Source: an uncultured Fidelibacterota bacterium (GTDB lineage: Bacteria > Fidelibacterota > Marinisomatia > Marinisomatales > Marinisomataceae). Taken from it: 64,000 nt of DNA. Location of the stretch: NCBI GenBank assembly GCA_902629855.1, contig CACOSI010000003.1, positions 70,966 through 134,965 on the forward strand, given 5' to 3'. The position numbers and the translations under genes were made by a program. The notes under the pieces are model-generated. The model was not told where the DNA came from, searched no databases, and worked only from the letters and a program-made list of their open reading frames with translations. Of this stretch, positions 1 to 64,000 are shown in pieces; position 1 is the stretch's first letter; each line of letters opens with the position of its first letter.

Positions 1-1273
1 TATCATTAATAAATATTGATTCTTTCTCAACATCATTTGATTCAAAAACTTCCATACCTAAAGAATCTGCATGATTAAAAAATCCATATTCTTCCGCTTC
101 TAAAGCAAAAATACTTGCAGTATCTTTAAGATTATTTTCTGTACCTCTACCTGGTTTTATGGTTAGAAGTATATGGGAAGCATTTACTTGATCATTTCCA
201 TCTTCAGTTGTTCTTTTATCTTCAATTTTTATAATATGATATCCAAAATCTGTTAAAACAGGTCCAACAATGTCACCTTTATTTGCATCAAAAGAAGCCA
301 AATCAAATTCTGGAACCATTTGGCCTTTGTCAAACCATCCTAAATTTCCACCCTTTAATGAATACGGATTAATACTATTGCTAGGATCTTCGGTATATGT
401 ATTTGCTAATTGAGCAAAATCTTCCCCATTATTTATTCTAAACATTAAATCGTCAGCTTCCAGTTTAACTCTTAAAGTATCATTGGCATCAGATAATATT
501 GGCCATTTAACATATTTCATTACTCTCATTTCAGGCATTTCATAATTATCGATATTCTTCTGATACATTTTAGTCAACTCATCATTTGTTGGTCTCTCCG
601 CTAACATATTTTCAATCAAGTTCTTTTCTAAGGATTTTTTGGTTATATGTAGAACCTCAATTTCATAGTCAACAAATCGTTGTTCGTAATTTTTTCTAAT
701 ATCTTCAGGGCTAATTGAAATACTGTTGGTAATATATTGCTGAAGTTTATAGCTAGGTAAATAAATTTCTTGCATAAATTGTTCTACAGGTCTCCAATCG
801 ATTGAGCTAGGATTTAAAACTGCATCTAAATACTTTTCAAAATCAAATCTACCGTCTGTTTGAAAAGCTTCGCTATTTTGCAAGAAGGGTGGCGGATTGT
901 TTTGAAGTTGAAATAGAACTTCACTATCGCCAACTTTAATATTATTATTTTCAATCTGCTCTTGGACAATTAGATCTGCTAATAAACGTTCCCAAACTAC
1001 TGCTCTTACATATTCTCTTTCTTCATCTGAAATCTCTTTTCCAGATAACGCATCCAATCTATTGATTTCATTAGAAACCATTTGATTAAAATCCTCATAT
1101 AAAATAGGTTTTCCGTTCAAAGAACCAACTTCATTGCCTTGTCTTTGACCAAAAATATCAGATATACTAGCACCACCAACCAGTCCGCCAATAACCATGC
1201 TTGTTACAAAAAGAACAAGGATAGTCCACATGACTACTTGCATTTGACTTCTCATATTTGTTATAACACCCAT
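1..1273 (-). CDS. PpiD/SurA-like peptidyl-prolyl isomerase, membrane anchored (3' end truncated by window edge)
   Basis: Manual minus-strand translation from ATG at 1273: MGVITNMRSQMQVVMWTILVLFVTSMVIGGLVGG (N-terminal TM) ... SLNGKPILYEDFNQMV ... NPYSLKGGNLGWFDKGQMVPEFD..GPVLTDFGYHIIKIEDKR, a parvulin (rotamase) domain. Not in the ORF track because it runs off the window. Confidence 0.85.
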   Translation of the reverse strand, partial: MGVITNMRSQMQVVMWTILVLFVTSMVIGGLVGGASISDIFGQRQGNEVGSLNGKPILYEDFNQMVSNEINRLDALSGKEISDEEREYVRAVVWERLLADLIVQEQIENNNIKVGDSEVLFQLQNNPPPFLQNSEAFQTDGRFDFEKYLDAVLNPSSIDWRPVEQFMQEIYLPSYKLQQYITNSISISPEDIRKNYEQRFVDYEIEVLHITKKSLEKNLIENMLAERPTNDELTKMYQKNIDNYEMPEMRVMKYVKWPILSDANDTLRVKLEADDLMFRINNGEDFAQLANTYTEDPSNSINPYSLKGGNLGWFDKGQMVPEFDLASFDANKGDIVGPVLTDFGYHIIKIEDKRTTEDGNDQVNASHILLTIKPGRGTENNLKDTASIFALEAEEYGFFNHADSLGMEVFESNDVEKESIFIND

Positions 1274-1362
1274 AAGTAGCGAATTTATAACAGCGTCATT
1301 CTTTAAGCAAAGCTAAAAAAAACACAAACACTCTAAAAATTTTTTTTAAATTGATAATCATT

Positions 1363-3093
1363 ATGGCCAAAAATACATTAAAAAAAATTCAATCTTTTTT
1401 AAGCTTAAGAAAACCATCAAATCAAGATGATGAAAAATTTATATCTGGGATAGATTCTCCATATCAAGCTGCAAAATTAAGAAGTGCATCTAAAGATAAA
1501 ACGGTTGAAAAGTTTCACTCACCAGTAAGTTTTTCATGGAAAGCTTTCTGGAAATCTTTTATTTACGAAAATCTACCTCCGGTTATTTTTTCCCCAATTG
1601 CAGCTATTTTTCTGGAAGGGTCACTATCTAGGGCATGGCATGTTTCACAAAATAGACAGCTGCTAGCTATATCAAGAAAGCATCATTCATGGAGCACAAT
1701 TCGTAATAATTGGCTTATTATATATCCTGCATCATGGATGATGAACATTGGATTATTTTTAGCATTATTTTCTGAAGAAAAGTTAATTTTAAATATAGAC
1801 CCTTTTCATATGATATTGGCATATCTGCTTTTATTTTTTAGAAGATTAATTATCGCAACTAAATATGGATACTTTAGACCAGAAGATTTAGAACGTTTAT
1901 GTTTACCAGCCCCAGATTGGGATGACAATAAAACCGTTAGAAGATTAATTGCCCAAGGTTGGATGCGTCCATGGGAATTTCCTGGATTAATTGAAGACGA
2001 ACTCACAATTGCTATGGATGAAAATGATACTTGTTTACAAGGTATTCCATTTGAACCAGATAAAGAAACTAGAGATAAATTAATAAATGAATCCACTAGT
2101 GAGTTATTTCCATCTTCAACCAGTTCGACAAAAGAAAATGAATTACCTGCTGGATTTATTTTATATAATATTATTAATTCAGTTTATAGACTACCTGCGC
2201 TTAAATACATGCAACATCTAACATATTTGTGCATGCTTTTATTACCAATTGCAGCATTTTTATCGAAATATATTTATGGAATGGCCTTATTTGGATTTAC
2301 ACCACAGGAAAAAATTATTTCAGTAGCAACCTTGCTCGGATTTTTTAATGGCTTTCAACTTTTGATGTTTGGAATGGTATGTGCTGCTGATTATCAAAGA
2401 AGGTTTGACACTTCCAAAAAATTAGGAGAATTGGTTTCCTATCCAGGCTTAAAATTATCTTCAATTTTTAAAAGTTTTTATAAAGCAAATAGTAGTGATA
2501 AGATTTTTGTAGACTTGCAAAAAAGAGTCAATGTTTTCGCGTGGATGAATATGAGAAATGTTTTAAGATCTTTTGGTGAAACATATTATCTAAGAATCCA
2601 AGGATATACATCAATTTTAATTTTTTATTCACTTTTATGTGTTGGGATTTTGAATCTTATAGTTTGGACTGGGATGAAACACCATATATCAACTGTTTAC
2701 GTCATAGCAACTATAATTGTCGCTGTTTCAGTTATTTGTTTATTTGCAATCTCAAAAGCTATTCAACTTCAATCATTAAGTGCAAAACATAGGGACTTCA
2801 TAAGAAATGAACTATTTATTATTGAAGAAGAAATTTGGGAGTTGAAGTTAGCAGGCAAAGGAGAGGATAGAATTACAGATCTTTCAAGTGCAAGAGCATT
2901 GCTTCAGCAAGTCGATGAGTCTATTAACTACAAAGAGCTTATATATAAACCAACAACAATTTTTGGTTATGCTGCTAATAATGGAGTTATGGGCTCTGTA
3001 TTAGGTTTAGTTTTAACAGGAGTATTGTTTGCTATTCAAGGATTTGTTTCTGTTGGAATTGCATACAACTCAATGGGTTGGTTTATTCCTTAA
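1363..3093 (+). CDS. Multi-pass membrane protein of unknown function
   Basis: ORF of 580 aa (start more likely MAKN at 1363); about 8 hydrophobic segments; no family recognised. Confidence 0.7.
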   Translation: MAKNTLKKIQSFLSLRKPSNQDDEKFISGIDSPYQAAKLRSASKDKTVEKFHSPVSFSWKAFWKSFIYENLPPVIFSPIAAIFLEGSLSRAWHVSQNRQLLAISRKHHSWSTIRNNWLIIYPASWMMNIGLFLALFSEEKLILNIDPFHMILAYLLLFFRRLIIATKYGYFRPEDLERLCLPAPDWDDNKTVRRLIAQGWMRPWEFPGLIEDELTIAMDENDTCLQGIPFEPDKETRDKLINESTSELFPSSTSSTKENELPAGFILYNIINSVYRLPALKYMQHLTYLCMLLLPIAAFLSKYIYGMALFGFTPQEKIISVATLLGFFNGFQLLMFGMVCAADYQRRFDTSKKLGELVSYPGLKLSSIFKSFYKANSSDKIFVDLQKRVNVFAWMNMRNVLRSFGETYYLRIQGYTSILIFYSLLCVGILNLIVWTGMKHHISTVYVIATIIVAVSVICLFAISKAIQLQSLSAKHRDFIRNELFIIEEEIWELKLAGKGEDRITDLSSARALLQQVDESINYKELIYKPTTIFGYAANNGVMGSVLGLVLTGVLFAIQGFVSVGIAYNSMGWFIP

Positions 3094-3145
3094 TAATTGA
3101 AATTATTAGATAATTAACCTCAAAAGTCTATATATTTTAAGAATT

Positions 3146-5383
3146 ATGAAAAAAACGTTACTAATTGTATCTATAATTTTTAATTCAGTTATCGCTCAAG
3201 AAGAAATATCTCTAGAGAATATTTTTGATGGAACTTTTTCAACTGAAGGTATTGGAAGATATGAATGGAAAAATAATTCAGATTCATATTTTTTTTCAAA
3301 ATCTTCTGAAAAAAGTTTAGATTTTTTTGAACTTGAAGTTTCCAAAAATGATACAACCAAATCTTTTTCAATTTCGAAAGATTTAATCGATAATTTTTCA
3401 TACTCATTCAGTCCAAATCAAGATATGCTCCTCCTGAAAAAAAATCATAAACAGTTATGGAGACATTCTTCATATGGTACATACTATGTTTATAACATTA
3501 ATCAAATGTCATTAAAGCCAATATCATCTCAGCCAGATAGTTTAAGAAATGTTAAATTTTCTCCTGATTCAAAAAAAATAGCATATGTAAGGAATGATAA
3601 TAATTTGTATATGTATGAAATATCCGAAGAAAAAGAAACACAACTTACTTTTGATGGTAGTGATACTATCCTTAATGGCCATTTTGGTTGGGTTTATGAG
3701 GAAGAATTTGGAACATATGATTCATACAAATGGAGTCCTAATAGTCAATTCATTGCTTTTATAAGAGAAGATCAAGAGTTAGTAAGAGAATATGCACTTG
3801 TTGATTATGAGGAACAATATCCAGTTGTAAAATATATAAGATATCCTAAGGCTGGTGAAGATAATCCCACCGTTTCAATTATAATTTTAGATTTATTAAA
3901 TGAGGAATACAGAACGGTAAATCTTCCAGATACTTCATACTACATACCTGATATTGTATGGCAAGTTAATTCATCCAACTTATTTTTTGCCACTTTGAAT
4001 AGAAAACAAAATGATTGGAATCTATATAAGTATGACTTTGAGTTAAATAATGGTACTCTGATTTTAAACGATAAAAATGATACATGGATTGATCGCGATC
4101 CATTCACAATTCCTGGTAGTATTGGTTCTTGGTTCACTAAGGGCGGATTTAGTTTTGCTATTATGGAAGACGGTGAAATTATTTGGCTATCAGAAAGGGA
4201 TGGATATCGACATATTTATCGTAATAGACCCGATGGAAAATTTTTTAATCAAATTACTAGAGGAGATTGGGAAGTAAATACTATCAACGCTATAAATTAT
4301 AAAGATAAAGTAATTTATTTCACTGCTAAAAAAGAAAGTGAAGTTGAAAATCACTTGTATTCAATAAAATTTAATGGTTCAAGGCTTAAAAAATTAACAA
4401 AAGAAGTTGGTTCACATTCAGTTTCTTTTTCACCAAGATTAAATTATTTTATTGATAATTTTTCAAGCTTAACTATTCCCAATAAAATTTTTATTCGAGA
4501 AAATAGCGGAAAAATAATTCAAACTTTAAGAAGTACAGATAGAACTAAATTTGATGAAAGTAATTTTACCTACCCTCAAATAATTAATATTTTTGCTGAT
4601 GATGGGACAAGGCTAAATGCACTTATAACATATCCTCATAATTTTGATCCAATGAAGCAGTATCCAGTAATTTTATATAATTATGGTGGACCAGGTTCGC
4701 AACTTGTAATTAATAGATGGGGCTCTGGTAGTCATTTATTTCATCAATTTTTTGCAAGCAGGGATTTTATAATATTCTCGTTTGATAATAGAGGTACTGG
4801 AGGAAGAGGTAAAGCATTCAAAGATTTAGCCTACGGAGATTATGGTAAATATTTAGTAAAAGACCACATTGCTGCTGCTAAGTATTTACAAAGCTTAACC
4901 TATGTAGATGCTGATAATATTGGTATATGGGGTTGGAGTGGTGGCGGATATTTAACTAATATGTGCATGACTTTAGCTAGCGATTATTATGCAGCAGGTA
5001 TTTCTATTGCTCCAAATGTTGATCCATTGTTATATGACACAATTTGGACTGAAAGATATATGGGTTTGGTTGATGAAAATCCTGAAGGATATAAAAATGC
5101 ATCTGTATTAACTCATGTACATAAGGCTAAGGGTCATTTACTTCAAATTCATGGAAATGCAGATGATAATGTTCATCACCAGCATTCCATAAACTTAGCT
5201 AAAGCTTATGCTGAGCATGGTAAAGATATGGAAATGTTCATCTATTCAAATGCAAATCATGGAATGTATAATAATAATTTTCTAAGCGAAAATAATCCTG
5301 CTAATGGTTGGAAAAATAGATATCATCTGTATAAGAAAATGACTGATTTTTTTATTGAGCACCTTCAAAAAGAAGAATATTAA
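3146..5383 (+). CDS. Dipeptidyl peptidase IV family (S9B) serine peptidase
   Basis: Signal peptide, N-terminal beta-propeller, catalytic GWSGGGY nucleophile motif, C-terminal NADDNVHHQHS and NANHGM. Confidence 0.92.
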   Translation: MKKTLLIVSIIFNSVIAQEEISLENIFDGTFSTEGIGRYEWKNNSDSYFFSKSSEKSLDFFELEVSKNDTTKSFSISKDLIDNFSYSFSPNQDMLLLKKNHKQLWRHSSYGTYYVYNINQMSLKPISSQPDSLRNVKFSPDSKKIAYVRNDNNLYMYEISEEKETQLTFDGSDTILNGHFGWVYEEEFGTYDSYKWSPNSQFIAFIREDQELVREYALVDYEEQYPVVKYIRYPKAGEDNPTVSIIILDLLNEEYRTVNLPDTSYYIPDIVWQVNSSNLFFATLNRKQNDWNLYKYDFELNNGTLILNDKNDTWIDRDPFTIPGSIGSWFTKGGFSFAIMEDGEIIWLSERDGYRHIYRNRPDGKFFNQITRGDWEVNTINAINYKDKVIYFTAKKESEVENHLYSIKFNGSRLKKLTKEVGSHSVSFSPRLNYFIDNFSSLTIPNKIFIRENSGKIIQTLRSTDRTKFDESNFTYPQIINIFADDGTRLNALITYPHNFDPMKQYPVILYNYGGPGSQLVINRWGSGSHLFHQFFASRDFIIFSFDNRGTGGRGKAFKDLAYGDYGKYLVKDHIAAAKYLQSLTYVDADNIGIWGWSGGGYLTNMCMTLASDYYAAGISIAPNVDPLLYDTIWTERYMGLVDENPEGYKNASVLTHVHKAKGHLLQIHGNADDNVHHQHSINLAKAYAEHGKDMEMFIYSNANHGMYNNNFLSENNPANGWKNRYHLYKKMTDFFIEHLQKEEY

Positions 5384-6972
5384 GGCTTTTCTTTAAGAGC
5401 TATCTTAATAAATTTTTGCATGGCTGTTTCATGATTATCAGTTATACTAATTAATTCATTTGCCCAGCTTAGATTTTCATTATCCACAAGCTCTTTAAGC
5501 CTATCAATACTTAATGAAAACATTTTTGGTAAAAAGGTTGGAGTTGGAGAACCACCAGTTCCTTTAGCTTTTGTTTGGTTTTGATAAGGATCTGGGGCTT
5601 TTAAGATATAGCTAACAACCATTTTATAATGATCGATTCTATGTTGAATAATCCATCTAATTGCACTTGCTAAAACTTTTTTACAACTATTATCACTCTC
5701 AATATTATTGAAATAATTTGATTGATGTAATTTTTCCCTCGTCTTGACAATCATAGCATGATGAGCTGGTGGACGATATCCGACTCTAAAAGATTTAAGT
5801 AGTTTGGACAGAGAGTCAACATTCACTCCATTCGGGAGGTCATTATCTGTTACAAAACCTTTACTTAAAACGTTTTCGATAATGGTTTTATCAATTATTT
5901 CATCTGCAATATAAGCATTAGTGTGATTTCCAACTCCAGTTATTTCGTCTGCAATAGGATGGTATGAGCTATTTGCGCCCGTTTGTCCATGAAGATTTGA
6001 TAAGAATAAGCCATGTGATTCAAAGTCAGGTGAAAATTCATCTCCACATTTTTCAAAAAATAAACCTCTATCATGATAGATACTTCCTTGATTTCCATAT
6101 AGTCCCTGAATGAAAATTCTTACCTCTTTGTTATAATTTTGTGGTTCGCTTACTTTCCACATTGCATTAAATAGTTGATTAGATTGCATTGTGGCTAATT
6201 CAATTTTTTCAAGATTTTCTTTTATGTTTGATGAATCAATTGCTAATAACGCGTTATTTATCAGCATTTTTGATGTTCTTTCCATTGCCAGATGAGTCAT
6301 TCTAAATCCCTGTTCATTTCCGTCAAAATCGTGAAAAGAAACAATTGGTTTTATCGATCTTATATAATCAATATTAGTCTTTTCATCATCAAAATTTTCT
6401 GGAACGCTTGAAGGTAAAATTCCCGATCTCAAAACATAATCTGCTGCATATTCAAATTCTGCTTGTTGACCTGTTATTTTTGATGATAGAAGCAAAAGAC
6501 CAGATAAGGGCCAAGGAATGAACGAACAGGCCTTTTTTTCGCCATTAAAGATGGGTTCAATTTTTATACCATTCGCAAGCCATGAAGACCAACATCTGAT
6601 ATCAGCAATAAATTTAGCTGACTGTTCACATGGACTATCAATATGATTTTTAACATCAATTAGAAAATTATCCATTAAACTATCACTCAAATTCTTTACT
6701 TCATTAAATAAAGATTTTTTTCCAATCAAGCCAGTTTTTCCATTATTATGAACTGTCATTTCTAAAGCTAAATCAGATAATTCATTGTATGGTGCAGGAA
6801 GAGGTTCAGCGTGATTTTTTGGAAGAGTGCTATTTGGTTGCCAAATAAGTTCGGAAGTTTTTTGAACTAAATTTGCATCGAACTCGACACCTAAAACTTT
6901 TTCTTTAAAAGATATACCTTTACCAAAATATGGAAAGTTATTATTAGTATTTACAAGTATATCAGATTTCAT
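5380..6972 (-). CDS. Indoleamine 2,3-dioxygenase / PrnB-like haem dioxygenase superfamily protein
   Basis: IDO-like pattern GANSSYHPIADEITGV, RVGYRPPAHHAMI, RWIIQHRIDHYKMVVSYI...KGTGGSPTPTFL. Confidence 0.62.
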   Translation of the reverse strand: MKSDILVNTNNNFPYFGKGISFKEKVLGVEFDANLVQKTSELIWQPNSTLPKNHAEPLPAPYNELSDLALEMTVHNNGKTGLIGKKSLFNEVKNLSDSLMDNFLIDVKNHIDSPCEQSAKFIADIRCWSSWLANGIKIEPIFNGEKKACSFIPWPLSGLLLLSSKITGQQAEFEYAADYVLRSGILPSSVPENFDDEKTNIDYIRSIKPIVSFHDFDGNEQGFRMTHLAMERTSKMLINNALLAIDSSNIKENLEKIELATMQSNQLFNAMWKVSEPQNYNKEVRIFIQGLYGNQGSIYHDRGLFFEKCGDEFSPDFESHGLFLSNLHGQTGANSSYHPIADEITGVGNHTNAYIADEIIDKTIIENVLSKGFVTDNDLPNGVNVDSLSKLLKSFRVGYRPPAHHAMIVKTREKLHQSNYFNNIESDNSCKKVLASAIRWIIQHRIDHYKMVVSYILKAPDPYQNQTKAKGTGGSPTPTFLPKMFSLSIDRLKELVDNENLSWANELISITDNHETAMQKFIKIALKEKP

Positions 6973-7594
6973 TTATGGCTAATAAATTATTTAGATATTC
7001 AATCACTGATCTATCGTTCCAATATGCACTTCCAACATCTTCAACAACAATAACACCTTGTCTATTTAAGATAAATGTAGTTGGAATAGCTTTTGTAGCA
7101 AAAAACTCATCATCAGATGTTATTTTATACAAAGGAAGCTTTTGAAGGTTTTCATCATTGGGTATAAAATTTTTGATGACATTCATTTTTTCACGTGAAA
7201 GGTAAAGAAACTCAATTCTTTCATCATCTTTATAGTTTTCATAAAGTTCAACCATTGAAGGCATTTCAGCAAGACACGGATTACACCAAGTTGCCCAAAT
7301 ATTAATAAATAAAATTTTGTCTTTAAAATCTTGAATTCGGAAAGATTCATTTTCTAAATTTTCAAATTGTAATGTATTATAAGAAAAATCAATTTTTTTT
7401 GTTTCATCATCATTGCTAGTTGGAGGAAGAAGTTCTGGAGCTTTCATCACTTCATTCAAATAAAGGATAGCAAGCTCTTTATAACGTTCTTTATATAATT
7501 CCAAATTACTATTTGAAGAATAGTTTTGATAAGATAAAATTCCAATAGCCAAAGCCATCAGAAAAATTAAAATCTGGAGTCTGTTTCTTAGCAT
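6962..7594 (-). CDS. TlpA-like membrane-anchored thioredoxin-family protein
   Basis: N-terminal TM, IWATWCNPCLAEMPSM redox motif, AIPTTFILNRQG; overlaps next gene start by 11 nt. Confidence 0.88.
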   Translation of the reverse strand: MLRNRLQILIFLMALAIGILSYQNYSSNSNLELYKERYKELAILYLNEVMKAPELLPPTSNDDETKKIDFSYNTLQFENLENESFRIQDFKDKILFINIWATWCNPCLAEMPSMVELYENYKDDERIEFLYLSREKMNVIKNFIPNDENLQKLPLYKITSDDEFFATKAIPTTFILNRQGVIVVEDVGSAYWNDRSVIEYLNNLLAINEI

Positions 7595-7647
7595 TGCTCT
7601 TGATAATAATTTAGATTTTTTAAATAAACTACTTAAATTGTGAAATT

Positions 7648-8142
7648 ATGAATCAAAAAATATTTCAGGTCGACAACTTACATTTTTATTTCAAAATTAC
7701 TTTTAATAAAAATAAGCTCTTTGAACTTAAGTTTTCTGAACGAAGAAAAACTTTATTGGAGCCTCAACTATCTTTAAAAATTGATAATTCATCAAAATCA
7801 GCACTTGGAAAAGAGGTTCAAAATCAATTAAATGCTTATTTTAAAGGAAAGCTTAAAAAATTTGATTTACCATTGAATATTTCTGGATCAGACTTTACAA
7901 AAAATGCTCTTAATGAAATACAAAAAATACCTTTTGGTAAAACTTCTACTTATAAAAAAATTGCTGAAAAAATTAAAGAACCAAAATCAGCAAGAGCTGT
8001 TGGAAGGGTAAGTGGTGCAAATAAAATTCCCATTATAATTCCATGTCATCGCGTTGTAGGAAGTTCTGGAGAACTTGTAGGTTATAGCGGAGGTGGAGGT
8101 TTATTATTTAAATCATATTTACAACTTTTGGAGAAAAAATGA
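7648..8142 (+). CDS. ogt: Methylated-DNA--protein-cysteine methyltransferase
   Basis: Active-site IIPCHRVVGSSGELVGYSGG motif. Confidence 0.93.
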   Translation: MNQKIFQVDNLHFYFKITFNKNKLFELKFSERRKTLLEPQLSLKIDNSSKSALGKEVQNQLNAYFKGKLKKFDLPLNISGSDFTKNALNEIQKIPFGKTSTYKKIAEKIKEPKSARAVGRVSGANKIPIIIPCHRVVGSSGELVGYSGGGGLLFKSYLQLLEKK

Positions 8143-9116
8143 TTAAAATTTTAATACTATTTATCACTCTAGCATTCGCACAAGAAGACAATAATCATGA
8201 GCTTATTTATTTTGAAAGTGCAAATCCATTTTCATTTGAAGAAATTATTACAGATCTTGATAATCAAGAAAGACAGGAAGTTTTTGGAAAGCTAAAATTA
8301 CCTAAAAATTTTGATAAAAATTTAAAGTATCCACTAATTATTGGAGTTGCTGGAAGTTTAAACTGGGGTCCTCATCACTTAAAATATTTAGAAATGTATC
8401 GTTCATTAGGGTTTGCTACATTTCAATTACAAAGTTTCGATAGTAGAGATGTTCAATCTACAGTTGGTAGTCAGATAGAAGTTACCTCCGCAATGATGAT
8501 TCTTGATAGTTACCTTGCTCTTGAAACGTTGTCAAAACATCCAAATATTGATATAAATAGAGCTGGAATAACAGGGTGGAGCTTAGGAGGGACTGTGTCA
8601 CTGTATTCTGCATGGATGCCTTTAATTAATTCAATTAATAATGGAGAATTTAGATTTGCTGCTCATTTACCAATTTATCCTGGGTGTTTAGCATATCCTT
8701 ATCCTGATGAATCTATGATTTTTAGTCAAGCACCAGTACATATTTTGATTGGTGAGTTGGATGACTGGGTGCCAGCTTATGCATGTACAAATCTTCTTGA
8801 TAAATTGAATGAAAGCGGGTTACCGCATAATATAGATATTACCATTTATGAAGATGCTCATCACTCTTATGATAGAGAAATGGAGTTAACTACAATTGAG
8901 CACGGATATACGCTTGGAGATTGTTTCTTTCCAATGAATGATGAAGGTGCATTATTTTTAAGTGAATTTTGGAATATTCCGATAAATACTCCTATAAGGC
9001 AAAAACTTGCACTGCTAACATGCGCAGGTAGAGGGCCAACAATGGGAGGTAATAAAGATGCTAGAGAAAAATCATTTAAGTTTTCGGCAGATTTTTTCAT
9101 AGAAAACCTTAAATAA
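8139..9116 (+). CDS. Secreted alpha/beta hydrolase (dienelactone hydrolase-like)
   Basis: Signal peptide, GWSLGG nucleophile elbow, IGELDDWVPAYAC, EDAHHSYD catalytic His region. Confidence 0.85.
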   Translation: MIKILILFITLAFAQEDNNHELIYFESANPFSFEEIITDLDNQERQEVFGKLKLPKNFDKNLKYPLIIGVAGSLNWGPHHLKYLEMYRSLGFATFQLQSFDSRDVQSTVGSQIEVTSAMMILDSYLALETLSKHPNIDINRAGITGWSLGGTVSLYSAWMPLINSINNGEFRFAAHLPIYPGCLAYPYPDESMIFSQAPVHILIGELDDWVPAYACTNLLDKLNESGLPHNIDITIYEDAHHSYDREMELTTIEHGYTLGDCFFPMNDEGALFLSEFWNIPINTPIRQKLALLTCAGRGPTMGGNKDAREKSFKFSADFFIENLK

Positions 9117-9172
9117 AAATTATTTTTTAACTAATAAACATTTTTTCAATTTTTTATTATTATTTTAATATT

Positions 9173-11575
9173 ATGTTTTCAAGCAAAAAACCATTTCTAT
9201 ACTTATTGTTCGGTTTATTTTTCGTATTGTATTTAATGTATCAATCAATTTTTTCTCCGCCAGAAATTCAGTATGAAGGAATTAACAAAAAATTAAAATT
9301 AATTGATGATGTAGAAGTTTATTTCGATGATTATGGTGTTCCAAATATATTTGCAAAAAATGATTCCGATATGTTTAAAGTAGCTGGTTACGTCGGTGCT
9401 AGGGATAGATTATTCCAAATGGCCTTTATGAAATATGCATATAAAGGTCAATTAAGTTTAGTTTTGAATGATACACTTTTTGCTGAGGATAAGTTTCTTA
9501 GAACCCTAGGATTTGAAAAAATAGCAGTAAAAACATTAGAAAAAATTCCTCCTGAGATTATTAAACACTTAGAAGATACATGCGAAGGTATTAATGCTTA
9601 TTCTCAAGAACTGGAACCAAAAAACTTTCCTTTAGAGTTTAAACTACTGCGCATCAAAGATTTACCTGTCTTTGAACCATTAGATATTGTTGCTTTATCC
9701 ACCATGATGGCTTGGGAGCTTCAAGGTGGTTGGGATTCAGAATTATTTTTTGGAGCAATTAATGAACAGCTTGGCCCAGAATATTTAAATGATATCTTAC
9801 CGCAATATGATCCAAATTTTGTTACGATTGCTAGTAATGACCTTTTAAAAGAGAGTTATCAAGATTATTCATCAATAACTAAAAATATTAGAGAAATCAT
9901 GCATACAGACAGAGATGGTTACGGATCTAATGCTTGGGCCGTCTCAGGTAGTAAAACAAGCTCTGGATTGCCATTATTAGCCAATGACCCTCATTTAAGT
10001 TACAACTTACCTCCATGGTGGTATGAAATTAGATTACAAAGTGATAATTACGACTTTGGAGGGTATGGATTATATGGATTTCCTTTACCAGTAATTGGAC
10101 ATAATAAAGATATAGGTTGGGGTTTCACCAATGTTATGACAGATGACATGGATTTTTATATTGAAACACTCAATGAAGATCAAACAAAATATATGCTTGA
10201 TGATAAGTGGGTTGACTTAAAAATTGAAGAGGAAGAAATTAATCTTGAATCTGGAAATAAAAGAAAAATCGTAATTAAATCAACTCACAGAGGACCTATA
10301 ATCAGCGGAGTTCATAGTGACGCGAAAAACCTTAATAAAGCAATTTCTTTTAGATGGACTGAATTTGATGCTTTTGATGAAACCACTGCATTGTTTATGC
10401 TTGCTAAAGCTAAAAATTGGCAAGATTTAAATGAGGCTTCAAAGCTTTTTGGTGCTCCGGGTCAAAATTGGACTTTTGCTGATAAAAATGGAAATATTGG
10501 ATGGAGACCATCTTCAAAAATTCCTATCAGAAAAAACGCTGAAATGTTAATTCCGTTTGACGGTAGCACTTCTGAATTTGACTGGAAAGGCTATGTGCCA
10601 TTTGAAAAAATGCCATTCTTGTACAATCCGCCCAAAGGATACATTTCAAATGGTAATAATAAAATTATTAGTGATGATTACCCATTTTATATTTCTCGCT
10701 ATTGGGCCGATCCTAGCAGAGGAGAACAAATCAAAAGGAGGCTTGAAGAAAAAGATTCTTATAACATTGAGGACATGAAATCAATTTTAAATGATATTAA
10801 TTCTCCGTTTGGAGAGGAATATGCTCCATTATTTATTAAAAATTATTCTGAGGGCTTTTCTGATGAGGGAGATATAATATTAAATTTATTAAATGATTGG
10901 GATGGAGTAGAATCTTTAGACTCATCTGCAGCAGTTGCTTTTCATAGCGTCTATCTTCATCTGATACAAAATTTATTTCAAGATGAATTATCTAATCTTG
11001 GAGAAGACACTGCATTTGATTCATTTTACAGCCTAAAATACATTCGCTCATTGGCAATTAGGAGAATTCTTGACGGTCAACCTTCTTTGTGGATTGATAA
11101 TGTTCTTTCAGATAAAAAAGAGAATTTAAATGATATTGTGAATGAGTCTTTTCATGATGCTTATAATTTCCTGTCAGAAAATTTAGGAAATCCAAAAGAA
11201 CTAACTTGGGGCAAAGTTCATCAGGTTACATATAGACATCGATTGGATGGAGATCCAATTGTTAAAAAATTGATTAATTTTAGTGTGGGTCCCTACCCAA
11301 TGTCTGGTTCTGGATTCACACCAAGGGCAGCAAGTTATTCTGTTAGTAAGCCATTTGAAGTTAGAGCAGGATCATCTATGAGGCGAATAATTGATTTTTC
11401 TAATTTTGATAATGGTTTGAGCATACTGCCAACTGGACAATCAGGTCAATTCAACTCTTTACATTATAAAGATCAAACAGAAAAATATAATAAAGGAGAA
11501 TTTAAACCATTTAAATTTTCCAAGGAAGCTATCCAGTCAAGCTCACACAGAAAACTCATTTTCCAAAGTAAATAA
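9173..11575 (+). CDS. Penicillin acylase family protein (Ntn hydrolase)
   Basis: GYGSNAWAVSGSKTSSGLPLLANDPHL Ntn-serine motif, IGWGFTNVMTDDMDFYIE, GPIISG. Confidence 0.92.
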   Translation: MFSSKKPFLYLLFGLFFVLYLMYQSIFSPPEIQYEGINKKLKLIDDVEVYFDDYGVPNIFAKNDSDMFKVAGYVGARDRLFQMAFMKYAYKGQLSLVLNDTLFAEDKFLRTLGFEKIAVKTLEKIPPEIIKHLEDTCEGINAYSQELEPKNFPLEFKLLRIKDLPVFEPLDIVALSTMMAWELQGGWDSELFFGAINEQLGPEYLNDILPQYDPNFVTIASNDLLKESYQDYSSITKNIREIMHTDRDGYGSNAWAVSGSKTSSGLPLLANDPHLSYNLPPWWYEIRLQSDNYDFGGYGLYGFPLPVIGHNKDIGWGFTNVMTDDMDFYIETLNEDQTKYMLDDKWVDLKIEEEEINLESGNKRKIVIKSTHRGPIISGVHSDAKNLNKAISFRWTEFDAFDETTALFMLAKAKNWQDLNEASKLFGAPGQNWTFADKNGNIGWRPSSKIPIRKNAEMLIPFDGSTSEFDWKGYVPFEKMPFLYNPPKGYISNGNNKIISDDYPFYISRYWADPSRGEQIKRRLEEKDSYNIEDMKSILNDINSPFGEEYAPLFIKNYSEGFSDEGDIILNLLNDWDGVESLDSSAAVAFHSVYLHLIQNLFQDELSNLGEDTAFDSFYSLKYIRSLAIRRILDGQPSLWIDNVLSDKKENLNDIVNESFHDAYNFLSENLGNPKELTWGKVHQVTYRHRLDGDPIVKKLINFSVGPYPMSGSGFTPRAASYSVSKPFEVRAGSSMRRIIDFSNFDNGLSILPTGQSGQFNSLHYKDQTEKYNKGEFKPFKFSKEAIQSSSHRKLIFQSK

Positions 11576-11585
11576 AATATTTATC

Positions 11586-11614
11586 TTGAATACATCTAAT
11601 TGCATACTTAAACT
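11586..11614 (+). promoter_or_regulatory. Possible sigma70-like promoter of the aromatic operon leader
   Basis: TTGAAT (11586-11591), 17-nt spacer, TAAACT (11609-11614); each 4/6 to consensus only. Confidence 0.25.
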
Positions 11615-11620
11615 AGGTTA

Positions 11621-11680
11621 ATGAACAATTTTTATAACTTTTATTTTTATTTTGAAAGAAGGGGGACTGTAGGCGCCTAA
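11621..11680 (+). CDS. Phe/Tyr-rich attenuator leader peptide MNNFYNFYFYFERRGTVGA
   Basis: ATG AAC AAT TTT TAT AAC TTT TAT TTT TAT TTT GAA AGA AGG GGG ACT GTA GGC GCC TAA read directly; located between the penicillin acylase gene and the chorismate mutase gene, upstream of a terminator hairpin. Confidence 0.85.
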   Translation: MNNFYNFYFYFERRGTVGA

Positions 11681-11712
11681 AGATAAACTTATATTGCAAC
11701 TACACGAACCCT
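11660..11712 (+). promoter_or_regulatory. Candidate antiterminator pairing of the Phe/Tyr attenuator
   Basis: Hand pairing: UGUAG 11668-11672 with CUACA 11700-11704, and AGGG 11660-11663 with CCCU 11709-11712. Would sequester the 5' arm of the terminator. Confidence 0.5.
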
Positions 11713-11735
11713 AGCAAAACCCGCTGGGGTTTTTT
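11707..11735 (+). terminator. Rho-independent terminator (attenuator) upstream of chorismate mutase gene
   Basis: AACCCTAGC (11707-11715) / AAAACCC loop / GCTGGGGTT (11723-11731), 9 bp with one G-U, then T run to 11735. Confidence 0.85.
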
Positions 11736-11752
11736 GTTATATGGAGGTAATT

Positions 11753-12013
11753 ATGAATGAAGAAATACTAAAAAAAAGAGAAATTATTGATAGCGTAGAT
11801 AGTAAAATTTTTGATTTATTACTTGAAAGATTAGATGCTGTCAATTCTATTGGTTATTTAAAAAAGCAAGAAGGTTTACCAGTTTTAGATCAAGAAAGAG
11901 AAAATGCAATCTATGCAAAAATTGATGCAAAATTCTCAATAGTTGAGTCTTCTTTTTTAAAGCCAATTTATAGAACAATTATAACCGAATCGAAGAAAGT
12001 AGAGGAGTTGTAA
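11753..12013 (+). CDS. Chorismate mutase, AroQ-type
   Basis: LKKREIIDSVDSKIFDLLLERLDAVNSIGYLKKQEGLPVLDQERE; SD GGAGG at 11743-11747 implies start at 11753 rather than 11741. Confidence 0.85.
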   Translation: MNEEILKKREIIDSVDSKIFDLLLERLDAVNSIGYLKKQEGLPVLDQERENAIYAKIDAKFSIVESSFLKPIYRTIITESKKVEEL

Positions 12014-13353
12014 TGACAAAATGGTCAAAAGATTCTTGGAAAGAATTTAAAATAAAACATATACCGGAATACAAAGATCCAAGGCAACTGGAAAAAGCTT
12101 TAAAAAAGTTAGAAGGATTTCCCCCTCTAGTTTTTGCAGGTGAATGTAGAAATTTAAAAGAAGATTTAGCTAAAGCTACAAATGGTGAAGCATTTTTAGT
12201 CCAAGGAGGTGACTGCGCTGAAAGTTTTAAAGAATTTAATGCAAATAATATCAGAGACACCTTTCGAGTAATTTTACAAATGAGTGCTGTTATCACTGCT
12301 AAATTAAAGGTTCCTGTGATCAAGCTTGGAAGAATTGCAGGTCAATTTGCTAAGCCAAGAACATCTGATCATGAAACAATTAATGGAGAAAGATTAAACA
12401 GTTATTACGGTGATTCAATAAATGATATTGAATTTTCAGCTGAAAAACGTGAACCTAATCCTGCTAGACTTCTTAGAGCATACTCACAATCTGCCTCAAC
12501 ACTAAACCTGTTAAGATCATTCGCGCAAGGGGGATTTGCCAATCTAAGAAAAGTAAACTCATGGAATATGGGTTTTGTAAAAGCAAGTAAAGAGGGAAAA
12601 AAATATGAAAAAATTGCAGCTAAGATTAATGAATATTTAGATTTTATGGATGCTGTAGGTGTAAATACTTCAAAAGTAATTGATTTAAATACAGTTGAGT
12701 TCTTCACAAGCCATGAAGGCTTGCATCTTCCATATGAATCTGCATTAACTCGAGTTGATTCACTCACTAATGAGGTTTATTGTACTTCAGCACATTTTAT
12801 ATGGATTGGCGATAGAACTCGCTTTATAGATAGTGCACATGTAGAATTTTGTAGAGGAATAAGCAATCCAATTGGTATCAAGTGTGGCCCAAGTTTGGAA
12901 CCAAAAGAATTAATAAAAATTATAGAAAAAATTAACCCAGAAAATCAAGCTGGAAAAATTTCACTAATTTTTAGATATGGTGAAAACAATATAGATAAAT
13001 ATTTACCAAAACTCGTTGATGAAATCATCAAAAATAAGAAAAAAGTTCTGTGGATTTCTGATCCTATGCACGGAAATACAGTGAAATCCTCATCAGGCCT
13101 AAAAACTCGTGATTTTAATGCTTTACTAAAAGAAACATCAAAGTCTATTAAAATTTTAAAAAAGAAAGGATGTCATTTAGGAGGAATTCATCTTGAAATG
13201 ACAGGTCAAAACGTTACTGAGTGCACAGGAGGAATCTATAAACTAGGTGATGATGATCTTAATTCAAGATACCATACGCATTGTGACCCAAGATTGAATG
13301 CTAATCAAGCGTTAGAGCTCTCTTTCAATATTGCAGAGGAGCTACAAGGTTAA
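12013..13353 (+). CDS. 3-deoxy-7-phosphoheptulonate synthase, class II (plant type)
   Basis: PPLVFAGECRNLKEDLA, FLVQGGDCAESF, KLGRIAGQFAKPRT, WISDPMHGNT, GGIHLEMTGQNVTEC. Confidence 0.95.
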   Translation: MTKWSKDSWKEFKIKHIPEYKDPRQLEKALKKLEGFPPLVFAGECRNLKEDLAKATNGEAFLVQGGDCAESFKEFNANNIRDTFRVILQMSAVITAKLKVPVIKLGRIAGQFAKPRTSDHETINGERLNSYYGDSINDIEFSAEKREPNPARLLRAYSQSASTLNLLRSFAQGGFANLRKVNSWNMGFVKASKEGKKYEKIAAKINEYLDFMDAVGVNTSKVIDLNTVEFFTSHEGLHLPYESALTRVDSLTNEVYCTSAHFIWIGDRTRFIDSAHVEFCRGISNPIGIKCGPSLEPKELIKIIEKINPENQAGKISLIFRYGENNIDKYLPKLVDEIIKNKKKVLWISDPMHGNTVKSSSGLKTRDFNALLKETSKSIKILKKKGCHLGGIHLEMTGQNVTECTGGIYKLGDDDLNSRYHTHCDPRLNANQALELSFNIAEELQG

Positions 13354-14604
13354 ATGCTAGTTCAAGGTACATTGCAACTTCCAGGAGATAAATCTATTTC
13401 TCATAGAGCAATTATGCTTTCGGCCATAGCTGATGGAGTTAGTTATGTTAAAAATTTAAATGATGGAGCTGATCTGCAATCAACAATTAATATTTTAAGG
13501 GATTGTGGAGCTTCGATTGATCATAAGGAGGATGAGCTCGTAATAAATGGAAAAAAACTTCATTCTCCATCCAAAGATCTTGATTGTGGCAATTCAGGCA
13601 CTACCACTAGACTGGTTGCAGGATTATTAGCTTCTCAAAAATTAACATTCTCATTAATTGGAGATGAATCATTATCAAAAAGACCAATGAAGCGAATAAT
13701 TACACCTTTAAAATCAATGGGATGTAAAATTTCCTCAAATAATGGATTATTGCCTTTGTCAATAGATGCTTCTGATGGCACTAGCGCTATAGACTTTGAT
13801 ATGAAAGTTGCGAGCGCACAGGTGAAATCATGTATACTTTTTTCCGCGTTAGGCGGAAATAATGTATCAAGTATTAATGAGATTATTCCAACGAGAAATC
13901 ATTCTGAGATTATGTTAAAAAATATGGGAGCATCAATTGAAAGAGAAGGAAGTAAAATTATAGTTCATCCGCTTAAATCCAAATTAAAGCCGATTGATAT
14001 TTCTATACCCTCAGATCCATCTTCAGCCGCCTTTTTTGCTGCTTTAGCAGTCATTAATAATAATTCAAATTTAAAGTTGACTAATGTATTGCTTAACGAG
14101 TCTAGAATTGGATTTGTTGAAGTTCTTAATGAAATGAATTGTTTAATATCAAAATCAAATGAATCAATTCACAATGGTGAAAAAGTTGGAGATTTAACTA
14201 TTAGTTCATCTAATCTTAAAGCAATAGAAATTGAATCAGAAACTATACCATCAATTATTGATGAAGTACCAGTACTAGCGGTTGTAGCGGCTTTTGCAAA
14301 CGGCACAACAGTTTTTAAAAATGTTGAAGAGTTAAAATATAAAGAATGTGATAGATTAAGCGCAATTATACATAATCTAGAAGCATTTGGAATCAAGGCA
14401 TATGAAAAAAATAATGATTTATTTGTCGAGGGTGGTAAGGTAAAAAGAATGCCTAAAATAACTTCGTTTGATGATCATAGAATTGCTATGGCATTTACAA
14501 TTTTAAGTCTTACTTCTTTTGAAAAATATGAGCTTGATAATGAGAAATGTGTTGATATTTCATTACCAAAATTTTTCAATTATCTTAGTGAGATAACCAA
14601 ATGA
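13354..14604 (+). CDS. aroA: 3-phosphoshikimate 1-carboxyvinyltransferase (EPSP synthase)
   Basis: LPGDKSISHRAIML, DCGNSGTTTRL, KECDRLSAI, DDHRIAMAF. Confidence 0.95.
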   Translation: MLVQGTLQLPGDKSISHRAIMLSAIADGVSYVKNLNDGADLQSTINILRDCGASIDHKEDELVINGKKLHSPSKDLDCGNSGTTTRLVAGLLASQKLTFSLIGDESLSKRPMKRIITPLKSMGCKISSNNGLLPLSIDASDGTSAIDFDMKVASAQVKSCILFSALGGNNVSSINEIIPTRNHSEIMLKNMGASIEREGSKIIVHPLKSKLKPIDISIPSDPSSAAFFAALAVINNNSNLKLTNVLLNESRIGFVEVLNEMNCLISKSNESIHNGEKVGDLTISSSNLKAIEIESETIPSIIDEVPVLAVVAAFANGTTVFKNVEELKYKECDRLSAIIHNLEAFGIKAYEKNNDLFVEGGKVKRMPKITSFDDHRIAMAFTILSLTSFEKYELDNEKCVDISLPKFFNYLSEITK

Positions 14605-15419
14605 AATTTGCAGTTATAGGAAATCCAATTGATAAAAGTTTAAGCCCTCAGCTTCATGAAATTCTTTATGAGAAATTAAATATTTTGAACTGTTCTTTTA
14701 AAAAAATTCATTTAGAAAATGATAAACTAGATAATTTTTTTAAAAATGATTTTGATTTATTTGATGGAATAAATGTTACAATACCATTTAAAAGTAAAGT
14801 AGTAAAATTTTTGAATTCTATTGATAATGAAGCAAAAATTTTAGGTAATGTAAATTGTATTTCAAAATCAAATAATATGATTTGTGGATTTAATACTGAT
14901 AAGTATGGATTTGATATGCTACTAAATAAAAATGAAATAGTTGTTGAGGGAAGTAGCTGTATTGTTCTTGGGGCTGGATCATCCTCAAAAACAGTAGTTA
15001 AATGCTTAATTGACCAAGGAGTTGGTAGGATTATTATAAAAAATAGATCTTTAGATAATGCTAGGGATATTAAAAATTTTGCTTATAGCCTTGGATTTAA
15101 AAATATTGAGTTATTTAATTTAAATTTTCCCAGTTTTGATATTGCAATCAATACAACCCCAATAGGAATGTATAAGGAAGATAAAGACAACTTTTTTCAC
15201 ATACCTGTTGATAAAAACACAACAATTATAGACCTTATTTATACTTCAAAAGAAACATTATTTTTGAGAAAATTTGATCAGTGCTCCCAAAAAGTAAATG
15301 GTCTTGATATGTTTATTTACCAGGCTTTGAAGTCTATTGAAATTTGGAGAGAAACTAACTATAATTTGGATTCACAGATTGAATCTGTGAGAAAACAATT
15401 GGAGAATATAAAATGTTAA
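14601..15419 (+). CDS. aroE: Shikimate dehydrogenase
   Basis: VIGNPIDKSLSPQLH, NVTIPFKSKV, LGAGSSSKTVV, NTTPIGMY. Confidence 0.93.
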   Translation: MKFAVIGNPIDKSLSPQLHEILYEKLNILNCSFKKIHLENDKLDNFFKNDFDLFDGINVTIPFKSKVVKFLNSIDNEAKILGNVNCISKSNNMICGFNTDKYGFDMLLNKNEIVVEGSSCIVLGAGSSSKTVVKCLIDQGVGRIIIKNRSLDNARDIKNFAYSLGFKNIELFNLNFPSFDIAINTTPIGMYKEDKDNFFHIPVDKNTTIIDLIYTSKETLFLRKFDQCSQKVNGLDMFIYQALKSIEIWRETNYNLDSQIESVRKQLENIKC

Positions 15420-16573
15420 AAAAAATATCATACATGACTGCTGGAGAATCACATGGTAAAGGTTTAATAGGTATTATTGAGGGAATTCCTGCAGGTCTTC
15501 TATTGACAGAAGAATATATTGCAATAGACCTTTTAAGAAGGATGCAAGGTCATGGAAGAGGTGGTAGGATGAAAATTGAAAAAGACTTTGCAGAAATTTT
15601 TTCAGGTGTTAGACACGAGAAAACACTTGGTTCTCCAATTTCACTCATAATTAAGAATTTGGATTGGGTAAATTGGGAGGACAGGATGGCAGTCGGCAAA
15701 CCTGAAAAAGAACATAAGAAGATTTCTATGCCTCGTCCTGGACATGCTGATTTAGCTGGTATGATGAAATATGATTTTGATGATTTAAGAAATGTTCTTG
15801 AGCGCTCATCTGCAAGGGAAACAGCTATGAGAGTTGCAATAGGCGCTATTTGTAAAAGACTTTTAGAAGAGGTTGGGATTCTCATTGGCAGTAGAGTTTA
15901 TCAAATTCATGATATCGTTGATAAAACGCCTGTTTCAGCAAATATGTTATTAAAAGATTTGAATGATACCGCCGACGCATCTGCTGTTAGATGTCTAGAT
16001 AAAGATATTGAGGCTAAGATGATTGAAGTAATTGATACTGCAAAGCGTAATGGGGACTCTGTTGGTGGATCATTTGAGGTAGTAGCATCAGGATTACCTT
16101 ATGGCTTAGGCTCATACATAAATGCTGATGGCAAACTACAAGCTCGAATAACTCAAGCTATGATGTCAGTTAATGCTTTTAAAGGTGTTGAGCTAGGAGC
16201 GGGCTTTGCTTCGAGTGCAGCTTTTGGTAGCGAACTTCATGATGAAATACTTCTTGAAGATAATAAAATTACGCGTTCTAGCAATAATGCCGGAGGTATT
16301 GAAGGTGGAATGAGCAATGCTCAACCTATTCATGTAAAAGTAAGTATGAAACCTCTATCTACTTTAGTTAAACCTTTAAAGTCAATTGATTTAGAGAAAA
16401 TGGAACCAGTATTAGCTCATAAAGAAAGGACAGATTCGTGTGCTGTTCCAGCAGCGTCTATTATTGGTGAAAGTATGTTAGCCATTGTTTTAGCAGATGC
16501 ACTATTAGAAAAATTTGGTGGCGATAGTATAGAACAACTCAAAAAGCACATTAAAAGTAGTGGAAGATATTAA
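15413..16573 (+). CDS. aroC: Chorismate synthase
   Basis: GESHGKGLIGIIEGIPAG, RPGHADLAG, RSSARETAMRVA, GGIEGGMSNAQPI. Confidence 0.96.
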   Translation: MLKKISYMTAGESHGKGLIGIIEGIPAGLLLTEEYIAIDLLRRMQGHGRGGRMKIEKDFAEIFSGVRHEKTLGSPISLIIKNLDWVNWEDRMAVGKPEKEHKKISMPRPGHADLAGMMKYDFDDLRNVLERSSARETAMRVAIGAICKRLLEEVGILIGSRVYQIHDIVDKTPVSANMLLKDLNDTADASAVRCLDKDIEAKMIEVIDTAKRNGDSVGGSFEVVASGLPYGLGSYINADGKLQARITQAMMSVNAFKGVELGAGFASSAAFGSELHDEILLEDNKITRSSNNAGGIEGGMSNAQPIHVKVSMKPLSTLVKPLKSIDLEKMEPVLAHKERTDSCAVPAASIIGESMLAIVLADALLEKFGGDSIEQLKKHIKSSGRY

Positions 16574-17069
16574 AAATATTTACATGATTGGCATGATGGG
16601 TTCTGGTAAATCGTCCGTTGGAGAACTGTTGTCGAGAAGAATGAGTTGGAAATTTATTGATTTTGATCAAGAAATAGAAAATGATGAAAAATGTACAATA
16701 AATGAAATTTTTAGCGAGAATGAGAGCAGATTTAGAAAATTAGAAACAAAAAAAATTCATGAACTCAAGGACTTCAATAGAACTATTTTTTCGACGGGTG
16801 GTGGGATTGTTATGAATAAGAAAAACTATGATTTACTTTCAAATTCATTCTGTATTTACTTAAAAACTTCTATCAGCGAAATCTTGAAGCGAATCGAGCA
16901 AGATAATTCAAGACCTTTAATTAAAAATAAAAAGTTAGAAACGCTAAATAATATTGAAAAAGAAAGACAAAACGTATATAGCTCTTTAGCTGATTTAACT
17001 ATAAATACTGATAACAAATCTATTGATGAAATCTGTAGTATTATTGAGGAAAAAATCAATGTCAAATAA
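16560..17069 (+). CDS. aroK: Shikimate kinase (GTG start, overlaps aroC)
   Basis: IGMMGSGKSSVGELLSRR Walker A, DFDQEIE, STGGGIV, RPLI. Confidence 0.92.
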   Translation: MEDIKNIYMIGMMGSGKSSVGELLSRRMSWKFIDFDQEIENDEKCTINEIFSENESRFRKLETKKIHELKDFNRTIFSTGGGIVMNKKNYDLLSNSFCIYLKTSISEILKRIEQDNSRPLIKNKKLETLNNIEKERQNVYSSLADLTINTDNKSIDEICSIIEEKINVK

Positions 17070-18129
17070 AGTAAAAGTTAACTTAGGTAAAGAAAGTTAT
17101 GACATTTTATTTAGTTCAGACTTTGCACTTTCAATAAAAAATCATGCTGAAAAAGTTAAGTCTGATTGTTTGATTATTACGCAAAAAAATATTGCTAATT
17201 TATTTCAAGAACAGTTTAAAGTACTCCATAATATTGATAATGTTTTTTTTATTTATTTAGAAGATGGAGAAAAGGCAAAATCTATTGATTCAATAATGAA
17301 GATTTGCAATTATATGTCTGAAAAAAATTTTGATAGATCCTCGAAGATTTTTGCTGTTGGAGGAGGTGTTGTAGGTGATATTTCTGGATTTGCAGCATCT
17401 ATTTTTATGAGAGGTATTGACTATTATCAATATCCAACAACTTTGCTAGCGATGATAGACTCTTCTGTTGGAGGTAAAACCGGAATTAATTTAGATAAAG
17501 GAAAAAATTTAGTCGGAAGAATTTATCAGCCAAAAGAGGTTTTAATTGATACCATATTTTTGTCAACATTGCCAGGTAGACAGTTTAATGCTGCTTTAGC
17601 TGAAGCTATAAAGTATGGCTTCATTTATGATAGAGATTTATTTTTCTTAATTAATAATAATATTGAAAATATTCTACAAAATAGGTCTATAGAATTAATA
17701 AAAAAAATTATAACCAATTGTTGCGAAATTAAAAGTGATATTGTAAGTGAAGATGTTAATGAAAACGAACTAAGGATGATTCTAAATTTTGGACATACAA
17801 TTGGTCATGCGCTTGAGGCATATCAAAATTATAAAGAGCTTTTACATGGAGAAGCTATATTTTATGGTATGAAATGCGCAATAAGCATTTCACATAAAAA
17901 AGGTTCATTAAATGAATCAGAATACAATACTTCAATGGAGGTTTTAAATAGATTTAATCTACCTTTAATCAAAATTCAAGATAAAGAAAAATTAATCGCT
18001 TTAATCAAAAATGATAAAAAATTTAGGGAAAAGGAAATAAACTTTATTTTACTTGATGAAATAGGAAAAGCTTATATTTCATCGGATATAAAAATGAATG
18101 ATATTGAAGAAAGCTTGAGTTGCATATGA
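17059..18129 (+). CDS. aroB: 3-dehydroquinate synthase
   Basis: AVGGGVVGDISGFAASIFMRGI, PTTLLAMIDSSVGGKTGIN, LNFGHTIGHALE; start likely MSNKVKV at 17059. Confidence 0.94.
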   Translation: MSNKVKVNLGKESYDILFSSDFALSIKNHAEKVKSDCLIITQKNIANLFQEQFKVLHNIDNVFFIYLEDGEKAKSIDSIMKICNYMSEKNFDRSSKIFAVGGGVVGDISGFAASIFMRGIDYYQYPTTLLAMIDSSVGGKTGINLDKGKNLVGRIYQPKEVLIDTIFLSTLPGRQFNAALAEAIKYGFIYDRDLFFLINNNIENILQNRSIELIKKIITNCCEIKSDIVSEDVNENELRMILNFGHTIGHALEAYQNYKELLHGEAIFYGMKCAISISHKKGSLNESEYNTSMEVLNRFNLPLIKIQDKEKLIALIKNDKKFREKEINFILLDEIGKAYISSDIKMNDIEESLSCI

Positions 18130-18557
18130 GGATACTAATTATCAATGGCCCAAACCTAAATTTATTGGGTGAAAGGGAGACAAATATTTATGGATCAGAA
18201 ACATTAGATCAAATAAATAATTGGATTTTAAATCACGAACTTTGTAAAGATTTTGATATTAAATTTTTTCAATCTAACTCGGAAGGAAAAATAATTGATT
18301 TTCTTCATTCAAATAGAAAAAATTCTGACTATTGTTTAATAAATCCTGGAGCATTAACACATTATTCATATTCCCTAAGGGATGCAATTGTTGCATGCCA
18401 AATTCCAACAATAGAGATTCATTTATCAGATATTCATAAAAGAGAAAATTTTAGAAAGATATCAGTAATTAAGAGCGTTTGTTTAGAGCAGATTTATGGA
18501 CGAGGAAAAGAAGGTTATATCATTGCTATTAAAAGAATTTTGGAGGAAAAATTATGA
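18126..18557 (+). CDS. aroQ: 3-dehydroquinate dehydratase, type II
   Basis: ILIINGPNLNLLGERETNIYG, QSNSEGKIIDFLH, INPGALTHYSYSLRDAI, EIHLSDIHKRE. Confidence 0.94.
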   Translation: MRILIINGPNLNLLGERETNIYGSETLDQINNWILNHELCKDFDIKFFQSNSEGKIIDFLHSNRKNSDYCLINPGALTHYSYSLRDAIVACQIPTIEIHLSDIHKRENFRKISVIKSVCLEQIYGRGKEGYIIAIKRILEEKL

Positions 18558-19123
18558 TTATTGGTATTCAAGGAATAGAAGGAAGCTTTAGCGAGGAAGC
18601 TGCAAAATCTTATTGTAAAAAATTTAACATTGAGAATTTTTCAATCGAATATCTTGTAAGTTCAATGAATGTGTTAGATCATTTATCAAAAAAATCAATT
18701 GATACTGGAGTTTTTGCCATGGAAAATGCTCAAGGTGGAGTTGTTATTGAAAGCGTTGAAGCACTAGCAAGAAATAATTGTGAAATCATTGATATGTTTT
18801 ATGTTGAAATCAGCCAAAATTTATTAGCTAAACCTGGAATATCATTGGGTGATATTGAAGAAATACATTCCCATGAACAAGCACTAAAGCAGTGTAAAGA
18901 TTATTTAGCAGAAAAATTTTGGTCAAAGAAGCTTGTTGAGCAGGCAGATACTGCAAAAGCAGCCCAAGATTTATCTGAAAACAAACTTGATAATAATGTT
19001 GCTGTAATTGCTAGTAAGTTTTCAGCAAAAAAATATGGACTACAAATTTTAGAAAATGATATACATGATTTAAAGAGAAATCTAACTCTTTTCTTAGCTG
19101 TTAAAAGGATAAGTAATGAATAA
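18554..19123 (+). CDS. Prephenate dehydratase-like protein, catalytic domain only
   Basis: IGIQGIEGSFSEEAAKSY, MENAQGGVVIESVEAL, IHSHEQALKQC, ends NLTLFLAVKR; no C-terminal ACT domain. Confidence 0.82.
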   Translation: MIIGIQGIEGSFSEEAAKSYCKKFNIENFSIEYLVSSMNVLDHLSKKSIDTGVFAMENAQGGVVIESVEALARNNCEIIDMFYVEISQNLLAKPGISLGDIEEIHSHEQALKQCKDYLAEKFWSKKLVEQADTAKAAQDLSENKLDNNVAVIASKFSAKKYGLQILENDIHDLKRNLTLFLAVKRISNE

Positions 19124-19829
19124 AGTAAGTATTATTGGTTTTGGAAGGTTTGGAGCAATGCTTCATTCACTATTATCAAAAGGTTTTGAGGTAGATGTTT
19201 ATGATAAAAATCCCATTAACAATTCAGATATCAATGAAGTTACTTTAGAAAATGCTTTATTAAATGAAACAATTTTTATTGCTGTTCCAATAAGAGATTT
19301 TGAAGATTTAATAATACAAATATCTGATAAGATTTCAGAAGGTAAGACCATCATCGATGTTTGTTCGGTAAAAGTATATCCAAAGAAAGTAATGACAGCT
19401 AATATTCCGTCAGACGTAGATATAATTGCAACACATCCACTTTTTGGTCCTGATTCTTTGAAAGATAGTGGATCTGTAATGACAATGGAGTCAGTAAGAG
19501 ACTCTTATGATAGATATGATTTTTGGAAAAATTATTTTTCAAGTCAAAACATTATTATTGAAGAAATTTCTGCAGAAGAACATGATATGATGGCAGCAAA
19601 ATCTCAAGGTTTAACACATTTTGTTGGTAGAATTATTGATGACTTTGGAACTAGTCAAACCAGAATTGATACGGAAGGTTACAAGGCCTTACATAAATTA
19701 GTTAATCAAACATGCAATGACTCTTGGGAATTATTTGAAGACATTCAAAATTATAATCCATATACTAATAAAATGATATCAGAATTGAATGGAAGTTTCA
19801 AAAAAATTAGCGAAATTATAGATAAATAA
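19116..19829 (+). CDS. tyrA: Prephenate/arogenate dehydrogenase (plant/archaeal-like TyrA)
   Basis: IIGFGRFGAMLH Rossmann, VCSVKVYP, ATHPLFGPDS, SQGLTHFVGRI, DTEGYKALHKLVNQTCNDSWELFEDIQNYNPY. Confidence 0.88.
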   Translation: MNKVSIIGFGRFGAMLHSLLSKGFEVDVYDKNPINNSDINEVTLENALLNETIFIAVPIRDFEDLIIQISDKISEGKTIIDVCSVKVYPKKVMTANIPSDVDIIATHPLFGPDSLKDSGSVMTMESVRDSYDRYDFWKNYFSSQNIIIEEISAEEHDMMAAKSQGLTHFVGRIIDDFGTSQTRIDTEGYKALHKLVNQTCNDSWELFEDIQNYNPYTNKMISELNGSFKKISEIIDK

Positions 19830-19839
19830 CGGAGGGAAA

Positions 19840-20199
19840 ATGGATAATATTTTTAACAAAATAAGTATAAGCTTAATAGTTTTAGGAATTGTTTTTTATT
19901 TTTTAGCAAGCACTTTTACTGCTTTAATACCATCTATACTTGGTGCATTGATGCAAATAGTGTTGTTGTTAGGTAGACAATTTCCAAGTTTTCATAAGCA
20001 TTTTGCTCATGTTAACATGTTAATTTTAGTTTTAGGTATGGGAGCAACATACGGATCAGTCATATCAATCTTTGCATATTTATTTAGTGGGACTGAACTG
20101 GAAAGACCTTTAGCAACTGTTGAGCAGTTTACTACTTTTATACTTTGTTTAGTTGGAATGATTATTGGTATAAAATCATTTATTGATGCTAGAAAATAA
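19840..20199 (+). CDS. Small four-helix membrane protein, unknown function
   Basis: 119 aa, hydrophobic; follows tyrA by 10 nt with GGAGG-type SD. Confidence 0.65.
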   Translation: MDNIFNKISISLIVLGIVFYFLASTFTALIPSILGALMQIVLLLGRQFPSFHKHFAHVNMLILVLGMGATYGSVISIFAYLFSGTELERPLATVEQFTTFILCLVGMIIGIKSFIDARK

Positions 20200-20254
20200 A
20201 TAGAAACATCCTAACATATTTTTGGTTTAAAATTATATAAACATTGGAGAAGAT

Positions 20255-20755
20255 ATGAAAATAGTACTACTAGTATTGGTCTTAACATCGTCATTATTTG
20301 CTCAATCTGCCGATAAAGAAAAAATTGGCAAAAATCGTATGAAAATGATGCAAGAAAAAGAAGTTTTTATAATTGCAGCTATGACAAAAGATCTCAATAT
20401 TTCATCAGAACAGGCTGAAAAATTCTTTCCTATTCACAATGAGTACAAAAAGAAATCGGAAGAAGCAAAGTTATCTCATTCAAAACACATTAGAAATTTA
20501 AGAGAAGAAGCTAAAAATGATCGTTCTAAATTTGACGTTGATTCGGCTATTGATTCAAAGCTTAAAATGCAAGGAAAGCTAGCAAGATTGGAGAGTAAGT
20601 TTCTAAAAGATACCAAAGGTATTTTAACTGAAGATCAAAGAGTTAAACTTCTTTTTTTTGAGGAGAGAATGAAAACAAGAATGGCAAAAAATAAATCTGA
20701 AAAGAATGCTGAGCTTGAAAAAAGAAATTTTGACAGAAAGAAAAAAAGGAACTAA
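20255..20755 (+). CDS. Periplasmic Spy/CpxP-like helical protein
   Basis: Signal peptide plus charged helical content; pattern ...LNISSEQAEKFFPIHNEYKKK...LTEDQRVKLLFFEERMK. Confidence 0.6.
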   Translation: MKIVLLVLVLTSSLFAQSADKEKIGKNRMKMMQEKEVFIIAAMTKDLNISSEQAEKFFPIHNEYKKKSEEAKLSHSKHIRNLREEAKNDRSKFDVDSAIDSKLKMQGKLARLESKFLKDTKGILTEDQRVKLLFFEERMKTRMAKNKSEKNAELEKRNFDRKKKRN

Positions 20756-20785
20756 TTTTATAAAAATTTATATAGGAAAAATAAA

Positions 20786-21688
20786 ATGAGAAAACTAACA
20801 ATAATTTTAACGACCTTATTTGTCTTCTATGGATGTGATGATAACATGTCTTACATGGGAGATAAAATGATTCCAGACGCCCAACTTATTGAGCTGATTG
20901 ATGCAGATCCAAATAAATTCGAAATAGATGCAATGGATATGCCTGAATTGACCAAAAATGTTGTTGATGCAGAATATTATGATTACATGATTATTTCAGC
21001 TGAAATATCTCCAGAATATGGATATAAGCTTTCATTAGGTGATATGGCTCTTGATGCTGGCGATGTCGCGGGTTTATACTTTGCTAAAGATGGAAGAAAG
21101 CTTGGTAGAAAAGATGGTACAGATGACAGAAAAAGACATAAGAAAAGATGTTTTAGATTTGTATATCCACTAACATTTAGTTTAGGTGAAACATCTTATA
21201 CCGTGAATGACCATAGTGAATTCAAAGAGGCTATGAAAGCGCATTATGAAGAAACTGGTGAGAAACAAAGACCAGCCTATGCTTATCCGATCGAAGTTCA
21301 ATTTAAAGGTGAAGAAGGAACTGTAGCGATAAATTCTGATGAAGAGTTAAAAGAAGCTTTTCAAGCCTGCAGAGGTGAACATAATGACAAAAAATGTTTC
21401 TCTTTAGGTTTTCCAGTTAGTTTTACTATGCCTGATGGGTCAGTATTAACTGCCGAAGATGAAGAAGATTTAGAGGAAAAAATGAAAGCCTTTTACGAAT
21501 CTTATGAAGGTAAGAAGAAAAGACCTAGAGTGATTTATCCAGTAGATCTTGTTTTTGAGGACGGATCAACTTTAACTGTGAATTCTTTTCAAGAGATGAA
21601 ACAAGCTTGGAGAGATAACTGCAGAAAAAGAGGCGATGACGATGGTGACGGAGAAGGTGAAGGCGAAAGTGAAGGAACTAGAGGCTAA
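20786..21688 (+). CDS. Lipoprotein with internally repeated approximately 40-aa YP-x-F/V units and acidic Gly-rich tail
   Basis: Lipobox LFVFYGC; units CFRFVYPLTFSLGETSYTVNDHSEFKEAM / AYAYPIEVQFKGEEGTVAINSDEELKEAF / CFSLGFPVSFTMPDGSVLTAEDEEDLEEKM / RVIYPVDLVFEDGSTLTVNSFQEMKQAW. Confidence 0.75.
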   Translation: MRKLTIILTTLFVFYGCDDNMSYMGDKMIPDAQLIELIDADPNKFEIDAMDMPELTKNVVDAEYYDYMIISAEISPEYGYKLSLGDMALDAGDVAGLYFAKDGRKLGRKDGTDDRKRHKKRCFRFVYPLTFSLGETSYTVNDHSEFKEAMKAHYEETGEKQRPAYAYPIEVQFKGEEGTVAINSDEELKEAFQACRGEHNDKKCFSLGFPVSFTMPDGSVLTAEDEEDLEEKMKAFYESYEGKKKRPRVIYPVDLVFEDGSTLTVNSFQEMKQAWRDNCRKRGDDDGDGEGEGESEGTRG

Positions 21689-21712
21689 AACTTTCAAGTA
21701 TCAATCTTATTT

Positions 21713-21743
21713 AAAGGGCTACTTATAAAAGTAGCCCTTTTTT
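21713..21743 (+). terminator. Rho-independent terminator (potentially bidirectional)
   Basis: AAAGGGCTACTT / ATAA / AAGTAGCCCTTT plus T run. Confidence 0.9.
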
Positions 21744-21949
21744 CATTCTATTTCTGTCCAATTTGTTACACCATTTCTTTCTGCTTCACATGAATTTCCA
21801 TATACTTCTCCATCACAGCCTAAAACTGGATCATAATTTTCAGGGCATACAGCATCAGGATTTATTTTACTTTCATCAATGCATGCTTGATCTTGTTTGT
21901 CCTCACATGATATTAAAATAAATGCAATAATAATAAGTGATTTTTCCAT
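21743..21949 (-). CDS. Small Kazal-like lipoprotein
   Basis: MEKSLIIIAFILISC lipobox; NPDAVCPENYDPVLGCDGEVYGNSCEAERNGVTNW resembles Kazal domain. Confidence 0.72.
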   Translation of the reverse strand: MEKSLIIIAFILISCEDKQDQACIDESKINPDAVCPENYDPVLGCDGEVYGNSCEAERNGVTNWTEIE

Positions 21950-22045
21950 AAAGAAATATACTTAAAAATTGTATTTACATAAAATTTTATTAAATTGTTT
22001 AGCAAGTTTATTTTGACAAAATCTAAAATAAATTAATTAAAATTT

Positions 22046-22118
22046 GGGGCCGTAGCTCAGTTGGGAGAGCGCATGAATGGCATTCATGAGGTCGTCGGTT
22101 CGATCCCGTCCGGCTCCA
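22046..22118 (+). tRNA. tRNA-Ala (anticodon GGC)
   Basis: Acceptor GGGGCCG/CGGCTCC with G3-U70 identity pair, anticodon arm CATGA-ATGGCAT-TCATG, T-arm GTCGGTTCGATCCCGTC; CCA not encoded. Confidence 0.95.
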
Positions 22119-22195
22119 CATAAATATTTCTAATGAAATCCTTGTCAATTTTCCCTAATATATTTAGTTATTAACTATAAAAAGGGGATTTAAAT

Positions 22196-23185
22196 ATGAA
22201 ATTCAATTATGACTCAATGCCAACTTTAATGTTATTAGCTGCTGGCTTATTTGTGATGTTTGCATCACCACCAGTAGTTAACTATGATGAGGTTGAATCA
22301 GCTGGAAAGAATATGCCTTTTGATGGAGAAGAAAATCCAGAATATGGTAAGGCATTTGTTTTAGAAAGTGATGATTATATGGATAAAGCTTTAGCAATTG
22401 CTAATGCTTACACTGAGCTTGACAAAGAAAAACTTCTTTCTTTGATGGTAGACGATATGAAGCCATTTGCAGATCAAATGGATGATCAAGAATCTTATTC
22501 ATGGCGTCCTTGGTCAATGGTGCCATTAAGAAGAGTTGACGATGATGGTGCTTTTGTTGTTTCTTGGTCTTATGACACATCTGTAGAAAAAAATGGTTCT
22601 AAAACTGCAACTCACTATATTGATATATTAAGATTTAATGACGCTGATGAAGGTAAAATGTCAGGAATTTGGAGTACTTCTAGACCCGATCCTGAAAATA
22701 GTGAATATGGTCTTCGTGAGGGCGGAAAATTTGTTGGAAGAGGTGATAACCCATCTGATTGGTCTGGTAATCCATTTGTCTTTTCAAACAGAGGTGAAGT
22801 AGAAAAAATTGAAGCTTTTGTTGAAGCTGCTAATAATTTAGATGCCGATTCCACTTTAGAATTTTTTACTAACCCATTTACATATAATGATTCCGAAATT
22901 TCACATGATAGACTAAGAGAAATATTTGCAGGAAGAAAATCTCAGGAATGGAAACCTTGGGCAATGATTCCTGTGAAAATTAAAGATACTGATCCTGAAT
23001 CAGGAGTAATTGTTTGGTCAGAAGTTAGGGTTGAATCAAATGATGGTGATGTTTATGAAGCTGAAGTTTCAGAAACCTATTTCTTTGATTTAGATGGTAA
23101 AATCAGTGGTGTTTCACAATACTCTAAAGACTTATCATCGGATGATGATTATGACGATGATTCTGATGAAGATTCAGATGATTAA
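22196..23185 (+). CDS. Secreted/anchored protein with two NTF2/SnoaL-like repeats and acidic tail
   Basis: Two parallel blocks: ALAIANAYTELDKEKLLSLMVDDM...SYSWRPWSMVPLRRVD and IEAFVEAANNLDADSTLEFFTNPF...SQEWKPWAMIPVKIKD; tail DDDYDDDSDEDSDD. Confidence 0.65.
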   Translation: MKFNYDSMPTLMLLAAGLFVMFASPPVVNYDEVESAGKNMPFDGEENPEYGKAFVLESDDYMDKALAIANAYTELDKEKLLSLMVDDMKPFADQMDDQESYSWRPWSMVPLRRVDDDGAFVVSWSYDTSVEKNGSKTATHYIDILRFNDADEGKMSGIWSTSRPDPENSEYGLREGGKFVGRGDNPSDWSGNPFVFSNRGEVEKIEAFVEAANNLDADSTLEFFTNPFTYNDSEISHDRLREIFAGRKSQEWKPWAMIPVKIKDTDPESGVIVWSEVRVESNDGDVYEAEVSETYFFDLDGKISGVSQYSKDLSSDDDYDDDSDEDSDD

Positions 23186-23192
23186 TTCCTTT

Positions 23193-23226
23193 CTTCAACT
23201 GCTACCTGAAAAGGTAGCAGTTGAAG
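23193..23226. other. Perfect 15-bp inverted repeat with GAAA tetraloop in convergent intergenic region
   Basis: CTTCAACTGCTACCT GAAA AGGTAGCAGTTGAAG; no adjacent T run on either strand. Confidence 0.85.
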
Positions 23227-23228
23227 TA

Positions 23229-24578
23229 TTAAAAATTGTTTATCAAGGTATTGATTCCATCACTATTTTTGATAAGTTCAAAGGAATCAAATAGATCTCC
23301 AACTGCAGTATAAGACTTATATGACAACTTATTATTGTCAACGGTTATTACTTGGAAAAGCTGTTTATCCTGTCCTGATTTGTCTAAAGATATATCGTAT
23401 TCTTTCCAATCTTTCTTAACGTCATATTGTTTTGGACCACTAACAGAAACAACATAAACTGTTCCAGCAGCATCTTTTGTATTAGTACCTGTTGATAAAT
23501 TGTCTTCAATCAAAGATGATGAGCCTCTAGCATAAGAATGATCGTGACCTTGTAAAACAAGATCAACTCCATATTTATCAAAAAGTGGTTTCCAAGCTTG
23601 ACGTCTTTTTGGATTATCTCTTGAAGTTGAAGCAGAAAAAATTGGATGATGAAGAAAAGCGATTGCCCACTCATGTGGATTATTTTTTAGTGTTTCTTCA
23701 AGCCAGATAGTCTGTTCATCAATTTTTTCATTGCTATTTAAAGCAATGAATCTTACACCTTGATAATCTATGAAATAACTAGTTTCTGGAAGTGCATCAA
23801 TTCCATTTTCAGGTAATGTAAATTGGTGATTCCATTGAATGGATAGAGTTTTTTTTCTTAACGGGATATCTTTATTAAATAAAGGTCTATATTCATGATT
23901 ACCCGGAATAGCTAAAGAAGGTAAAGTTCTATGAATCCATCCGCCTGCAGCAAACCATTCGTGCCATTCTTCTTCATTATGAGCGTCATCAATTAAATCC
24001 CCGACATGTATGATAAAATTAGCTTCAGGAGCTTTTTTATATCCTTCTCTTATAAGTCTAGACCATAAATCATAAATATAATTTTGAGCATCACCAACAT
24101 AAATGAATGAAAATGGCATATTTGTTTTTTCAGCAGTAGTGAACTGAATCCATTCGCTCCAAAATTTTCCATCACCAACTCGATATGCATAAGTTGTATT
24201 TGGTTCTAAATCTTCAAAAGTTATTGAATGATAATTATGATTTAAATTTTTAAAAGTCTTTTTAGATGTAAGATAATTATTTACAACATTAGAATACTTA
24301 AGATTTGTAGTTTTCGCTTCAATCCTCTTTGCATTAATAACAAATTTTGCATCTGCTTTTGCGATAGCAATTTCACCAAATCCTGATGTAATTTGCCTGC
24401 TTGTTCTCCAAGTAACACTTATCGATGAAGAAGGGTCGCCAGAAAGATTTAATAGTATATGATCAGGGGTTTGTTTAGGAGCGCTCCATTGTTTAGTAAA
24501 TTCTGATTTTTCAGGAAAAGATTGGGCAGTGATTATGCTTAGTGAAAGGGCAAAAATAAAAAATGCAATTTTTTTCAT
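23229..24578 (-). CDS. Purple acid phosphatase-like metallophosphoesterase with N-terminal FnIII domain
   Basis: SISVTWRTS, YVGDAQ, HVGDLIDD, IPGNHE, LHHPIF, LQGHDHSY metal motifs. Confidence 0.92.
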   Translation of the reverse strand: MKKIAFFIFALSLSIITAQSFPEKSEFTKQWSAPKQTPDHILLNLSGDPSSSISVTWRTSRQITSGFGEIAIAKADAKFVINAKRIEAKTTNLKYSNVVNNYLTSKKTFKNLNHNYHSITFEDLEPNTTYAYRVGDGKFWSEWIQFTTAEKTNMPFSFIYVGDAQNYIYDLWSRLIREGYKKAPEANFIIHVGDLIDDAHNEEEWHEWFAAGGWIHRTLPSLAIPGNHEYRPLFNKDIPLRKKTLSIQWNHQFTLPENGIDALPETSYFIDYQGVRFIALNSNEKIDEQTIWLEETLKNNPHEWAIAFLHHPIFSASTSRDNPKRRQAWKPLFDKYGVDLVLQGHDHSYARGSSSLIEDNLSTGTNTKDAAGTVYVVSVSGPKQYDVKKDWKEYDISLDKSGQDKQLFQVITVDNNKLSYKSYTAVGDLFDSFELIKNSDGINTLINNF

Positions 24579-24665
24579 ATAGAAGTATAGTAAATATTTA
24601 GTTCATTGCGTAATTAAAAAATATGACATAATTTTCGGCAAATTGTTTGAAAAAAACATCAATAA

Positions 24666-25280
24666 ATGAAGACAAAATACATAGCGGTTTTATTAATTTT
24701 ATTATTAGTGGGGATATATATGTTAAGCAAAGATTCGAAAGAAAAAGTAGCTGTAATTTCAACAAAATTTGGAGAAATGGTTATTGAGTTTTACCCCGAC
24801 GTTGCACCGATGCACGTTGAAAGTTTTATTACTTTAGCAGAAGAGAATTATTTTGATGGTACTACTTTTCACAGGGTAATACCAGGATTTGTAATTCAAG
24901 GTGGAGATCCAAATTCTAAGCTTGAAAATAGAGCAATTCACGGTACTGGTGGAAGAGCTGGTAAATTTTTTGGTATTGGAGATAAAGATGATTCATCAAC
25001 ATGGTTAATTCCACAAGAATTCAATGATATTCCTCACGAAAAAGGTATTTTATCCATGGCTAGAACAAATGATCCTAACAGTGCTTCAAGCCAATTTTTT
25101 ATTTGCCATGATAATGCAAGTTTCTTAGACAACAACTATACTGTTTTTGGCAAGGTGATTAAAGGGTTAGAAGTCATAGATTTAATTGTAAATGTAGAAA
25201 AAGACATGAATGATAATCCGTTGGAAAAAGTTGAGATGAAGGTTTTAATTTCTGATAAGAGTGAAATTATTGAAGATTAA
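24666..25280 (+). CDS. Peptidyl-prolyl cis-trans isomerase, cyclophilin type
   Basis: TTFHRVIPGFVIQGGDP, SMARTNDPNSASSQFFI, YTVFGKVIKG. Confidence 0.95.
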   Translation: MKTKYIAVLLILLLVGIYMLSKDSKEKVAVISTKFGEMVIEFYPDVAPMHVESFITLAEENYFDGTTFHRVIPGFVIQGGDPNSKLENRAIHGTGGRAGKFFGIGDKDDSSTWLIPQEFNDIPHEKGILSMARTNDPNSASSQFFICHDNASFLDNNYTVFGKVIKGLEVIDLIVNVEKDMNDNPLEKVEMKVLISDKSEIIED

Positions 25281-25285
25281 AATGT

Positions 25286-26062
25286 TTAGCTCAATTTCTT
25301 AATAGCTTCGTCATATCCCAAATCAATAAGCTCTTTTCCTTTGTGAAAGTCCCAACCTTTAAATTGATCAATTGGAGGTTCAATTAATATATCTGGCATT
25401 CCATTTTTGAAGCTGAGATGTGTTACATTATTCAAAATAACTTTAGCTGATCTATCAATGATGTCGATAATATTATATTTATGTTCTTGTTTTTCGTTTG
25501 ACTTAAGTCCATAAAGATTTACTGCAATAGTTTTTTCAGCACCCATATTTTTGATAGATTCAAGAGGAACTGGGTCTATAAGTCCGCCGTCAAGACATAA
25601 TTTACCATTAATTTTTATAGGCTTCAAAACTCCTGGAATAGCTATACTTGCTCTTATAGCCTGGATTAAATCTCCTGAGTTTGATTCAATTTTCTTGTTA
25701 TTTATGATATCAGTTGATACAGTCGTTAAGGGAATATTTAATTCTTCAAAAGTGGAAATATTAGTTATTTCTTTAAAGACTTTAATGACTTCATTACCAT
25801 TCATTACTGAAAGTTTGGGAAAAATTGGATCAAGCTTGAATAAAACATCTCTCATAAAACTTCTTTTATCAAGAATTTCTTCTTCAAATTTTTTAATATT
25901 TCCAGATGCATATATTGCTCCTATAAAAGATCCAATACTTGTTCCTGATATATGGCTAATTTTAATATCCAGCTCATCAATTGCTTTTAAAACGCCAACA
26001 TGTGCATATCCTCTTGCAGCGCCACCCCCTAAAGCAATTCCAATTTTATAATTTTTTTTCAT
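25286..26062 (-). CDS. Patatin-like phospholipase family protein
   Basis: GIALGGGAARGYAHVGVL, GTSIGS nucleophile, LCLDGGLIDPVPL. Confidence 0.94.
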   Translation of the reverse strand: MKKNYKIGIALGGGAARGYAHVGVLKAIDELDIKISHISGTSIGSFIGAIYASGNIKKFEEEILDKRSFMRDVLFKLDPIFPKLSVMNGNEVIKVFKEITNISTFEELNIPLTTVSTDIINNKKIESNSGDLIQAIRASIAIPGVLKPIKINGKLCLDGGLIDPVPLESIKNMGAEKTIAVNLYGLKSNEKQEHKYNIIDIIDRSAKVILNNVTHLSFKNGMPDILIEPPIDQFKGWDFHKGKELIDLGYDEAIKKLS

Positions 26063-26119
26063 AATTTTTTTTCCTATAATTAAACCACTATCTAATCAAT
26101 AAAACAAGGAATATTTACT

Positions 26120-28042
26120 ATGTATTTTAGATCAATAATTTTTATTTTAATCTTTATAATGGCATGTTCAGATAATAACAAAGCAGTTTCAAATAGCGAT
26201 ACTAAATCAAGTACAGAAGTACCACTAAGATCAGAAATTGATGCTAAATATAAATGGGATATGACTGCTGTCTATCCAACAGAAGAAGCGTGGGAAGAGG
26301 ACTTAAATTTTGTTAAAGAATTATACCCAGGTATATTAGAATTTAAAGGAAAGCTTGTTTCATCCCCAGACGTTCTTTTAGAGGCGCTTGAGCTAGACAA
26401 TAAAATCAACCAAACTTTATGGAAATTATATCATTACGCTTCCAATTCGTCCAATGCTGACGTAAGAAATGAAAAGTATCAGGAAATGGTTCAAAGAGTG
26501 ATAAATACATATGTTAAAATCGGAGAAGTAAGTGCTTTTTTCACTCCTGAAATCCTCGAAAATGATTATAGCGTTATTGAAAATTTAATGGAGAAAAATG
26601 ATAAGCTAAAAATTTATGAAAAACAATTCAGGGATTTATATATTTCAAAACCTCATATTTTATCAGAAAAAGAAGAAAGAATATTATCAATGGCAGGAAA
26701 AATATCTGGAGTTTCTAGCGATGCTTATGATATTATGAGAGCAACTGATTTTGTTTATCCAACATTTGAAGATGAAAATGGAAATGAATTGACTATGTCT
26801 CAAGGAAGATATGGTAAATATACAAAGTCTCCAGATCGAAGAGTAAGGGAGGATATGTATAAGGCTTTGTATGTTCCTTTTAAGAGCAATATTAATACTA
26901 TGTCAGTGCTTATGAAAGGTAATGTTGAAGGACACATTTTTTATGCAAATGCAAGAGGTTATGATAGTACTCTTGAAGCAAGAATGAAAGCAGATGGAAT
27001 GTCAACTGAAGTTTACAAGAATCTTGTTAAGAGCGTAAATGATAATTTACAACCTCTACATAGATGGGCTGAGATTAAGGCTAAATATTTAGGATTAGAA
27101 AAAATTAAGCCATTTGATACTTATGCTCCACTTGCTGATTCAACAATAGTGTATACATACGAGCAAGCTCAAGATATCATATTAGAAGCACTAGACCCAC
27201 TACTGCAGTCTAATGAAGCTGAATTGAGAAAATTTACTGAAAAAATGTATAATGAAAATTTAATTGATGTATTTGAAAGTAAAGGAAAGCAAAGTGGTGC
27301 TTACATGTCATCTACATGGGGTCTAGATCCTCGAATTAAACTTAATTTTTCAGGAACTTTGGATGATATTTTTACTCTTGCACATGAATTAGGCCACGCA
27401 TACCATTCCTATTTGAGTCAGAAAAATCAACCATATCCTTACTATGATTATACCACATTTAATGCTGAAGCAGCTGCTATTGCAACCGAGGCTCTTTTAA
27501 TGGATCATTTACTTGCCAACGCGAAAAATGATGAAGAGAAAGCTTTTTTGATTCAAAACTATATTCAAAGCATTGGATCAACCTACTATAGACAAACCCG
27601 TTTTGCAGAGTTTGAACTATTAATTCATGAAGCTGCAGAGAATGGGCAAGTTTTAACTGAAGATTTTATTACAGAATCTTTTGGAGAAATGTACAGTAAG
27701 TATTGGGGACCTTATATGGAAATAACAGAAGAAGAGGCTTATTCTTGGTCAAGAATACCACATTTCTATTACAATTATTATGTTTATACATATGCAACAT
27801 CTTTCGCTGCAGCTGAAAAAATAGCTGAAAATGTAAGAAAAGATGGCCAAGATGCTATTGATGATTTTATTGCATATCTATCTACTGGAAGCTCAGATTA
27901 TCCTGTTGAATTACTAAAAATAGCTGGAGCTGATATGACAACTTCAGAGCCTTTTGAAGCAGTTTCTAGAAAGATGAATTTTTTAATGGATGAGCTTGAA
28001 AAAATTCTTGAAGTAAAATCATTAAACGACGTTGAATCTTAA
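26120..28042 (+). CDS. Oligoendopeptidase F-like M3 peptidase (lipoprotein)
   Basis: HELGHAYHS zinc motif with FNAEAAAI; lipobox IFIMAC. Confidence 0.92.
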   Translation: MYFRSIIFILIFIMACSDNNKAVSNSDTKSSTEVPLRSEIDAKYKWDMTAVYPTEEAWEEDLNFVKELYPGILEFKGKLVSSPDVLLEALELDNKINQTLWKLYHYASNSSNADVRNEKYQEMVQRVINTYVKIGEVSAFFTPEILENDYSVIENLMEKNDKLKIYEKQFRDLYISKPHILSEKEERILSMAGKISGVSSDAYDIMRATDFVYPTFEDENGNELTMSQGRYGKYTKSPDRRVREDMYKALYVPFKSNINTMSVLMKGNVEGHIFYANARGYDSTLEARMKADGMSTEVYKNLVKSVNDNLQPLHRWAEIKAKYLGLEKIKPFDTYAPLADSTIVYTYEQAQDIILEALDPLLQSNEAELRKFTEKMYNENLIDVFESKGKQSGAYMSSTWGLDPRIKLNFSGTLDDIFTLAHELGHAYHSYLSQKNQPYPYYDYTTFNAEAAAIATEALLMDHLLANAKNDEEKAFLIQNYIQSIGSTYYRQTRFAEFELLIHEAAENGQVLTEDFITESFGEMYSKYWGPYMEITEEEAYSWSRIPHFYYNYYVYTYATSFAAAEKIAENVRKDGQDAIDDFIAYLSTGSSDYPVELLKIAGADMTTSEPFEAVSRKMNFLMDELEKILEVKSLNDVES

Positions 28043-28532
28043 GAGAAAAATTAGACAAATCCACTTTTGGATTTCACCGATTGTAATTATTCCTATAATT
28101 ATTATGGTTTCAAGTGGAATAATGCTGCAGTTAAAGAAGCAATCTAACTGGGTACAGCCAAATGTTGAAATAACCTCATCAAGCAAACCTGTTATGCTTC
28201 AGGCATATCTCGATGCTGCAAAATCTGTTGAAGAAGCAAATGTTTTTTCCTGGGAAGATATTGAAAGAATTGATATCAGACCAAACAAGGGGATAGCTAA
28301 ACTAAAATCAAAAAATAATTGGGAAATTCAAATAGATATCGAAACTGCAGAAATTTATGCCAAAAATTTTAGGAGATCTGACATTATTGAATCAATTCAT
28401 GATGGCTCATTCTTTAGCGAGGTAGTGAAGTATGGATGGTTTTTACCTTCAGGTATTTTACTGTTGATTTTAAGTTTATCAGGAATTTATATGTTTTTTA
28501 TTCCTATATTGAAGAGAAGGAATAGGTCATAA
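28032..28532 (+). CDS. PepSY-associated TM domain protein
   Basis: Two TM helices flanking a PepSY-like region; LKRKIRQIHFWISPIVIIPIIIMVSSGIML. Confidence 0.7.
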   Translation: MNLKRKIRQIHFWISPIVIIPIIIMVSSGIMLQLKKQSNWVQPNVEITSSSKPVMLQAYLDAAKSVEEANVFSWEDIERIDIRPNKGIAKLKSKNNWEIQIDIETAEIYAKNFRRSDIIESIHDGSFFSEVVKYGWFLPSGILLLILSLSGIYMFFIPILKRRNRS

Positions 28533-29645
28533 ATGAAAAAGATTATTTATTTATTATTTTTTACAGCTATTGTTGGTCAACAGCCCTCAACTGAAAATAT
28601 TCAAAATATTTCAATTGTTTCTACTTCAAATGTTTTTTCAGAGTATTATGACTGCGGTTGTCCAAAAAATCCTTTAGGGGGAATTGCTAGAAAAACATTT
28701 TTTTTAAAAAATATGATGTCTGGTAGAGAATCAATTTTAGTTGATGCTGGAAACTTATTTTTTGATAATAACAAAATTAATCCAGATAATTTATCTCTTG
28801 AAAACAAAAAATTTAAAGCTAAAAATTTAGTGAAAACACTTGAATTTACTGGTCAAAACATTGTCAACATTGGAGCGAATGACTTTAAAGCTGGGGTAGA
28901 ATTCCTAAAAGGAATAACTAAAAATTCTAAAGTGAACTTTATTTCAGCCAATTTATATGACTCTAATAATGAACTTTTATTTAAGCCATATCATATAATC
29001 AATAAAGAAAATACTAAAATTGCCTTTATTGGATTAAGTCAGTCAGCAAACAGTAGAGGGTTAACTAATAAGAATTTTATTGAAGTTGGAAATAAATATG
29101 TCAATGAATTAAAAGAAAAAGCTGATATAATTGTAATGTTAGTTAATGTGAGAGAAGACAATGTCTTGGATCTTTCAAATTCCTTTTCAGATGCAGACTA
29201 TATTTTCATGAGCGGTTCAACAAGGAGAACGGAACCTAGAAGTAAGCAAAACGAGAATGGTTCGCTTGTTTATTCAGGAGGAATTCAAGGAAAACATTTA
29301 AGCATCTTAGATATTAGGATAAAAGAGCCCCAAAAGGCCATAAATGATGTTTCAGCCCCTTTTAATCGTTTACAGGAGATAGACTATAGGTTAAACAGAC
29401 TTCAGGCCAAGGACCCTTCAAAAAGACTTGAAGAAATATATGCTAATCAACCAAATGTTCTTTCTTTGATTGAAAAATATCAAAAAGAGGCAACTGAACT
29501 TGGTATTTCTTTATCACAATACAGAAACAGAAGCATATTTTTTAGCGTTCCTTTGTCACCGTCTATTCCTGATGATAAAGAAGTTGCAGCTCTCATTAGT
29601 GAAATTGAAGCTGAAGCAAGCTTCTCATTGAAGCATACACATTAA
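28533..29645 (+). CDS. 5'-nucleotidase/UshA-like metallophosphatase-type protein
   Basis: Signal peptide; EYYDCGCPKNPLGGIARKTFFL, ILVDAGNLF, NIGANDFKAG. Confidence 0.7.
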   Translation: MKKIIYLLFFTAIVGQQPSTENIQNISIVSTSNVFSEYYDCGCPKNPLGGIARKTFFLKNMMSGRESILVDAGNLFFDNNKINPDNLSLENKKFKAKNLVKTLEFTGQNIVNIGANDFKAGVEFLKGITKNSKVNFISANLYDSNNELLFKPYHIINKENTKIAFIGLSQSANSRGLTNKNFIEVGNKYVNELKEKADIIVMLVNVREDNVLDLSNSFSDADYIFMSGSTRRTEPRSKQNENGSLVYSGGIQGKHLSILDIRIKEPQKAINDVSAPFNRLQEIDYRLNRLQAKDPSKRLEEIYANQPNVLSLIEKYQKEATELGISLSQYRNRSIFFSVPLSPSIPDDKEVAALISEIEAEASFSLKHTH

Positions 29646-29703
29646 AACTATATTTTATTTTTTCGTTTGAAAAAGAAATTTTTGTTTTTATTATGACCAT
29701 ATT

Positions 29704-29776
29704 GCGAGTGTAGCTCAGCTGGTAGAGCACAACCTTGCCAAGGTTGGGGTCGCGCGTTCGAATCGCGTCACTCGCT
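29704..29776 (+). tRNA. tRNA-Gly (anticodon GCC)
   Basis: GCGAGTG/CACTCGC acceptor, D-arm GCTCAGCTGGTAGAGC, anticodon loop TTGCCAA, T-arm GCGCGTTCGAATCGCGT. Confidence 0.96.
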
Positions 29777-30264
29777 CACTTTTTTGTCCAATTAAAGAAA
29801 CTATCAACTATTCTGCGGTGTACATTCAAGGAGCTTATTTTTAATTCTTTACTTCTTAAAGCATAATACCACGCAAGTATTTTAATATCTATATGTTTTA
29901 CCATTATTCCTGAACCGTATCTTTGTGAAACAATATTATTAAACTTTTTTAGATGATATTTTATTTTTTCTAAAGATTTAATTTTTAAATCATTTTTTTG
30001 ACTTTTTTTAAAAAGTAAATAGGTTTCAATGGCATTATTTAAGTTCATTTCTTTTTTGCCACCGTTTTTGGCTTTGAATGATCTATCAAGCTCTTTTTTT
30101 TGTTTTTTACAATCCTCCCATGAAAGGGTAGGGCCAAGCTTTCCAATTGTAATATTATAGTATCTTTTTTTATTTTTTAATGGATCAAATGCATAAGTGG
30201 AGTACATCACATATCCATCTTCTTTACCATTTCTTTTACGCTTATAAATGCTACTCATAATCAA
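29776..30264 (-). pseudogene. Truncated tyrosine recombinase (integrase) remnant: N-terminal and core-binding domain only
   Basis: 162 aa ending ...KISSLNVHRRIVDSFFNWTKK*, the usual end of a SAM-like core-binding domain; no catalytic R..HxxR..Y domain; stop codon abuts the 3' end of tRNA-Gly. Confidence 0.72.
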
Positions 30265-30403
30265 ATTTTGTCACTAATTTATGTAATATAAAAATAAATA
30301 TAATTATAACACACAAATATTATACACATTTTGTTAATAACTCTTTAAATATAGTAATAATATAGTTTAGAGATAATTTAAAAATTTTATAAAAGTTTTT
30401 TTT

Positions 30404-30859
30404 ATGAAAGAAAATATTGAAATAATTAGTAATAATAGAAAAGCATTTCATAGTTATACAATAATTGAAAAGTTTGAAGCTGGGCTAATACTTTACGGCA
30501 GTGAAGTTAAAAGTTTAAGGGAAAAAAAACTCAATCTAAAAGAGAGTTTTATAACATTAAATAATAACAGATTTTTTTTAATAAATGCCCATATTAGTCA
30601 ATATTCTCATGCTGGATTTAACGGACATGATCCGGTAAGAAAAAGGGAGATTCTTCTCAATAAAAAAGAAATTCATAAGCTCAAAAATGTTGTTGCTCAA
30701 AAAGGACTAACTATTGTACCTTTAAAAGCCTACTTTAAGAACGGTATTGCAAAAGTGGAATTTGCAACCGCTCGAGGAAAAAAAATGTATCAGAAAAAAG
30801 AAGCTTTAAAAATCAAAGATTTAGATAGAGAAGCTCGTAGAGAGATAAGAAGAGGATAA
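30404..30859 (+). CDS. smpB: SsrA-binding protein
   Basis: NRKAFHSYTIIEKFEAGLILYGSEVKSLR, GFNGHDPVRKREILLNKKEI. Confidence 0.96.
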   Translation: MKENIEIISNNRKAFHSYTIIEKFEAGLILYGSEVKSLREKKLNLKESFITLNNNRFFLINAHISQYSHAGFNGHDPVRKREILLNKKEIHKLKNVVAQKGLTIVPLKAYFKNGIAKVEFATARGKKMYQKKEALKIKDLDREARREIRRG

Positions 30860-32073
30860 TGAGTTTTTTACCCGTCGATGAACAGCTAGAAATTATTTCT
30901 AGGGGAACGGAGGAGGTTATTCCTCTAAATGACCTTAGGAAAAAACTTGAAAAATCTATAAAAAATAATAAACCACTGGTCATAAAACTTGGATGTGATC
31001 CAAGTAGGCCAGATCTTCATATTGGTCATGGTGTCGTGCTGCAAAAACTTAGAGATTTTCAAGATTTAGGACATCAGGCAATATTAGTTATTGGGGATTT
31101 CACAGCAATGATTGGAGACCCATCTGATAGAAATAAAACGCGACCTCAACTTACTTTGGAAGAAGCCAAAGCTAATGCAGAATCATATATTAAACAATCT
31201 AAAGTAATACTTGATGTAAAAAATCTTAAAGTGTTATTTAATAGCACTTGGCTTAATAAAATGAACTTTCAAGATGTAATTAATTTAAGTAGTAAATATA
31301 CAGTTGCTCGAATGATTGAAAGAGATGATTTCACAAAAAGATTTGAATCCGAAATACCAATTTCAATGCATGAATTTTTGTATCCATTAGCACAAGCAAT
31401 GGACTCCGTAGAAATTAAATCTGATGTTGAGCTTGGAGGAACAGATCAAAAATTTAACTTGTTAGTTGGAAGAGATATTCAAAAAGAACACAATCAAGAT
31501 CCGCAGTCCATAATAACATTGCCACTTCTTGAGGGTACAGATGGAATCGAAAAAATGTCTAAATCCTATGACAATTATATTGCTCTGGACGACTCTGCTG
31601 AGGATATGTATGGAAAAATTATGTCGATTAACGACTCAATGATTGAAAAGTACTATAAATTAGCAATCTTTGCAGAAAAGAAAAAAGTTTTAGAGGTTAA
31701 AAGTTTGCTTAAAGATGATTCAATAAATCCTCGAGACATTAAGAAAGATTTAGCTAAGGCGCTCGTTGAAAAGTACTATGATGAAAATGCAGCTGAAAAA
31801 GCTGAGAAATCGTTTGAAAAAGTTTTTGTTAAGAGAGATAACCCTGATGATATGCCTGAGGTGGTACTATCCTCTGAAAAATCATTAATTGATTTATTGC
31901 TTGGTGAAAATCTAATCTCCAGTAAAGGAGAAGGCAAAAGGCTAATTGCTCAAAAAGCGATTAAAATTAGTGGTGAGATTTGTGATGATCCAAATAAACT
32001 ACTTTCTTCGAAAGACAATGGTGCAATAATTAAAGTCGGAAAAAGACGTTTTTTAAAAATTGTTTCTTCATAA
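30859..32073 (+). CDS. tyrS: Tyrosyl-tRNA synthetase
   Basis: LGCDPSRPDLHIGHGVVLQKLRDFQDLGH, GTDGIEKMSKSYDN, C-terminal S4 domain. Confidence 0.94.
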   Translation: MSFLPVDEQLEIISRGTEEVIPLNDLRKKLEKSIKNNKPLVIKLGCDPSRPDLHIGHGVVLQKLRDFQDLGHQAILVIGDFTAMIGDPSDRNKTRPQLTLEEAKANAESYIKQSKVILDVKNLKVLFNSTWLNKMNFQDVINLSSKYTVARMIERDDFTKRFESEIPISMHEFLYPLAQAMDSVEIKSDVELGGTDQKFNLLVGRDIQKEHNQDPQSIITLPLLEGTDGIEKMSKSYDNYIALDDSAEDMYGKIMSINDSMIEKYYKLAIFAEKKKVLEVKSLLKDDSINPRDIKKDLAKALVEKYYDENAAEKAEKSFEKVFVKRDNPDDMPEVVLSSEKSLIDLLLGENLISSKGEGKRLIAQKAIKISGEICDDPNKLLSSKDNGAIIKVGKRRFLKIVSS

Positions 32074-32147
32074 TTATTTTTTTTGTTACTCAATTTAAAT
32101 AAATCATATAAATTCAGAAGTTTATAATTAAATGATTTGGAAAATTT

Positions 32148-32477
32148 ATGTCTGAAAAATCTGTAAAAATTACTGATGAAAACTTTCAAGAGTTAGTTCT
32201 TGAGTCTGAAAAACTTGTTATAGTTGATTTTTGGGCTGAATGGTGCGGTCCATGTAAAGCTCTAGCACCTATTTTAGATAAAATTTGCGATGAATTCGGC
32301 GATAAAGTACTTGTAGGTAAGGTAAATGTCGATGAAGTTAAGCAAGCGCCCGTAAATTACGGTATTCGCAGTATCCCAACTTTATTATTTTTTCATAATG
32401 GAGAAATTGTTAGACAAGAAGTTGGATTACAGTCAGAACAGGCATTAATTGATAGTGTTAACCAAGTCATAAGTTAA
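32148..32477 (+). CDS. trxA: Thioredoxin
   Basis: VDFWAEWCGPCKALAPILD, GIRSIPTLLFF. Confidence 0.97.
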   Translation: MSEKSVKITDENFQELVLESEKLVIVDFWAEWCGPCKALAPILDKICDEFGDKVLVGKVNVDEVKQAPVNYGIRSIPTLLFFHNGEIVRQEVGLQSEQALIDSVNQVIS

Positions 32478-32490
32478 CAATTATTAATAA

Positions 32491-33429
32491 ATGACAGATA
32501 AAACTATTCATAAAACAATAATTATTGGTTCAGGTCCTGCAGGTCTAACTGCTGCAATTTATGCAGGAAGAGCCAACCTCAAACCAATTGTTTTCGAAGG
32601 CAATCAGCCCGGAGGACAATTGACAATTACGACTGATGTTGAAAACTTTCCTGGTTTTCCGGATGGAGTAATGGGTCCTGAAATGATGGATCTTTTTAGA
32701 AACCAAGCAAAGAAGTTTGGTGCAGAATGTTTTTTTAAGCATGTAACAAAAGTAGATTTTTCTTCAAAGCCCTTTAAAGTATATGTTGGTGATGAAGAAT
32801 TTTTATCAGAAACTGTTATTTTGTCAACCGGTGCTTCAGCGAGAATGTTGGGTCTTGAAGCTGAAAAAGATCTAATGGGCTATGGAATAAGTACTTGTGC
32901 CACTTGTGACGGATATTTCTTTAAGGATAAAGAAATTGTTGTTGTTGGTGGAGGTGATTCAGCAATGGAAGAAGCTTCATTTCTTACAAAATTTGCTAAA
33001 AAAGTAACAATTATTCATCGAAGAGAAGTTTTTAAAGCTTCCAAAATCATGCTTGAAAGGGCGAGAAACAACCCCAAAATTGATATAATGGTTAATAAGT
33101 CAATTTTAGACATAAAAGGTAATCAAAAAGACGGAGTTTCCAGTATAATCTTGAAAGATGCAATTGATGGAAAAGAAACCGTTTTTAACTGTGAAGGTGT
33201 TTTTTATGGTATAGGACATATTCCTAATACTGACTTTTTAAGCATGTTTCTTGATGTTGACGAAAATGGATACATTATTACAAAAGCGGATTCTACACGA
33301 ACCAATATCGATGGTGTCTTTGCTTGTGGCGATGTTCAAGATAGCCACTACAGGCAAGCAATTACTGCTGCTGGTTCAGGTTGTATGGCAGCAATAGATG
33401 CAGAAAAATTTCTTGAAAATTTAGAATAG
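32491..33429 (+). CDS. trxB: Thioredoxin-disulfide reductase
   Basis: GSGPAGLTAAIYAGRA, CATCDG, GGGDSAMEEA, FACGDVQD. Confidence 0.97.
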   Translation: MTDKTIHKTIIIGSGPAGLTAAIYAGRANLKPIVFEGNQPGGQLTITTDVENFPGFPDGVMGPEMMDLFRNQAKKFGAECFFKHVTKVDFSSKPFKVYVGDEEFLSETVILSTGASARMLGLEAEKDLMGYGISTCATCDGYFFKDKEIVVVGGGDSAMEEASFLTKFAKKVTIIHRREVFKASKIMLERARNNPKIDIMVNKSILDIKGNQKDGVSSIILKDAIDGKETVFNCEGVFYGIGHIPNTDFLSMFLDVDENGYIITKADSTRTNIDGVFACGDVQDSHYRQAITAAGSGCMAAIDAEKFLENLE

Positions 33430-33456
33430 TTTATATCTGTCCTTTAGGAGGATAGA

Positions 33457-34143
33457 ATGGATTTAAAACAGATTTATGATGTAAAAAAGTTAAAGCTTAA
33501 ATATAAAACAAAAAAAGCTTTAGAAATTAAAACACTCAAATTCCATAATGGCTTGATTTACGGTATTTGTGGAAATTTTGGTAGCGGTAAGTCTTCTTTA
33601 CTAAAAGTACTAGCTGGCAAACAAAAAGAAACAAGCGGTACAGTTCTGTATCAAGGCAAGAAATTTAAAAGAAGCATTTTTGGTAATATTGTCGAACATA
33701 AAGATATTCAATATTTAGATGTTGATTCAATTACGTCCCGTAAAACGGTAAAAAAACTAATTTCAGATAATTTTCCTTCCAAGGTCCAGCAGATTAAGTC
33801 AAAACATTTTACAATTTTTAATACAGAATCATTGTGGAATACACCAATAAATCAACTTTCAGATGGTGAAAAACACTGGCTCAAAACAGTTGTTGGTGTT
33901 GAGAAAGATCCAAGAGTTTTGCTTGTGGATGATTATGGTGTTTCATTAGACCCGAAGAATGAAATAATCTTGAGAAAAAAAATAATCAAAATGAATAATA
34001 TTCTGGGTACAACTGTCATTTTATCTTCGCAAAATGATTATTTTTTGAAACAATTTGCAAGTGTTATCATTTATCTTGATAATGGGCACGTCTCAAAAAT
34101 AAGAAAAGGATTTAAGAAAAAAATTGGTCAAAAAAATCGCTAG
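33457..34143 (+). CDS. Stand-alone divergent ABC ATPase domain protein
   Basis: Walker A GNFGSGKSS, signature-like LSDGEKHWLK, Walker B-like RVLLVDDYGVSLD; no permease adjacent. Confidence 0.78.
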   Translation: MDLKQIYDVKKLKLKYKTKKALEIKTLKFHNGLIYGICGNFGSGKSSLLKVLAGKQKETSGTVLYQGKKFKRSIFGNIVEHKDIQYLDVDSITSRKTVKKLISDNFPSKVQQIKSKHFTIFNTESLWNTPINQLSDGEKHWLKTVVGVEKDPRVLLVDDYGVSLDPKNEIILRKKIIKMNNILGTTVILSSQNDYFLKQFASVIIYLDNGHVSKIRKGFKKKIGQKNR

Positions 34144-35716
34144 GAACTTAAAAAAATTATTATTGCTAATTTTTGCTTTAAATCAATTAGATGGTCAAGT
34201 AGATAGAAGATTCAACGTATTTGATTGGCAGATAATAGGTGAAAATCAATCTATAAATTCAGCAACAGAGGGATATCAATTTTTTTATTTTGCTACCTCT
34301 GGAAATGGAATTTTAAGATTTAATAAATTTACAAAAAGCTTCGATATTAATTTAACTCAAGCACAGGGTATCAAATCTGATATAATTAAGCATGTTTACT
34401 TTGATGAATACACTGGAATTTTATGGGCAGTTGGAAACAAAAGTTTAGAGTTTTCACAAAATAGAGAGGGAAATTGGATAAATATTAATTTAAGTTCACT
34501 TTCAATCAGAAGTTTTGAGGACATTAATGATATCGGGTCCTCAAAAAACTTCATCTGGATTAGAACTTATCAAGGATTTATAAAATTAGATCATATTAGC
34601 GGATCTTTCTTGGGTGTATTTGCATTCCCAGATGAGGATAATATTTATTGGGGAGATATTTCTAGAGAAAATCTTACATTTTCAAATTTAGATTTTAGCT
34701 CATATTATATTACTGATGGCTGGTTTTTGTCAGGAAAAGGCATCAATGATAATCAAGGTTTATTTTCAAATTTTAATTCTTTTTTAAGTTCTAAAGATGG
34801 GAATTTGAGTTGGTTAACTCTAGATAATGGTTATTTAATGATTATTGATGAATTTAGTAAAACGGTTTCTCCATTAATTTCCGGAATTGGTTTTACTATT
34901 CCATATGCAATTTCTAAAGAAAATTATCAGTGGGTTGCTGGAGCCAGTAACACCAAAACAAAAGTTATAACCCGACTGGATAACGATTCAAAAGAGGTAA
35001 GTTTTTTTAAAAGTTCAGAATATTCCAACTTCTCAAATTCAAATATATTTTCAAGCCTAATTATCGAAGATGAAATCTGGTTTGGGGGAGATGGTCTAGT
35101 TATTGTTTATAACATAAAGAAAGATTTTTTTAGAACCTTAGGTTTTGAAAAAGGAATGCCTCAAGGAAGAATAGAAGATCTAAAAAAAATGGGTAGTAAT
35201 GTATATGCAAGATCAGTCAATGGTGTCGGTGTGATTAATTATAAATCAAAAGAAAAAGTTTTTTCTCCTATTTCAAATTTTATTTTTAGCAGAAATTTAA
35301 TTGTAAGGAGTATTGAGCTCCATGAAAATAAAATTAAGTTTGCAACAAATAATGGCATTTATGAGTTATTAAATGATAATTCAATTGGTATTTCAGACAA
35401 AAAAAGCAACTTTACATATTTACTAAAAAACTTTGGTGAAAATCTTTATCGAGTTGATAATAAGGGAATCTATGTAGACAATGAAAAAATTATAAATTCT
35501 GCAGAATATTTTAATGACGAAGTACAGGATATTTTTGTCAAAAACGACATAATTTATATTGGAACAAATAATGCTTTGGTAATTTATAATCAAAGTGAAA
35601 AATTAGTTGAAAATATATATGATTATAGTTTTTTGAAAAAAATAAATAAGATAGATGCAATTGATGAATTTTTGATTTTACTTACATCAAAAGGTTTAGT
35701 TAAATTTAAATTATAA
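34124..35716 (+). CDS. Secreted beta-propeller-like protein
   Basis: N-terminal signal; repeated blades with W/G patterns (YFATSGNGILRFNKF, LWAVGNKSLEFS, IWIRTYQGFIKLD, IYIGTNNALVIYN). Confidence 0.6.
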   Translation: MVKKIARNLKKLLLLIFALNQLDGQVDRRFNVFDWQIIGENQSINSATEGYQFFYFATSGNGILRFNKFTKSFDINLTQAQGIKSDIIKHVYFDEYTGILWAVGNKSLEFSQNREGNWININLSSLSIRSFEDINDIGSSKNFIWIRTYQGFIKLDHISGSFLGVFAFPDEDNIYWGDISRENLTFSNLDFSSYYITDGWFLSGKGINDNQGLFSNFNSFLSSKDGNLSWLTLDNGYLMIIDEFSKTVSPLISGIGFTIPYAISKENYQWVAGASNTKTKVITRLDNDSKEVSFFKSSEYSNFSNSNIFSSLIIEDEIWFGGDGLVIVYNIKKDFFRTLGFEKGMPQGRIEDLKKMGSNVYARSVNGVGVINYKSKEKVFSPISNFIFSRNLIVRSIELHENKIKFATNNGIYELLNDNSIGISDKKSNFTYLLKNFGENLYRVDNKGIYVDNEKIINSAEYFNDEVQDIFVKNDIIYIGTNNALVIYNQSEKLVENIYDYSFLKKINKIDAIDEFLILLTSKGLVKFKL

Positions 35717-35718
35717 TC

Positions 35719-36942
35719 ATGAAAAAATTATTTCCAATTATACTGCTTTTTAGTTCATTCATTACTTGTCAAAGCCTGACTTCTAATATTGACTTATATA
35801 AATCAAATATTGTCATTATACCAAAAGATAATCAATTAGAAGTAAAAACTTATGTCGAGATTTTCAACAGAAATTTACAATTTGTGAAGTTTCAAGATGG
35901 TTTTAAATCATCTTATGAACTCAAAATAGCAATAATTGATGAAAATGGTAATAGAATTAAAGAAAAAACCGTATCTGAGGAAATCATTGTAAATAATTTT
36001 TCAGAAACTGTATCACAATCAAATCCTAAAATTATTTCAAATGATTTTATAATACCTAAAAAACAATTTTCGGTTAACTTTGCAGTCAAAGATTTAGACA
36101 CAAAACTTATAGGAAAAAGGCAAAAGAAATTTAATAAAAAACAACTTCCTTTTGACGAAGAATTAAAAGTGTATGAACCAATATTTTTCAAGTTTAAAGA
36201 CGGTGAATGGGGTTTTGATAGTAATAAATATCCATTGTCATCAAATCAAATTGTATCAAAAAATAATTTAGTTGAAATGAATCAATTTTTTGAAATGAAC
36301 AAGGGCGAATATTTTGCAAACTTTTCACTTATTTCTGAAAAAAATGAAATTTGGAATGACTCAGTATCTGGAAATAGTGAAGGAGGAGTTGAATCTTTTT
36401 CATTTAAAATTCCTATATCTGATGCTGAATCATCAAATCTCAGGCTTAAAGTGCAATTGTCCCAAGGAAATAAAAAATCTTCAAAATCATTTGACTTACG
36501 CTTGAAAAGAAACTTTATGCTACTTTCATCAGTTAAAAATATTTCCAAGGCTTTGGATCAAATGAATTATATTTTATCGACAGAGGAAAGAAGGAAGCTA
36601 AAAAAGTTAAAATCATCTGAAAAAGAAGATTTTTTCAAAAAAGCTTGGGCAAAAAGAGACCCCGATGTTACAACAAAAGAAAATGAGTTAATGGTGGAAT
36701 ATTATAAAAGGGTTTCATTTGCTGAAGAAAATTTTTCTAGAGGCACATCCGGAGGTTGGAGATCTGACATGGGCATGATCTATATTCTTTTTGGAAGGCC
36801 AGATGACATATCAAGATCTTTGAATCCTCAGCAAAATATGAATTATGAAAGGTGGTTTTATTTTAACATTAACGAAGAATTTATTTTTGTTGATGATTTT
36901 GGATTTGGAGATTACCGATTAAGGACACCGTTTTTATACTAA
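35719..36942 (+). CDS. GWxTD domain-containing protein
   Basis: C-terminal SGGWRSDMGMIYILFGRPDDISRS ... YERWFYF. Confidence 0.82.
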   Translation: MKKLFPIILLFSSFITCQSLTSNIDLYKSNIVIIPKDNQLEVKTYVEIFNRNLQFVKFQDGFKSSYELKIAIIDENGNRIKEKTVSEEIIVNNFSETVSQSNPKIISNDFIIPKKQFSVNFAVKDLDTKLIGKRQKKFNKKQLPFDEELKVYEPIFFKFKDGEWGFDSNKYPLSSNQIVSKNNLVEMNQFFEMNKGEYFANFSLISEKNEIWNDSVSGNSEGGVESFSFKIPISDAESSNLRLKVQLSQGNKKSSKSFDLRLKRNFMLLSSVKNISKALDQMNYILSTEERRKLKKLKSSEKEDFFKKAWAKRDPDVTTKENELMVEYYKRVSFAEENFSRGTSGGWRSDMGMIYILFGRPDDISRSLNPQQNMNYERWFYFNINEEFIFVDDFGFGDYRLRTPFLY

Positions 36943-36943
36943 A

Positions 36944-37465
36944 ATGAATAAAGAAAAAGTACTAGAAATTTTAAAAAAATATAAGTCATCATTCTCAAAA
37001 TCTGAACAATCTTTTGTTGATGAAATCATTAAAAATAAATCTATCAATACAGATGATCATTTTGAACTTTTTACAGATGGTGCATGTGAATTTAACAAAA
37101 AGCATGAACCAATAAATGCTGGCATAGGCGGAATACTTAAAAATAATGGTAAAGTCTTGTTTTCTTTTTCAAAAAATATTGGAATTAAGACAAACAATGA
37201 GGCAGAATATCTTGCACTTATCGAAGGCCTCCATCTTTGTCAAAAAGAAAATATCAAATCAATCAACATTTTCTTGGATAGCGAGCTAGTTGTAAAGCAG
37301 GTAAATGGAGATTATAAGGTTAAAAATGAGAGAATGGCTGTTTTACATAGGGATGTTGTAGACATACTAAAAAAATTTAGAGAATTTAATGTTGCACACG
37401 TTTATCGAGAAAATAATACTGAGGCAGACAATCTTAGTAAAGAAGCCTTGTTAAATAAAAATTAA
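36944..37465 (+). CDS. RNase H-like (reverse transcriptase-like RnhA family) protein
   Basis: LFTDGACEFN, TNNEAEYLALIEGL, IFLDSELVVKQVNG, VYRENNTEADNLSKEAL. Confidence 0.9.
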   Translation: MNKEKVLEILKKYKSSFSKSEQSFVDEIIKNKSINTDDHFELFTDGACEFNKKHEPINAGIGGILKNNGKVLFSFSKNIGIKTNNEAEYLALIEGLHLCQKENIKSINIFLDSELVVKQVNGDYKVKNERMAVLHRDVVDILKKFREFNVAHVYRENNTEADNLSKEALLNKN

Positions 37466-37499
37466 TGTTTAATGACAAATATTTTATAAATTATCAGCC

Positions 37500-38540
37500 A
37501 TGAGTATTTTTAATTCAATAAAAAATTCAGTCTCTGACAGCTTTAATTGGGTAAGTGGAGATATTGCGATTGACCTTGGTACTGCAAATACACTTATTTG
37601 GCTTTCCGGAAAAGGTATAATAATTAATGAGCCTTCTATCATAGCTAGGTCTACCAAAACAGGACAAGTACTCGCTGTTGGTAATGAGGCTAAAGAAATG
37701 GATGGAAAAACTCATGACGGGATCGAAACTATTCGCCCATTAAGGGACGGAGTTATTGCAGATTTCACTGCTGTAGATGAAATGCTTCAAGGATTTATTA
37801 GAAAAGTTAATTTAAATAGACTTACCAGACCGAGAATGGTCATTTGTGTCCCATCTGGTGTTACAGAGGTTGAACGAAGAGCGGTTAGAGATTCTGGAGA
37901 AAAACAAGCTGCTAGAGAAGTTTTTCTTGTGGATGAGCCAGTTGCTGCAGCTATTGGAATTGGGTTAGATATTAGTAAGCCAGTAGGTAATATCATTGTT
38001 GATATTGGAGGTGGTACTACCGAAGTAGCAGTTATATCTTTGAATGGCGTTGTTACCAAGAAAGCTATTAGAGTTGCTGGAGATGAAATGGACGATGCGA
38101 TTCAGCACTGGTTTAGAAATGAGCATAAAGTTGAAATTGGTGCCCAAACAGCTGAACAGATTAAAATTTCAGTTGGTTCTGCTATGAGAGCTAGGTCAAG
38201 AAACATTTTAGTAAAGGGAAGAGATCTTGTTTCTGGAATTCCTAAAACAATTGATATCAGAACGGATGAAATAAGACAAGCACTTAAAGATCCTGTCAAA
38301 AGAATTTTGGGTGTTGTAATTGATGCGCTTGAAGATACTCCTCCAGAACTTTCTTCAGATATTATTGATAGGGGTATTGTCCTTGCTGGAGGCGGTTCCC
38401 AACTTAGAGGCCTTGATCAAGTCTTGAGAGAAAAAACAAAAGTACCTGTTAATGTTGCAGAAGAGCCGCACTTAGCAATCGTAAAAGGCTGTGGTGCAGT
38501 AATCGAAGATTTGGAAAAACATAAGCATGTTCTTCTATAA
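37500..38540 (+). CDS. mreB: Rod shape-determining protein MreB
   Basis: IAIDLGTANTLIW, EPSIIA, DIGGGTTEVAVIS, VLAGGGSQLRGLD. Confidence 0.97.
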   Translation: MSIFNSIKNSVSDSFNWVSGDIAIDLGTANTLIWLSGKGIIINEPSIIARSTKTGQVLAVGNEAKEMDGKTHDGIETIRPLRDGVIADFTAVDEMLQGFIRKVNLNRLTRPRMVICVPSGVTEVERRAVRDSGEKQAAREVFLVDEPVAAAIGIGLDISKPVGNIIVDIGGGTTEVAVISLNGVVTKKAIRVAGDEMDDAIQHWFRNEHKVEIGAQTAEQIKISVGSAMRARSRNILVKGRDLVSGIPKTIDIRTDEIRQALKDPVKRILGVVIDALEDTPPELSSDIIDRGIVLAGGGSQLRGLDQVLREKTKVPVNVAEEPHLAIVKGCGAVIEDLEKHKHVLL

Positions 38541-38542
38541 AT

Positions 38543-39331
38543 ATGTCTAAAGTCCCATTAATTTTCAAAGATTATCAAGAAAATATCGTTTTAGCTCTGT
38601 GTGTTATTATTTCTTGCATTTTTATTTTTAACAATGACTCTAACTTTATTAAAAATACAAAATCCAAATCTGTGGACAAATTTTCTTTTTTGTATGCTCC
38701 ATTTAATTGGTTAGATAATCAGTTATTTTTGAATAAAAAATTAGAAGTACTTTCTTCTGAAAATTTAAAATTAAATCTTGAGAATCAAGTTTTGAAAGTT
38801 CACGAAACAGAAAATAAAAGGTATCGTGAATTTTTGAATTTTAAGAAGCGAGATAATTACATCTTTATGGGAGCAGATGTAATATCTAAAGGAGTAAGTT
38901 CAAACATGTCATCTGTGGTTATTGATCGAGGGTTAGAAGATTTCGTAAAAATAAATTCTCCAGTTCTTTCTTCAAGAGGTGTTGTAGGTAAAATTACTTC
39001 GGTTTCTGCAAACTCATCTGAAGTACAATTAATAAGTGATGTAAATTTCAGATTGAGTGTAAAAATTGTTCCCGATGAGGTAGAGGGAATTCTTCGTTGG
39101 ATTCGAGATGATATTTGCGAAATAAATGAGATAAAAAAAATATCTGATATCGAAATTGGGGATGTGGTAGTAACATCAAATTTAAGTATTTATTTTCCGC
39201 CTAATCTCCCAATTGGAGAAGTAATAAGTATTTTTGAAAAGTCTGATAGTTCAAATCGAACGGTTAGATTAAAACTTTTCTCAGATTTAGCAACTTTAAA
39301 TCAATTATTTATTGTAAACGAGGGTATATAA
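38543..39331 (+). CDS. mreC: Rod shape-determining protein MreC
   Basis: N-terminal TM and coiled coil, VVIDRGLEDFVKINSPVLSSRGVVGKI; position after mreB. Confidence 0.93.
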   Translation: MSKVPLIFKDYQENIVLALCVIISCIFIFNNDSNFIKNTKSKSVDKFSFLYAPFNWLDNQLFLNKKLEVLSSENLKLNLENQVLKVHETENKRYREFLNFKKRDNYIFMGADVISKGVSSNMSSVVIDRGLEDFVKINSPVLSSRGVVGKITSVSANSSEVQLISDVNFRLSVKIVPDEVEGILRWIRDDICEINEIKKISDIEIGDVVVTSNLSIYFPPNLPIGEVISIFEKSDSSNRTVRLKLFSDLATLNQLFIVNEGI

Positions 39332-39333
39332 AA

Positions 39334-39810
39334 TTGGGCTTTTACTTTAAATTTTTTCCGTTAGCAGTAATTATTCAACTTATTTTTTCTGAATTGCTAA
39401 CATTCAATGGTTATCAAGCAAATATCATGCTTTTATTTGTTATTTTATCATCCATGCCCCTTGGTAATGCAACTCAATCAACATTTCTAGGCTTCTTTGT
39501 TGGTATTTTTACAGATTTTATTTTATTTAGTGGAACTTACGTTGGTGTTTCGAGTTTAGTCTTCTCAATTTGTGGTTTTTGGGCCTCTAAAGTTAGTTAT
39601 AATTTTGCCTTCAGGAATTTTGATTTTTATTGGATATCATTAGTACATCTAGGAATAGCTATTTATTCACTTTTTAGATATGATTATTTCTTTTTCAATA
39701 ATTTTGGATTATTTATTGCTAATTGGTTTTTTGTCACTTATTTCACATGTTTTATTGGGCTAGTTATAGTTAAGGTATTTTCTTTAAAAGAGGTATTAAT
39801 AGATGCTTAA
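39334..39810 (+). CDS. mreD: Rod shape-determining protein MreD
   Basis: Multi-TM, position between mreC and mrdA. Confidence 0.8.
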   Translation: MGFYFKFFPLAVIIQLIFSELLTFNGYQANIMLLFVILSSMPLGNATQSTFLGFFVGIFTDFILFSGTYVGVSSLVFSICGFWASKVSYNFAFRNFDFYWISLVHLGIAIYSLFRYDYFFFNNFGLFIANWFFVTYFTCFIGLVIVKVFSLKEVLIDA

Positions 39811-41578
39811 AATTGATAATAAAGCTGACATTTTTCACTACAGAACATTAATGGCTATTCTAACTTTTTCTATGTTGTTATTGGTTGGTAGATATTTTCA
39901 TTTACAGATAATAGAGCATGAAAGATTTTTTTCTAAGTCACAGGTAAATAGAGTAAAGGCTAAAGCTTCATATGCTCCCAGAGGTTTGATTGTTGATAGA
40001 AATGGCGTTGTTATAGTTGAAAATTCTCCTACATACATTTTGACAGTAACACCATATGAAATGAAAAACATTGAAGAGCAATTTGATAAAATATCTAGCA
40101 TTATTAGTGTACCAATTGAAGAAATAGAAAGAAGATACAAGAAATATTATCGTGGAAGATTTTTACCAACTGTAATTGCTAAAAATCTATCGTTTGCACA
40201 AATCTCTCAAATTGAAGAAATGAAATTAGATTTTCCAGGTGTGCAGTATGAAAGATTTGATGAAAGATTATATAATACAGAATTAAATGATATGCATATT
40301 CTTGGATACTTAAGAGAACTTGATCGTGAGACAATACCTACACTTGATAAGAGCTCATTATATCGAGCTGGAGAATTAATTGGATGGCAAGGAGTTGAAA
40401 GGGAGTATGAAAAAGAATTAAGATACTCCAAAGGAGTTAATTACATCGAGGTTGATACTTATGGAAGAGAAATAGAAAACTTAAATAGTAACAATATTCC
40501 AGCATATCCTGGAAAAAACTTAGTTTTAACAATTGATAGTGAATTACAGAAATTCAGCAGAAATCTTCTTGAAGGAAAAAAAGGCTCAATAATTGTTTCT
40601 AAAGTTAATTCCGGTGAAATTTTATCAATTGTAAGTAGTCCTTCATATAATTTAAGTATTTTTAGAGGAGAAACTTCGAGTAAAGAATGGGAAGAATTAA
40701 TTGAAAGTGAAGATAAGCCTATTTTAAACCGAAACATTTCAGGCCTTTATCCTCCAGGTTCGTCTTTCAAAATTGTTACAGCAATAAATTTAATTGAGAA
40801 AGGATTGCTTGATCCGGAAGATAATTTGATGTGTGCTGGATCCTACACTCCGCAAGGCAGTTCAAATACTTTCAATTGTTGGAAAGAAGATGGTCACGGT
40901 CTAGTAAACCTTAGAAAAGCCATTTCTGAATCTTGTAACGTTTATTTTTACGAAACTGTTCAGCTAATTAAACTAAATGAATGGATTTCAACTGCAAAGA
41001 AATTTGGCTTCAATCAATTGACCGAAATTGATTTACCAAATGAGATTGTTGGACTAATTCCTGATAAAGAGTTTTTTATAGATACATATGGAAGATGGGG
41101 TTGGTCAGAGAGGGGTGTTCTACTCAATATGACTTTAGGTCAAGGTGATATTTTAGTTACACCATTACAATCATTACGTTATATAAATCACATCGCTTCA
41201 AAAGGAAAAAATACGGCTAAACTTAAAATTAACCTCAACAAGCCTACAGAATTTTATGAACCTATAAATTTATCTGAACAAACTTGGGTGAGGTTATATG
41301 ATGGTTTGTACGATGTTGTCAATTCTGATGGTGGAAGTGGATGGAGAGCACGCCAAATAAAGACAGGTATCACTTTATATGGAAAAACAAGTACAGCAGA
41401 AAATCCTCATGGCGAACCACATGCATGGTTTAATGGATTTTTTGATCTAAATGGTGAAAAGTATTCTCTTGTTGTTATGGTTGAAAATGGAGGTGGAGGT
41501 GGCGCTGTTGCTTCACCAATAGCTGGAGAATTAGTTAATTTTATAAGCAGTAATATTGAATTTTTAGCAAAAAAATAA
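39803..41578 (+). CDS. mrdA: Penicillin-binding protein 2
   Basis: APRGLIVDRNGVVIVENSP, YPPGSSFKI, SCNVYFYE, GKTSTAENPHGEPHAWF. Confidence 0.95.
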   Translation: MLKIDNKADIFHYRTLMAILTFSMLLLVGRYFHLQIIEHERFFSKSQVNRVKAKASYAPRGLIVDRNGVVIVENSPTYILTVTPYEMKNIEEQFDKISSIISVPIEEIERRYKKYYRGRFLPTVIAKNLSFAQISQIEEMKLDFPGVQYERFDERLYNTELNDMHILGYLRELDRETIPTLDKSSLYRAGELIGWQGVEREYEKELRYSKGVNYIEVDTYGREIENLNSNNIPAYPGKNLVLTIDSELQKFSRNLLEGKKGSIIVSKVNSGEILSIVSSPSYNLSIFRGETSSKEWEELIESEDKPILNRNISGLYPPGSSFKIVTAINLIEKGLLDPEDNLMCAGSYTPQGSSNTFNCWKEDGHGLVNLRKAISESCNVYFYETVQLIKLNEWISTAKKFGFNQLTEIDLPNEIVGLIPDKEFFIDTYGRWGWSERGVLLNMTLGQGDILVTPLQSLRYINHIASKGKNTAKLKINLNKPTEFYEPINLSEQTWVRLYDGLYDVVNSDGGSGWRARQIKTGITLYGKTSTAENPHGEPHAWFNGFFDLNGEKYSLVVMVENGGGGGAVASPIAGELVNFISSNIEFLAKK

Positions 41579-41579
41579 A

Positions 41580-42785
41580 ATGATATATGGTTCTATAAAT
41601 AACGATTTACAGAAACTTTACCTTATCGTTACTTCTTTACTTGTTTTTGGATTAGTTACTTTGTTTAGCATATCTTCAGACCCATTTTCTTTTAATAGCA
41701 GTTTTTCAAGGCAGATAATCTTCATATTATTTTCTCTCTTTATATTTTTTTTACTAAAAGCTGTTGACATTAAAGCTATTCACGATAATTCCATAACAAT
41801 TTATTTAATATCAATTTTTGTTTGTTTCATTCCATTTTTTATGCCACCTGTCGAAAATACATCACGATGGATAGATTTAGGCTTATTTTATATTCAGCCT
41901 GCAGAATATTTAAAATGTGCAACAGTAATAGCCATTGCAAAATATTTATCCAACAATCAGTTGGCTGTAAAAGATATGAGCACCGTAATTGTTCCAGTTT
42001 TAATTGCTTCTTTGTCAGCATTCATTGTATTAAATCAGCCTGATCTAGGTACTTCAGTAATTATTTTAGTACCAGTCTTACCAATGCTTTTGTGGGCTGG
42101 TGTGAATAATTTCACAATTTTCTTAATGATTATTCCATTTATAACAATTATTGCGGCATCAAACGATTTAGCATTTAATATTTGGGCTTTTTTAATGTTT
42201 GTAATGTTTATGTTATTTCAAGGAAAGCTATTAAATAGAATTCTATTATATTTTGCAAATATATTTGCTGGACTATTGTTTCCTTTTTTTTGGAATAATT
42301 TTTTAAACGGTTATCAAAGACAAAGATTCTTAGACTTTTTAAATCCAGATTTGGATCCAATGGGTTCATCCTATCATATTATTCAAAGTATTACTGCAAT
42401 CGGTTCAGGAGGTTTGTTTGGTAAAGGGTGGGGACAAGGGACACAAACTCAACTTAAATTTTTACCAGTTCAAGAATCAGATTTTATATTATCAGTTATT
42501 GCCGAAGAATTTGGTTTTTTAGGAATTTCTTTAATTATGTTTTTATTTTTTATGCTCATAAAAACATTATTAGATATTGCTTTTAGATGTTCTGATTACT
42601 TTTCCAGTTTAGTAATTGTTGGTTTAACATCGATATTGTTTTCGCACATCTTCATTAATTCGGCTATGACAATTGGTCTAATGCCAGTAAAAGGTTTACC
42701 AACTCCTTTTGTTTCAGCAGGGGGTTCTTTTATGTTGCTTTGTTTTGTAATCTTATCTTTAGTATCTAATTTTTCAAAAAATTAA
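41580..42785 (+). CDS. rodA: Rod shape-determining protein RodA (SEDS)
   Basis: ARWIDLG-like SRWIDLGLFYIQPAEYLK, NQPDLGTSVI, PVQESDFILSVIAEEFGF, LPTPFVSAGGS. Confidence 0.95.
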   Translation: MIYGSINNDLQKLYLIVTSLLVFGLVTLFSISSDPFSFNSSFSRQIIFILFSLFIFFLLKAVDIKAIHDNSITIYLISIFVCFIPFFMPPVENTSRWIDLGLFYIQPAEYLKCATVIAIAKYLSNNQLAVKDMSTVIVPVLIASLSAFIVLNQPDLGTSVIILVPVLPMLLWAGVNNFTIFLMIIPFITIIAASNDLAFNIWAFLMFVMFMLFQGKLLNRILLYFANIFAGLLFPFFWNNFLNGYQRQRFLDFLNPDLDPMGSSYHIIQSITAIGSGGLFGKGWGQGTQTQLKFLPVQESDFILSVIAEEFGFLGISLIMFLFFMLIKTLLDIAFRCSDYFSSLVIVGLTSILFSHIFINSAMTIGLMPVKGLPTPFVSAGGSFMLLCFVILSLVSNFSKN

Positions 42786-42830
42786 TTATTATTGGCAGTT
42801 GTAGTTTTGTATCGTATTTACTAAATTGCT

Positions 42831-43649
42831 TTGCTCAATATCATGAATAAAAAACTCTTTTATATCAATAGTGAAATGGAACCATTTGCGTCTGTTTCAG
42901 AAAACGCACAAATCTCGGTTGATATTCCCTTGGGTCTTCAAGAAAAAGGTAATGATGTCAGATGTCTAATGCCAAAGTATGGTTTCATTAGCGAGAGAAA
43001 GTATATTCTTCGAGAAGTTATTAGACTTAAAGAAATACTCTTTGATTTCAATGATGTCCACTATCAATGTTCTGCTAAAAGTGCTTTTCTTCCAAAATCT
43101 AGACTTCAGGTTTATTTTTTAGAAAATGAAGATTTTTTTGGAGATTTAAATACTCTTTTATATAAATCTAAAAATGGAAGATATTTATCAGATAATGATA
43201 CAAGATTTGCATTTTATTGTCTTGCTGCTATCAAAATGCTTCCTAATCTTTTTTGGTTTCCAAATGTTTTAATTTGTAATGGCTGGACATCTGCGCTTGT
43301 ACCTTTTTTACTTAAAAACTTATCTACACAGCAAAAAGATTTATCAAAAATAAAAACTGTTTTTTTATCAAGCTCATCAAACAGTGACGTTATTTTTGAT
43401 TCAAAAAATTTACCATTTGACGATGGAACAATTAGTGAGCTAAAATCATTAAATCTTAATCAAATAGGATGTAAATATGCTGATGCTACTTTACTAGTTG
43501 ACAATGATGAAAAATTTTCAAATAAAATAATGAAAACAAAAGTATTTAAAGATTCTAAAACTTGTTCAATGATTGATATAAGTAAAAAAGAGGATGAAAA
43601 ATCTTCTTTATTACTTGAAAAAATTGAAAAGGTTATTAAAAGCTTATAA
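42831..43649 (+). CDS. Glycogen/starch synthase N-terminal (GT5)-like protein, stand-alone domain
   Basis: FYINSEMEPFASVSENAQISVDIPLGLQEKGNDVRCLMPKYGFISER; NVLICNGWTSALVPFLL; lacks C-terminal GT1 domain. Confidence 0.78.
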   Translation: MLNIMNKKLFYINSEMEPFASVSENAQISVDIPLGLQEKGNDVRCLMPKYGFISERKYILREVIRLKEILFDFNDVHYQCSAKSAFLPKSRLQVYFLENEDFFGDLNTLLYKSKNGRYLSDNDTRFAFYCLAAIKMLPNLFWFPNVLICNGWTSALVPFLLKNLSTQQKDLSKIKTVFLSSSSNSDVIFDSKNLPFDDGTISELKSLNLNQIGCKYADATLLVDNDEKFSNKIMKTKVFKDSKTCSMIDISKKEDEKSSLLLEKIEKVIKSL

Positions 43650-43650
43650 T

Positions 43651-44901
43651 ATGTCTAATAAAAATATCATTTCATTTGTTTTCATTCTTTTTATTTTTGG
43701 ATTTATAACTTCTTGCAGTGAAGAATCAGTAATCTATTCTGAAGTTGAAATTTCTGAAGATACCGTAAGAACTTTTTCATTACCATCAAGCAGGAGTAAA
43801 GTTTTTCAATCATTCCCCAAAGTAGGTATAGATAGCAAGCTTTATTTTGGAGAAGTCAAAGGAAACAAAAATCGCTTTTCATTGCTCCAATTAACATTAT
43901 TTTCAGGAAATCTTCCACCGACAGAAATGTCAGATCTATTAGCTGATTCAATTCAAATAGATAGTGCAATGGTTTACTTTGAAACAAGCGATTCTCTTGA
44001 TTTAGCTAATTTTTCTCTACACGCTATTTTGACTGACCAAGAAAGTATTTTTGATGAAGATTCAACAAATTATTATAATCTTGATGAGTATTATGATTTT
44101 GAAAATAATTCTTTACAGATAAGTGAAGCTATCATAAATAGTGAAAATATTTTAGCGCCAGATACTACTGGGTTCGATACGTTAAAATTTATGATTCAAG
44201 ATGAAAATTTAGAAACTTTTAAAGAAAATTTTTTAGACACAAGTTCAAATCCTGCTCGAACATTGATGATTCGTGAAGATGGTCATTTTTTAAATAGCTT
44301 ATTTACTTTAGAAAGCCATCAATCAAACAATAGTCCAAAAATGCGTGTATGGTATAAGGCTTTTATCGATGAGACAACCACGTTAGATACGTTTATAACA
44401 TTTTTTTCATTTGAAGATGTAAGTATAATCGAACCTCCTGAAATTGATGAAGATGACCCTAATTTTATAACTCTCAATTCAGGATCTGGCTTGAGATCTA
44501 TTGTTGAATATGACCTAACTTATCTTGATTCTTTACCAAGAAATGCCATTGTTAAAGATGCAAATTTGATTTTAGATTTTGAAAGTTCAAATTTACTTGA
44601 AGATGAAAACTTTAGAGTGGTTGTCGCTGCACTTCAAGATTCAATTTCAGATTGGAACTTTATTAGTCCAACTGATGAAGACTTTGAATACCAATCTTAC
44701 AGTGTAAATGCAAATTTTGTTGTTTCTCAAAACCAGGATAATTTTCAGCTTAAAATACCTATTGAGGCTTTTTTGCAAGGATACAAAAATGGACTTTTTA
44801 CAGTAGATGAATTACTACTATATAGTGCAAATACTAATAGTCCATTTGATAAGGTTAGATTAAATCTAAACTCTATTGAGGTTTTATATGTTGAACCGTA
44901 A
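43651..44901 (+). CDS. Lipoprotein of unknown function (FCB-type DNRLRE-like)
   Basis: Lipobox FGFITSC at N-terminus from MSNKN start (43651). Confidence 0.6.
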   Translation: MSNKNIISFVFILFIFGFITSCSEESVIYSEVEISEDTVRTFSLPSSRSKVFQSFPKVGIDSKLYFGEVKGNKNRFSLLQLTLFSGNLPPTEMSDLLADSIQIDSAMVYFETSDSLDLANFSLHAILTDQESIFDEDSTNYYNLDEYYDFENNSLQISEAIINSENILAPDTTGFDTLKFMIQDENLETFKENFLDTSSNPARTLMIREDGHFLNSLFTLESHQSNNSPKMRVWYKAFIDETTTLDTFITFFSFEDVSIIEPPEIDEDDPNFITLNSGSGLRSIVEYDLTYLDSLPRNAIVKDANLILDFESSNLLEDENFRVVVAALQDSISDWNFISPTDEDFEYQSYSVNANFVVSQNQDNFQLKIPIEAFLQGYKNGLFTVDELLLYSANTNSPFDKVRLNLNSIEVLYVEP

Positions 44902-46135
44902 AATAGCCTTATTTTTATTTCTTTCATCAATTTATTGTCAAACTTCCCTTAGTGGATATGGGTATGGAAATATTGAAAACAATTCAGATTTAAGATCATT
45001 TGGCTCAAGTAGTGAATTATTACCTTCTTTTAAAAATAATGTATCTTTAACGAATCCTTCGACATGGCATAACCTTCTTTTTACTTATTTAAACACATCA
45101 TTAAATGTTCAAAGCGCTGAATTTCAGTCAACAACGCAAAATAATTTTTCACTTTCCTCTGCTAAATTAGTTGTACCATGGAAAGGAAAAATGTCTTTTG
45201 GGTTGTCATTTGAACCTTATTTAAACCGTCAATTGACAATTAGTGACTCTACAGCTACTTCTTATGAATTAGATGATGAAAATTCTTTCGATGTGAGAAG
45301 AGAAAGATTTTCTTCCGGCGGACCATCAGTCATCAAGATGAGCTATGGTTATAAATTGAATGATAATGAAAGTGTTGGAGTAACTCTTGGAACAATTTTT
45401 GGTTCATCAAGATCATCTATAAACCTTATTATTGATGAAGAAAATCACTTACTTCAATCAAGAGACTATTTCTCGGGAAATGTTGTGGATTTTTATATTT
45501 CTAGTAAAAGATTATCTTTTAAAACCAAACCATTAATTTTATCAGCCAATTATCATTTTCCAATTAATGGAATTAATGTAGAAAATGATACTTATCAAGC
45601 ATTTCTTGATTTAAATGATAACAATTATCATGATTTAGATGATTTCCCTGATGTTGGCCAAGCATTGTTACCTTTGAATTTTAACTTTAAAGATGAAATC
45701 TCAATTAACTCGCTAAGATTAGGCGCTGATTATGAATTTAAAAAAAATCATCACTTACAATTTGAATTGTTAGATTGGAAAGATAATGGAAAGCATATTT
45801 CGAACAATTCAGTTGTTCCTGGATACATAAAATCAAGAAGTAAAATAAGTTTTGGATTTGCAAGTTTTGTAGATCAGTTTGAAAGAGAAAAAATTAATTA
45901 TAAAGCTTCTATATTTTTTCAAGATTATGAAGTTAAAAGTCTTGAAAATATTAATGAAGTTGGTTTAGGTTTAGGTATTGGGTTTAATTTTGGAATAACA
46001 GCAAATCAAATTGATTTTGGCTATCAGTTTATCAATAGAAGTGGCATACATTTGATTGATAATGAAAAAATTCAAAACTTTACAATTGGAATTAGTATTG
46101 GTGATTTGTGGTTCGTAAAGAGGAGAGAAATTTAA
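44888..46135 (+). CDS. Outer membrane protein, beta-barrel-like, unknown function
   Basis: Signal peptide, SGYGYGNIENNSDLRSFGSSSELLPSFKNNVSLTNPSTW, alternating amphipathic strands. Confidence 0.65.
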   Translation: MLNRKIALFLFLSSIYCQTSLSGYGYGNIENNSDLRSFGSSSELLPSFKNNVSLTNPSTWHNLLFTYLNTSLNVQSAEFQSTTQNNFSLSSAKLVVPWKGKMSFGLSFEPYLNRQLTISDSTATSYELDDENSFDVRRERFSSGGPSVIKMSYGYKLNDNESVGVTLGTIFGSSRSSINLIIDEENHLLQSRDYFSGNVVDFYISSKRLSFKTKPLILSANYHFPINGINVENDTYQAFLDLNDNNYHDLDDFPDVGQALLPLNFNFKDEISINSLRLGADYEFKKNHHLQFELLDWKDNGKHISNNSVVPGYIKSRSKISFGFASFVDQFEREKINYKASIFFQDYEVKSLENINEVGLGLGIGFNFGITANQIDFGYQFINRSGIHLIDNEKIQNFTIGISIGDLWFVKRREI

Positions 46136-46153
46136 ATAAATGGAAAATATATC

Positions 46154-47488
46154 ATGAAAAAATTTATTCTATATATAATATTAATATTGATTACTGTTTC
46201 TTCAGCAGATGCACAGTGCAAACGTGGTGAAAAATTAAGAATTACAAATGATGTCGAAATTAAAATTACAGACTGTAGGGAAGCCACCAGACTTATTTAT
46301 AATGAAGGTTGGTATCCTTACTCTGTAGAATATGAACAGGAGGATAGATGTCCCCAATTACTAAGCAGTTCTGCTGAATATTATAGAAGTAGTAATTGGG
46401 AGCTAAGTGCCTCATCTTATTCTCAAATGATGGATTTGAGATGCGATCAATGGAATTCAGATTTTGTTAATCCTGACGATGTTTACTTATATTGGTCTAT
46501 AGCTCTTCAAAATCAAGGCAAGTTTGAAGAGTCCGAGTTAGTTTTAATTAAAGGATTAGAAGAGTTACCAGATAATACATCTTTGATGGCACGTTTAGCT
46601 TACGCATACAAAAAACAGAACAAAATTGATGAAATGATAATTGAATATGAGAGATTAATGGATTCAGGTTCTGACGATTTAACATCTCTAATCGACCTTG
46701 CAAGGGCTTATGGCCAACAAGGAAGATCTGATGAACAAATCTCTGTATTAAAAAAGGTTTTAAAAATTGATCCTAATAATTCTTCTGTACAATCTGAATT
46801 AGCTAGAGCATATGAAGATTCTGGTGAAGATCCATTGGATATCTTTAAAGCAAGGTTTGAGGAAAATCCAGATAATGCTTCCTATGCTGTTGAATATGCA
46901 GATAAGTTAATGAACAACGGGGATACTTCTGAAGCTATTGATGTTTTAGAGAATACTTTGAGCTATAATAGAGATAATAGTATGGTATATATGTCTCTTG
47001 GTAAAGCATATAATGATAATTCTGATTTTGAAGATGCAGTTGAGGTTCTTGAAGATCTTTTTGAGCTTGACAGAAATAATTTCAGAGTTGCTATGATGGT
47101 TTCAGAAAATGGAATTGAAATGGAAGATTTCGAATTAGCATTTGAATGGGCACAAAAAGCAATGAAAATTTCTAAAAATAATGCCGAATCCTTGGCGCAT
47201 TTAGGTAATTTGTATTATAAATCAATGCAAACATGTAGAGGTGATAATTTTTCTAGATCAGATAAAATAGTTGCATCTCTTGCATATGAGTACTTTGGTA
47301 AAGCTCAGAAGAAAGGAAATTCAAAATACTTTAAACAGCAGAAGTGGTTAGAAGAAAATGATGTTTTATTTTCTTACTCTGATTGGTTCATGACGGACAA
47401 AGAAATTCAAGCTTCAGGAAAAGTTTCTCCTAGTGGAAGATGTTACGATTGGGTCTCTGAATCTTTGGCAAAACAATCTGATTGGTAA
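46154..47488 (+). CDS. Secreted TPR repeat protein
   Basis: Signal peptide; repeated TPR units e.g. [32 protein letters not shown]. Confidence 0.85.
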
Positions 47489-47489
47489 A

Positions 47490-48782
47490 ATGTCTGTTCT
47501 CAAGAAATATGATAAAGAAATCTTTGAAATTATTGGTCGCGAAAAAAGTAGACAAAATAACTTTCTTGAATTAATAGCTTCTGAGAATTTCACTTCAAAA
47601 TCCATTCTTGAAGCTACAGGCTCTGAATTAACTAATAAATATGCTGAAGGTTATCCAGGAAAAAGATATTACGGTGGATGTATCCATGTAGATGAAGCTG
47701 AAAATTTAGCTATTAGCAGAGCAAAAGAACTTTTCAAAGCTGATTATGCTAATGTTCAACCACATTCGGGTTCATCCGCTAATATGGGTGTTTTTCTTGC
47801 ATTTCTTAACCCAGGCGACTGTATTATGGGTTTAGATCTTAGTCACGGTGGTCACTTAACCCACGGTTCAAAAGTAAGTTTTTCTGGACAAATATATAAA
47901 GCAGCCACTTTTAGGGTAAAAAAAGATTCTGGTTTGGTTGACTTTGATGATTTATTAAAAAAAGCAAAAGAATGTAAACCTAAAATTATAATTTGTGGAG
48001 CCAGTGCTTACCCAAGACAGGTTGAATTTGAGAAATTTCGTCAAATTGCAGATGAAGTTGGCGCTTTTCTCCACGGAGATATTTGCCACAACTCAGGTCT
48101 TATTGCTGCAGAAGAGCATCCATCGCCATTTCCTCATTGTCATGTCGTATCAACTAGCACTCATAAGACTTTAAGAGGTCCAAGAGGAGGTATAATTTTA
48201 TTAGGAAATGATTATGAAAACCCGTTTGGTTTAGTTGCACCAAAATCAGGAAGAGTAAAAATGATGTCCGAATTAATCGATGGAGCTGTAATGCCGGGTA
48301 TACAAGGTGGGCCTCTCATGCACGTAATTGCTGCAAAAGCTGTGGCTTTCAAAGAAGCTTTAGATTCCTCGTTCAAGAACTATATTAAGAATGTACTTAA
48401 AAATGCTAAATGTTTTGCTGATGAGTTCAAAAGCAGAGATTATAATTTAATTTCAGGAGGAACAGATACACATTTAGTGTTAATAGACCTACAAAATAAA
48501 AATATTACTGGAAAAACAGCTGAAATTGCTTTGGATAAAGCTGGAATTACTGCAAATAAGAATATGGTTCCTTATGATCCTAAAAGTCCTTTTATTACTA
48601 GTGGAATAAGAATAGGTGCTCCAGCTATTACCACTAGAGGAATGGGCACAGATGAGGTAAAAAATATTGTAAACTTAATAGATATTGTTATCAAAAATCA
48701 TGAAGATAAAAGTGTAATCAAAAACGTTCGATCACAGGTAAAGGAGCTAACTTCTGCATTTCCAATCAATGGCAATGAATAA
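47490..48782 (+). CDS. glyA: Serine hydroxymethyltransferase
   Basis: [56 protein letters not shown]. Confidence 0.97.
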
Positions 48783-49632
48783 GAACTTTCAATCCAAAAT
48801 TTTTTACATTTTCTTTACTACTATTTTTCTAAACAGTTGTGCAGTCAAAAATGACCTCATGGTAGGTTCCGAAATAGTTGAATTCGCATTACCGTTATCT
48901 TTTGAATCTCAAAAAAGAAAAATTCAAAAAAATCCTAATAATCAGTTATTCTATTTAAATGCTGCTAAAAGTAGAGTACAGTTTGCATATGGAATTTTAA
49001 TTGAAAAAGCTGATCGATTAATGTTTGAAGATTACTATAAGTCAAGAGAATACTACAATGAATCTTTAGAGCTTTTTATGATTTCAAAAAATTATTTATT
49101 AATTGCTCTTGAGTTAAGACACAGTGACTTTGTTGATAAGATGAAAAATAAAAAACAAATTGATTTTGATGAAAAAGATATAGACTATTTATATTGGTTG
49201 AGTGGATCAATGGCTGGCACCATCCAGGCGAGTCAGGGAGATCCTAGATATTTAGTAGATCTATCAAATATTAAGTGGTTAATTGAGAATGCCTATAGTA
49301 TAAATCCTGATTGGGAGAATGGTTCATTGCACGCTGCGATGATGAGTGTCTATTTAAATGATCTAAGCGGAAACAAAAATTCAGAAAAATTAGCACTAGA
49401 ATTTTTTGACAAAGCTGAAAAGGCTGCACAAGGCTTGAATGCATCTATTTATGTTACTCTTGCAGAAAATTATGCGGTATCAAAGCAGGACAAAAAGTTT
49501 TTTCTCGAGCTTTTAGAGCAAGCAATTAGTATTGATTTAAATAAAAATAAAAAGTTAAAACAGTCTAATAGACTAGCTCAATCAAGGGCAAAATGGTTAA
49601 TTACACGAGTAGATGAACTTTTTTATATGTAA
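48769..49632 (+). CDS. TRAP transporter TatT component family lipoprotein (TPR)
   Basis: Lipobox [38 protein letters not shown]; directly upstream of dctP/dctM. Confidence 0.85.
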
Positions 49633-49641
49633 ATTATTTAA

Positions 49642-50619
49642 ATGAAGACATTTAAATCTTTTCTGTTGCTGTTGATTTTTACATCATTTGTTTTTTCAAG
49701 GCCAATTATTATTAAACTCGCTACTGTTGCTCCAGAGGGAACTGAATATTACAATTTATTGTTTGAAATGGGGCAAAGATGGCAACAAGAAACTAATGGA
49801 CAAGTTCAATTAAGAATATATCCTAATGGAGTTGTTGGAGGGGAAAGAGACACAATAAGAAAAATGCGCGTTGGTCAGATTCAAGCTTCTGCAATGTCAT
49901 CTATTGGTTTAGCCGAATTAACCGATCAAATTCAAGCTTTTACATTACCGATGGGATTCAAGACCTATGATGAAGTTGATAAAGTTAAGGATGTTATGTT
50001 TAATGATATTTCTGAAGGTTTATCTCAGAGTGGTTTTAAACTTCTTTTTTTAGTGGATATCGGCTGGGTTTATTGGTTTTCAAGTAAAGAAATTTCAGTA
50101 CCTCAAGATTTAAAGGATGCAAAGATATACACAACTGCAGGAGACTATGTAACTGTTGAATTATTCAGAAAATTTGGTTTTAATGCTGTCCCTGTATCTG
50201 AAACTGATATATTAACATCTTTACAAACTGGGATGATAAATAGCATGCAAACAGTACCAATTTTATCTCTGAGTTCTGGTTGGTCAGCCTTAATGCCAAA
50301 TATGTTAGATTTAAAATGGGGAGCATTTGTGGGAGCTGTTATTGTTGATGAAAGAGTTTGGAGAAAAATTAAACCTGAGTATCAGAAGATAATGATGGAT
50401 ATTGCGCAAGATATTGGTAAAAAATATCAACAAACTGGAAGAGAAACTGAAAAAAAAGCAATTGAAGCGATGAAATCTTATGGGATGAATATTATTACTC
50501 CAACTGATGAAGAAATTAAAATCTGGGATGAATTCAAAGATGAAATTACGCCTGATGTGATTGATACTTTTTTATCAGTAGATATTTACAATAAAGTTGT
50601 AGATGCAATAAATGAATGA
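49642..50619 (+). CDS. TRAP transporter substrate-binding protein (DctP family)
   Basis: IIIKLATVAPEGTEYYNLLFEMGQRWQQETNGQVQLRIYPNGVVGGERDTIRKMRVGQIQASAMS. Confidence 0.93.
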   Translation: MKTFKSFLLLLIFTSFVFSRPIIIKLATVAPEGTEYYNLLFEMGQRWQQETNGQVQLRIYPNGVVGGERDTIRKMRVGQIQASAMSSIGLAELTDQIQAFTLPMGFKTYDEVDKVKDVMFNDISEGLSQSGFKLLFLVDIGWVYWFSSKEISVPQDLKDAKIYTTAGDYVTVELFRKFGFNAVPVSETDILTSLQTGMINSMQTVPILSLSSGWSALMPNMLDLKWGAFVGAVIVDERVWRKIKPEYQKIMMDIAQDIGKKYQQTGRETEKKAIEAMKSYGMNIITPTDEEIKIWDEFKDEITPDVIDTFLSVDIYNKVVDAINE

Positions 50620-52408
50620 TTATATAAATAGGTTTGTTAACTATCTTTGTTACTTTCTCTTTTTTATCATTGTAACATTTCCAGTAATTCAAATTTTATC
50701 TAGGTTCTCAAATTTCTTTTCAATACCGGCTTCGCAAGAAATTGTTCAACATATGACGCTTTGGATTGGTTTTGTAGGCGCAGTCATAGCTGCACGATCA
50801 AATAAATTATTATCAATTGTAAGAGAACCAGTTTTTGATTCCTCTTCAGAATTCAAATTATCAAAATTTTTAGTTCATATTTTTTCATGTTCTGTAGTTT
50901 TTATACTATCCGTTTCTTATCTCAAAATGATTCAAATTAGTTTTCAATATCCAGATTATATAGCTCCTTTTATACCATTATGGTTTGCTCAAAGTATTAT
51001 TCCTCTAGGTTTAATGCTTATATGGTACCAGTTGATAATGACAAGCAGTAGTAATTTTAAGTTGAGAACAATTATTTCTTTATTGTCAATTCTTCCGGCC
51101 ATCATTCTAATATATTGGCAATTTCCTCTTTCAAGCCCGTTTTTATTATGGATGAAAGTTATTTTTGCAATATCATTACTTGCTTTTGGATTACCGATAT
51201 TTATTCTACTTGCAGCTCTAGCAATTTTTTTCTTTTTATCAGAACCGAGTGAATGGGCAACAAACTTTGATTTGATATCAACTATTAGTGATAGTGCTTA
51301 CAGAATTGTAGTTTCACCAACTTTGGCAGCTATTCCAATTTTTACCCTTGCAGGTTATCTTTTAGCAGAAAGTAATATATCAGAAAGATTACTTCATTTT
51401 TTTAAGTCATGTTTAGGTTGGATACCAGGATCTACTGTTTTAATAGTTGTATTATTATGTGCTTTTTTCACAGCTTTAACAGGAGGATCGGGTGTAACTA
51501 TACTTGCATTAGGCGCAATTCTTTATCCAATATTAATTGAGGATGGCTATTCAAAAAAATTTTCCTTAGGTTTAATAACAACTGCTGGTTCCATAGGTTT
51601 ACTTTTTCCACCAAGTTTACCAGCAATCATATATTCTGTGACTGCTGGAATAAATCCTTTAGACTTATTTAAACAGGGATTTCTACCCGCAGTATTTCTT
51701 TTATTAGTTGTTTTTGTCTACGGTTTACAATCAAAGTCATTTTCATCAAATAAGCATGCATTCAACTTCAAAAGTGCTGTTAAATCTATAAAAGAAGCAA
51801 GCTGGGAAATTATTATTCCAATTTTAATAATAGCTAGTCTTTTTAGTGGTTTTGCAACATTGGTAGAGTGTGCAGCGCTATTAGTTTTTTATGTTGTACT
51901 CGTTGAAGTTGTCGTTTATAAAGATATCACATTTGAAGAAATTCCAAAAATCATAATTAATTGTTCAACTTTAGTTGGAGGTGTATTAATTATTTTAGGG
52001 TTTGCAATGGGTTTTACTGGATATTTAGTAGATGCACAAGTTCCTTTAAAGATTCTACACTTTGTTCAAAGTTCAATATCTTCAAAAATTATTTTTCTAC
52101 TAGCTTTGAATATTTTGTTATTAATTATTGGATGCATAATGGACGTTTTTTCAGCTATTATTGTTGTAGTGCCACTCATTGCACCCTTGGCAAGTTACTT
52201 TGGAATTGATCCGATTCATCTCGCAATAATATTTATTGCTAACTTAGAATTAGGATATATTACCCCTCCAGTTGGAATGAATTTATATTTGTCTTCCTAC
52301 AGATTTGAAAAGGATATGCCTACAATTTATGCTGCAACCTTGCCTTTCTTTTTTATAAGATTAATTGGAGTTTTAATGATTACATATATTCCTTTGTTCT
52401 TTTACTGA
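50612..52408 (+). CDS. TRAP transporter permease, fused DctQ-DctM
   Basis: N-terminal DctQ-like four TM region then DctM (TALTGGSGVTILALGAILYPILIEDGYSKKFSLGLITTAGSIGLLFPPSLP). Confidence 0.93.
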   Translation: MNDYINRFVNYLCYFLFFIIVTFPVIQILSRFSNFFSIPASQEIVQHMTLWIGFVGAVIAARSNKLLSIVREPVFDSSSEFKLSKFLVHIFSCSVVFILSVSYLKMIQISFQYPDYIAPFIPLWFAQSIIPLGLMLIWYQLIMTSSSNFKLRTIISLLSILPAIILIYWQFPLSSPFLLWMKVIFAISLLAFGLPIFILLAALAIFFFLSEPSEWATNFDLISTISDSAYRIVVSPTLAAIPIFTLAGYLLAESNISERLLHFFKSCLGWIPGSTVLIVVLLCAFFTALTGGSGVTILALGAILYPILIEDGYSKKFSLGLITTAGSIGLLFPPSLPAIIYSVTAGINPLDLFKQGFLPAVFLLLVVFVYGLQSKSFSSNKHAFNFKSAVKSIKEASWEIIIPILIIASLFSGFATLVECAALLVFYVVLVEVVVYKDITFEEIPKIIINCSTLVGGVLIILGFAMGFTGYLVDAQVPLKILHFVQSSISSKIIFLLALNILLLIIGCIMDVFSAIIVVVPLIAPLASYFGIDPIHLAIIFIANLELGYITPPVGMNLYLSSYRFEKDMPTIYAATLPFFFIRLIGVLMITYIPLFFY

Positions 52409-52431
52409 TTTATAATTATCTTTATTGTATT

Positions 52432-53367
52432 ATGAGAACAAAACACTTAATTCTATCAATAATTTTAATGTCACAATTAGCCCTAGCCCAAGGTCAAGCT
52501 GGTTCTTTGTTTTTGACAATCAATCCAGGTGCCAGAGCAAACGCAATGGGTGAGGCTCAAATTGGTGTAGCTAACGATGTTTATGCTACTTACTATAATC
52601 CAGCTGGTCTAATGAATCTTTCTAGCAGAGAATTTTCATTTATGCATACTAGCTATTTACCAAACCTTGTGGATGATATGTCATATGACTTTCTTACATT
52701 TGCTATGCCTTTTCAAGAGGGAAAAGCATTAGGTGGTCATTTCACATATTTAAACCTTGGCGATCAAGTTAGTACCGATATTAATGGGAATGAATTAGGA
52801 TCTTTTTCAAGCTACATGTATGCTCTAAATCTTTCCTATGCTCAAAAAATTGATGAAACTTCTTCGTTTGGTGTTAATGGTAAATACTTCTATCAAGAAT
52901 TAGCGGTAATTAATAGTCTAGACGCTTCTGCCGGAAGCTTCGCTGTAGATATTGGTTATTTCAAGCATAATGCAATGGATAACCCAAATCTAAAATTAGG
53001 TGCTGTACTAACAAATCTTGGTCCAGGAGTAAGTTTTGATGATGGTGAAGAAGATCCTTTACCAACAAGACTTGGACTAGGAATATCATATCTCGCATTA
53101 GAAGGATTAATTAATGTTGCGGCTGATTTAAATTATGAATTAAATGACCAGACAATTGTTACAAACTTTGGAGCAGAATATTTCCTTGTTGAGAATTTTT
53201 CACTTAGGGCAGGATTCATGAGTGATCCATCTGGAGATCTTAACTATACAACTGTTGGTTTAGGAGCCGATCTAGGGACGATAGGATTTGACGTTAGCTA
53301 TGTAATGGGTGGTGATCTTGATCCACATTCTGATATGGTCAGATTCTCATTAAGTGGTTCGCTCTAG
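52432..53367 (+). CDS. PorV/PorQ family outer membrane protein
   Basis: GQAGSLFLTINPGARANAMGEAQIGVANDVYATYYNPAGLMNL. Confidence 0.9.
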   Translation: MRTKHLILSIILMSQLALAQGQAGSLFLTINPGARANAMGEAQIGVANDVYATYYNPAGLMNLSSREFSFMHTSYLPNLVDDMSYDFLTFAMPFQEGKALGGHFTYLNLGDQVSTDINGNELGSFSSYMYALNLSYAQKIDETSSFGVNGKYFYQELAVINSLDASAGSFAVDIGYFKHNAMDNPNLKLGAVLTNLGPGVSFDDGEEDPLPTRLGLGISYLALEGLINVAADLNYELNDQTIVTNFGAEYFLVENFSLRAGFMSDPSGDLNYTTVGLGADLGTIGFDVSYVMGGDLDPHSDMVRFSLSGSL

Positions 53368-53400
53368 AAATCATCAACAAAGTAGAGGTCATTCATTAGT

Positions 53401-54141
53401 ATGAGAATTTATGCCTTACTATCAGTTTTTATTATTGGTTGTGGTATTTCAAATCCTTTCGATGATAATATTCCTTACAAGACAAGATTTGATGATGGTT
53501 TATCCTTTTTTGAAGATGAAAAATATGTAAAAGCATCACAAGAATTTAATATAATAGTTGAAAGGGCCTCTCATACTGACCTCGGAGATGATGCCTTATT
53601 TTTTCTTGCAGAGTCTTATTTTCTTAATAAAGATTACGATTTAGCCTTAATAGAATTTGAAAAGCTTGTTTCTAGAATGGGTTTTAGTCCATATATTGAA
53701 AAATCTAGATGGAGAATATGTGAAACATTAATGTTTTTATCTCCAAACTATTATCATGACCAGGATTCTAGCCAAAAAGCAATTGCACAAATTCAGGATT
53801 TTTTAGATGATTATCCTAATTCGGAACATTCTAAAGACGCAGACAGTCTTATCGCAGAGTTAAGAAATAGGCTTGCTGAAAAAAATATGGAAACAGGTAA
53901 GCTTTATTTCAAGCTTAAAGCTTACGACTCTGCAATTGTATCATATGAAATTGTTATAAATGAATATTACGATTCAAGTTTTGTAAAAAAAGCAAATTTG
54001 GAAGTAATAAGATGCCTAGTTTTACAAGGAAAATCAACTGAAGCAAACGATTATTTAAAAAATATTGAAAACACGAATCAGTCTTTTGTTGATGAAAGTT
54101 TTAAAGAAGAAGCTTTAAACATTATAAAAGAAAACTCTTAA
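53401..54141 (+). CDS. bamD: Outer membrane protein assembly factor BamD-like
   Basis: Lipobox IIGC; GLSFFEDEKYVKASQEFNIIVERASHTDLGDDALFFLAESYFLNKDYDLALIEFEKLV. Confidence 0.82.
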   Translation: MRIYALLSVFIIGCGISNPFDDNIPYKTRFDDGLSFFEDEKYVKASQEFNIIVERASHTDLGDDALFFLAESYFLNKDYDLALIEFEKLVSRMGFSPYIEKSRWRICETLMFLSPNYYHDQDSSQKAIAQIQDFLDDYPNSEHSKDADSLIAELRNRLAEKNMETGKLYFKLKAYDSAIVSYEIVINEYYDSSFVKKANLEVIRCLVLQGKSTEANDYLKNIENTNQSFVDESFKEEALNIIKENS

Positions 54142-54148
54142 GAAAAAA

Positions 54149-54730
54149 ATGAAAACATGTATTTTTGGAGGAACTTTTGACCCACCACATATTGGTCATT
54201 TGTTAATTGCTCAGACAATTATTGAGTCGGAAAATTTTGATCGTCTAATTTTTTTACCTGCATTTTTATCACCAATTAAACAAGGAAGAAAAATATCTCC
54301 ACCAGAAAAAAGATTAAAAATGTTAAATATGGCTCTATTAAATAACGATAACTTTGAAATTTCCGATTTTGAAATAAAGAAAGGGGATATTAGCTATACA
54401 GTTGATTCGATAGAATATTTTAGTATTGTCAAAAAGATTCAAAAGAAAGATTTATATTTTTTGATGGGTAGTGATACTTTGATGGACTTCCATAATTGGA
54501 AAAATCCAAAAAAAATACTTGAAATGTGTAATATTATTGTCGCAACTAGACCTGGCTTTACTCCAAGCAATATTCCTCAATGGGTTCTAGACAAAGTGCA
54601 CTTTGCAAATATTCCTCAATTCGAAATCTCTTCAACGAATATTAGAGCTAGGTGGAGAGAGGATAAAACAATTAGATATATGGTTACAAAAGAAGTTTGG
54701 GATTTTATTAACAAAGATGGACTATACTAA
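54149..54730 (+). CDS. nadD: Nicotinate-nucleotide adenylyltransferase
   Basis: CIFGGTFDPPHIGHLLIA, FLPAFLSPIKQGR, LMGSDTLMDFHNWKNP, ISSTNIR. Confidence 0.95.
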   Translation: MKTCIFGGTFDPPHIGHLLIAQTIIESENFDRLIFLPAFLSPIKQGRKISPPEKRLKMLNMALLNNDNFEISDFEIKKGDISYTVDSIEYFSIVKKIQKKDLYFLMGSDTLMDFHNWKNPKKILEMCNIIVATRPGFTPSNIPQWVLDKVHFANIPQFEISSTNIRARWREDKTIRYMVTKEVWDFINKDGLY

Positions 54731-55659
54731 TGTTTTCAAGCCTATTTTTTCTAATAATTGGATCCTTAGGTTTGTATTTTGGTTCTGAATGGCTCATAAA
54801 CGGCGCAAAAGACCTTGCTAAGGCTTTAAAAGTATCTGACTTAGTAATTGGCTTAACAATTGTATCTATTGGCACATCATTCCCTGAATTAGTTGTAGGT
54901 TTGATAAGCGCATTCCAAGGATATACTGATTTTGTTATTGGTAATGTTTTGGGCTCAAATATAGCAAATATTGGGCTAGCCATTGGACTGCCAGCATTAA
55001 TATTTAAAATTGAATTTGACTTTAAAAATGCAATAGCTCCTTTTTTATATAATTTACTTGCATGTGCAATGCTTTATTTCATTTTATTAGATAATGAAAT
55101 TGTTGTTTATGAAGCTCAAGCTCTCTTGATGGTATTTTTAATATACATAATTGCAAGCTTTATGAGACCCAACATAACATCATGTGATGGTGAACTTGAA
55201 AATAAAATAATTTCTCCATTACATATTTCAGTATTAAGGATAATAACTGGATCAGTTATTCTTTATGCTGGTTCTGAGTTATTTGTATCAAATGGTGCAG
55301 TGCCTTTAGTAGAAACATTTGGTTTTAATGAAAAGTCCATCGGTATGACTGTTGTTGCAATAGGAACATCATTACCTGAATTATTTGTCACTATTATGGC
55401 ACTTTCGAAAAAGGAGGTAGGTATTTCTCTTGGAAATATAATTGGATCAAATATATTTAATATTTTGTTTGTTCTATCAACAATCGCCTTAGTATCTCCA
55501 ATTGAAACAAGTGGAGCAGTATTCGAGTTATTTTTAGGAGTTGGTTTTTTATTATCTTTAATGATTTTTATTTATTTTCAAAGAGGATTGAATAAAGCTT
55601 CTGCAAGTTTACTATTGATTGCATACATGATTTTCATCTACATACAATTCTATGGTTGA
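54730..55659 (+). CDS. Calcium/sodium antiporter (CaCA family)
   Basis: Two alpha-repeats: IVSIGTSFPELVVG...GNVLGSNIANIGLA and VVAIGTSLPELFVT...GNIIGSNIFNILFV. Confidence 0.94.
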   Translation: MFSSLFFLIIGSLGLYFGSEWLINGAKDLAKALKVSDLVIGLTIVSIGTSFPELVVGLISAFQGYTDFVIGNVLGSNIANIGLAIGLPALIFKIEFDFKNAIAPFLYNLLACAMLYFILLDNEIVVYEAQALLMVFLIYIIASFMRPNITSCDGELENKIISPLHISVLRIITGSVILYAGSELFVSNGAVPLVETFGFNEKSIGMTVVAIGTSLPELFVTIMALSKKEVGISLGNIIGSNIFNILFVLSTIALVSPIETSGAVFELFLGVGFLLSLMIFIYFQRGLNKASASLLLIAYMIFIYIQFYG

Positions 55660-56305
55660 GCTAGAAAACACTAGTTTTAATTACAATAAGGATTCAGGAA
55701 TTTTCGATATAAATCTTAATATTAAAGATGGTGAATTTTGTTTTCTTGTTGGGCCAACAGGTTCAGGAAAATCAAGTCTTTTGAAGTTAATATATTTTGA
55801 TTTAATTCCTGATGATGGTAATGTTAAAGTCTTAGGTTTTTCTTCAAAAAAAACAAAAAAGAAAAGCATTCATAAACTAAGAAAAAAGATTGGTGTCATC
55901 TTTCAAGATTATAAATTGCTTAATCAAAGAACTGTTTATGAAAATATAGCACTTCCACTTCATATCAATGGTCTTGGAAGAAGTAAAATTAATCCATTGG
56001 TAGAAGAGGCCCTTGAATTAACAGATTTGCTAGAATATAAAAATAAATATCCATCTCAATTATCTGGAGGAGAACAACAAAGAGTTTGTATTGCAAGAGC
56101 AATAGTAAAAAATCCTGATATCATACTAGCGGACGAACCAACTGGAAATTTGGACCCTACTGCAGCTTACAAAATACTCAAAATTCTTGAGCAAATTAAT
56201 AAGGAAGGTACTACTGTAATAATGGCTACTCACAATTATAAATTGATTTCAGAAAAAGAATATAGAGTTATAGAACTCAATGAAGGGGAGTTAATAAGTA
56301 AATGA
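55652..56305 (+). CDS. ftsE: Cell division ATP-binding protein FtsE
   Basis: VGPTGSGKSSLLKLIYFDLIPDDGNVKV, LSGGEQQRVCIARAIV, ILADEPTGNLDP; followed by ftsX. Confidence 0.93.
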   Translation: MVELENTSFNYNKDSGIFDINLNIKDGEFCFLVGPTGSGKSSLLKLIYFDLIPDDGNVKVLGFSSKKTKKKSIHKLRKKIGVIFQDYKLLNQRTVYENIALPLHINGLGRSKINPLVEEALELTDLLEYKNKYPSQLSGGEQQRVCIARAIVKNPDIILADEPTGNLDPTAAYKILKILEQINKEGTTVIMATHNYKLISEKEYRVIELNEGELISK

Positions 56306-57162
56306 TTGATCAGTTAGCTTTCTTAATTTCAGAGGGATTCAAAAATTTTTTTAGAAATAAAATTATCAGCTTTTTATGTATTTTAACTATTTTTATAAAC
56401 TTTTCTTTTTTGGGTTCTCTCTTTGTAATCGGCTACAATACTTCTTCACTGGTAGATTTTTTTCGTTCAAAGTATAGTTTTGAAGTCTTTTTTGTTGAAA
56501 ATGTTGATGAAATATCATATCAAAAAATAATTGATGACCTTGAAAATAAAAATATAATATCCTCAATTAATCTTATTGATAAGCAAGAATCAGCTAAAAT
56601 TTTTAAACAAGAATTTGGGGAAGATGTTGTTGAAATGTTAGGATATAATCCTCTACCAATATCTCTGAAGGTTTTCCTAAATGAAAATGATTTTGAATTC
56701 GATGTAGTTGATTCATTAATTAAAAATATACAATCAATCGACATTGTTGATGAGGTAGAATATAGAGGAAAGTATATTGACAGTATTGAGGATAGAATAA
56801 ATTTAGCAATATTTATCTTTATTATTTTTGTCGTAGCAATTATTTTTCTTTCATTTCAAATAATTTCTAATACGGTTCGATTATCACTGGCAAGTAGAAA
56901 AGACTTCATACAGATTTTGAAATACAATGGAGCTTCAACTCTTTTTATTAAAATTCCCTTTTTCATTGAATCTTTAATTAACGCAATAATTGGAAGTGCT
57001 TTTTCGTATTATTTCGTTAAATATTTATTCATTTTAATAAATTCTTACTTTGATTTAACAATACAAATTGATAATAATTTATGGATTTGGATTATTGGAT
57101 TTTCTTCAATAATCGGTTTATATTCATCGAATAATTCAATGAAGAGAAATTTGAATGAATAA
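56302..57162 (+). CDS. ftsX: Cell division protein FtsX
   Basis: N-terminal TM, ECD, three C-terminal TMs; position after ftsE. Confidence 0.9.
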   Translation: MIDQLAFLISEGFKNFFRNKIISFLCILTIFINFSFLGSLFVIGYNTSSLVDFFRSKYSFEVFFVENVDEISYQKIIDDLENKNIISSINLIDKQESAKIFKQEFGEDVVEMLGYNPLPISLKVFLNENDFEFDVVDSLIKNIQSIDIVDEVEYRGKYIDSIEDRINLAIFIFIIFVVAIIFLSFQIISNTVRLSLASRKDFIQILKYNGASTLFIKIPFFIESLINAIIGSAFSYYFVKYLFILINSYFDLTIQIDNNLWIWIIGFSSIIGLYSSNNSMKRNLNE

Positions 57163-57652
57163 AGATAATAAAAACGGAATTAAAGAAAATAAAAAGCCAA
57201 AAAAAGCTAAAAAAGCTACAAAAAAAGATTTAGAGCTTATTATTAAAAGTCTTGAGGACAAAAACCTTCGCTTACAAGCTGAATTTGATAACTTTAGAAA
57301 GAGAAAAGATGTTGAGATTTCTAATTTACTAAAATATGAAGGTAAAAGTTTCATTTTAGATTTTTTATCCATTCTTGATAATATTAATAGGGGTATTGAA
57401 TCATATAAAGATGAGGACACTAAGAAAGCTTTATCCATAGTAAAAAATGATTTGTTGAAAAAATTTAATTCTAGAGAAATCAAAGCTTTTGGAGAAAGTG
57501 GTGATGATTTTGATCCTGAGTTACATGAGGCTCTTACAACTACAAATGATAAAAAAATGGAAGATAATAAGATTGTTGAGGTTTATGAGTCAGGATATAT
57601 GTACAAAGATATCATTTTAAGACATGCTAAAGTTGTAGTTAATAAAAAATGA
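57155..57652 (+). CDS. grpE: Nucleotide exchange factor GrpE
   Basis: RLQAEFDNFRKRKDVE, FDPELHEALTTTND, VYESGYMYKDIILRHAKVVVNK. Confidence 0.95.
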   Translation: MNKDNKNGIKENKKPKKAKKATKKDLELIIKSLEDKNLRLQAEFDNFRKRKDVEISNLLKYEGKSFILDFLSILDNINRGIESYKDEDTKKALSIVKNDLLKKFNSREIKAFGESGDDFDPELHEALTTTNDKKMEDNKIVEVYESGYMYKDIILRHAKVVVNKK

Positions 57653-58722
57653 AGGACTTTTACGACATATTAGGTGTTCAAAAATCTGCTAATGAAAATG
57701 AAATAAAGCGCGCATACAGAAAAATTGCCATGAAATATCATCCGGATAGAAATCCAGATAATAAAGAGGCAGAAAAAAAATTTAAAGAAGCAGCAGAAGC
57801 ATACTCAGTTTTAAGCGATTCCTCAAAAAGACAACAATATGATCAATTTGGTCATTCAGCTTTTAATGGTATGGGTGGACAATCTGGTTTTAATTCTATG
57901 AACATGGATGATATCTTTAGCCAGTTTGGAGATATTTTTGGAGGAAATAATCCTTTTGAATCCTTTTTTGGTGGAGGAAGATCTTCTTCAAGGCCAAGAG
58001 CAGGATCAGATCTAAAAATTAAAATTAAAGTTTCCTACAAAGACATTGTGAATGGTGGAGAGAAAAAATTAAAAATCAAAAGAATGAAGCTCGCCAATGG
58101 AACTACTTTTAAAAATTGCTTAATGTGCGGAGGTTCCGGACAGGTTACAAAAGTAACTAATTCATTTTTAGGTCAAATGAGGTCAACATCAATTTGTCCA
58201 CAATGTAGTGGTTATGGAAAGCAGGTTGAAAATATTCCTCCAGGCGCAGATAGAAATGGTATGCTTAAAGCTGAAGAGACAATAAAAATCAAAATTCCTC
58301 AAGGCGTTGAAGACGGAAATTATATGACTTTATCACAGCAAGGAAATGAGGATCTAAATGGTCAAGCAGGAGACCTCTATGTTTTTTTTGAAGAAGAAAG
58401 TCATGAATATTTTTCAAGGTATGGAAATGATGTTCTTTTGCAAGTGGTTATTAGTTATGCGCAGGCAGTCCTAGGAGAAAAAATTGATATACCAACAATT
58501 AATGGATCAGCGAAACTTAAAATACCATCAAGTATTCAACCTGGACAAATTCTTAGAGTTAGAGGAAAAGGGTTTCCATTGATGGGTCAAAAAAATAGAG
58601 GTGATCAACTTGTTAAAGTCCAAGTAGATATTCCATCTAAGCTAACAAGTGAAGAGAAGCAGGCTATTGATACATTATCAAAGATAAAAAAAGAAATAAA
58701 ATTTCAGAAATTTGAGGATTAA
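57649..58722 (+). CDS. dnaJ: DnaJ-type chaperone with a reduced (two-motif) zinc finger
   Basis: J domain with HPD (MKYHPDRNPDN), G/F region, CLMCGGSGQV and CPQCSGYGK only, C-terminal substrate domains. Confidence 0.92.
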   Translation: MKDFYDILGVQKSANENEIKRAYRKIAMKYHPDRNPDNKEAEKKFKEAAEAYSVLSDSSKRQQYDQFGHSAFNGMGGQSGFNSMNMDDIFSQFGDIFGGNNPFESFFGGGRSSSRPRAGSDLKIKIKVSYKDIVNGGEKKLKIKRMKLANGTTFKNCLMCGGSGQVTKVTNSFLGQMRSTSICPQCSGYGKQVENIPPGADRNGMLKAEETIKIKIPQGVEDGNYMTLSQQGNEDLNGQAGDLYVFFEEESHEYFSRYGNDVLLQVVISYAQAVLGEKIDIPTINGSAKLKIPSSIQPGQILRVRGKGFPLMGQKNRGDQLVKVQVDIPSKLTSEEKQAIDTLSKIKKEIKFQKFED

Positions 58723-58738
58723 TATATTGCTATGTTGA

Positions 58739-58756
58739 CGAATTATTGTAAATTCG
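58739..58756. other. Inverted repeat CGAATT-N6-AATTCG immediately before a start codon
   Basis: cgaattattgtaaattcg read directly. Confidence 0.6.
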
Positions 58757-59554
58757 ATGGAGCCGATCATGGATAAAGTAAAACAAAAATTTTTTAACGA
58801 TTATTTAGAAGTAATAACTTTTTTCATTCTAATACTTATTCTTCTTGTTATTTACATCCCCAGCTTAGTTTGGGAAGAGGAAGATATGTATAAAGAAGAG
58901 AGTAGATTTAGAATGCAAACAGTATACAATGTTGAAAATTTTCATAATATTTTAACCGGTTCATATGAACCAGATGGTTCAAAAGCTGTTTCGCTAGTAA
59001 ACGCAGTAAGAGATTCAGTAATGGCTGATTCAACTTTCTTAGGAGAGCAAATTGTAAAATTAAATGGTGAAGAATTTATTGTAGATGTACCAAAAGGATT
59101 TGATGTTGAGTATGATACAACTTTTGGCTTAAGAAGAGTTTCCAAAGAAACAATCATCGATACGACTGTTACGGTTCTGATGATGTCAGAAGAAACAGGT
59201 TTAGAGGATACTGTTTATGTTCAAAAAAGAAATTTATTTGATATTCAACAAGACCCTTTATTTGTTGATGTCATTAATGAATCTACATTTGAGCGTGTTG
59301 AAACAATATCCTATTTTGACAGAAGATTTAGGAAAGAAACAAATCCATATAATTTCGCTTTTCTTCCTGATGAAACTCAGTTTTATTGTCCATTAACTGG
59401 GGATCCATATATAATTGAAATTAATGATGAAGGTAATTCAGTAAGAGTTTCAAGCCCAATTCGTTCATATCGCGATAATAGATACGGTTTCTTTGCTTTA
59501 AAAACAAGAAGTCATGGTTATATCATTGATGGAACAAGAAGTTGGGATAATTAA
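58757..59554 (+). CDS. Membrane-anchored protein of unknown function
   Basis: Single N-terminal TM (VITFFILILILLVIYIPSLVW); C-terminal FYCPLTGDPYIIEINDEG; start may be MDKVKQK at 58769. Confidence 0.65.
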   Translation: MEPIMDKVKQKFFNDYLEVITFFILILILLVIYIPSLVWEEEDMYKEESRFRMQTVYNVENFHNILTGSYEPDGSKAVSLVNAVRDSVMADSTFLGEQIVKLNGEEFIVDVPKGFDVEYDTTFGLRRVSKETIIDTTVTVLMMSEETGLEDTVYVQKRNLFDIQQDPLFVDVINESTFERVETISYFDRRFRKETNPYNFAFLPDETQFYCPLTGDPYIIEINDEGNSVRVSSPIRSYRDNRYGFFALKTRSHGYIIDGTRSWDN

Positions 59555-59558
59555 TTGA

Positions 59559-60953
59559 TTGCTTTACTTTTTAATAAATAAAGATTCTTTATCTGTATAT
59601 CAGAAAATTTCACCAAAAAAATCATTGTCTACTGTTGGTAATGTTAAATTCCATTCAAAGCTTGATTCTCTGAAAAATAATCCAAAAAAACTTAGTTCGG
59701 TAATAGCTAGAGCATTAGATGAAATTAGTGAAAAAATAATTTTTGCTAATAAAAAAGCAGCAATTGCTATTGATGATAGTTTATTATTTCATTCTCTTAC
59801 AATTAAATCTAAAAAATTTGATAATATTGATTATCAGATAGAGGAAGAGAACAAAAATAAATGGTCAGAAAAATGCTCTGAATTCTATTTTGCTTCTGAA
59901 AGCAGAAAAGGCTCTAAAAATATTTTTCATAGCGTAAATATTAACCACTTTTTAAGAGAAAAAATCAAGTTAAACTTTAATAATTTTGGAATAAGAATCG
60001 TATACTTTGTGCCAATATCATCAATAATTATTTCAAAAATAAAATCATCACAATATGCTGTAAGAAAAAAGGGGAATGTGTATCATATTTTTGGTTTTAA
60101 TAAAAAATCTTTTAATTATTATGAAGCATGTTTTGCTGGTAAAAGTAAAGGTGTCAAAACTATTATAAGTCTAGGCGACACTCCAAAGTTCAAGGAAAAA
60201 GAATTAATGAAAAATAACCTAAAATTTATTCACTTTAATAAAACAAAAATTTTAGAGTTTTTTTCAAACATTGTCGAAAAAAAATATATTATTTTGAATT
60301 TTGCTTTTTCTTCTGGATTACAAATATTTAATGGAGAGGTTTTAAATAAAAAAAATCAAAAAACTTTCAAGAAACCAAAAATTGATTTGAGTTATTTAAA
60401 AACACCTGTAGCTGCAATTACATCTTTTTTTGTTCTCATTTTTATACTCAACTCTTTATCGGACTATAAATTTATGGAGTTTGAAGAAAATGTAAATAAC
60501 TATGATAAAGAATTTCAGGAAGAAAAACCAATTGAGTTAAGTTTAAGCGATAATGCTAAAGTTAAATCTTTAACAATTTTGAACAATTTTATGCGACTAC
60601 TTGAAGAAGAGAATGTTTCAAAAAATGAATCAATTGAAGTTAACGAAAGTACAATTGATAATAATTTAAATGATAAAATGATTTTAGATGATTTAACGAA
60701 TTTCGAAGATATTGAACTTGGGAATTTAATTGGAAATTTTTTTGAAGTTGATAATAAGCTCAAGTATAAAATTTTTGATGGTATTTATTTAAATAATCAA
60801 GCAAAAAATATTGTTTTTAGATTTGAAGGTTTTTCAAATTTTAAAACTATATCTAGCCAGCTATCTAAATTGGATAATGCTTATGTTAGAAAAATTACCT
60901 TCAATTCTAGTTCTAATCACTTACATATTTATATTTCTTTCGTGGAAAAATGA
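59559..60953 (+). CDS. Bitopic protein of unknown function (GspL/PilM-like architecture suspected)
   Basis: Approximately 285-aa N-terminal region, one TM (TPVAAITSFFVLIFILNSLSDY), C-terminal extracytoplasmic region; likely TTG start. Confidence 0.55.
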   Translation: MLYFLINKDSLSVYQKISPKKSLSTVGNVKFHSKLDSLKNNPKKLSSVIARALDEISEKIIFANKKAAIAIDDSLLFHSLTIKSKKFDNIDYQIEEENKNKWSEKCSEFYFASESRKGSKNIFHSVNINHFLREKIKLNFNNFGIRIVYFVPISSIIISKIKSSQYAVRKKGNVYHIFGFNKKSFNYYEACFAGKSKGVKTIISLGDTPKFKEKELMKNNLKFIHFNKTKILEFFSNIVEKKYIILNFAFSSGLQIFNGEVLNKKNQKTFKKPKIDLSYLKTPVAAITSFFVLIFILNSLSDYKFMEFEENVNNYDKEFQEEKPIELSLSDNAKVKSLTILNNFMRLLEEENVSKNESIEVNESTIDNNLNDKMILDDLTNFEDIELGNLIGNFFEVDNKLKYKIFDGIYLNNQAKNIVFRFEGFSNFKTISSQLSKLDNAYVRKITFNSSSNHLHIYISFVEK

Positions 60954-61456
60954 AAATTTTATCAGGAAAGTTTAAAAATTTTAAAGTAGATATAAGAAAA
61001 AATTCATCTTTAAGACCAACAACTTCGATTTGTAGAAAGAGTTTTTTCGATTCAATCGGAAGCATAGATGGGCTTAATTTTCTTGATCTTTTTTCAGGAT
61101 CAGGTGTAAATGGTTTTGAAGCAGCTAGCAGAGGTGCAAAAAAAGTAACTTTTGTTGAAATTGATGGAAACCATCTCAATTCTATTATTAAAAACGCTAA
61201 AAATTTTCCTTATGAAGAGTTTAGTTTTTTTAAAAGAGATGCAAATAGATTTATAAAGAAAAGCGATAAATATGATATAATTTTTGCTGATCCACCTTAT
61301 GGACATATAAATATTAAAGAATTTGCGGACGACGCCTTAGAAAAAATTAATCCAAACGGCATTTTAGTAGTGGAATGCTCTGAAAAGGAATCCGTTGAAG
61401 GATGCGATAAAATTACTAAATTTGGAGATACAAAATTGTTATATTGGAAAAAATGA
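60950..61456 (+). CDS. rsmD: 16S rRNA (guanine966-N2)-methyltransferase RsmD family
   Basis: LRPTTSICRKSFFDSIG, FLDLFSGSGVNGFEAASRGAKKVTFVE, IIFADPPYG. Confidence 0.93.
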   Translation: MKILSGKFKNFKVDIRKNSSLRPTTSICRKSFFDSIGSIDGLNFLDLFSGSGVNGFEAASRGAKKVTFVEIDGNHLNSIIKNAKNFPYEEFSFFKRDANRFIKKSDKYDIIFADPPYGHINIKEFADDALEKINPNGILVVECSEKESVEGCDKITKFGDTKLLYWKK

Positions 61457-61938
61457 AAAGAATAATCTATCCAGGAACTTTTGATCCTATCCACTATGGT
61501 CATATTGATATTGCTAGAAGAGCCTCTAAGCTATTTGATGAAGTTTATATGTGCGTTTCTGACAATCTTCATAAAAATCCATTATTTTCTCATGAAGAAA
61601 GAGTCGAAATGATATCAGAGTGTACAAGTGATTTAAAAAACGTTTTCGCGTTTTCAAATCCTAATAATTTGGTGGTAAAATTTGCAGAAGAAAAAGAAGC
61701 AGTTGCTATCATAAGAGGGCTTAGACATGTCAGTGATTTTGAACTTGAATTTCAAATGGCTAATGTAAACCATGGTATAAGCGATAAAATTTCAACAATT
61801 TTAATGGTTTCAAATGAAAGATTTCTTCACTTAAATTCCACCATAATTAGAGAATTAGCAGAATACAAAACGGATTTAAAAAAGTTTGTTCCAGAAAACG
61901 TTGAAAAAAGACTGCTTGAAAAGGTAAAGGGTAGATAA
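61444..61938 (+). CDS. coaD: Phosphopantetheine adenylyltransferase
   Basis: [48 protein letters not shown]. Confidence 0.96.
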
Positions 61939-63200
61939 TGGCTGAAAAAATTAAAATAAAAGATGGGAAGCTGATTGTTTCCGACAACCCTATAATTCCT
62001 TTTATTGAAGGTGATGGAATTGGACCAGATATTTGGGCTGCATCAAAAAGAGTTATTGACGCTGCTGTCGAACATACATATCATGGTGCAAGAAAAATTG
62101 AATGGTTAGAGGTTTTATGTGGAGAAAAATCCTTTAAAGAGTCAGGTGAATGGTTGCCTGAGCAGACTTTAGACACACTAAGAACCCATCTTGTTGGTCT
62201 TAAAGGTCCATTAACCACTCCAATTGGAGGTGGAATTCGTTCATTAAATGTTGCGCTAAGAAAAGAGTTGGATTTATATGCATGCGTTAGACCAGTTAGA
62301 TGGTTTAGAGGAACTCCAGCTGCTATTTTGAACCCTCATCGAGTTGATTTTGTTTTATTTAGAGAAAATACAGAAGATGTTTATGCTGGAATTGAGTTTG
62401 AAAATGGTACCGAAGAAGCAAAAAAAATTATTGATTTAATGGAAGATTTTGATCAAGCAAAAAAAATTAGATTTCCAGAAACTAGTTCGTTCGGATTAAA
62501 ACCTATCTCTAAGGAAGGTTCTATTAGATTATTTGACGCCGCATTAAACTATGCTATAGATAATAATAGAAGATCTGTAACTATCGTACATAAAGGTAAT
62601 ATTATGAAGTTCACGGAGGGATACTTTAAAAAATGGACTTATGCTCATGCTGAAGAACATTACGGAGATAAAGTATTTACTTGGGCTCAGTATGACAGAA
62701 TCCAAGATGAGAAAGGGACCGATGCAGCTAATACAGCTCAGAAAAAAGCTATTCTAGATGGTAAGATAATAATTAAAGATGTTATTGCAGATGCGTTTCT
62801 TCAACAAATTCTTCTAAGACCAAACGAATATGACGTAATAGCTACAATGAATTTAAACGGTGATTATCTATCAGACTCAGCAGCAGCTGCAGTTGGAGGA
62901 ATTGGAATTGCACCTGGAGCCAATATTAATTATAAAACAGGGCATGCAATCTTTGAAGCAACTCATGGAACTGCGCCTAAATACGCTGGTCTTGATAAGG
63001 TAAATCCATCATCAGTCATATTGTCAGCTGTAATGATGCTAAACTACATCGGATGGAAAGAAGCGGCTGGTTCAATTGAATATGCGTTAGAAAAGGCAAT
63101 TTTCAACAAAAAAGTTACTTATGATTTTCATAGATTGATGGAAAATGCAACATTGCTGAAATGTTCTGAATTTGGCGATGAAATCATCAGTAAATTTTAA
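61938..63200 (+). CDS. icd: Isocitrate dehydrogenase (NADP)
   Basis: [69 protein letters not shown]. Confidence 0.96.
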
Positions 63201-63211
63201 TTTCTAAAACC

Positions 63212-64000
63212 ATGTTTATCGACTATGCAAAGATCGAGTTGCAAGCTGGCAACGGAGGAAAAGGTGCTGTTGCTTTTCATAGAGAAAAATATATCGATAA
63301 AGGTGGTCCAAGTGGTGGAGACGGAGGTAGAGGTGGAAATATAGTTTTTTCTACTAATCCAAACTTACATACCTTACAGGATATTAGATATAGAAGACTT
63401 TATAAAGCTAAAAGTGGTCAAGCTGGTGGTTCAAACAAAAAAACTGGTAAGTCTGGAGAAGACTTAATAATTGAAGTTCCTTGCGGGACTGTTATTAAGG
63501 ATTTTGAAAACAATACCATTATTAAAGATTTGATTAAAGAAAATCATTCACATATAGTTTGCGAAGGTGGAATTGGTGGAAAAGGTAATTATCATTTCAA
63601 GTCATCTACGCAACAAACACCCCGATTTTCACAGGAAGGTGAAAAAGGAAAAAGGCTTATCGTTGAACTGGAATTAAAGGTTTTGGCTGATGTAGGTTTA
63701 GTTGGTTTGCCTAATGCAGGAAAATCAACCTTATTGTCCGTTATGACTACAGCAAAGCCAAAGATAGCTGACTATCCGTTTACAACATTACAGCCTCATT
63801 TAGGTATTGTTAAATATGGAGATTATCAGTCATTTGTTATGGCTGATATTCCTGGTTTAATTGAAGGAGCAAGTGAAGGTAAAGGTCTAGGTCACCAATT
63901 TCTAAGACACATAGAGAGAAATAAAATCTTATTATTTTTAATTGATTGTAATGAAGGAAATCCTCAAAAAACATATGATCAGCTCATTGATGAATTAGGA
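63212..64000 (+). CDS. obgE: GTPase Obg/CgtA (truncated by window edge)
   Basis: Manual translation: [43 protein letters not shown] ... [12 protein letters not shown] ... [26 protein letters not shown]. Confidence 0.96.

Follow-up and report, generated by a model that had tools for sequence, protein, structure and literature searches.

The window analysed here, a 64,000-nucleotide stretch of DNA from an uncultured Fidelibacterota bacterium, carries in front of its operon for phenylalanine and tyrosine synthesis an element that, judging from its sequence and modelled structures, is very probably a ribosome-mediated transcription attenuator sensing phenylalanyl- and tyrosyl-tRNA. The operon consists of ten abutting or overlapping genes whose products cover the whole path from DAHP synthase through to prephenate dehydratase and prephenate dehydrogenase (Table 1); as annotated, it is the route to phenylpyruvate and hydroxyphenylpyruvate and makes Phe and Tyr. 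A strong terminator-like site lies further downstream (21713-21740). The named relatives of the DAHP synthase, which share up to 91% identity with it, belong to Candidatus Marinimicrobia/Neomarinimicrobiota, now Fidelibacterota (SAR406), and the window represents a small-genome genus of this phylum (genome of 0.93 Mb in 19 contigs, 88% complete).

Based on the sequence, its conservation, the codon content of the leader, the operon and the computed structures with their dependence on ribosome position, attenuation can be envisaged as follows: RNA polymerase would start at or near the leader AUG, as the position of the promoter suggests, and a ribosome would translate the 19-codon peptide with its seven Phe/Tyr codons. 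If charged Phe- or Tyr-tRNA is scarce, the ribosome presumably stalls at codons 4-10 and would leave GGGG and UGUAG free to pair with CCCU and CUACA, which would remove the 5' arm of the terminator; with the antiterminator formed, polymerase would be expected to read on into the ten-gene operon. If both tRNAs are plentiful, the ribosome would reach the stop codon and cover both 5' arms, so that the terminator may form and transcription presumably stops near 11733-11736.

Table 1. Features of the attenuator and of the operon that follows it (positions within the window)
Feature	Coordinates	Strand	Remarks
Predicted promoter	11586..11614	+	-35 TTGAAT, 17-nt spacer, -10 TAAACT, end 6 nt before leader ATG
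Leader peptide ORF, MNNFYNFYFYFERRGTVGA (then stop)	11621..11680	+	19 codons; 4 Phe and 3 Tyr control codons, codons 4-11
Antiterminator 5' arm, helix B, GGGG	11661..11664	+	pairs with 11709-11712
Antiterminator 5' arm, helix A, UGUAG	11668..11672	+	100% of cells paired in 18 sequences; one compensatory pair
Antiterminator 3' arm, helix A, CUACA	11700..11704	+	mean column identity 0.96
Terminator 5' arm, AACCCTAGC (AACCCUAGC)	11707..11715	+	its CCCU doubles as antiterminator helix B 3' arm
Terminator 3' arm, GCTGGGGTT (GCUGGGGUU)	11723..11731	+	99.4% of cells paired; three pairs changed on both sides
U tract of intrinsic terminator (T4)	11732..11735	+	read from sequence; terminator-site scan
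Shine-Dalgarno GGAGG of first structural gene	11743..11747	+	start ATG 11753; aligned in relatives
Chorismate mutase (CM_2), first structural gene	11753..12013	+
Class II DAHP synthase	12013..13353	+
aroA, EPSP synthase	13354..14604	+
aroE, shikimate dehydrogenase	14601..15419	+
aroC, chorismate synthase	15413..16573	+
aroK, shikimate kinase	16560..17069	+
aroB, dehydroquinate synthase	17023..18129	+	true start probably downstream of 17023
Type II dehydroquinase	18120..18557	+
pheA, prephenate dehydratase	18554..19123	+
tyrA, prephenate dehydrogenase	19116..19829	+

The leader has the make-up of a short translated ORF rich in codons for the end products of the operon: F and Y account for 7 of its 19 codons, and it is the sole ORF of 12-30 codons with at least seven F/Y in eight codons on either strand of the window. 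Of 22 family representatives, 15 have a -10 element (TAnnnT), accompanied by a -35 element, that ends 5-9 nt upstream of the first in-frame ATG, as compared to 1.05 expected; in L012, L155 and L169, a TAnnnT is seen by eye at this distance once the start is moved to the next ATG. Because the predicted -10 ends only 6 nt before the leader ATG, the transcript is probably leaderless, with transcription beginning at the leader AUG. No Shine-Dalgarno site was found for the window's leader, and most of the 22 representatives lack one as well (L157 has one).

An intrinsic terminator with a covarying stem and a U tract can be recognized between the leader ORF and the first structural gene; the initial annotation had placed its two arms and U4 correctly base by base, and the terminator-like sites in the surrounding 1-kb region exceed chance (four found, 0.4 expected). 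The UGUAG/CUACA helix proposed there is likewise present, kept in all loci of the genus and marked by a compensatory change. Its companion, AGGG (11660-11663) with CCCU (11709-11712), can pair, but RNAfold prefers a register one base further on (G11661-U11712, G11662-C11711, G11663-C11710 and G11664-C11709, plus C11667-G11706), which the best structure of 11615-11740 includes and in which 98.6% of the helix B cells are paired, as against 93.1% in the AGGG register. The pairing of the leader end with the terminator 5' arm amounts to -15.7 kcal/mol (shuffles: -9.2, sd 2.0). The folding z-score of the whole region is weak (-1.02), as expected because the element must adopt two structures.

Antiterminator and terminator exclude each other through GGG(G)/CCC(U), which uses the terminator 5' arm. 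The exclusion originally ascribed to the antiterminator as a whole is thus confined to this part: UGUAG/CUACA alone was rejected as the antiterminator, because it can coexist with the terminator and does so in the RNAalifold consensus fold. This consensus of 18 sequences comprises helix A and the terminator only and contains no conserved protector (1:2) hairpin; therefore, partial readthrough would be expected from untranslated leaders. Two further structural candidates were discarded: a possible further terminator within the antiterminated state, AAAACCC/GGGUUUU, lacks conservation in L008 and L015-L018, and the palindromes around the stop codon (UAGGCGCCUA), together with an AU-rich palindrome after it, are too variable for a structure to be claimed.

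The genus was represented by 18 DAHP synthase loci (L001-L018), of which L010 sits in the bin of another genus. Its contig (C76 of G059) carries a DAHP synthase 83% identical to that of the window's genus inside the genome of another family; since this genome has its own, 61% identical copy, the contig probably is bin contamination from the window's genus. All 18 loci possess the leader ORF at the same place, always with F/Y and never with W, both antiterminator helices and the terminator, and a covariance model of the element finds matches at E<=3.2e-19 in 20 genomes. In its preferred register, the antiterminator is paired in 99.4% of cells, the same proportion as the terminator. The column identity of CUACA, 0.96, compares with 0.71 for the other noncoding columns from the stop codon to the terminator. 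Covariation bears out both helices that the initial annotation had drawn: besides the three pairs of the terminator, helix A shows one compensatory pair, G-C to A-U, in 4 sequences, which within the clade is probably a single event, and another compensatory pair is found in pheA/trpE relatives. Within the antiterminator loop, UAUAU (11690-11694) shows little or no variation across the 18 sequences.

The C-terminus of the leader peptide, RGTV[DEG]A, is conserved in the genus, as it might be if the nascent peptide itself, like TnaC, halted the ribosome upon sensing a free amino acid, instead of the codons sensing charged tRNA. This conservation is largely explained by the GGGG and UGUAG arms, which overlap the C-terminus; across families the C-terminus differs while the F/Y/W content is kept, and F/Y residues change freely in their order and number, which fits codon sensing. 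Peptide-mediated arrest is therefore very improbable, and the attenuator is better understood as reading its control codons.

In the folding models, the outcome depends on whether the ribosome occupies the control codons or the stop codon. Constrained folding of the 18 relatives gives the terminator P=1.00 in every one when the ribosome is placed at the stop codon, just as had been predicted; when it is placed on the middle F/Y codon instead, the window's own sequence adopts the antiterminator with P=0.93. When the ribosome is moved along the window's leader, the antiterminator reaches 0.78-0.89 at codons 3-10 for the full-length RNA and 0.92-0.96 as long as the terminator 3' arm has yet to be transcribed, and from codon 11, the last Phe, onward the terminator prevails (0.96). 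Codon 11 is the switch point, and in the model a stall at this codon would probably not antiterminate. In the absence of a ribosome, the window RNA at full length yields 0.33 for the antiterminator and 0.62 for the terminator, and 0.93 for the antiterminator before the terminator is made.

Similar behaviour is seen throughout the 47 leaders that were collected across the phylum, upstream of CM-DAHPS, pheA, trpE and aroF: the antiterminator has P of at least 0.7 in all of them while the ribosome is on control codons, and it collapses at the last control codon +0/+1 in 42 of the 47 (in a ribosome-position scan that sought the drop from four codons before the last control codon onward). In relatives, the pre-terminator transcript folds as the antiterminator, often lengthened by GC/GC pairs that the window sequence does not have. 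At full-length equilibrium with a stalled ribosome, however, the terminator is favoured in L004 (partly), L008-L012 and L015-L018, and also in most of the pheA/trpE leaders examined; because equilibrium favours the terminator in these relatives, antitermination must be kinetic there, the antiterminator forming first. The original notion that stalling at F/Y codons produces the antiterminator accordingly holds in the model for codons 4-10 of the window's leader, probably fails at codon 11 and in many relatives becomes a question of timing; overall, the modelled effect appears to be partly kinetic.

Outside the genus, weaker matches of the covariance model in other families correspond to attenuators before pheA, trpE and a class I DAHP synthase (gene names beyond the genus were read from translated starts, trpE also by Pfam search). 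A leader with Trp codons and a terminator precedes every full trpE match with enough upstream sequence, in a scan that accepted at least two W, or at least five F/Y/W, in a short stretch and thus did not force W. Trp is present in 18 of 18 distinct trpE leader peptides and in 0 of 14 CM-DAHPS peptides, with at most one for the pheA peptides; as related sequences are not independent, these counts are descriptive only. In genus members with an upstream trp operon, trpE is preceded by a W leader of its own (VKNNSKTWKWYFQVGGSVL), and CM-DAHPS retains the F/Y leader. By Pfam search, trpE was not found in the window's genome (G000) or in most of its genus, nor was histidinol dehydrogenase found in G000 and most of its genus. 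Although absence of trpE from a single incomplete genome would be weak, these gene contents make it probable that the streamlined genus is auxotrophic for Trp and His, and the absence of trpE agrees with a leader that has no Trp codon.

The two ends of the element also belong together. When, with one representative per type, leader ends were re-paired with the terminator regions of other loci, the native combinations summed to -413.5 compared to -300.3 (sd 14.5), and none of 20,000 random re-pairings was as low as the native antiterminators, nor were any of 20,000 within GC bins; this strong, alignment-free result extends the covariation, even if the native pairing of L131, L140 and L199 is no better than that of chimeras. 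Such coevolution of antiterminator and terminator is difficult to reconcile with a plain intrinsic terminator of the upstream penicillin-amidase gene, next to which the short ORF would be incidental and the aro operon transcribed from another promoter. The site does lie between two co-directional transcription units, but most family types have a promoter-like element in the interval that separates the leader from the upstream gene, the F/Y ORF is kept in 18 of 18 loci, W enters exactly where trpE follows, and L128 has the same element although its upstream gene differs (it looks, by reading, like the end of trpA). A plain terminator is thus extremely unlikely, and the arrangement points back to attenuation.

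Within 700-900 nt of DAHP synthase genes in other families, SAR11 and Alphaproteobacteria, no leaders were found; for other Fidelibacterota this null result is misleading, because their leader precedes pheA or trpE, ~1.4 kb or more upstream. The class II DAHP synthase of Pelagibacteraceae (SAR11, L053-L093) is 56-59% identical to that of the window, and that of other Fidelibacterota families ~60%; judging from these identities, a transfer of the gene between SAR11 and Fidelibacterota, without the leader, is possible.

Several leaders seem to have changed their assignment. In L132 and L152, the leader is separated from pheA by an apparent 5' fragment of trpE, which suggests that a trpE leader moved to pheA (L152 could be a misassembly); in L132, L133 and L148, Trp codons appear changed from TGG to TTG or CGG. 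Short ORFs in which 4-7 of 8 codons are Asn, with an intrinsic terminator after them, are located just before asnB in L211-L217, L135 and L161, and short ORFs with 4-5 His codons in 8, again followed by a terminator, are located upstream of his genes in L234, L235, L236 and L238; both groups, the former from several families, are candidate attenuators for Asn and His, respectively, by their sequence. We regard it as rather likely that all these attenuators, mostly leaderless and alternating between two structures with no protector hairpin, form one family that extends through the phylum and adapts a single compact RNA design by means of its control codons: Phe/Tyr before the whole-pathway operon or pheA, Phe/Tyr/Trp before trpE, probably Asn before asnB and His before his genes, with some trpE leaders apparently moved to pheA and their Trp codons lost by point changes.

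Among known systems, the E. coli pheA leader (pheL; Rfam RF01859, Phe_leader) combines a Phe-rich leader peptide with a choice between antiterminator and terminator in the control of aromatic biosynthesis, and the window element shares these traits; in contrast to pheL, it has Phe and Tyr codons together, precedes a whole-pathway operon, has no conserved protector hairpin and is probably leaderless. The position of the ribosome selects the antiterminator or the terminator in the trp attenuator (trpL) of enteric bacteria as well, but the enteric trp RNA forms a 1:2 protector/pause hairpin and its leader is equipped with a Shine-Dalgarno site, neither of which was found in the window element. 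The Phe_leader model gives the element 16.9 bits against a gathering threshold of 55, and none of 61 genomes exceeded the cut-off, which one control genome did; sub-threshold matches in relatives were dismissed, many of them hitting one and the same place on either strand, which is typical of chance hairpins. On its sequence and predicted folding, the element is a member of the ribosome-mediated transcription attenuators and not of Rfam Phe_leader. Within the window, Rfam reported two tRNAs only at gathering thresholds, relaxed thresholds gave no family, and there was no riboswitch or T-box match. These searches also bear on the idea of a riboswitch or TRAP-like device, in which a metabolite or protein would bind directly to the leader RNA and the ORF would be secondary. 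The invariant UAUAU, unexplained by the attenuation model, would suit such binding, but no Rfam family reaches its gathering score here, no conserved aptamer-like structure exists beyond the two alternative hairpins, and the identity of the control codons tracks the pathway; direct binding is hardly conceivable as the principal mechanism, and codon-dependent attenuation accounts for these features.

The closest parallel for the start of the transcript is S. meliloti trpL/rnTrpL, a leaderless leader mRNA beginning at its AUG and an attenuator before an aromatic operon (PMC7298713). A leaderless leader is therefore not new in kind; rnTrpL is alphaproteobacterial and serves a Trp operon, and the likeness is one without demonstrated sequence homology. 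As termination would release a leaderless small mRNA of ~115 nt, like rnTrpL, the released leader RNA or peptide might act in trans in the way of rnTrpL/peTrpL (PMC7298713); this would be an addition and not an alternative to attenuation, and we consider it unlikely. Outside Proteobacteria, leader-peptide attenuation has been described for actinobacterial trp, ilv and leuS (PMC1262725) and for the Bacillus hisS leader peptide (PMC2965389), which concern other phyla and, in the accessible parts of both papers, include no Phe/Tyr or Phe/Tyr/Trp leaders before shikimate genes. No earlier account of attenuation in Marinimicrobia was found in a literature search that covered mainly open-access papers, which makes this a weak absence. 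The novelty lies in the phylum, in control codons for several aromatic amino acids and in how widely one retunable design has spread; the Asn and His leaders are leads.

Relative to the groups named in the accessible parts of the literature compared, leader-peptide attenuation is extended beyond Proteobacteria, Actinobacteria and Firmicutes, and an uncultured, abundant marine phylum with streamlined genomes gains a concrete, testable regulatory mechanism. The tracking of the downstream pathway by codon content over dozens of operons constitutes a natural experiment. For the organism itself, sequence and models suggest that, in a minimal genome, a single RNA element controls Phe/Tyr synthesis as a whole; this element very probably lets a streamlined marine bacterium switch on the entire operon only when Phe or Tyr runs short.
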